IMG/VR virus record: IMGVR_UViG_3300044630_000609
Span: 1 to 25,845 of that record
Source: a virus
DNA: 25,845 bases
Direction: 5' to 3' (one strand)
Positions 1-25,845 of the stretch are shown piece by piece (position 1 is the stretch's first letter; each line of letters opens with the position of its first letter). Position numbers and translations under genes: made by a program. Under the pieces are notes generated by a model. It was not told the origin of the DNA. It saw only the letters and a list, made by a program, of their open reading frames with translations, and made no database searches.

Positions 1-360
1 CCTGAAGCACTTGAAGAAGCAATGGGAGACAATGGACGAGTCCCGTTTGCAGAATGTATGGAGATACTTTATAAGTTTTGCTGGAACCGTCGTGCTGTTT
101 GGAGTAACGGTGCGTCATTTGATTGCGTAGTAATGGAACATGCTTGGAGACAAACATCAGACAAGCCTAATCCTATTCCCTGGCCTTTCTGGACAGTTAG
201 AGATACACGAACATTGTATGAGATTACGGGAGTTAGTCTTAAAGATGGCGGACATACTACAAGTCACAAGGCAGTAGAAGATGCCGAAAGACAAGCAATA
301 GTAGTTCAGAAAGCGTATACTAAACTTATTAAAGCAGAACTGGTAGCACCCCCAAAATGA
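1..360 (+). CDS. DnaQ-fold 3'-5' exonuclease (Rv2179c-like), 5'-truncated
   Basis: The reading frame is open from base 1, so the gene begins upstream of the window and only its last 119 residues are seen. The visible part fits the C-terminal half of RNase H-fold DEDD exonucleases of the Rv2179c-like type: a WSNGASFD block (Exo II region with its Asp), PWPFWTVRDTRTL (the conserved R-D-x-R-T segment), and HKAVEDAERQA, where the His and Asp are the Exo III catalytic pair (DEDDh type). The N-terminal DxE motif lies outside the window. Members of this fold trim DNA or RNA 3' ends, and in a phage replication region a proofreading or nucleic-acid processing role is plausible. The stop overlaps the next start (ATGA at 357-360), which suggests translational coupling to the DnaE-like gene. 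The family call is firm; the substrate is inferred. Confidence 0.82.
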   Translation, partial: PEALEEAMGDNGRVPFAECMEILYKFCWNRRAVWSNGASFDCVVMEHAWRQTSDKPNPIPWPFWTVRDTRTLYEITGVSLKDGGHTTSHKAVEDAERQAIVVQKAYTKLIKAELVAPPK

Positions 361-932
361 GAATAGATGCAGATATTGACATTGACTTTGGTGATAGAGA
401 TAAGTTATTGCAACTTATTAAACACACACCGGCGGCAATGCGTAATGTTAATCCGAATCGTAAACACGCTACTGGTGTCTATGTTACTGATATACCATAT
501 GATCCTATCAATGATATGGCAAGCATTGATTATACTGAAGCAGATAAGCGAGGATACTTTAAACTTGATTTGCTAAACGTACATGTTTATAGTCAAGTAC
601 GTGACGAAATACACTTAATTGAATTGATGGGAGATCCAGATTGGTCTCGCCTTAAAGATAAGAACTTTATAGAGAAATTGATTCACTTGAATAATCAATA
701 CTACAATCTACAAAAAATGCCAGAATCGGTAGATAGTATTCCGAGATTAGCTATGTTTTTAGCTGTTATTCGCCCCGGTAAGAAGCATTTGATAGGGCAA
801 CAATGGAGTGAAATTGCAAAAACTGTATGGGATAAAGGTACAGATGGTTATACCTTCAAAAAAGCACATGCTATTGCATACGCTCAATTAGTAGTTGTAC
901 ACATGAATTTATTAAATAATTCTTTTAACTAA
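357..932 (+). CDS. Miniature C-family (DnaE-like) DNA polymerase palm protein
   Basis: This 191-aa product carries, in the right order, the core signatures of bacterial Pol III alpha. DADIDIDF (residues 4-11) matches the PDFDVDF motif with two catalytic aspartates. KHATGV (36-41) matches the conserved HAxGV segment. YFKLDLLN (67-74) matches KFDFLGL, which carries the third catalytic aspartate (here D71). IRPGK (138-142) matches the RPGP segment, and GYTFKKAHAIAYA (164-176) matches YGFNKSHAAAYA. Cellular DnaE is about 1,100-1,200 aa, so the PHP, most fingers, OB and tau-binding parts are absent. It overlaps the exonuclease gene by 4 nt, resembling a DnaE/DnaQ pair. The motif reading is direct; polymerase activity is inference. 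It could instead be a degenerate, non-catalytic clamp- or template-binding protein. Its 3' end overlaps the convergent gene by 21 nt. Confidence 0.72.
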   Translation: MRIDADIDIDFGDRDKLLQLIKHTPAAMRNVNPNRKHATGVYVTDIPYDPINDMASIDYTEADKRGYFKLDLLNVHVYSQVRDEIHLIELMGDPDWSRLKDKNFIEKLIHLNNQYYNLQKMPESVDSIPRLAMFLAVIRPGKKHLIGQQWSEIAKTVWDKGTDGYTFKKAHAIAYAQLVVVHMNLLNNSFN

Positions 933-1292
933 TGTGATACTGCGGCGTTTTGACCTACGTTTGTTTAAGTCGCTAATACTGCACGTTGGTCCATGTAATA
1001 TCGTTAAACTCTTGTTGTTAAACGTCCTTATATAAGGTTTAAATATAGACCATTCATCCTTTAAGAATAAGTTGATGGGTATCAACCTATTGCTTTCCCA
1101 CCACCAAACATCACCTAATTCTAAGAATTTCTCCCGGACTATTGCATCTACAATAGAGCCATAATCATATATAGTGGTGACAATATCATCTCTGTTCTGA
1201 ACTATACCCACGTAATCTTGATTAGCATAGGAACATATAGTAATGAATGGATGATTTTCGCTTAGTTTCTTGAAGAATTCGTTTTGAATCAT
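912..1292 (-). CDS. Conserved phage protein of unknown function (WWWESNR motif)
   Basis: I do not recognise a function. The frame is open up to an ATG at 1322, but a late promoter box (minus strand 1320-1313) lies inside that extension, so the internal ATG at 1292 (product starting MIQNEFFKK, 126 aa) is preferred; 1322 (136 aa) is the alternative. Visible features are an aromatic-rich centre with LGDVWWWESNRLIPINLFL, and a basic C-terminus (NKRRSKRRS) that might bind nucleic acid. No signal peptide or membrane segment is seen. The gene is transcribed toward the DnaE-like gene with overlapping 3' ends and no terminator between them, and it diverges from the virion gene at 1437. Expression is probably late, given the box in front of it. 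Confidence 0.7.
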   Translation of the reverse strand: MIQNEFFKKLSENHPFITICSYANQDYVGIVQNRDDIVTTIYDYGSIVDAIVREKFLELGDVWWWESNRLIPINLFLKDEWSIFKPYIRTFNNKSLTILHGPTCSISDLNKRRSKRRSITLVKRII

Positions 1293-1312
1293 TGTTGTTT
1301 TGTTTACCGAAA

Positions 1313-1320
1313 TATTTATC
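1313..1320 (-). promoter_or_regulatory. T4-type late promoter box (minus strand)
   Basis: The minus strand reads GATAAATA, one base from the T4 late box TATAAATA. It lies 20 nt upstream of the internal ATG at 1292 of the minus-strand gene and back to back with the plus-strand box at 1346-1353, forming a divergent late promoter pair. Confidence 0.55.
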
Positions 1321-1345
1321 ATAGGACGAAATGGTATTTTATTTT

Positions 1346-1353
1346 GATAAATA
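1346..1353 (+). promoter_or_regulatory. T4-type late promoter box
   Basis: GATAAATA followed by TGATTATG. The predicted start of transcription (6 nt after the box) falls on the A of an in-frame ATG at 1359, about 78 nt upstream of the preferred start of the virion gene at 1437. Confidence 0.6.
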
Positions 1354-1436
1354 TGATTATGTATTCAACTCAAGTTTTCGTCTATACACAGCGACAGATC
1401 GTTGTACTTTTAACAGGATTTTCCCCTAGGAGCTAT

Positions 1437-2132
1437 ATGCCTCAGTATGCCAAACCCTTAACTCTACACAAGGGTGTAGATAACCAAATTCAATTTCAGT
1501 TCTTAAATCAAGAACAAAAACCTGTTGATATCACAGGTAAATCCATTACATGTAGAATTATTAATGCACAGGGGTCAGCAACACTGGTGCAAAAAGCACT
1601 AACGTTACAACTACCTGCTACGGGTATTGCTAGTCTATATTTGAATGCGGCTGATATTGAAAATATCGAGACACAAAAGGCTTACTATTCATTAGAAATT
1701 CCTACAGGAGAATTTGATTTTCCTGTATTTGTCGACCAGAATGCAGGTGCAAGGGGCGATATGAACATTGTTAATAGTGTTCTTCCTAGCTTTATTCCTA
1801 GTTATCCAGTAACCATCCCAACCGGACAACCTTTCCCCAACCTAGATCCTAATGCTAACTCTAGTAGCAATTCACAAACTTATTATACTAGTGTGATTTC
1901 ATCTGATGACAACCCCATTATGACCTTCCAAGCAACCTACACAGACTATTACGGGAATGTTTTAGTAGAAGGCTCTACTATACCCGATGGTGATTGGTAC
2001 CCAATCTTAGCAGATACCGGGTATAGCAATGTTAATGTTACTAAAGGTTACGTAATTAATGGGTATCATCCTTATGTCCGTGTGCAATTTGAAAGCAATG
2101 TCGGTGCAGTAACTAACGTATTGGTAAGATGA
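1437..2132 (+). CDS. Putative virion structural protein
   Basis: The 231-aa product begins MPQYAKPLTLHKGVDNQIQF and has a beta-rich N-terminal segment (KGVDNQIQFQF, KPVDITGKSITCRI) of the kind found at the N-termini of phage baseplate or fibre-attachment proteins (BppU-like pattern). The middle (residues about 100-150) is rich in Pro, Ser and Asn, and the C-terminal part again looks beta-stranded. No catalytic motif is seen. The start at 1437 is chosen because AGGAG stands 4 nt before it; the frame is open further upstream and contains ATGs at 1353 and 1359, so a longer form starting at 1359 cannot be excluded. A late promoter box at 1346-1353 supports a structural role. A virion role is likely; the exact position in the particle is unknown. 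Confidence 0.6.
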   Translation: MPQYAKPLTLHKGVDNQIQFQFLNQEQKPVDITGKSITCRIINAQGSATLVQKALTLQLPATGIASLYLNAADIENIETQKAYYSLEIPTGEFDFPVFVDQNAGARGDMNIVNSVLPSFIPSYPVTIPTGQPFPNLDPNANSSSNSQTYYTSVISSDDNPIMTFQATYTDYYGNVLVEGSTIPDGDWYPILADTGYSNVNVTKGYVINGYHPYVRVQFESNVGAVTNVLVR

Positions 2133-2136
2133 TCTA

Positions 2137-2165
2137 TTGATTATCTTTATCAAGTATGTTATACT
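2137..2165 (+). promoter_or_regulatory. Sigma70-type promoter with extended -10, for primase
   Basis: TTGATT (2137-2142), a 17-nt spacer, then TATACT (2160-2165) preceded by TGT (extended -10). The primase ATG begins 6 nt after the -10 box, where transcription should begin, so the transcript may be leaderless. No Shine-Dalgarno sequence is present before this ATG. Confidence 0.7.
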
Positions 2166-2171
2166 AACTAG

Positions 2172-3152
2172 ATGTTTGATATTCTATCAATAATTCCCGG
2201 TAAGAAAAAACTCACTCAAGGTGGTTGGCAAAGCTTTAATGCTGTGTGCTGCCATCATCGTGGGCACAAGACCGACACTCGCAGTCGAGGTGGTGTAATC
2301 TTTGACGGGCAAACTAATTGGTCATATCATTGTTTTAATTGTGGGTTCAAGTGTGGGTTTACATTAGGTAAGCGTTTATCAAAGAATACACGACAGTTAC
2401 TAATATGGTCTGGAGTTGATGATACACAAATTAGCAAGTGGAGTTTAGAAAGTTTACAACAAAAAGATATACTAGACTTTACACAGCCTAAGAAGAAAGT
2501 TAAGATTAAGTTTAATGAGCACAAGTTACCCGAAGATGCAGAACTACTTGATAAAAATAATATATTACACAAAGTATATGTAGACTATCTAGAAGCAAGG
2601 GGTATAAGTAGTAGTGAATATCCTTTCATGGTCACTCCCAACGAATCAAGTCGCATGGGAAATCGCATCATCATCCCCTATACATACAAAAACAAGATTG
2701 TTGGTCACACAAGTAGGTTCTTAGACAATAAGATTCCGAAATATATCAACGAACAACAACCTGGTTATGTATTCGGTTATGATTTTCAACAACCTCAACA
2801 AAGTGTAACAATACTAGTCGAAGGCATCTTTGATGCATTGAGTCTAGGTGCTTGTGCATTAACTCATAATACGATTAATGATGACCAAGCAGAACTACTA
2901 TCACAACTTAACAGACAAATCATTTTCGTTCCCGACCGTGATAAAACAGGATTCGATTCCTGTGAGAGAGCTATTCAATTAGGCTATAGCGTCAGCATCC
3001 CCAATTGGGAAAGTGACGTAAAAGATGTTAATGATGCCGTTGTCAAATATGGCAGACTACCTACACTACTCAGTATATTACAGTCTGCTACAATGAGCAA
3101 AATTAAAATAGAAATACAAAGGAAAAAAATTGCGAAACAAAACGGATTCTAA
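2172..3152 (+). CDS. gp61: DNA primase (DnaG/T4 gp61 type, zinc-binding and TOPRIM)
   Basis: This primase makes RNA primers for lagging-strand synthesis with the helicase encoded next to it. The N-terminus shows a zinc-binding segment: Cys/His cluster CCHH at residues 26-29 and CFNC at 54-57. A TOPRIM domain follows, with LVEGIFDA (E217, D221) and VPDRDKTG (D255, D257), the acidic metal-binding residues, then a DVNDAV segment typical of primase TOPRIM ends. At 326 aa it is near the T4 gp61 length and lacks a separate helicase-binding domain as long as that of DnaG; the basic C-terminal tail may fill that role. The ATG at 2172 has no Shine-Dalgarno sequence but sits exactly at the predicted transcription start. 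It overlaps the helicase gene by 23 nt, which suggests coupled expression. Confidence 0.9.
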   Translation: MFDILSIIPGKKKLTQGGWQSFNAVCCHHRGHKTDTRSRGGVIFDGQTNWSYHCFNCGFKCGFTLGKRLSKNTRQLLIWSGVDDTQISKWSLESLQQKDILDFTQPKKKVKIKFNEHKLPEDAELLDKNNILHKVYVDYLEARGISSSEYPFMVTPNESSRMGNRIIIPYTYKNKIVGHTSRFLDNKIPKYINEQQPGYVFGYDFQQPQQSVTILVEGIFDALSLGACALTHNTINDDQAELLSQLNRQIIFVPDRDKTGFDSCERAIQLGYSVSIPNWESDVKDVNDAVVKYGRLPTLLSILQSATMSKIKIEIQRKKIAKQNGF

Positions 3153-4590
3153 GAAGCAGATTGATTATACACCAGAAGTACAAAAACTATTTTTAAGAAT
3201 GATGATGACTAACGCTGAGTTATATACTCGGGTTATGAACATTATGAATTCAGAAAACTTTGACAAAAGTTTGCGACCAGTCGCAGATATGTTCAAAGAA
3301 CACACAGACAAATATAAAGTATTACCTGATGTAAATCAGATTAAAGCAGTGACAGGGGTAGAGATTGAACCTATTCCTGAAATGAGCGAAGGACACAATG
3401 AATGGTTCTTTGATGCATTTGAATCATTTACTAAACGACAAGAACTAGAACGAGCTATTCTTAAAGCGGCAGACTTGCTTGAGAAAGGTGACTTTAGTCC
3501 TGTAGAAAAACTAATCAAAGATGCAGTGCAGATTAGCTTACAACGAGACATGGGTACAGATTACTTCTTTGACCCTAAGGGTCGTATTAACAAATACTTC
3601 AATGCAGGTGGACAAGTAAGTACAGGCTGGCCACAGATGGATCGTATCTTGTATGGCGGTATGAGCCGAGGTGAACTCAACATTTTTGCAGGTGGTTCTG
3701 GTTCAGGTAAGTCACTTGTTATGATGAACATTGCATTGAACTGGTTACAAGCAGGTATGAGCGGAGTCTATATCACACTAGAACTTTCAGAAGAACTAAC
3801 ATCATTGCGTACTGATGCTATGTTAACACAGATGGGTACAAAGTCAATTCGTAAAGATATTGACACAACCGATCTTAAAGTTAAGATGGTAGGTAAGAAG
3901 TCTGGTAAGTATCGTGTTAAAGGATTGCCTGCACAAAGTAATGTGAATGATATTCGTGCTTACTTGAAAGAGGTACAGATTCAAACAGGTATCAAGATTG
4001 ACTTTGTTATGGTTGACTACTTAGACTTGGTTATGCCTGTATCTGTTAAAGTTAATCCTAACGACCAGTTCATCAAAGACAAGTATGTCGCAGAAGAATT
4101 GCGTAACTTAGCTAAAGAAATGGGAATCTTATTAGTTACAGCTAGTCAGTTAAATCGTAGTGCGGTTGATGAGATTGAGTTTGACCATAGTCACATTGCT
4201 GGTGGTATCAGTAAGATTAATACTGCTGATAACGTGTTTGGTATCTTTACAAGTCGTAGTATGCGTGAACGTGGAAAGTATCAGATTCAATGTATGAAGT
4301 CACGTAGTTCGACTGGTGTAGGTATGAAGATTGACTTGGATTATGACATTGAAACAATGCGTATTAGTGATAGCGATCCTGACGGATATGCGGATCAGCA
4401 AGCAAAGTACAGGCCTGCTCCTAGCCCGACTGATATTATGAGTAAATTAAAGCCACAATCAACATTATCATCGTCAGAACCTATTATTGACCAAACGACA
4501 GGTGAGATTATAGAACCGGAAAACAAGCGTATTATAGCAGATGTTCAGAGTAGTAAACTGAAGTCTTTGCTTAATTCATTAAAGAAATAA
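3130..4590 (+). CDS. gp41: Replicative DNA helicase (DnaB/T4 gp41 family)
   Basis: This is the hexameric 5'-3' helicase of the phage replisome and the partner of the primase. The N-terminal helical domain (about 1-130) is followed by a RecA-like ATPase core: Walker A GGSGSGKS at residues 188-195, Walker B DFVMVDYLDL at 291-300, and a TASQLNR segment typical of DnaB motif H3. The 486-aa length fits gp41-type helicases. The start is a TTG at 3130, supported by AAAGG 7 nt upstream and by the YTPEVQKLFLRMM segment, which belongs to the N-terminal domain; the next ATGs (3199 on) would cut into that domain. The last 60 residues (Ser/Pro-rich, then a basic helix) probably form a flexible tail that contacts primase or a loader. 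The family is certain. Confidence 0.95.
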   Translation: MRNKTDSKKQIDYTPEVQKLFLRMMMTNAELYTRVMNIMNSENFDKSLRPVADMFKEHTDKYKVLPDVNQIKAVTGVEIEPIPEMSEGHNEWFFDAFESFTKRQELERAILKAADLLEKGDFSPVEKLIKDAVQISLQRDMGTDYFFDPKGRINKYFNAGGQVSTGWPQMDRILYGGMSRGELNIFAGGSGSGKSLVMMNIALNWLQAGMSGVYITLELSEELTSLRTDAMLTQMGTKSIRKDIDTTDLKVKMVGKKSGKYRVKGLPAQSNVNDIRAYLKEVQIQTGIKIDFVMVDYLDLVMPVSVKVNPNDQFIKDKYVAEELRNLAKEMGILLVTASQLNRSAVDEIEFDHSHIAGGISKINTADNVFGIFTSRSMRERGKYQIQCMKSRSSTGVGMKIDLDYDIETMRISDSDPDGYADQQAKYRPAPSPTDIMSKLKPQSTLSSSEPIIDQTTGEIIEPENKRIIADVQSSKLKSLLNSLKK

Positions 4591-4603
4591 TTATTGCTGT
4601 TAG

Positions 4604-4611
4604 AATAAATA
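4604..4611 (+). promoter_or_regulatory. T4-type late promoter box
   Basis: AATAAATA followed by CTATTA, matching the CTATTA after the minus-strand box at 24685-24692. It lies 16 nt before the ATG at 4628, with TAGGAT as ribosome binding site between the two. Confidence 0.6.
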
Positions 4612-4627
4612 CTATTAGGATAATTAT

Positions 4628-4876
4628 ATGCAAAAACAAACTCGCAGCCTGCTACAGGAATTAGAGGCTATCGGTAATAACCGTGATACAAATCATATCA
4701 TTGAAAGCCGTGGCCACAACATTATCACTAGTGCAATTAATCTGCTAGAAATGATTAATCATCACTACACACCTGAACAGGCAGCAGTTTTAGAACGAAA
4801 ATTGCTACATGCTATCAAAAGCAAGGATCAAACTAAATTTGCCAAATCTTTAAGGAAAAATCGTGAAATTGAATGA
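4628..4876 (+). CDS. Small helical protein of unknown function
   Basis: The 82-aa product is predicted from composition to be mostly helical and charged, with no cysteine, signal or membrane segment. It begins MQKQTRSLLQELEAIGNN; segments such as HNIITSAINLLEMI and EQAAVLERKLLHAI have the heptad-like spacing of a helical bundle. AGGA stands 7 nt before the ATG, and a T4-type late box is just upstream. Its end overlaps the next gene by 14 nt, so the two are probably translated together. The late promoter and the neighbouring long unknown gene suggest a virion or assembly role, but this is inference. Confidence 0.72.
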   Translation: MQKQTRSLLQELEAIGNNRDTNHIIESRGHNIITSAINLLEMINHHYTPEQAAVLERKLLHAIKSKDQTKFAKSLRKNREIE

Positions 4877-6461
4877 ATTTAAACAAAGAACAAAGAACCG
4901 TAAGTTAAACGAGTCACAACTGTCTGAATTAGACATGAGTGACGTTATAGGTAACTACGGAGCAGCCGGCGTAAAAACGATAGCTGATAAAATCAACCCT
5001 TTTAGCAAAGGTTCCGGAAAGATCAGTGTTAAAGATAAAATGGCCAGTGAGATGTTTGTTAAAGACTTCATAGGTCGTGCTAGTGAAGATTTAGCTAGAG
5101 GTATAAAAGCTGGTTTAGTAAATCCAAAACCAGCTACAGCTCCTGAACCAGAAAAAGCTGATCCTTATAAGCCGGGTGATAAAGCGACAACGCCAACAAC
5201 GCCAACAACGCCAACAACGCCAACAACGCCAACAACACCGACAACACCAGCAGGGCCCGATAATAGAATTGATCCTACAATGGATCCGGAAAAAACAACA
5301 GCGGCATCAACATCGTCCGGCGCAACAGCACCCGGGCCTGCATCATTGGCAGCGGCAGGAGCAAATGCTCAAAAACAGACTAATCAGAACTTAAATGCTT
5401 ATGTACAAAATGCATCCAAAACTTTAAATTCTGCTACAAGCCCGCAACAGAAGATGGCTCTAACTAAAGAGTTAGTTAATTTTATGGCTGACCGCAAATC
5501 TTATCCTGAATGGAATAATGCAGTAGCAACAGTACAGCAAGTTATTAAGCGTGGTGGATTAGATGCTAATTTTGCTAACTCTGCAATGAATAGAGTTAAA
5601 GCCGGTCAGACTATGGCAGAAGCATGGCAAATATATGCTATTAACAAGTTGCTTGAAGCAGTTAGTATATCATGGCGTGATTTAGGTCTAGTAGCATTAA
5701 ACGAAAGCAAAAATTCTTGGAAAGTAGTTGATGCAAAATATCATAAACTAAACAATATATTTGAAAGCATTTTGGAAGCAGACGGTGAGTACCCTGACAC
5801 TATCAGTTCTTATCTACAAAAAATGTTCAAAAAATATACAAAGGGTATTACAGTAGATCCTGCTACAATTAATCGTGTGAAACAAATTGCCGACCAAGCA
5901 GAAGCAAACTATAATAGTATGAATCCAATGAAGCGTGGAGCGAGACAAGAACTTGCCCAACTAGGTAATATGGCATATGCTCTATCATATAGAGATAGTG
6001 AAGGTTATAAGCACGATAAATTTAGTGCGACTGATGCACAATCTACACCTCAGGCAGGTGCCGGTGATACTGGTGGCTTAGATGCGTTGAGAGGTAGAAC
6101 AAGCGCAGATGCAGGTGCTACATCATCTACAGCACCATCTACTGCTAGTGCAGAAGAAATAGCACCTGCTACTACTCAAATGATTAATCTTATCAATAAG
6201 ATGACAACAGCAGAGTCAGGTGACGATCTTACAAAGATTGTAAAACTATCATTGCAAAAATTGTATAAAGCAGACAAAGCCGCATACAGTGCATTAATGA
6301 AAGAATTGCGCGGTAATGTTTCTGCTCCTAAGCAAGAAAAACCTGCAAGCACATCATTTGTTCCTCCATCAGCACCAGCGCCAGCACCTGCTCCAGCTAC
6401 TAAGCCTGCAGTAACTGCTGAAAGTAAAATTAAAACTTATAAAAAGTGGGGACAAAAGTGA
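4863..6461 (+). CDS. Large phage protein with Thr-Thr-Pro repeat linker, unknown function
   Basis: This is a 532-aa product starting at GTG 4863, with AAGGA 6 nt upstream. The N-terminus MKLNEFKQR resembles the MKLNDF start of the product at 9116. Residues about 109-129 form seven TTP repeats, followed by an Ala/Thr/Pro-rich low-complexity stretch to about residue 165. Two helical blocks follow: about 170-270, and about 275-400 with ISWRDLGLVALNES, then another Ala/Pro-rich linker and the short basic end KIKTYKKWGQK. The arrangement of folded blocks joined by flexible linkers fits a structural or scaffold-associated protein. No enzymatic motif is visible. It is between a small unknown gene and the KxDG protein, both overlapping it. 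Confidence 0.75.
   Translation: MKLNEFKQRTKNRKLNESQLSELDMSDVIGNYGAAGVKTIADKINPFSKGSGKISVKDKMASEMFVKDFIGRASEDLARGIKAGLVNPKPATAPEPEKADPYKPGDKATTPTTPTTPTTPTTPTTPTTPAGPDNRIDPTMDPEKTTAASTSSGATAPGPASLAAAGANAQKQTNQNLNAYVQNASKTLNSATSPQQKMALTKELVNFMADRKSYPEWNNAVATVQQVIKRGGLDANFANSAMNRVKAGQTMAEAWQIYAINKLLEAVSISWRDLGLVALNESKNSWKVVDAKYHKLNNIFESILEADGEYPDTISSYLQKMFKKYTKGITVDPATINRVKQIADQAEANYNSMNPMKRGARQELAQLGNMAYALSYRDSEGYKHDKFSATDAQSTPQAGAGDTGGLDALRGRTSADAGATSSTAPSTASAEEIAPATTQMINLINKMTTAESGDDLTKIVKLSLQKLYKADKAAYSALMKELRGNVSAPKQEKPASTSFVPPSAPAPAPAPATKPAVTAESKIKTYKKWGQK
5187..5249 (+). repeat. Tandem 9-nt repeat encoding (TTP)7
   Basis: Five exact copies of ACAACGCCA followed by two variant copies (ACAACACCG, ACAACACCA), all in frame, encode seven Thr-Thr-Pro units. 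Short exact tandem repeats like this change copy number easily by slippage, so linker length may differ between close relatives. Confidence 0.95.
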
Positions 6462-7609
6462 ACTTAACTGAATCTTTAGCTTTATTATCAAGCAAAATAG
6501 ATCAGTTGTCTACTGTGGTTGCAGAGGCAAAAGGTCACTTAGACCATCCTGAAGATTTGATATTTTTAGATGGTACTCAAGGTGCAAATCGTGCAGTCCA
6601 AGCTTCAGTTGATACAGTTAAAAACCCCGCAACAGTTACAATCAAGTGGGATGGATATCCTGCATTAATTTTTGGTCGTGGTGATAACGGTAAATTTAGT
6701 ATTATGGACAAACATATGTTCAATAAGAAAGACTTATCAGGTAGACAAGTGTTCAGTCCTGAGCAATTTGTTCAGTACGATAGAGACCGCGGTGTTGACC
6801 GATCAGGATTACATCAGTTAATCGCAGAAATTTGGCCTGGTCTTGAAAAGTCAGACAGAAGTAAAGGTTACTATTGGGGTGACTTACTATTCAGTCAGCC
6901 ACTGCAAGACCAAAACGGTATGTACAAGTTCAAAGCAAATCCTAACGGTATCGCATACACAGTTGAAGCTAACAGTGAAGTAGGACAATTATTTAAAGGC
7001 AAACAAGCCGCTATTGTTGTACATCAATTCATTCCTCCAAATGCCGCAACCACAGATGAAGCAAGTCCCTTAGATGGTGGCATTGGTAGTTTAAAAAATA
7101 ATAGCAATGTAGCTATTGTCCCTGCTAAAATGCCTATCACTCCTAAACTAAAGATAAGCAGTAAATTAGTTAACAAAGCACAATCTGATATTAAAAAGTA
7201 TGGTCCTGCTGTGGATCAGTTATTGAACACTGCACCGCAAGCGTCTACTACATTTAGAGGATTGTTCACAACTTATATCAATAAAAAAATTGTTGCTGGT
7301 GATTTGAATAATTTAGTAGATGGCTTTATGGAATACTTCAACAGTCGTCCAATGACTGATGCTATGAGAGCAAAGTTGACTCAGCACCTAGAAGCCAATA
7401 AAGCAGGACTAGTAGGAGCATTCACTATCTGGGCTAGTTTGTATCAATTGAAAATGGCTATTGTGGACCAACTCAATAAAGCCGCAGAAGCAAGTCCTGT
7501 CAAAGGCTATCTACAAGACGGTACACAGACCCAAGAGGGTTTTGTCAGTAACGGACTCAAATTTGTAGATAGAATGGGCTTTAGTCGCCAAAATCTAGCC
7601 GGAAGATAA
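6458..7609 (+). CDS. KxDG-motif nucleotidyltransferase-like phage protein
   Basis: This product of about 383 aa matches a family common in T4-like marine phages (as I recall, the DUF6267 type). The striking element is TIKWDGYPALIFGR (lysine codon at 6644), which has the K-x-D-G form of motif I of covalent nucleotidyltransferases (DNA/RNA ligases and capping enzymes). A possible motif III-like segment is YYWGDLLF, and KLKISSKLV could stand for motif V; these are weaker. The C-terminal 150 residues are helical. Ligase or nucleotidyltransferase activity is inference from the motif; the fold alone may be retained. GTG 6458 is preferred, with G-rich GGGGA just upstream and a GTGA overlap with the preceding stop; GTG 6446 is the longer alternative. 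A weak terminator follows. Confidence 0.7.
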   Translation: MNLTESLALLSSKIDQLSTVVAEAKGHLDHPEDLIFLDGTQGANRAVQASVDTVKNPATVTIKWDGYPALIFGRGDNGKFSIMDKHMFNKKDLSGRQVFSPEQFVQYDRDRGVDRSGLHQLIAEIWPGLEKSDRSKGYYWGDLLFSQPLQDQNGMYKFKANPNGIAYTVEANSEVGQLFKGKQAAIVVHQFIPPNAATTDEASPLDGGIGSLKNNSNVAIVPAKMPITPKLKISSKLVNKAQSDIKKYGPAVDQLLNTAPQASTTFRGLFTTYINKKIVAGDLNNLVDGFMEYFNSRPMTDAMRAKLTQHLEANKAGLVGAFTIWASLYQLKMAIVDQLNKAAEASPVKGYLQDGTQTQEGFVSNGLKFVDRMGFSRQNLAGR

Positions 7610-7613
7610 CCTC

Positions 7614-7630
7614 AAATCCTGGATTTTTTT
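7614..7630 (+). terminator. Weak intrinsic terminator
   Basis: AAATC (7614-7618), loop CTG and GATTT (7622-7626) form a short AT-rich stem followed by T residues to 7630. It lies just after the KxDG gene and before the next late box. The stem is weak, so termination may be partial. Confidence 0.45.
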
Positions 7631-7638
7631 GCATTAGG

Positions 7639-7646
7639 CATAAATA
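7639..7646 (+). promoter_or_regulatory. T4-type late promoter box
   Basis: CATAAATA followed by TTATTATG. The predicted transcription start is the A at 7652, about 40 nt before the ATG of the small virion protein, which has its own AAAGGA ribosome binding site. Confidence 0.65.
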
Positions 7647-7691
7647 TTATTATGAATCAGTAGGATTCAAAATATTTAAAGGAATTTTAAA

Positions 7692-8081
7692 ATGGCACAA
7701 TTTACACGTGTAAACGGCGACTTTCAACCGTTAATGAACTATGATGCAGATGCATACACAAACGCAGGCGTTAATGCTATCACTTCTGGTGCAACTGTAC
7801 AACCAGCTGGTCCTAAACTAGCTTTTGGTACAGTTACTTTCACTGGTGCGGCTACTCCAACTGGTGCTGATCTTGCAATCGCTTTCCAAACTATAGAGCA
7901 ATTGTCTACAGTTATGATGTACGAGTTCACTGAAGTTGGTGACAACACAGATACATTAGCACTTGCTATCTATCCAGTTGGCGCATGGGACTTCACAAAC
8001 GCAGGAAGTCTTGACGTAGCATTGACAGCAGCCTTAGGTTATGCTGTTACAACAGCGGCTACAGCTACATTCACAAACTAA
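7692..8081 (+). CDS. Small putative virion protein
   Basis: The 129-aa product is rich in Ala, Thr and Gly and poor in charged residues (MAQFTRVNGDFQPLMNYDAD at the start), with alternating hydrophobic and polar stretches that suggest a beta-rich particle protein such as a decoration or fibre-associated protein. No catalytic residues, signal peptide or clear membrane segment are seen. It forms a single-gene unit: a late promoter box at 7639-7646, AAAGGA at 7678-7683, and a strong terminator at 8102-8128. Such a dedicated late unit suggests high expression. The virion role is inferred from composition and promoter context. Confidence 0.7.
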   Translation: MAQFTRVNGDFQPLMNYDADAYTNAGVNAITSGATVQPAGPKLAFGTVTFTGAATPTGADLAIAFQTIEQLSTVMMYEFTEVGDNTDTLALAIYPVGAWDFTNAGSLDVALTAALGYAVTTAATATFTN

Positions 8082-8101
8082 TCTAATTAGTTTTGAGAAA
8101 C

Positions 8102-8128
8102 AACCCGAGATTTATTCTCGGGTTTTTT
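8102..8128 (+). terminator. Strong intrinsic terminator
   Basis: AACCCGAGA (8102-8110), loop TTTAT and TCTCGGGTT (8116-8124) form a perfect 9-bp stem, with T residues running to 8128. It ends the transcript of the small virion gene. Confidence 0.92.
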
Positions 8129-8134
8129 ACGGCT

Positions 8135-8142
8135 ATTAAATA
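8135..8142 (+). promoter_or_regulatory. T4-like late promoter box
   Basis: ATTAAATA, then GCAGT, then the ATG at 8148. The box differs from GATAAATA at two positions, but its position is the same as in other late units: the predicted start is the A of the ATG. No Shine-Dalgarno sequence lies between box and ATG. Confidence 0.45.
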
Positions 8143-8147
8143 GCAGT

Positions 8148-8606
8148 ATGAGTTTTAAAATTTCTTGCTACACACTATTTGATATCACCGATACTGGAGT
8201 GTTGAACCGTAGTAAACCTGATCCAGAGTTAGAACTGCGTGACTGGTTATTAAAAAGAAATACTCAATGCAATTTTGATACTATCTTGCAAGCTATTTCT
8301 CTACGTTCTCAACCTGAAATACTAAAACTTCCTGAATTAATAAAAATTAAATTTAATGAGTTTCAAGACTTTGGATTTCTGTTTGAACAGCAAGATAGTG
8401 AAGAATACAATTGCTGGACCTTTGATTTTGAAATACAACATCTTAGTGTATTTGATAACGGCATATCTGAGCTAGGTGCATTATATGATGATTGTGATGG
8501 TATACCTATGTTAAAAGTAGGAAACGAGTGGGATAAACTTCCCGAGTTTTTAGATGCGTCAGACGAACTCAAAAATATATATTTTAAGATTACACAATAT
8601 GATTAA
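8148..8606 (+). CDS. Conserved phage protein of unknown function
   Basis: The 152-aa acidic product begins MSFKISCYTLFDITDTGV and is rich in Phe, Leu, Asp and Glu. The pattern SKPDPELELRDWLLKRNTQ followed by FEFQ-like hydrophobic strands suggests a compact alpha/beta fold, but no catalytic motif stands out. I recall similar unnamed proteins in T4-like marine phages but cannot assign a role. There is no ribosome binding site; the ATG lies 5 nt after a late-type box, so it may be read from a leaderless mRNA. It overlaps the next gene by 8 nt through the shared sequence ATGATTAA. Confidence 0.7.
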   Translation: MSFKISCYTLFDITDTGVLNRSKPDPELELRDWLLKRNTQCNFDTILQAISLRSQPEILKLPELIKIKFNEFQDFGFLFEQQDSEEYNCWTFDFEIQHLSVFDNGISELGALYDDCDGIPMLKVGNEWDKLPEFLDASDELKNIYFKITQYD

Positions 8607-9066
8607 TGAAACACGCATAGAAAAGTTTGTAAGTCAGCAACTTTTGCAAAATTTACAAGATATAGTGATATATCAGGAAAACGACGGGAGCTACAAATTA
8701 TTCAATGCCTACACAATTTCTAAAAATCCACAGAAAGAGTACGTAGTAACCGGGAACACTGCAAATGCTAATACTAAATTTTATGTACTAAAAAACGCAG
8801 TAAGCTGGTGCATATTTGATAAACGTAATAAAATGTACGAAGCAAGAAGAATTACAGAATTGGACAATAAGCTGGTATCAATTGATGTAGATATAAACAT
8901 ACATCAGAATTTGTTCAAAAAGTCTAAAGTTACCGATGATAAATTGATGTATTTGGCTAAACTGAATGAAGATAGAATTAAAAAGAAGAATATAATTAGG
9001 GAATTGGAAGGCTACGTAACTGAATCAAATAGCTGGCAGAAGCAAAGATTTAACAGAAAACCGTAA
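8599..9066 (+). CDS. Basic phage protein of unknown function
   Basis: The product is 155 aa when started at ATG 8599, which overlaps the preceding stop by 8 nt; the open frame runs back to 8554, but that extension lies wholly within the upstream gene and looks unlike a natural N-terminus. The N-terminal half looks beta-rich (IVIYQENDGSYKLFNAY), followed by AVSWCIFDKRNKMYEARRI. The C-terminal third is a long charged helix (KLMYLAKLNEDRIKKKNII), ending in a basic tail. Function unknown; DNA or protein binding is possible from the charge. Translation probably depends on coupling with the upstream gene, as no clear Shine-Dalgarno sequence is present. Confidence 0.7.
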   Translation: MINETRIEKFVSQQLLQNLQDIVIYQENDGSYKLFNAYTISKNPQKEYVVTGNTANANTKFYVLKNAVSWCIFDKRNKMYEARRITELDNKLVSIDVDINIHQNLFKKSKVTDDKLMYLAKLNEDRIKKKNIIRELEGYVTESNSWQKQRFNRKP

Positions 9067-9081
9067 CAATAAGCCATAAAA

Positions 9082-9089
9082 GATAAATA
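9082..9089 (+). promoter_or_regulatory. T4-type late promoter box
   Basis: GATAAATA followed by CTTTATAC. It lies 26 nt before the ATG at 9116, leaving a leader of about 20 nt with GGAA as weak ribosome binding site. Confidence 0.7.
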
Positions 9090-9115
9090 CTTTATACTAG
9101 TCTTGGAATAACACT

Positions 9116-9832
9116 ATGAAACTAAACGATTTTGATAATAAGCCAGTAGCAACTGCTACTAAAGCACTTAAGCAACATTTTGAACTACCCTTCCAGGTAG
9201 AAGGAATGTCTATGCCTATAACTCAAACTATGCTACGTAAAGTACGCGGTTTGATGAGTGAAACAAAACAACAACCAAAGTTTTATCAAAGCCAAAATAA
9301 TGCAAGTTATATGAAATTGGTTTTTATGGAACAAGCGTTGTCACAACATTACAGTGAACTAAGATCACGCCCACAAGCACGTATCGTTGTAGAGAACGAA
9401 GAAGTAGAAAAGTCACAAACTATTCTTGCCGCACAAGATATGGTTGACTCTATCCAGAAGATGGTTGAGCAAGTCAGCGATATGATAGTTAAAGAACTAC
9501 CTGCATTAGTTGATTCAGTTCAATCTGAAATTGGTGTTAACGAGAGTTCATCATTCAGTCAACAAGCTTCAGAAGCATTGACTTCATTGCAAGCCGCATT
9601 GACACAAAGTCAGACTACAATGAAGTCTGCTGTCAACGGTATCACTGGTCAAGGTGGTGCTGAAGCGTTTGATACAGATATGGGCGGTGATATGGGCATG
9701 GCTGGTGGCGAAGAATTCGCTGACTTGAGTGCGACTGAAGAATTGCCTGATGGCGGTGAAGCAGATATATCTGCTGATATCGAAGAACCTGAAGAGCCAG
9801 CAGTTGGACCAGTGGGCCGCGCAAAAAGATAA
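9116..9832 (+). CDS. Acidic coiled-coil protein, putative scaffold/virion component
   Basis: The 238-aa product is of a type found in T4-like marine phages, recognised by the segments MKLNDF, SYMKLVFMEQAL, RIVVENEEVEKSQTILAAQDMVDSIQ (residues about 95-120, shown in part) and KELPALVDS. The middle 90 residues should be helical and may form a coiled coil. From about residue 183 the protein is Gly/Met/Asp/Glu-rich and very acidic, ending in the basic GRAKR. A helical body with an acidic disordered tail fits a prohead scaffold or core protein, but that is inference. It is transcribed from a late box at 9082-9089 and is followed after 5 nt by a small gene that is probably its partner. Confidence 0.7.
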   Translation: MKLNDFDNKPVATATKALKQHFELPFQVEGMSMPITQTMLRKVRGLMSETKQQPKFYQSQNNASYMKLVFMEQALSQHYSELRSRPQARIVVENEEVEKSQTILAAQDMVDSIQKMVEQVSDMIVKELPALVDSVQSEIGVNESSSFSQQASEALTSLQAALTQSQTTMKSAVNGITGQGGAEAFDTDMGGDMGMAGGEEFADLSATEELPDGGEADISADIEEPEEPAVGPVGRAKR

Positions 9833-9837
9833 TAACT

Positions 9838-10161
9838 ATGTTATTGTTTGAACTCGATAGTCCAACACCGCTTTTAGTAAAACTAATCGCTGTTGTCAGT
9901 CAACTAAAAACTCAGATTGACAACGGTGAAGAAAAAAGCAATTGGACTGTTGATGAATTTCTTTCATATCTAAAAGATAATGAAATCATATTAGACAAAA
10001 CAGATTTGTATGATATGATAAAAAATCCCCCTCTTAATACAAAGATAGCTAACATTAAAGCAGGAAATGTTATCTTCAAAGGACATGATACTCCACCTGC
10101 ACCCGAAGAGGATGAGAGTAAAAAGATTGTCAAACAAATGGCTAAAAATACTCTCAAGTAA
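9838..10161 (+). CDS. Small phage protein, probable partner of the preceding gene
   Basis: The 107-aa product begins MLLFELDSPTPLLVKLIAVV, followed by helical blocks containing WTVDEFLSYLKDNEIILD and DLYDMIKNPPL, and ends in a Pro/Glu- and Lys-rich tail. I recall similar short proteins next to the acidic coiled-coil protein in marine T4-like phages, which supports a linked assembly function; the role itself is unknown. It starts 5 nt after the upstream stop and its own stop is directly followed by the next ATG (TAAATG), so the three genes read as one operon. No membrane segment is clear despite the hydrophobic N-terminus. Confidence 0.72.
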   Translation: MLLFELDSPTPLLVKLIAVVSQLKTQIDNGEEKSNWTVDEFLSYLKDNEIILDKTDLYDMIKNPPLNTKIANIKAGNVIFKGHDTPPAPEEDESKKIVKQMAKNTLK

Positions 10162-10992
10162 ATGAAAAAACTAATGGTATGTGGGTGTAGCTTCAGTGCA
10201 CCTAGTCATAAACCAGAATATGCCAATACAGCGTGGGGAGAAGTCTTAGCAAAAAAACTAGGATGGGATGTGCAAATACTAGCACGACAAGGCTGTAGTA
10301 ACGGTGGCATAAGAATTCAAATAGATGAAGTAATCAGACAAAAGCCTACATTTGCTATTATAGTTCCTACTAACTATGATAGGATTGAAATACCTGTACA
10401 AAAAGATAAATTAAATTTCAGTAATAAAAATCTTTGGCAAAAGATACAAGAATTTACTCAACATACCAATGATCCTACTCTAATCGGGTATGATCCAGCA
10501 ATAGGCTTAGACAATATTAATTACAAAAACAATGACTATAGAATGATAAGCGAGACTATACATAGTTTGGTTACTGATTGTCCTCACTATTATAGAAAAG
10601 AATCCATTTCAACTAACACGCAGAATGCAGTCAAAGAATATCTCAACAATTTATACGATCCAAATTGGAAACATCAGACTGACAAATGGATCATACGTGA
10701 CGGTTTGACCCAATTGAAATATCATAATATTCCGTTCTTAGTTGTACCTGGCACATTATTATGGAGTTCAGTTGAAGAACTAATAAAAGACTTGACTATT
10801 GTATTAGATGAAAAATATCTAATAAAAGATTTAACATTGACTCCCTATGGCATTCAAGATATCTATCCGTTTAACGGAAAAGAATCTAACGATTATGAAA
10901 AAGACCCCGGCTATCATACTAGTCCTACTGGACAAGAATTTTTAGCTGAGACATATTATCAACTAATTAAGGATCGTTGGGATTTAGTCTAA
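10162..10992 (+). CDS. SGNH/GDSL-hydrolase-like protein
   Basis: The 276-aa product has the block pattern of SGNH hydrolases. GCSFS at residues 8-12 stands for the GDS block, with S10 as candidate nucleophile. ARQGCSNGGI (around 41-50) supplies the block II glycine, PTNYDRIE the block III-like Asn, and DPGYHTSPTG (D248, H252) the block V Asp/His near the C-terminus. Members remove acyl groups from lipids or glycans. It is just upstream of an Fe-S carrier gene and the glycan island, so a role in de-acylating a surface glycan is possible, but no substrate is shown. There is no signal peptide, so the protein acts in the infected cell or in the particle. It begins directly after the preceding stop. 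Confidence 0.68.
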   Translation: MKKLMVCGCSFSAPSHKPEYANTAWGEVLAKKLGWDVQILARQGCSNGGIRIQIDEVIRQKPTFAIIVPTNYDRIEIPVQKDKLNFSNKNLWQKIQEFTQHTNDPTLIGYDPAIGLDNINYKNNDYRMISETIHSLVTDCPHYYRKESISTNTQNAVKEYLNNLYDPNWKHQTDKWIIRDGLTQLKYHNIPFLVVPGTLLWSSVEELIKDLTIVLDEKYLIKDLTLTPYGIQDIYPFNGKESNDYEKDPGYHTSPTGQEFLAETYYQLIKDRWDLV

Positions 10993-10995
10993 ATA
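10988..10995 (+). promoter_or_regulatory. Possible weak late promoter box
   Basis: TCTAAATA overlaps the end of the SGNH gene and lies 4 nt before the iscA ATG. It has two mismatches to the T4-type late box, so it is listed only because of its position. Confidence 0.25.
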
Positions 10996-10999
10996 CAAG

Positions 11000-11320
11000 A
11001 TGATTAATCTAACCGAAAAAGCATCTAGCAAAATTAAACAAACTCTTGCAAAAAGAGGTAGTGGATTGGGAATTCGAATAGGTGTAAAAACAACCGGCTG
11101 TTCTGGATTAGCCTATGTACTTGAGTATGTAGACAAAGCCAATGATACTGATATTGCAGTAGATTGTAATGGTTGTGTGTTATATGTCGATCCCAAAAGT
11201 TGCCCCTACGTTCAGGGCATGGTTGTAGATTTTGTACGTAATGGCTTAAACGAGGGATTTGAATTTAATAATCCAAATGAACGAGACCGTTGTGGTTGCG
11301 GGGAAAGCTTCAGGGTTTAA
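11000..11320 (+). CDS. iscA: A-type iron-sulfur carrier (IscA/HesB family)
   Basis: This 106-aa protein is nearly the length of E. coli IscA (107 aa) and keeps the whole family pattern: TGCSGLAYVLEY in the centre (C34) and RCGCGESF at the end (C98 and C100), the three cysteines that hold Fe or an Fe-S cluster. Three further cysteines (C56, C59, C68) are extra. A-type carriers hand clusters to apo-enzymes. Phages are known to carry hesB/iscA-like auxiliary genes; here it may support a phage or host Fe-S enzyme during infection. It starts 7 nt after the SGNH gene stop and ends directly at the next ATG, so it is co-transcribed with the glycan genes. Confidence 0.93.
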   Translation: MINLTEKASSKIKQTLAKRGSGLGIRIGVKTTGCSGLAYVLEYVDKANDTDIAVDCNGCVLYVDPKSCPYVQGMVVDFVRNGLNEGFEFNNPNERDRCGCGESFRV

Positions 11321-12205
11321 ATGGATTTGGTTACTGTTGTATGTAATAGAGATTACCAACAAATGTTATTACAAGCTGAGAGCATACAAAAATTCTTAGC
11401 ACCATGCAAACACTGGGTCATAGTAAATGACGAGGTTCCGGATGTTTTATTCTGGCAGAATAATTTATCCAAATATTACACTAAACATGAATTAATAGTA
11501 ATTCCATATACTGATTTATTTGAAAATACCAACAACTATATAGGACATTATACACAGCAAGTTTGCAAGTTATTAATTGTTAAATTAATCAAGGATGATT
11601 ACTTAATATTGGATGCAAAAAACTTCTTTGTTAAGCCAACTAATACAAATGAATGGGATAATATTCTAGGGTCCGGTAGGGTAGAATTTTTAGAACTTCC
11701 CCCTATTGAAGAATTTAATTATCCACACTTAATTAAATTACCTGATATATGGAAAATGACAGTTGCTATCTACAAAGAAGTATTGCATTTAGAATTACCT
11801 AAATTCTTTTTAGGACCATTAACACCTTTTAAAATTCAAGCCGATGTATTATTAAATTATGAAGATTTAGATTTGTTATATGACTTACTAAGCACATGGG
11901 AATATGAGAGAGAACTTCATACTAACATTGGTCCTAGTGAGTTTATATTCTATTCATTTTTATGCAAAGAGTTAATACAGATAAACAAGAATGTCACATT
12001 AATTGCAATTGAAAATAAGCATCATACATGCTGGAATACTTCTAGTATAGAAAGTAATCCAAACTTTTTAAAAGAATATATAGATGATAATAAAAATATC
12101 AAAGTTTTAGGGTTGCATCACAAATTTTTAAAATCTTGTAACACTGAGCAAATTAATAGAATAAATGATTGGTTATGCAAAATGTCATTTACTTTTAAAT
12201 ATTAA
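11321..12205 (+). CDS. Glycosyltransferase-like protein (DUF6492 type), copy 1
   Basis: The 294-aa product begins MDLVTVVCNRDYQQMLLQAE and contains SIQKFLAPCKHWVIVND and KDDYLILDAKNFFVK, a pattern like the GT-A nucleotide-sugar-binding half of DUF6492-type glycosyltransferases, where the LILD segment stands at the position of the metal-binding DxD. The second half (from TPFKIQADVL through SEFIFYSFL) is also shared with the next gene. It is the first gene of the glycan island and begins directly after the iscA stop. Transfer of a sugar to a glycan or to a phage/host surface structure is inferred. AT-content is higher than in neighbouring replication genes, which could indicate separate acquisition. 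Confidence 0.68.
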   Translation: MDLVTVVCNRDYQQMLLQAESIQKFLAPCKHWVIVNDEVPDVLFWQNNLSKYYTKHELIVIPYTDLFENTNNYIGHYTQQVCKLLIVKLIKDDYLILDAKNFFVKPTNTNEWDNILGSGRVEFLELPPIEEFNYPHLIKLPDIWKMTVAIYKEVLHLELPKFFLGPLTPFKIQADVLLNYEDLDLLYDLLSTWEYERELHTNIGPSEFIFYSFLCKELIQINKNVTLIAIENKHHTCWNTSSIESNPNFLKEYIDDNKNIKVLGLHHKFLKSCNTEQINRINDWLCKMSFTFKY

Positions 12206-12213
12206 GAATTCCA

Positions 12214-13095
12214 ATGGATTTAGTAACAGTTACTTGTAATAGAGATTTAACGGCAATGATATTGCAAGCTGAAAGTATTCAAAAGTTTTTGAATCCATGT
12301 ACCCATTGGGTAATAGTTAATGAAAATACACCAGACTTAGGCCAATGGCATAAAGCATTGTCACCGTTTTATATAAATCATAAATTAAAATTATTACCTA
12401 GATTATATGATGCACCTGAAGATTATTCTGATATAGATGCTAAATGGGGATGGAGGATGCAACAAATTCAAAAGCTGTATGTTGCTACTATATTAGAGGA
12501 TGACTATTTGATACTAGACAGTCGAAATCTTTTTATTAAAAATACTGATTTAGAAGAATTTAGAGAAATACAAGGGTCTGGTATAATTCAAAGACTTGAT
12601 GATTCTAAATTTAATAATCCTAGACATCAGGCATATTTAGAAAAATATTGTAGTAAATTAGGTATAGATAAACCTAAATTTGCATTGTGTGAATTTACTC
12701 CATTTAAAATTGATTTAGACACTATAAAAAACTTTAAGGATTTATATAATGTGCATGAATATTTGATATCGGAGCCATATATACACACAAATCTAGAATC
12801 ATCATCTGAATTCATTCTTTATTCAATGTTGATACCAAATATTTCGACCAACTTTAAAGAAGAAATTAAATGGGAAACGATACAAAATTTTCCAGTAAAA
12901 GAAGATAATATTTTATATGCTAAAACATTTCTACAAATGACTAAAGCAATCAATAACAAGAATATTAAGGTATTGAAATTTGATCGGTCATTAATAGATA
13001 ATCTTAAACAATCTGATTTAGACATACTAAATAATATTCTTCAAGAATTAAGATTCTCTTTTAGATTTTACCAAACACATGAAAAAAATAGATGA
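12214..13095 (+). CDS. Glycosyltransferase-like protein (DUF6492 type), copy 2
   Basis: This 293-aa product is a clear paralogue of the preceding one: MDLVTV-CNRD, ILQAESIQKFL-PC-HWVIVN, DDYLILDSRNLF, TPFKIDLD and SEFILYS line up in order. It adds the segment WGWRMQQIQKLYVATIL, which matches the GW--QQ--KL motif of DUF6492-type proteins better than copy 1 does. The two genes therefore come from tandem duplication followed by divergence and probably use different acceptor or donor sugars. Its 3' end overlaps the next gene by 17 nt. Glycosyltransferase function is inferred from fold pattern and neighbours. Confidence 0.68.
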   Translation: MDLVTVTCNRDLTAMILQAESIQKFLNPCTHWVIVNENTPDLGQWHKALSPFYINHKLKLLPRLYDAPEDYSDIDAKWGWRMQQIQKLYVATILEDDYLILDSRNLFIKNTDLEEFREIQGSGIIQRLDDSKFNNPRHQAYLEKYCSKLGIDKPKFALCEFTPFKIDLDTIKNFKDLYNVHEYLISEPYIHTNLESSSEFILYSMLIPNISTNFKEEIKWETIQNFPVKEDNILYAKTFLQMTKAINNKNIKVLKFDRSLIDNLKQSDLDILNNILQELRFSFRFYQTHEKNR

Positions 13096-13765
13096 TATAC
13101 TGTTTATCGTACAAGCACGATTAAACAGTCAACGAGCTCCATACAAAATGCTTAGACCCTTTAAGGGTACTAACTTGTATGAAATATGTTTGGATAAAAT
13201 CAAACAAACTAAAATACCAAATACAAACTTTTATGCGAGTATATATGAACCCGAATTGATTGAAGTTACCGCTAAAAAGGGTTTACAATACTATCATAGG
13301 TCAATTGAAAGTGCAAACAATGATAACAGTTTGGAACTAATTTATGAGTGGCATGACAAGTTTCCCAAATACAAATACTGTGTTTTGATAAATGCATGTA
13401 ATTTATTTTTAAAGCCTGAAACTATTGATAAATTTATTGATGCGTATTGCAATAGTGAACATGATGGTATGTTTGCTGTTATGCCAAAGAAACAATATTA
13501 CTGGAATAAAGAGGGTGAGTTAATAACTCCCTGGCCTTCTTCATGTAACATAATGAACACAAAAGAAGTTGAAGTTACATTAGAAGCCGCACACGTTCTT
13601 TATGCAGGTAGACTAGATTTAATAAGTCAAGGATATTGGATGGGTAAGCCACCGTACACTAAGAACAATCCTGCGTTATTTGAAATAGACGAATTTGAAT
13701 GTTTAGATATTGATTACGAATGGCAGTTTGACTTGTACACAAATTATTGGAAAAATAATGATTAA
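13079..13765 (+). CDS. CMP-nonulosonate synthetase-like cytidylyltransferase (NeuA/SpsF-like)
   Basis: The 228-aa product starts with FIVQARLNSQRAPYKMLRPF, the N-terminal nucleotide-binding signature of CMP-sialate/CMP-KDO synthetases and SpsF-like proteins (consensus I-P-A-R-x-x-S-x-R-x-x-K), and ends with ECLDIDYEWQFDLYTNYW, matching the LDIDTPEDW-type end of NeuA. Such enzymes activate a nine-carbon acidic sugar with CTP for transfer. The gene directly precedes and overlaps (8 nt) a NeuB-like synthase gene, which strongly supports this reading. The length is close to that of bacterial NeuA. The exact sugar (sialic, legionaminic or pseudaminic type) cannot be told from sequence alone. Confidence 0.72.
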   Translation: MKKIDDILFIVQARLNSQRAPYKMLRPFKGTNLYEICLDKIKQTKIPNTNFYASIYEPELIEVTAKKGLQYYHRSIESANNDNSLELIYEWHDKFPKYKYCVLINACNLFLKPETIDKFIDAYCNSEHDGMFAVMPKKQYYWNKEGELITPWPSSCNIMNTKEVEVTLEAAHVLYAGRLDLISQGYWMGKPPYTKNNPALFEIDEFECLDIDYEWQFDLYTNYWKNND

Positions 13766-14576
13766 TATTATTGCTGAGATAGGAATCAATCACAACGGTG
13801 ACATAGATGTTGCTTTTGATATGATTACTAAAGCTAAGAACGCCGGTGCTACACATGTGAAGTTTCAAAAAAGAAACCCTGATGTATGTGTTCCTGAGGA
13901 TCAGAAAAGTAAACCAAAAAGTACGCCATGGGGTCAAATGACTTATTTGGAATATAAACAATTAATGGAATTTACAAAAGAGCAGTACATGCGTATTGAT
14001 GAACATTGTAAAAAATTAGACATTGAATGGTTTGCTAGTATCTGGGATGTTGATAGCATCAACTTCATAGCTGACAATTTCAATCACACAATTGTAAAGA
14101 TACCTAGTGCTAAAGCCACTGATATGACATTACTTACACTTTGCAAAGAAAAATTTAAAACAGTTATCGTAAGTACAGGCATGTGTACTTTACAAGAAAT
14201 TGAAAACATTGTTCAATTATTCAAAGATGATAAAGAAAAACTTGTACTATTACATTGTGTAAGTGCTTATCCAGCTGGTCTAGATCAATTGCATATGGAT
14301 ACACTAGATTACTTAAAGCAGTTTGGTTTTGATATAGGTTACAGTTCGCATGAAACTGAGTTTATACCTGCTGTAGCATCAGTCTATAAAGGTATCAAAT
14401 GGTTAGAGCGTCACTTTACATCAGATAAAACAATGTGGGGCACAGATCAATCTGCAAGTTCTACACCTGATGAGTTCCAACATATTGTAGAAGGTATCAG
14501 ATTATTAGAAAAATCATTAGGTAAACGCACTGATGTATTAGAGTGTGAAAAAGACAATCTTAAAAAAATGAGATGA
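13758..14576 (+). CDS. neuB: NeuB-like nonulosonate (sialic acid-type) synthase, without SAF domain
   Basis: This enzyme family condenses an N-acyl-hexosamine with phosphoenolpyruvate to make sialic-acid-type sugars. Visible are IIAEIGINHNGD at the N-terminus, GATHVKFQKRNPD, IPSAKATD, VIVSTGMCT, HCVSAYPA, GYSSHE and ERHFT, i.e. the full TIM-barrel active-site set. The product is 272 aa from ATG 13758 (the frame opens at 13710, but that part lies inside the preceding gene). Typical NeuB is about 340-350 aa with a C-terminal SAF/antifreeze-like domain; that domain is missing here, and the next gene begins at once (ATGA overlap). The SAF domain normally covers the partner active site, so activity or specificity may differ. 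Confidence 0.88.
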   Translation: MINIIAEIGINHNGDIDVAFDMITKAKNAGATHVKFQKRNPDVCVPEDQKSKPKSTPWGQMTYLEYKQLMEFTKEQYMRIDEHCKKLDIEWFASIWDVDSINFIADNFNHTIVKIPSAKATDMTLLTLCKEKFKTVIVSTGMCTLQEIENIVQLFKDDKEKLVLLHCVSAYPAGLDQLHMDTLDYLKQFGFDIGYSSHETEFIPAVASVYKGIKWLERHFTSDKTMWGTDQSASSTPDEFQHIVEGIRLLEKSLGKRTDVLECEKDNLKKMR

Positions 14577-15346
14577 AAATAGCAGTCTGTATTAGTGGGC
14601 AGTTACGTAAATTAGAAGAAAATTTAATAGCTACTGCATTCAAAGATTATGATGTAGATTATTACATACATACTTGGGAGCATGAGCTTAACCCCAATTT
14701 ACACTTAATCAAAGACTATTTCCCCAATGCAGTTGTTGAAGTCGAAAAATATGAAGAAGTATTTGATACATGTTTTGATAATGGTAACACTGATGAAAAC
14801 AGATACACGTTTGCACAGTTCTATACTATTTTAAAAAGTCTACGTTTGTGTGCGAACAGTGGAAAAAAGTATGACTTCTATATAAGGTCTAGAACAGATG
14901 TAATATGGCCTATGCATTTATGGCCGGATAGAGTAGTAAATCAATTAAACTTAGATACTAGAGCAATTATTACTAATAGCAGAATGATAAAAAATATAGA
15001 TAGTATTGAATTTACTACATGCGAGATCCCTGTTGTCGCTCTTGGTATTGCTGGTTTAGAAAATAATATGTACGCCTTACGTGAATGGTCTTGGTGTATG
15101 AATCAAACGGCATTAGATACTATTGTTAAATATGATCCTGTTGATATGGTACATGTGGCAAAAAATATTAGGAAAGAAGCACAAACTAATACTGTTCATT
15201 GTACCTTACAAAGCCCGAGTATTTGGGGTAAGATTTTTGAGAATACAAATATGATAATACAAAATACTAGCCAATTCAATACTAAGTTACTGCGTTACTT
15301 GGATAATAAAAAGAAGTACATAGATTTCTACGGAGACATATCCTAA
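14573..15346 (+). CDS. Glycosyltransferase-like protein (SGQLR type), copy 1
   Basis: The 257-aa product begins MKIAVCISGQLRKLEENLIA and contains VDYYIHTWEHELNPN, FAQFYTILKSLRL and YDFYIRSRTDVIWPM. The SGQLR start, HTW segment and R-S-R-T-D motif occur in phage and capsule-locus proteins annotated as glycosyltransferases; the R-x-R-x-D stretch probably binds the sugar nucleotide or metal. The end KYIDFYGDIS is shared with the next gene. It overlaps the neuB stop by 4 nt. No signal or membrane segment is seen. A role in transferring the activated nonulosonate or another sugar is inference from context. Confidence 0.62.
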   Translation: MKIAVCISGQLRKLEENLIATAFKDYDVDYYIHTWEHELNPNLHLIKDYFPNAVVEVEKYEEVFDTCFDNGNTDENRYTFAQFYTILKSLRLCANSGKKYDFYIRSRTDVIWPMHLWPDRVVNQLNLDTRAIITNSRMIKNIDSIEFTTCEIPVVALGIAGLENNMYALREWSWCMNQTALDTIVKYDPVDMVHVAKNIRKEAQTNTVHCTLQSPSIWGKIFENTNMIIQNTSQFNTKLLRYLDNKKKYIDFYGDIS

Positions 15347-16122
15347 TGAAAATAGCTGTATGCGTCAGTGGTCAACTACGTAAATTGGATAAAAATCTAA
15401 TATCAGATGCCTTTAAGGATCATGATGTAGACTATTACGTTCACACCTGGGAGCATGATCTGAATCCCAACTACAATAAAATAAGAAAATATTTTACTAA
15501 TGTAACATATTCCGTAGAAAAGTACGGAAATGAGGATACCTTTGACAACATCGTAAATGACCAACTAGATAATAATAGATACTTGTATGCACAATTTTAT
15601 ACAGTGTATAAAAGCATTAGAATGGCACTAGCATCTAAAAAAAAATATGATTTATTTGTAAGAACACGTGCTGATGTGATATGGCCTATGGAGTATTGGA
15701 CTAATGAAGAATTTGATAAACTGAATGACGAAATAAAAAATACAATGGCAAATGCGATAAAGGAACCTCAAGATGATTTTGATTTTAAAAATAGTGCATT
15801 GCCTATAGTCATAACAAGTATCAATGGAATTTATAATAACAAACTAGTATTACGAGATTGGGCATGGGGGATGAATGGGGCCGCGGCGGCCTTATTATCA
15901 ACAGAAAACTCAGTAGAAGAATTTATGTTGAATATAAAAAATACTAGAAAAATGTTGTCAAGACATGCTGATTATCCTAGAGCGCACAGCCCGGTTGTTT
16001 GGGGGGACATTTTTACACAAATGGGAATATTGATACAAATATCTAATATTTTTAATTGTAGATTGTTACGTTATCCAGAAAATGAGCAAAACTTTATTGA
16101 TGGTTACGGGGACATATCATAA
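15346..16122 (+). CDS. Glycosyltransferase-like protein (SGQLR type), copy 2
   Basis: This 258-aa product is a paralogue of the preceding gene along its whole length: MKIAVCVSGQLRKLDKNLI, HDVDYYVHTWEHDLNPN, AQFYTVYKSIRMA, VRTRADVIWPM, LRDWAWGMN, SPVVWGDIF, LLRYPENE and FIDGYGDIS. Start and stop of the pair overlap by one base (TAATG). The DNA differs at many synonymous sites, so the duplication is not recent. It is the last gene of the glycan island; the next gene has its own sigma70-type promoter. Acceptor and donor are unknown. Confidence 0.62.
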   Translation: MKIAVCVSGQLRKLDKNLISDAFKDHDVDYYVHTWEHDLNPNYNKIRKYFTNVTYSVEKYGNEDTFDNIVNDQLDNNRYLYAQFYTVYKSIRMALASKKKYDLFVRTRADVIWPMEYWTNEEFDKLNDEIKNTMANAIKEPQDDFDFKNSALPIVITSINGIYNNKLVLRDWAWGMNGAAAALLSTENSVEEFMLNIKNTRKMLSRHADYPRAHSPVVWGDIFTQMGILIQISNIFNCRLLRYPENEQNFIDGYGDIS

Positions 16123-16131
16123 CCAAACATG

Positions 16132-16160
16132 TTTTAATTTACTACAAAATATGTTATAAT
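16132..16160 (+). promoter_or_regulatory. Sigma70-type promoter with extended -10, for nuclease gene
   Basis: A perfect TATAAT (16155-16160) is preceded by TGT (extended -10); the -35 region is weak (TTTTAA at 16132-16137, 17-nt spacer). The ATG at 16167 begins 6 nt after the -10, as in front of primase, and no ribosome binding site is present. Confidence 0.68.
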
Positions 16161-16166
16161 ATCTAG

Positions 16167-16853
16167 ATGTACATTCCAAACAAATATAATTATGTCCCTA
16201 TGAGCCGTGTGGAGATAGACGGCAAACGCAAATATGCTACACCTGATGGGGAAAAACTCCCATCAGTTACTACAATACTAGACTTTACTAAAAGCGAAGA
16301 ATCTAAGCAAGCATTACAAAACTGGCGCAATCGTGTAGGACATCAGAAAGCAAAAGAGATTACCACCGAAGCCGCAGGTCGTGGAACACGAATGCACAAG
16401 TGGATTGAAGATTACATTAAGACAGGAGTAATCAATGAGCCCGGAAGCAATCCGTATAGCATCCAAAGCCATAAAATGGCAAAGACTATCATTAGTGAAG
16501 GTCTTAGTAACTGTAATGAATATTGGGGTACAGAAGTTCCGTTGTATTATCCGAAGATTTATGCAGGGACGACAGACTTAGTAGGTTTACATGATGGTGA
16601 TGAAGCTATCATGGATCACAAGCAAACTAATAAGCCCAAAAAGCGTGAGTGGATTGATGATTACTTTGTTCAGTTAGCAGCCTATGCTAATGCACACAAT
16701 GAAGTACACGGAACAAAAATACGCAAAGGTGTTATTTTTATGTGTTCTGCTGACAATATCTATCAGGAATTTATCTTAGAGGGCACCGACTTTGAGAAGT
16801 ATACTGATATTTGGTTCAAAAGAGTAGAGCAATATTACATGCAGTTCTTGTAA
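16167..16853 (+). CDS. PD-(D/E)XK exonuclease (Cas4/RecB-nuclease-like)
   Basis: The 228-aa product has the RecB-type nuclease order: SVTTILDF near the N-terminus, GRGTRMHKWIE (H77), GTEVPLYY (E123), AGTTDLVG (D137), IMDHKQT (D150 and K152, the DxK of the PD-(D/E)XK site), and VQLAAYANA (Q169, Y173; the QxxxY motif). Such phage nucleases degrade or process DNA ends in recombination, replication or host DNA breakdown. The four Cys that hold an Fe-S cluster in Cas4/AddB are not present. It is transcribed from its own early-type promoter and is followed by a late fibre gene. The family is certain; the exact role is open. Confidence 0.88.
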   Translation: MYIPNKYNYVPMSRVEIDGKRKYATPDGEKLPSVTTILDFTKSEESKQALQNWRNRVGHQKAKEITTEAAGRGTRMHKWIEDYIKTGVINEPGSNPYSIQSHKMAKTIISEGLSNCNEYWGTEVPLYYPKIYAGTTDLVGLHDGDEAIMDHKQTNKPKKREWIDDYFVQLAAYANAHNEVHGTKIRKGVIFMCSADNIYQEFILEGTDFEKYTDIWFKRVEQYYMQFL

Positions 16854-16861
16854 CCAATTAT

Positions 16862-16869
16862 GATAAATA
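16862..16869 (+). promoter_or_regulatory. T4-type late promoter box
   Basis: GATAAATA followed by AGTGTA; the predicted start is the A at 16875, 20 nt before the fibre ATG. The box overlaps an inverted repeat at 16867-16896. Confidence 0.72.
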
Positions 16870-16896
16870 AGTGTAATATTGAGAAATTACACTTAT
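16867..16896. repeat. 11-bp inverted repeat spanning late promoter and start codon
   Basis: ATAAGTGTAAT (16867-16877) and ATTACACTTAT (16886-16896) are perfect inverted copies separated by ATTGAGAA. The left arm overlaps the late promoter box; the right arm contains the first two bases of the fibre ATG, and the loop holds the only purine-rich ribosome binding candidate. Confidence 0.85.
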
Positions 16897-19168
16897 GGCC
16901 ATTGTACAAATATCAAAGATTCAGCAAAGATCCGGAAATCTAGTTGACCTACCTCAGCTAGATGATGCAGAATTCGGATGGGCGAATGATGAAAAACGTC
17001 TATTCATAGGAAAAACCACACCTAACGAAAATATTGAAGTACTAACTTCATATTCTAATATCAGTTTTAGTCAAATTGATGGTGCTAGTAACGCTAACTT
17101 AAACCTATCTAACACTGCCAATGGGCAAATACTAGGTATTGAAACTAGCGGATCTAATGTTTATATTGTAAACAAAGGTGGTAATCCAGATAATGCTAAT
17201 AGTCCAGGTGGACTAGTAAATTTAGGAAATGTAAGTAATGTAAAAATGTACGGCGGTGCTATTGGCTACGTACTGGAAACGGACGGGACTGGTAATTTAT
17301 CTTGGACTAGTAAAGGTACGATATTAGCTAATGTTCTTGCATTATCTAATGCTACCCCTATTATAATGACAGTTGCCAATACTACACCTTATGTAAATGC
17401 TACTGAGATTACTATTACCGGGGTTCAAGGTAATGCAAATGCTAACGTAAATAGTTTAAACTTTTTTGTGAAACTTGCAGTGGATTATCCAACATCCGGC
17501 AATGTTCAATTATATACTGATTCTGTTTTGTCTACTCCGGCAAACGGCACAAGTCTTACATATACTAACTCACCTAATGCTATAGCAACTACCTCACTAG
17601 CAGGTGGTGGTTCAGGTAATGTAGGTGGGTCAAATACTGCTATACAATTTAATAATAACAATATTTTAGATGGAGATGCTGATTTTACATGGGATTACAC
17701 TACTAATTTATTAGATGTAAATGGTACTGCTAACATCATTAACGTAAATGCAAACGGAAATGTAAGAGCTAATTTACTATTTTCAAATGTGGCAACAGGT
17801 ACCGCACCCATAACAGTATCATCTACCACCAGAGTTGCTAATCTTAATGTAAGTTATGCTAACGTAAGTGATTTTGAAGTAGTCACTACACAGACTACTG
17901 GAACGTTTTATCCTGTATTTGTTAGTGCAAATACAACAGCTAACTATGCACTAGGATCAAACGCTTCCTTCAGATTTAATGCGGCAACTGGTAATTTGAT
18001 AGCAACACTGTTAACTGGTACAGTAACAACGGCTGCTCAACCCAATATTACCAGTGTTGGTTCATTGACTACATTAACTGTCATCGGTAATGCTAACGTT
18101 GGTAACTTAGGTACAGCTGGATTGATAGTTGCTACCGGTAATGTAACTGGTGGTAATTTAACAACAGGTGGTGTCGTAGCCGCAACAGGTAATGTAACTG
18201 GTGGTAATTTAACAACAGGTGGTGTCGTAGCCGCAACAGGTAATGTAACTGGTGGTAATATAACAACAGCCGGCGTAGTAACCGCAACAGGTAATGTATC
18301 TGGATCTAATATTAATACTGCAGGTACAGTAACAGCTAGCCAATTAATTTCAAATGTAGCTATAGGCACAGCACCATTAGTAGTCACATCTACAACACAA
18401 GTTGCCAATTTGAATGTAGCGAATGCCGGACTTGCTACGTATGCAACAACTGCTAATGCAGTTGCAGGCGCTAATGTGTCGGGTCAAGTTGGTAATGCAT
18501 TAGTTGCAGGTACTGTATACACGGCAGCGCAACCTAACATTACCAGTACTGGTACGTTGACTGCATTGACAGTATCAGCTAACGTAGCTACAGGTGGTAT
18601 CAAGACAGATAACTATTATTATGCTAATGGTGTGTCTATTAGTTTTGCAGGATCATATAGTAATAGCAATGTAGCTTCATACTTGCCCACATATACTGGT
18701 ACAGTGGGTGCTACTGTATTAACAACTGGTGCAAATACTACAGCAGGTACAATTACAGGTAATTGGACTTTAACTTCTGGTTCAAAATTAGAAGCGTCAT
18801 ATGCTGACTTGGCAGAATATTACGAGGCTGATGCTATATATGAGCCTGGTACAGTACTTGAGTTTGGTGGCGATAATGAAGTCACTATTGCACAAGATGG
18901 AACAACTAGAGTTGCAGGAGTAGTATCAACTAGCCCGGCATACGCAATGAATGCTGACTGTAAAGGTATTGCCATAGCTATTGCTTTACAAGGTCGTGTA
19001 CCAACTAAAGTTCGCGGTGCAGTACGCAAAGGTGATATGATGGTTAGTGCAGGCAACGGTTTTGCTAGACCATGGAACAACCCGCAAATGGGAACAGTTA
19101 TCGGCAAGGCATTAGAAAACTTTGACGGAATCGAAGGCGTTATTGAAGTCGCAGTCGGAAGATTATAA
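16895..19168 (+). CDS. Tail fibre / fibre-like structural protein
   Basis: The 757-aa product has three parts. The N-terminus (MAIVQISKIQQRSGNLVDLP, then EFGWANDEKRLFIGK) is the attachment module seen in many marine T4-like phage fibre proteins. The middle (about 60-630) is a Gly/Asn/Thr/Val-rich shaft with recurring elements: AAQPNITS-G-LT-LTV twice, S-NVA-GTAP--V-STT-VANLNV twice, and four 17-residue units ATGNV-G-N--T-G-V-A coded by 51-nt repeats. The C-terminus (from SYADLAEYYEADA to the end) is a conserved domain with RVAGVVS, LQGRVPTKV, VRKGDMMV and MGTVIGKALE. It probably contacts the host surface or forms a fibre trimer. A late promoter lies just upstream. Confidence 0.82.
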   Translation: MAIVQISKIQQRSGNLVDLPQLDDAEFGWANDEKRLFIGKTTPNENIEVLTSYSNISFSQIDGASNANLNLSNTANGQILGIETSGSNVYIVNKGGNPDNANSPGGLVNLGNVSNVKMYGGAIGYVLETDGTGNLSWTSKGTILANVLALSNATPIIMTVANTTPYVNATEITITGVQGNANANVNSLNFFVKLAVDYPTSGNVQLYTDSVLSTPANGTSLTYTNSPNAIATTSLAGGGSGNVGGSNTAIQFNNNNILDGDADFTWDYTTNLLDVNGTANIINVNANGNVRANLLFSNVATGTAPITVSSTTRVANLNVSYANVSDFEVVTTQTTGTFYPVFVSANTTANYALGSNASFRFNAATGNLIATLLTGTVTTAAQPNITSVGSLTTLTVIGNANVGNLGTAGLIVATGNVTGGNLTTGGVVAATGNVTGGNLTTGGVVAATGNVTGGNITTAGVVTATGNVSGSNINTAGTVTASQLISNVAIGTAPLVVTSTTQVANLNVANAGLATYATTANAVAGANVSGQVGNALVAGTVYTAAQPNITSTGTLTALTVSANVATGGIKTDNYYYANGVSISFAGSYSNSNVASYLPTYTGTVGATVLTTGANTTAGTITGNWTLTSGSKLEASYADLAEYYEADAIYEPGTVLEFGGDNEVTIAQDGTTRVAGVVSTSPAYAMNADCKGIAIAIALQGRVPTKVRGAVRKGDMMVSAGNGFARPWNNPQMGTVIGKALENFDGIEGVIEVAVGRL
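18137..18340 (+). repeat. 51-nt tandem repeat (four units) in the fibre gene
   Basis: Units start at 18137, 18188, 18239 and 18290. The first two are identical or nearly so, the third differs at several sites, and the fourth is diverged. Each encodes 17 residues of the shaft (GNV-G-N--T-G-V-AT). The gradient from identical to diverged suggests recent duplication at the 5' side. Confidence 0.92.
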
Positions 19169-19182
19169 TTTAGGAATTAAAA

Positions 19183-19470
19183 ATGGCATCAGCAATTTAT
19201 ACAGCAAACAGTACAAGTCAATTAACTACGGTAGCAACTACCGATAAAGTTCGTATTGCTACTACCACTTCAGCTATTGCAATAGCATCCGGGAATGCTA
19301 ACGTTACTGCTAACTTAACAGCATGTGAAGTTATTCCGGCTAATACGGTAGACAACAATTATTTGGTTGGTCAGGGCAATTATATTGCTTATATCAACGT
19401 AGCAGGTAGTGCAGGAGCATTCAGTGTTACTGATTTAGGTGCAACACATGCCAACACTGGTACAGAATAA
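19183..19470 (+). CDS. Small putative virion protein
   Basis: The 95-aa product (MASAIYTANSTSQLTTVATT at the start) is rich in Ala, Thr, Asn and Val and poor in charge, with beta-type alternation, and resembles the composition of the small protein at 7692 and of the next gene. No catalytic motif or membrane segment is visible. It begins 14 nt after the fibre gene stop with AGGA as ribosome binding site, so it shares the late transcript of the fibre. A small fibre-associated or decoration protein is plausible but not proven. A new late promoter follows it. Confidence 0.65.
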   Translation: MASAIYTANSTSQLTTVATTDKVRIATTTSAIAIASGNANVTANLTACEVIPANTVDNNYLVGQGNYIAYINVAGSAGAFSVTDLGATHANTGTE

Positions 19471-19481
19471 TACCCATTTAA

Positions 19482-19489
19482 GATAAATA
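19482..19489 (+). promoter_or_regulatory. T4-type late promoter box
   Basis: GATAAATA followed by TATCATAC. The predicted start is at about 19495-19496, giving an unusually long leader of about 79 nt before the ATG at 19575. Confidence 0.72.
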
Positions 19490-19497
19490 TATCATAC

Positions 19498-19553
19498 ACT
19501 CTCATTCTGAGAGTTTATGCAGTTACCCACTGCGTAGCGGCTAGAACCCGCTA
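19498..19553 (+). promoter_or_regulatory. Structured 5' leader with three consecutive hairpins
   Basis: Hairpin 1: ACTCTCA (19498-19504), loop TTC, TGAGAGT (19508-19514). Hairpin 2: GCAGT (19519-19523), loop TACCC, ACTGC (19529-19533). Hairpin 3: TAGCGG (19535-19540), loop CTAGAAC, CCGCTA (19548-19553). After a short single-stranded gap comes AAAGGA and the ATG of the 418-aa virion gene. A six-codon ORF (ATG at 19517, stop TAG at 19535-19537) lies inside. The function is unknown: mRNA stabilisation, translation control, or attenuation. Confidence 0.72.
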
Positions 19554-19574
19554 ATTTTATCAAAGGAAAAACAA

Positions 19575-20831
19575 ATGGGACGTCCTCTAAAAATCGCAAA
19601 GGCGCAAGCCATATTAACAATCACGGATACAGATGCATCAACTGAAGAAGTAACGGTTTCTCAAAACTTATCAACTTTGGGTGTTATCAAAGGTATGCCA
19701 TTCATCCCAGCAAGTACAACAGGTGGCCTAACTGCTAACACAACTTATTGGATTTTAAATGTAACAAGTAACACAACTTTTACTGCTTCTGCAACAGACT
19801 TGAGTGCAAATCCAACGTATACTCCAGTTAACTTGAGTGCTACGTCTGGTACAACAGTATCAACATCAGTTGGTGTAGTTGATGCATATTTCAACAACCC
19901 AAATGGTGGTACAGGTTTCCCGACAACTAACAGCAACACATACTCTGTAGTTGGTGGTAATACGGCAATTATTGGCCCACAAGTTCTACCACGTGTAGCT
20001 ATTGGTATTAATGGTACAGGTATATTGTATTCTGCTACAGATACTGCATATGTAACTGGTATTGGCACTGATTTAGCTAATACACTAAGTGTTGGTTCTG
20101 CTATTCAAGTAGCAAGCGCAAACATTAACGGTAGTACAGATTACACTACTATAGGTTTTGCTAACACAGTTCCTGGCTTAACAACAGTTGCTGTTGCTAA
20201 CACACAAAATACAGGTAACATCATTGGTACTTCAGGTAATGCTCAGACATTGGTCGCTAATGGTACAGTAAGATTTACTGCTAACTTAGGTGGTCTAGTT
20301 TCTGGTCAAGTTTATTTTGTTAAAGCAATTGCTAATGCAGCCGCATTCACGGTGTCTAACACCTTAGGTGGTGCAGAAGTCGATCTATCAAGTGCTACTG
20401 GTACTCCAGATGCACAACAAGATGTTGTTGAATTAGTTGCAAACGCAGCCGTAGCTTCAACAGGAGCCGCATTCGTCTACGCAGATGACGAAGCAGGTTT
20501 TATCGTTCGTCAAAAAGGTAAACAGAAGTATCTAGTAACAGGTGGAACTACTGGTTTAACAGCACAATGTTTATTGGCTAACGTTGCTAACACAGCATTG
20601 ACACCAAACACAATGCGTATTCTTGCTACCTATGCTAACAGTGCTACTCAAACAGTTCAAAGTCTATCTGACCACACTGGTGAGTTGTTTACTGCTACAT
20701 CAGGTCCAATTGCTACAGGTAATATTGTTCTTGCTAATGCTACACCAGTATATGTAACATTCAATACTGCGGCAGCGGCTAATGCAGATAATGGCCAGCC
20801 TTACTCATTAGTAACTATTGCTAACGCTTAA
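19575..20831 (+). CDS. Putative major virion structural protein
   Basis: The 418-aa product starts MGRPLKIAKAQAILTITDTD. The long middle is Thr/Ala/Asn/Gly-rich with repeated strand-like segments (VARANT-type patterns, T-YWILNVTSNTTFTAS, Q-YFVKAIANAAAFTVS). Near the C-terminus FIVRQKGKQKYLVTGGT is a more charged conserved element. The composition suggests a beta-rich surface or fibre-like particle protein. Expression features are strong: its own late promoter, a structured leader, and AAAGGA 7 nt before the ATG. Cysteine is nearly absent. The particle position cannot be deduced; it could be a fibre, a head decoration, or a tail-associated protein. Confidence 0.66.
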   Translation: MGRPLKIAKAQAILTITDTDASTEEVTVSQNLSTLGVIKGMPFIPASTTGGLTANTTYWILNVTSNTTFTASATDLSANPTYTPVNLSATSGTTVSTSVGVVDAYFNNPNGGTGFPTTNSNTYSVVGGNTAIIGPQVLPRVAIGINGTGILYSATDTAYVTGIGTDLANTLSVGSAIQVASANINGSTDYTTIGFANTVPGLTTVAVANTQNTGNIIGTSGNAQTLVANGTVRFTANLGGLVSGQVYFVKAIANAAAFTVSNTLGGAEVDLSSATGTPDAQQDVVELVANAAVASTGAAFVYADDEAGFIVRQKGKQKYLVTGGTTGLTAQCLLANVANTALTPNTMRILATYANSATQTVQSLSDHTGELFTATSGPIATGNIVLANATPVYVTFNTAAAANADNGQPYSLVTIANA

Positions 20832-20833
20832 TT

Positions 20834-21151
20834 ATGACAACGGGTAGAACTATTAAAATGCCTGCGCAGACTACTAAAACAGAAATCGCTGTACTTCAAG
20901 TTCAAGTTAAAAATATCGAACAAGATGTCAGCGAAATCAAAACTAGTCTGAAAGATATGCATGAGTGCCTTGATCGTAACGCAGAAGAAACTAGAACACT
21001 TCTAACTAATATGCGTAACGAGGATGTTACAGCACACAAGGAACTAGGATCAAAAGTTTCTGCTTTAGAAAAGTGGAGATGGATGATGATGGGTGCAGGG
21101 ATAGTAATAGGATCACTTGGATTCGATACTGTAGCTAAATTGCTAAAATAA
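20834..21151 (+). CDS. Coiled-coil protein with C-terminal membrane segment (XhlA/holin-like)
   Basis: The 105-aa product has a heptad-rich helix from about residue 17 to 58 (IAVLQVQVKNIEQDVSEIK is part of it) and a C-terminal hydrophobic segment at about 83-100 (MMMGAGIVIGSLGF) flanked by WRW and by Lys residues. Such a layout, cytoplasmic coiled coil then one membrane helix at the end, is that of XhlA-type hemolysin/holin-associated proteins, so a lysis function is possible; a membrane-anchored adaptor is an alternative. It begins 2 nt after the preceding stop, without a Shine-Dalgarno sequence, so expression probably relies on reinitiation. A strong terminator follows at once. Confidence 0.62.
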   Translation: MTTGRTIKMPAQTTKTEIAVLQVQVKNIEQDVSEIKTSLKDMHECLDRNAEETRTLLTNMRNEDVTAHKELGSKVSALEKWRWMMMGAGIVIGSLGFDTVAKLLK

Positions 21152-21175
21152 AAAAGGGGCTTAATGCCCCTTTTT
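21151..21175. terminator. Bidirectional intrinsic terminator
   Basis: AAAAAGGGGC (21151-21160), loop TTAAT, GCCCCTTTTT (21166-21175), with flanking A and T runs on either side. It can stop transcription from both sides. On the minus strand it contains the last codons and the stop of the Nudix gene. Confidence 0.93.
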
Positions 21176-21577
21176 TGTTAATGTGTTTAATTTTTCTTGC
21201 ACAACATCAAAGTTAACAGTACTAAACAATCCGGGATGCAATGGCTTGGGGTATTGTCCCTCTCCTACCCAAGCATAACCACAGTGCTCATCATTTAGTA
21301 TAGGCGTAAACTCATTAGCAACTTCACAGAAAAATGTATGGTATGTGAATGTATGATTTACAAATTTTTGAATTGGAATTAGTTTTGCTTTTTTAGGAAA
21401 ATAACCAATCTCTTCCTCACACTCTCTAGCGATTCCCTCAAGTAACGTTTCATCGGATTCTATTTTACCACCGGGTATACCCCAATTGCCCGGATTCTTA
21501 TTATCAGTTCGTAGTAAGTATAAGTAACGTTCTGTTTTTTTTGAGTAAAAGAAAACTCCACCGGAAGTATTATTCAT
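21161..21577 (-). CDS. Nudix hydrolase
   Basis: The 138-aa protein carries a full Nudix box GGKIESDETLLEGIARECEE then EIGY (consensus G-x5-E-x7-R-E-U-x-E-E-x-G-U), preceded by GNWGIPGG. Family members split nucleoside diphosphates linked to another group, for example dNTPs, ADP-ribose, NADH or capped RNA 5' ends; the substrate here is unknown. In a phage, NAD or nucleotide pool control or mRNA 5'-end processing are reasonable options. It has its own sigma70-type promoter (21612-21584), with the ATG 6 nt after the -10 and no ribosome binding site. The last four codons form part of the terminator stem and the stop lies in its loop. Confidence 0.93.
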   Translation of the reverse strand: MNNTSGGVFFYSKKTERYLYLLRTDNKNPGNWGIPGGKIESDETLLEGIARECEEEIGYFPKKAKLIPIQKFVNHTFTYHTFFCEVANEFTPILNDEHCGYAWVGEGQYPKPLHPGLFSTVNFDVVQEKLNTLTKKGH

Positions 21578-21583
21578 GAGTGT

Positions 21584-21612
21584 ATTATATCATATAATTG
21601 ATTAAATTACAA
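21584..21612 (-). promoter_or_regulatory. Sigma70-type promoter with extended -10, for Nudix gene
   Basis: On the minus strand: TTGTAA (21612-21607), a 17-nt spacer, TGA then TATAAT (21589-21584). The ATG begins 6 nt further, at 21577, so the transcript should begin at or next to the start codon. Confidence 0.7.
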
Positions 21613-22966
21613 TACTATAATCACCTTGACCATACCACCCTTCCCAACTCTTCATCCATATGCCGTCTGTATATCTATATTGTACATTGGTGGACAAATT
21701 AGTTACATACTCTATTGCAGTATCATTTGAACTATTGAACACTACAGACCATTGTCCAGAACTATATTCAATGATATCATTTGCATTAGCTATTAAACTT
21801 CCCCATGCAGTAGTAGTATTACCCGGACTTCCTATATTTTCAACAATCAGATATCTACGACCGTTAACGGGCCCGGGCAATCCAGCATTGGGTCCGGTGA
21901 TTAATGGATTTATTACACCATCAACCGGGTCTAATGTATTTTGAGGTAACGTATCTGGGTCAATAGTGTATATCAATAATCTATCATCAACTGGATCTGG
22001 GACAATAGTACCTACAATTTCAGTATCCATATATGGGTTTTGTAACCATATCTGACTGATGCCAGGTCTTAAGGTACCGTATACATTTAACAAACTACTC
22101 CAATATAAACTTGTATTAGGGCTAGGAGGTAAATTTAAATCTTCATTGTCGGGATAAAATGCTTCATCAGCAGGTAACAACTGTAACGTGTTACCTAATA
22201 ATAATAATTTATAACCATATGGTGTAATCTTTTGACGAGTACCTAACAATAAATCCTCATCTTGTATATCAGTAAGTGCTGTACCTTTGAATATACTTGC
22301 GATAATCTTTTGTATGACACCAAACTTTTTAAGTTTAGCCGCTGTACTAATCCATATAGGCATGTAAAACTTCCATGTCAATACATCGATAGGATTACCG
22401 GTACCTTGGGGAATAGTACGACTACTGAATGTCAATCCATCTTGGTATACAACACTTAGACTTGTCCAGTCAATAAAGTTATCAGTGGATTGAATTTCTA
22501 ATGAAGGGTTAAACAACGTACCTAACTGTTCAATCAATTCTAATTTTTGATTATAATTAGTAGTCCAAAAGTCAACAGTAATACGCAACGTATATGGTAC
22601 AGGCATTAATCGTTCAACTGTAAACGCTTGCCCCTGTGTTTGCTCATAGCTTTGTGTATCAGCATTATAAGCTCTTTGTCTAACGTTTATTCTATCAACA
22701 AACGTTGGGTCTTGTGTTCTCTTTTGATCGTATTCTAAACCACTTATATAAAATGTAATTAGTGGTGCACTTGGTAAGTTACTAGCACTATTATCAGCAA
22801 TGATAGTACTAGCTTGTCTACTACTGTCGCCATACATAACCGGCACACGAACGTAGATATCATTTCCTGCAGGGTCTTTGCCTTTAGTTACTTGCCAGTT
22901 ACTAAAGATTTTTGCAAACTGAATTAAAAATCTGCGGATCTGATTATCGTAAAAAAATTGTGCCAT
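21602..22966 (-). CDS. gp15: Tail sheath stabiliser / proximal tail connector (T4 gp15-like)
   Basis: This protein ends the contractile tail and joins it to the neck. The N-terminal half matches T4 gp15 in order: FFYDNQIRRFLIQFAKIFSN (T4: FYNSSFRRYATLMGDLFSN), YVRVPVMYGD (T4: FIRVPITYAS), PYTLRITVDFWTTNYNQKLELIEQLG (in part; T4 has a similar IYELSIFTRYEDDMFQIVEQI), LFNPSLEI and LTWKFYMPIWI. T4 gp15 has about 270 residues; here 454, with an extra C-terminal region of about 200 residues with Pro/Asn-rich stretches and strand-like segments (YLIVENIG, IIEYSSGQWSVVF). It begins 3 nt after the gp14-like stop, as gp14 and gp15 are adjacent in T4. Confidence 0.88.
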   Translation of the reverse strand: MAQFFYDNQIRRFLIQFAKIFSNWQVTKGKDPAGNDIYVRVPVMYGDSSRQASTIIADNSASNLPSAPLITFYISGLEYDQKRTQDPTFVDRINVRQRAYNADTQSYEQTQGQAFTVERLMPVPYTLRITVDFWTTNYNQKLELIEQLGTLFNPSLEIQSTDNFIDWTSLSVVYQDGLTFSSRTIPQGTGNPIDVLTWKFYMPIWISTAAKLKKFGVIQKIIASIFKGTALTDIQDEDLLLGTRQKITPYGYKLLLLGNTLQLLPADEAFYPDNEDLNLPPSPNTSLYWSSLLNVYGTLRPGISQIWLQNPYMDTEIVGTIVPDPVDDRLLIYTIDPDTLPQNTLDPVDGVINPLITGPNAGLPGPVNGRRYLIVENIGSPGNTTTAWGSLIANANDIIEYSSGQWSVVFNSSNDTAIEYVTNLSTNVQYRYTDGIWMKSWEGWYGQGDYSIVI

Positions 22967-22969
22967 GTG

Positions 22970-24679
22970 TTATACTACCGGTGGTATTGAATCTGGTGTT
23001 AAAGTCAATATTGACGATAACGGTTGTGCTTGTGTAGTTGTTGTACCATCTGTTAGTACAGTAACGTTACTGTTATTTATGAAGCTAGATTGCTGTGACA
23101 AATCTTGTGAAGTAAATCCAGTTTGTGTTCTAACGTTCTCTGAGATACGAACCCAAAGTCTTCCGTCCCAACGATATAATATATTAGGTAGATAATCTAT
23201 ACGTAAGAAGTAATCACCCACTTGAGGATTTTGCGGGAATACTATACCTGCGCCAGTAGGCAATCCGTTAGGAGCAGTACCATCACCATCTAAGTACCCC
23301 ATTGTATAACCGAATGTTCTAGGTGTACTACGTGCAATATACTGGAATGCAGGATCACAGTCTGCTCTAAAGTCCATCTGTTGACTTACAGTACCAGTAA
23401 AGCCAGGTAACTCTGGATTTTGGTCAGCAGTAGCATATGTATTATCAGCAGTACCATACGGCCCTGTTATAGCACCTAGTGAGTTAACTACTAAAACTCT
23501 ATCCCCTTCAACTGGACCAGAACCTGTGCCTATTCTTTCAGGGGCTAATTGCATTGTCTCTAAGTTTATTTGTTGAAATGATTTTAACTGTGTTATATCA
23601 GTATCAGCAGTCATATCCCAAATACTCATAGCAACTTCTTTGCTAATCCTAATAGCTGGACTAGGATTCTTATATTTAGGATTACGCATCATTACAACTG
23701 TGCCTACAGCTGGAGTAGGAGCTCCGCTAGAGTTAGTGTTGATATTAATAGGTGGTGCCGGCTGATTAATTTTACCTGATAATTGTGCGTCAGTCTCATA
23801 CTCACCGTATGTAGGTACTACATATAAATTAGAACGATCATAACCTGCTTTAGGTACAATACGAGCGGCTTCATCTAGAATTGCATTATTGACTTGAATA
23901 TTTCTATTATACGTAGCCATAATGTCTTTGAGATTCTGATTAGGATCTAGTTCCCAATATGTTGAATTAGGAGGTGCTATACCAATTGGTACTTCAATTA
24001 TACTAGTATAGTTTTTATCACCGTAACTAATAACATAACCCGGTGGATATGTTCTATCTTTATCCCATAGTCCTAAATAATTATCTTGATTAATAGGTTC
24101 TTGTAATATCTGACTAAATTCTTGACTATCAACTAATGGCTCACATTTGATACGCCACAAATGAGGATACCATGTTTGACTAAAACCTTCACTTGCATAA
24201 TTAGAATCAGTTACTTGATAGAATCTTTTTAATGCAACTGGAATAGTATCTCTTAATGGATTATAATCTACTAAGTGAGGTAATTCTAACACATCACCTA
24301 CCATTAATTTACGACCCATTATATCAATCATATCATTATAGTGAACAACGACAAAGATAATGTCGTTATTTAAAAATAATCCAAATTGTGAAAGGTCAAA
24401 GTCTAAATTCTGTACGTTGTAATGTCCACGCAATCGGTAAATATTAGTGTCGTATATTCTATCTCTATTTTCTAGAAATAGTAAATCTTGAATATTTTCA
24501 GGGCGCAATACATCATATTGTGGTTGAGTATAGTCTATCGAAGGAGTAGACGCATTGGGACCTAAATATTTGTGAATATATAAATCCGTTCCACCTACAG
24601 TTAATTGCTCCGATATTGTTCTATCGAAGAAACGGTAATCGTTCTGCTTATTTGGGCGGTATAAGGATAATTTTGGCAT
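22970..24679 (-). CDS. gp14: Neck protein (T4 gp14-like), long form
   Basis: The 569-aa product starts MPKLSLYRPNKQNDYRFFDR, followed by GGTDLYIHKYLGP and then the gp14-like core: FDLSQFGLFLNNDIIFVVVH, KLMVGDVLELPHL, LKRFYQVTDSNYASEG and HLWRIKCEPLVDSQEFSQI, a pattern like T4 gp14 (FGMQVQDEVTLSI, EGDLIYFP, FEINWVE, then YSGEEI). A long C-terminal part with PVGTVVMMRNPKY-type strands ends with GDYFLRIDYLPNILYRWDG, which I recall from marine phage neck proteins. T4 gp14 has about 255 aa, so this is about twice as long. Gene order (immediately upstream of gp15) supports the call. The ATG lies 5 nt after a late box. Confidence 0.65.
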   Translation of the reverse strand: MPKLSLYRPNKQNDYRFFDRTISEQLTVGGTDLYIHKYLGPNASTPSIDYTQPQYDVLRPENIQDLLFLENRDRIYDTNIYRLRGHYNVQNLDFDLSQFGLFLNNDIIFVVVHYNDMIDIMGRKLMVGDVLELPHLVDYNPLRDTIPVALKRFYQVTDSNYASEGFSQTWYPHLWRIKCEPLVDSQEFSQILQEPINQDNYLGLWDKDRTYPPGYVISYGDKNYTSIIEVPIGIAPPNSTYWELDPNQNLKDIMATYNRNIQVNNAILDEAARIVPKAGYDRSNLYVVPTYGEYETDAQLSGKINQPAPPININTNSSGAPTPAVGTVVMMRNPKYKNPSPAIRISKEVAMSIWDMTADTDITQLKSFQQINLETMQLAPERIGTGSGPVEGDRVLVVNSLGAITGPYGTADNTYATADQNPELPGFTGTVSQQMDFRADCDPAFQYIARSTPRTFGYTMGYLDGDGTAPNGLPTGAGIVFPQNPQVGDYFLRIDYLPNILYRWDGRLWVRISENVRTQTGFTSQDLSQQSSFINNSNVTVLTDGTTTTQAQPLSSILTLTPDSIPPVV

Positions 24680-24684
24680 AATAG

Positions 24685-24692
24685 TATTTATC
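24685..24692 (-). promoter_or_regulatory. T4-type late promoter box for gp14-gp15
   Basis: The minus strand reads GATAAATACTATTATG: the box, 5 nt, then the start codon of the gp14-like gene at 24679. With a T4-type start 6 nt after the box, transcription begins at the A of the ATG. Confidence 0.72.
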
Positions 24693-24719
24693 GCAACACC
24701 CTATGGTTAAATCCTGAGG

Positions 24720-24748
24720 TTGACAATAAATATGGGCTGTGTTATAAT
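24720..24748 (+). promoter_or_regulatory. Consensus sigma70 promoter with extended -10
   Basis: TTGACA (24720-24725), a 17-nt spacer, TGT then TATAAT (24743-24748): every element matches the consensus. The leader of about 21 nt contains AAAGGAG (24763-24769), 6 nt before the ATG at 24776. This is the strongest early-type promoter of the window. Confidence 0.9.
24725..24732 (+). promoter_or_regulatory. Possible late box inside the sigma70 spacer
   Basis: AATAAATA, identical to the box at 4604-4611, begins at the last base of the -35 and lies in the spacer of the sigma70 promoter, so the same gene could be read early and late. Confidence 0.35.
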
Positions 24749-24775
24749 AACTAAATCATATTAAAGGAGTGCCTG

Positions 24776-25845
24776 ATGGCAACACGTAAACGCAATTCGG
24801 AAGACCACAGTCAAGTTAAAGCATTAAATCCACGTGATGTAGATGTTCAACATTACGGAGACGAACCGTTATTTGTACTACAACCGGACGAGGATAAACG
24901 TAGGGTCACGTTAATGCGTTCGTTCACTTGGTATAATCGTTTCTATGGTAAGAAAGATGCCAAAGAACTTATGGCTCAGTTTCTTGACTTAACTGATAGA
25001 CCGAATGATGCAAAAATTATGCGTAAGATTCACGAAAATGAATTCTTGCTAACACTGTGCTGGTTAGCACGAATGAAATTGCGAGGTTTAGAACTTAGCG
25101 AACACGAAAATCTAACACTTGAAAATGAAATCAGCCGCTTATTGAAAATCGTTCATAAGCCTGAGGAAATTAAAGTTGAGACTGATGCACCTACAAGACC
25201 TAATATTCAGGATATTTTGCGAGACAAAGCAAAAGATGCCGCAGGTGAACTTGAAGGCATGTTTGATGAATTTATTCTGAACGGTAAATCAAGCTCAAAA
25301 ACAATGGAGGTAGTTGCACGATTCAATGTTATGCCACAACATATTGGTTTGATTACTGATGTTTGGAAGAAGAAACAAAACGAATTTGATGAACTACAAA
25401 AAGGTCTAGACAAACAATTGTCTGAGGGTTATAATTATTTGACAAAGATTCAAGTGCGTAATATCATCAAATACATTGAAAGTGTATTGACCGACTTGAA
25501 TGCATATATTTCAGTTAAGAAAGCAAGCAAGGCTCCTCGTCAACGTAAAGCAGTACCTGTTGAAAAGATTGTGGCTAAGCTCAAGTATCTTAAAACATTC
25601 AAAGATACTGCAAGCAAACTTGATTTAGTAAGTATCAGTCCTGTAAAACTTCATGGTGCAAGTGAAGCATGGATTTATGATAGCGCAAAGCGCAAACTAC
25701 ATCATTACATTGCTGATGATTATTCAAAAGCATTTACTGTAAAAGGTAATACACTATTGGGCTTTGATACTACAAAGTCTGAAGTAAAAACTCTGCGTAA
25801 GCCGGGTGAACAAATTAAAGAAGTTATGGGAAGCAAGCCCGCGGC
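24776..25845 (+). CDS. Large phage protein of unknown function, 3'-truncated
   Basis: The frame is open from the ATG at 24776 to the end of the window (356 codons), so the gene continues beyond it. The product begins MATRKRNSEDHSQVKALNPR and is basic and mostly helical: a segment with RSFTWYNRFYGKKDAKELM, a long charged helical region with QVRNIIKYIESVLTDL, and a KAPRQRKAV basic stretch near residue 250, then a compact part with SEAWIYDSAKRKLHHYI, a strand pattern that suggests a small beta domain. No catalytic motif is clear. A consensus promoter and an excellent ribosome binding site suggest early, abundant expression; with its charge, DNA or RNA binding is plausible but not shown. Confidence 0.82.
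   Translation, partial: MATRKRNSEDHSQVKALNPRDVDVQHYGDEPLFVLQPDEDKRRVTLMRSFTWYNRFYGKKDAKELMAQFLDLTDRPNDAKIMRKIHENEFLLTLCWLARMKLRGLELSEHENLTLENEISRLLKIVHKPEEIKVETDAPTRPNIQDILRDKAKDAAGELEGMFDEFILNGKSSSKTMEVVARFNVMPQHIGLITDVWKKKQNEFDELQKGLDKQLSEGYNYLTKIQVRNIIKYIESVLTDLNAYISVKKASKAPRQRKAVPVEKIVAKLKYLKTFKDTASKLDLVSISPVKLHGASEAWIYDSAKRKLHHYIADDYSKAFTVKGNTLLGFDTTKSEVKTLRKPGEQIKEVMGSKPA

Follow-up and report, generated by a model that had tools for sequence, protein, structure and literature searches.

A phage gene island predicted to synthesise, activate and transfer a sialic-acid-like sugar

Six tightly packed genes of a large tailed phage very probably work as a cassette for producing a nine-carbon acidic sugar of the sialic-acid type, activating it and transferring it to some acceptor in the infected cell. 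The DNA analysed here (the window) is the whole of IMG/VR record IMGVR_UViG_3300044630_000609, 25,845 bases, and is therefore a fragment of the phage genome. Our preferred explanation, to which we give as a whole a probability of roughly 60%, is that the island is a phage-encoded nonulosonate (NulO) glycosylation cassette using the 9-phosphate route, with four transferases (GT_A to GT_D) assembling the glycan. The synthase (NeuB) would join phosphoenolpyruvate to a mannose-type sugar. This is most likely a 6-phosphorylated host sugar, mannose-6-P or ManNAc-6-P, and the product would be a NulO-9-phosphate of the KDN or Neu5Ac type. A HAD phosphatase, the host's or one encoded elsewhere in the phage genome, would strip the phosphate, and the cytidylyltransferase (CMPs) would convert the NulO to CMP-NulO. 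The four transferases, paralogous proteins of the GT-A fold, would then build a short cytoplasmic glycan and add its cap. The acceptor may be a virion protein (tail fibre genes lie downstream) or a lipid-linked glycan on the host surface, and the benefit could be a block to superinfection or altered adsorption.

The genes lie on the plus strand and occupy positions 11321-16122 exactly. The first-pass annotation had described a six-gene, tightly packed and overlapping island between iscA and a nuclease gene, and all six ORFs are indeed present. The IscA-type Fe-S protein (11000-11320, plus strand; PF01521, E 2.9e-20), whose stop abuts the GT_A start, is taken as an upstream neighbour only. From iscA to GT_A and onward, the successive spacings are 0, 8, -17, -8, -4 and -1 bases, the 8-base overlap being that of the CMPs and NeuB genes; a further +44 bases lead to the nuclease gene (phrog_298 exonuclease, 5e-56). 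Chance does not account for this arrangement; the two metabolic genes are also found together in dozens of other viral contigs. The annotation had also spoken of a "T4-like core". The relation to T4 stands; the wording is loose, as the DnaB-type helicase is nearest to those of the jumbo phages PA5oct and Atu_ph07 (46-50% identity), and the contig is part of the genome of a large phage related to T4 and closest to these two. The GC content of the island is low (27-33%), and because its GC3 (0.18-0.28) lies near the values of the remaining phage genes (0.21-0.37), we make no claim of recent acquisition from base composition.

The synthase, NeuB (13758-14576, plus strand; 272 aa), matches PF03102 with 220 bits against a cut-off of 22.1 (E 4.1e-65). 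Its start was taken as the ATG at 13758; the mechanical ORF begins at the TTG at 13710. Like Neisseria meningitidis NeuB (1xuz/2wqp) and PseI (8h2c), it has the PF03102 fold and the catalytic residues: aligned with 2wqp, it keeps E25, K53, Q55, K129, S132, S154, Y186, S213, H215, H236 and D247 of the Neisseria enzyme, and the residues of the phosphoenolpyruvate, metal and sugar sites are near-invariant across 49 phage homologs. The first-pass annotation had staked its proposal on these residues, and they are retained. The exceptions are T110, which is Ser, N74, which is unaligned, and E134, which is Lys here and Met in most phage homologs. The protein also differs from the classic enzymes in stopping after the barrel, with no PF08666 match for the C-terminal SAF domain, which in classic NeuB supplies the rest of the ManNAc site and is present in some other phage NeuBs. 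Its best NCBIfam models are NeuB_NnaB (TIGR03569; 218.6 bits, cut-off 399.65) and then PseI (168.9 bits, cut-off 340.25), in both cases below the equivalog cut-off. The motifs VKFQK, GYS.HE and TMWG(S/T)D presumably recall NANS-type synthases. A phylogeny of neuB against bacterial sources, as the annotation had proposed, places the window protein in a phage-only group (SH-aLRT 99), outside every sampled bacterial group; the tree is a quick one with long branches and a bacterial sample of the best 80 loci, and no donor can be named from it.

The gene overlapping neuB at its 5' end encodes CMPs (13079-13765, plus strand; 228 aa), a cytidylyltransferase of the CMP-NulO/CMP-Kdo synthetase superfamily (PF02348, 36.8 bits, cut-off 22.6, E 4.8e-9) with a PDB match to mouse CMP-Neu5Ac synthetase (1qwj, E 0.001). 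S17, K23, R74 and D212 are invariant among the phage homologs and D210 is kept in 80 of 82, so that the conserved Lys and the D-I-D motif are in place. The match to PseF (TIGR03584) is 19.6, with a cut-off of 205.7. As NeuB and CMPs fall far below the PseI and PseF cut-offs, we do not single out pseudaminic or legionaminic acid as the sugar made. The earlier claim that the phage makes and CTP-activates a nonulosonate agrees with the family matches and conserved active-site residues of both proteins, and nonulosonate biosynthesis by the phage is a well-supported prediction.

The CMPs query opened the family in IMG/VR, where more than 80 relatives were found on viral contigs. About nine in ten such loci also encode a NeuB-family protein, and a NeuB-cluster ORF is present in 74 of those analysed. 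The order CMPs-NeuB is the same in the closest phage relatives (L006, L007, L008, L010 and L016), with a GT_C/D homolog coming next in L006, L007 and L010. Used as single IMG/VR queries, the window NeuB and GT_D retrieved just one further contig, whose island proteins are identical. In the INPHARED set, tblastn found three records with NeuB and no matches with CMPs, GT_A or GT_D; altogether, the synthase and activator pair is absent from nearly all of the ~50,000 phage records searched. Our searches of the open-access literature turned up no phage NulO synthase. The pair looks like a widespread, almost undescribed trait of unrelated uncultured phages. Relatives of GT_A/B in other viruses were near NeuB at none of 25 loci, and those of GT_C/D rarely were, so the transferases look like interchangeable parts and not fixed partners.

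The transferase genes form two paralog pairs. GT_A (11321-12205; 294 aa) and GT_B (12214-13095; 293 aa), both on the plus strand, are 41% identical and of the DUF6492 type, lying close to the PF20102 cut-off of 22.9 bits (22.8 bits, E 5.5e-5, and 24.5 bits, E 1.7e-5, respectively). GT_C (14573-15346; 257 aa) and GT_D (15346-16122; 258 aa), likewise on the plus strand, are 46% identical; they have no Pfam match, and both match phrog_13607 (E 6.5e-12 and 6e-9). AlphaFold models of GT_B (pLDDT 84) and GT_D (pLDDT 87) show the GT-A glycosyltransferase fold, which GT_A and GT_C would share by paralogy. The GT_B model resembles the Stealth sugar-phosphate transferases, GlcNAc-1-phosphotransferase (GNPTAB) and CpsY, nearly over its full length, aligning 242-258 residues at VIA Z 14.7-15.6 (15.6 to 7dxi, 14.7 to 8j2n), with GT8-like enzymes next. 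However, identity is 7-10% and there is no Stealth Pfam match; the resemblance being structural only, we do not assign GT_A and GT_B to that family. GT_D carries a conserved RxRxD motif, and its model matches BoGT6a (Foldseek, 2.7e-6) and several GT-A families (VIA Z about 11). Thus, of the four glycosyltransferase-like genes first annotated, the general class is upheld by the GT-A folds, the first pair being structurally nearest to Stealth-type enzymes. Membership in a sialyl- or NulO-transferase family is not: no sequence match to GT29, GT42, GT52 or GT80 was found in Pfam, PHROGs or NCBIfam for any of the four, and no chain of these families is among the matches listed for the GT_B and GT_D models, which is not evidence of absence.

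One possibility for the acceptor, to which we give somewhat less than even odds, is that the NulO caps host LPS or capsule during infection or pseudolysogeny, remodelling the receptor and excluding superinfection, while the host gives the lipid carrier, flippase and ligase. The same has been proposed for jumbo cyanophages and their LPS clusters (PMC7824862, section 3.4.10), and LPS biosynthesis proteins occur in 76% of PGC_C marine jumbo phages (PMC9123017). The modelled likeness of GT_B to capsule-type Stealth phosphotransferases such as CpsY would fit, as would the in-place swap of the synthase by which the syntenic relatives L008 and L009 differ, which antigenic diversification would predict. 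Against this, we recognised no membrane-anchored protein in the window, nor any flippase, polymerase or ligase, and nothing links the transferases to a lipid carrier. The NulO might instead decorate fibre or capsid proteins, a reading we would put at somewhat below even odds. All six island proteins look soluble, with no membrane-spanning stretch, and a tail-fibre-like gene (16895-19168; phrog_19602) lies two genes downstream. The capsid-glycosylating transferase of PBCV-1 (2p73) is one among many fold matches of GT_D, and glycosylated virions are known from mycobacteriophages (Freeman et al. 2023, as cited in PMC12619734). However, the nuclease gene separates the island from the tail-fibre-like gene, and in relatives the position of the CMPs-NeuB pair relative to the structural genes varies.

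The 9-phosphate route of our preferred explanation is suggested by linkage to phosphatases. Relatives of NeuB are flanked by a HAD of the KdsC/KDN-9-P-phosphatase type in 71 of 80 bacterial loci (the best 80, taken without a matched control), and the bacterial HAD is often fused in one protein with a CMP-sugar synthetase; for the HAD of L204, the KDN-9-phosphatase model gives the highest score (152 bits). In phage loci, a small EcbF-like HAD goes with the SAF-less form of NeuB (35 of 45 loci against 10 of 25; Fisher p 0.0036), and the close relative G003 has a small HAD elsewhere in its contig. The phage and bacterial HADs belong to different subfamilies, and the phage enzyme may have other sugars as substrates. 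The window contig, a fragment, has no HAD phosphatase, and a search of 16 relative records for the KDN-type enzyme gave one match, below cut-off. This linkage points to a KDN/Neu5Ac-9-P type of route from a 6-phosphorylated sugar; if the synthase uses such a mannose-type sugar, the phage may do without the "missing" epimerase, aminotransferase and acyltransferase. It is unlikely, in our view, that NeuB follows the classic pathway and uses non-phosphorylated ManNAc or 2,4-diacetamido hexoses (the legionaminic/pseudaminic acid route), with the substrate coming from host enzymes or phage genes outside the contig and the remaining steps as above. The ranking of NeuB_NnaB and PseI as its best models would favour this, as would the DegT aminotransferases, GNAT acetyltransferases, formyltransferases and PIG-L proteins of some phage loci and the UDP-GlcNAc 2-epimerase adjoining one of them. 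However, the SAF domain is lacking, this NeuB clade is strongly linked to HAD phosphatases, and a NeuC-type epimerase turned up in just one of 50 relative records. Placement of the sugar on modified DNA bases is highly improbable: phage glycosyltransferases are known to glycosylate DNA and replication genes share the window, but no base-modifying enzyme, such as a hydroxymethylase or thymidylate-synthase homolog, was seen among the window ORFs scanned, the window being a fragment.

Extended beyond this phage, the 9-phosphate reading becomes speculative, and we doubt that it holds in full: several phage lineages would make their own sialic acid (KDN/Neu5Ac type) from host mannose-6-P or ManNAc-6-P, activate it, put it on virions or the infected cell and swap the synthase in place to change the sugar, and at least one megaphage would transfer it by eukaryote-type GT29 sialyltransferases. 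Such sialyltransferases flank NeuB in the relative LR756508. Given the recurrence of the pair in dozens of uncultured aquatic phages, sialic-acid chemistry would be a common viral trait. The island also offers a concrete test of acidic-sugar decoration of the phage itself versus remodelling of the host surface, and makes small SAF-less synthases and cytidylyltransferases available for enzymology.

A close known parallel is the KDN-9-P/Neu5Ac-9-P pathway (KDN in Bacteroides thetaiotaomicron; NANS, phosphatase and CMAS in vertebrates), in which the synthase likewise goes with KDN-9-phosphatase-type HADs and CMP-sugar synthetases, as NeuB relatives do; the window differs in its SAF-less NeuB and in having no phosphatase on the contig. 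Phage glycan clusters are already known, and the compact NulO synthase and activator are a new form of such cassettes. For example, the LPS/capsule clusters of jumbo cyanophages (P-SSM2; PMC7824862) also join sugar-activating enzymes tightly with paralogous glycosyltransferases in a large T4-related phage, whereas the island has six genes only, and a NulO synthase and cytidylyltransferase replace the NDP-sugar epimerases and dehydratases. No NAD-dependent enzyme of the latter kinds was found in the island with Pfam, PHROGs or NCBIfam, and that review does not mention NulO genes. Phage-encoded enzymes acting on NulO glycans are represented by epaA/epaB of an Acinetobacter prophage (PMC12053666) and by O-acetyltransferases (PMC6586298), which modify host capsule nonulosonates. 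There the NulO being modified is made by the host, whereas the island encodes synthesis and activation.

The interval 11321-16122 is filled by six tightly packed genes on the + strand, matching the first-pass annotation of a six-gene nonulosonate (NulO) and glycan island in coordinates, packing and gene families. From iscA to the last island gene, the gaps are 0, 8, -17, -8, -4 and -1 bases, followed by 44 bases to an exonuclease gene. The first two genes, GT_A and GT_B, are paralogs (41% identical; PF20102 borderline), followed by a cytidylyltransferase gene (CMPs; PF02348, 4.8e-9), the NulO synthase gene neuB (PF03102, 4.1e-65) and a second paralog pair, GT_C and GT_D (46% identical; phrog_13607). 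A 19-residue Kyte-Doolittle scan (top mean 1.41) showed no segment in any of the six proteins that is sufficiently hydrophobic to cross a membrane. The window takes up its entire IMG/VR record, and so represents a fragment; a second contig, IMGVR_UViG_3300042484_002072, has the identical gene order, with island proteins 100% identical where compared. Immediately upstream, a phage-encoded IscA-type Fe-S protein (11000-11320) has its stop codon abutting the first cassette gene. Seven bases before iscA, 10162-10992 encodes a putative SGNH-hydrolase-like protein with a GCSFS motif and no Pfam match, which could be a sugar O-acylation enzyme; similar ORFs lie near the CMPs-NeuB pair in the phage loci L007 and L010.

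NeuB retains E25, K53, Q55, K129, S132, S154, Y186, S213, H215, H236 and D247 of Neisseria NeuB (2wqp), which we take to be the active-site residues, with two changes, T110 to Ser and E134 to Lys. The catalytic positions are also invariant or nearly so in 49 short phage homologs, where the E134 position is mostly Met. The C-terminal SAF domain of classic NeuB was not found in the window protein by Pfam profile search. NeuB scores well under the cut-offs of the equivalog models for sialic-acid and pseudaminic-acid synthases, so its product cannot be named from these models. L006 (10251-11003) and L007 (12325-13089) each have, three genes after the cytidylyltransferase, another NeuB-family member, a divergent paralog of 250-254 aa with a weak PF03102 match.

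In CMPs, which among solved structures is closest to mouse CMP-Neu5Ac synthetase (E 0.001), S17, K23, R74 and D212 are invariant among 82 phage homologs and D210 nearly so. Its relatives in IMG/VR contigs numbered 84, of which 80 were kept, and a NeuB-cluster ORF was present in 74 of the ~80 loci analysed. The order CMPs-NeuB recurs in L006, L007, L008, L010 and L016, with a GT_C/D homolog next in L006, L007 and L010. In other loci, the pair is reversed or separated by a spacer, among epimerases, DegT aminotransferases, formyltransferases, GNATs and transferases. A set of 50,697 phage records gave three matches for NeuB and none for the cytidylyltransferase.

Genetic linkage favours synthesis of the NulO by the 9-phosphate route. 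Among 80 bacterial loci with NeuB relatives (41-47% identity, mainly Chloroflexota and Actinomycetota), 71 have a flanking haloacid-dehalogenase-type (HAD) phosphatase candidate of the KdsC/KDN-9-phosphatase type. For example, the L203 HAD is in a protein of >400 aa, with a CTP_transf_3 domain and then the hydrolase domain. This fusion of CMP-sugar synthetase and HAD, adjoining a SAF-less NeuB, is seen at L203 4643-5941 and in many of the bacterial loci L191-L270, and recalls vertebrate CMAS. The HAD of L204, the bacterial row that the NeuB tree sets next to the larger phage group, has KDN-9-phosphatase as its top model (152 bits vs a curated cut-off of 180). Among the phages, a small HAD resembling EcbF accompanies the SAF-less synthase at 35 of 45 loci, vs 10 of 25 other loci (Fisher p 0.0036; the loci are not fully independent). 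Neither HAD type was found in the window contig, a fragment. Mannose-6-P and PEP are the starting compounds for KDN, and vertebrate Neu5Ac derives from ManNAc-6-P (PMC7845648); taken with the HAD linkage, these precursors favour the 9-phosphate route, which would also explain why a NeuC-type epimerase occurs in only one of 50 relative records. In the close relative G003, the small HAD lies elsewhere in the contig, in a sugar-phosphate cluster (809-6932 of L271, i.e. G003:123000-133500) alongside a ribulose-phosphate-3-epimerase homolog, an SIS protein, a carbamoyltransferase and a putative nucleotidyltransferase/kinase-like protein that matches no Pfam family. The cluster may supply the NulO pathway with an unusual sugar phosphate.

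The proposal that the phage both makes and transfers a sialic-acid-like sugar is well supported in its biosynthetic half, by NeuB and the cytidylyltransferase. Structural matches of the GT_B and GT_D models did not pinpoint a CMP-NulO user. The GT_B model (pLDDT 84) best matched GlcNAc-1-phosphotransferase (Z 15.6, 254 residues, rmsd 4.2), then CpsY (Z 14.7, 242 residues), WbbM (13.8), LARGE1 (12.7) and GT8 enzymes (~12); the GT_D model (pLDDT 87) shows a GT-A fold, and its matches are diffuse (Z 10-12). Judged by sequence, relatives show that phages can carry predicted sialyltransferase-type enzymes. LR756508.1 (L004), a 484-kb uncultured phage, has seven GT29 sialyltransferase matches around NeuB (best 2.1e-32), eukaryote-type and several in tandem (11253-11885, 13984-14667, 14648-15328, 15325-16074); the family had no match in 14 control genomes. 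Weak CST-I (GT42) matches occur in five of 50 relative records.

As for the acceptor, virion decoration, with which the tail-fibre-like genes downstream of the cassette are in keeping, and host-surface remodelling, for which jumbo phages offer precedent (PMC7824862, PMC9123017), are about equally probable. Transfer of the NulO to DNA, also suggested initially, has a low probability. The cassette belongs within the known category of phage glycan cassettes.

The carrier has T4-related replication and tail genes (primase, DnaB-type helicase, tail sheath), and its helicase is nearest to those of jumbo phages (PA5oct group, 46-50%; Atu_ph07, 48%). This core is common to two viral contigs holding close synthase pairs, G005 with L010 (helicase 53%, sheath 38%) and G003 with L008 (sheath 39%). 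L008 is syntenic with L009 at 75-86% nucleotide identity, in an alignment that spans the cytidylyltransferase and ends at the NeuB start. There, L008 encodes a short NeuB (10680-11483) and L009 a 490-aa fusion of NeuB to a D-lyxose-isomerase-like cupin (7110-8579), and 3' of these differing synthases both resume with the same putative-transferase family. This suggests that the sugar synthase has been exchanged in place.
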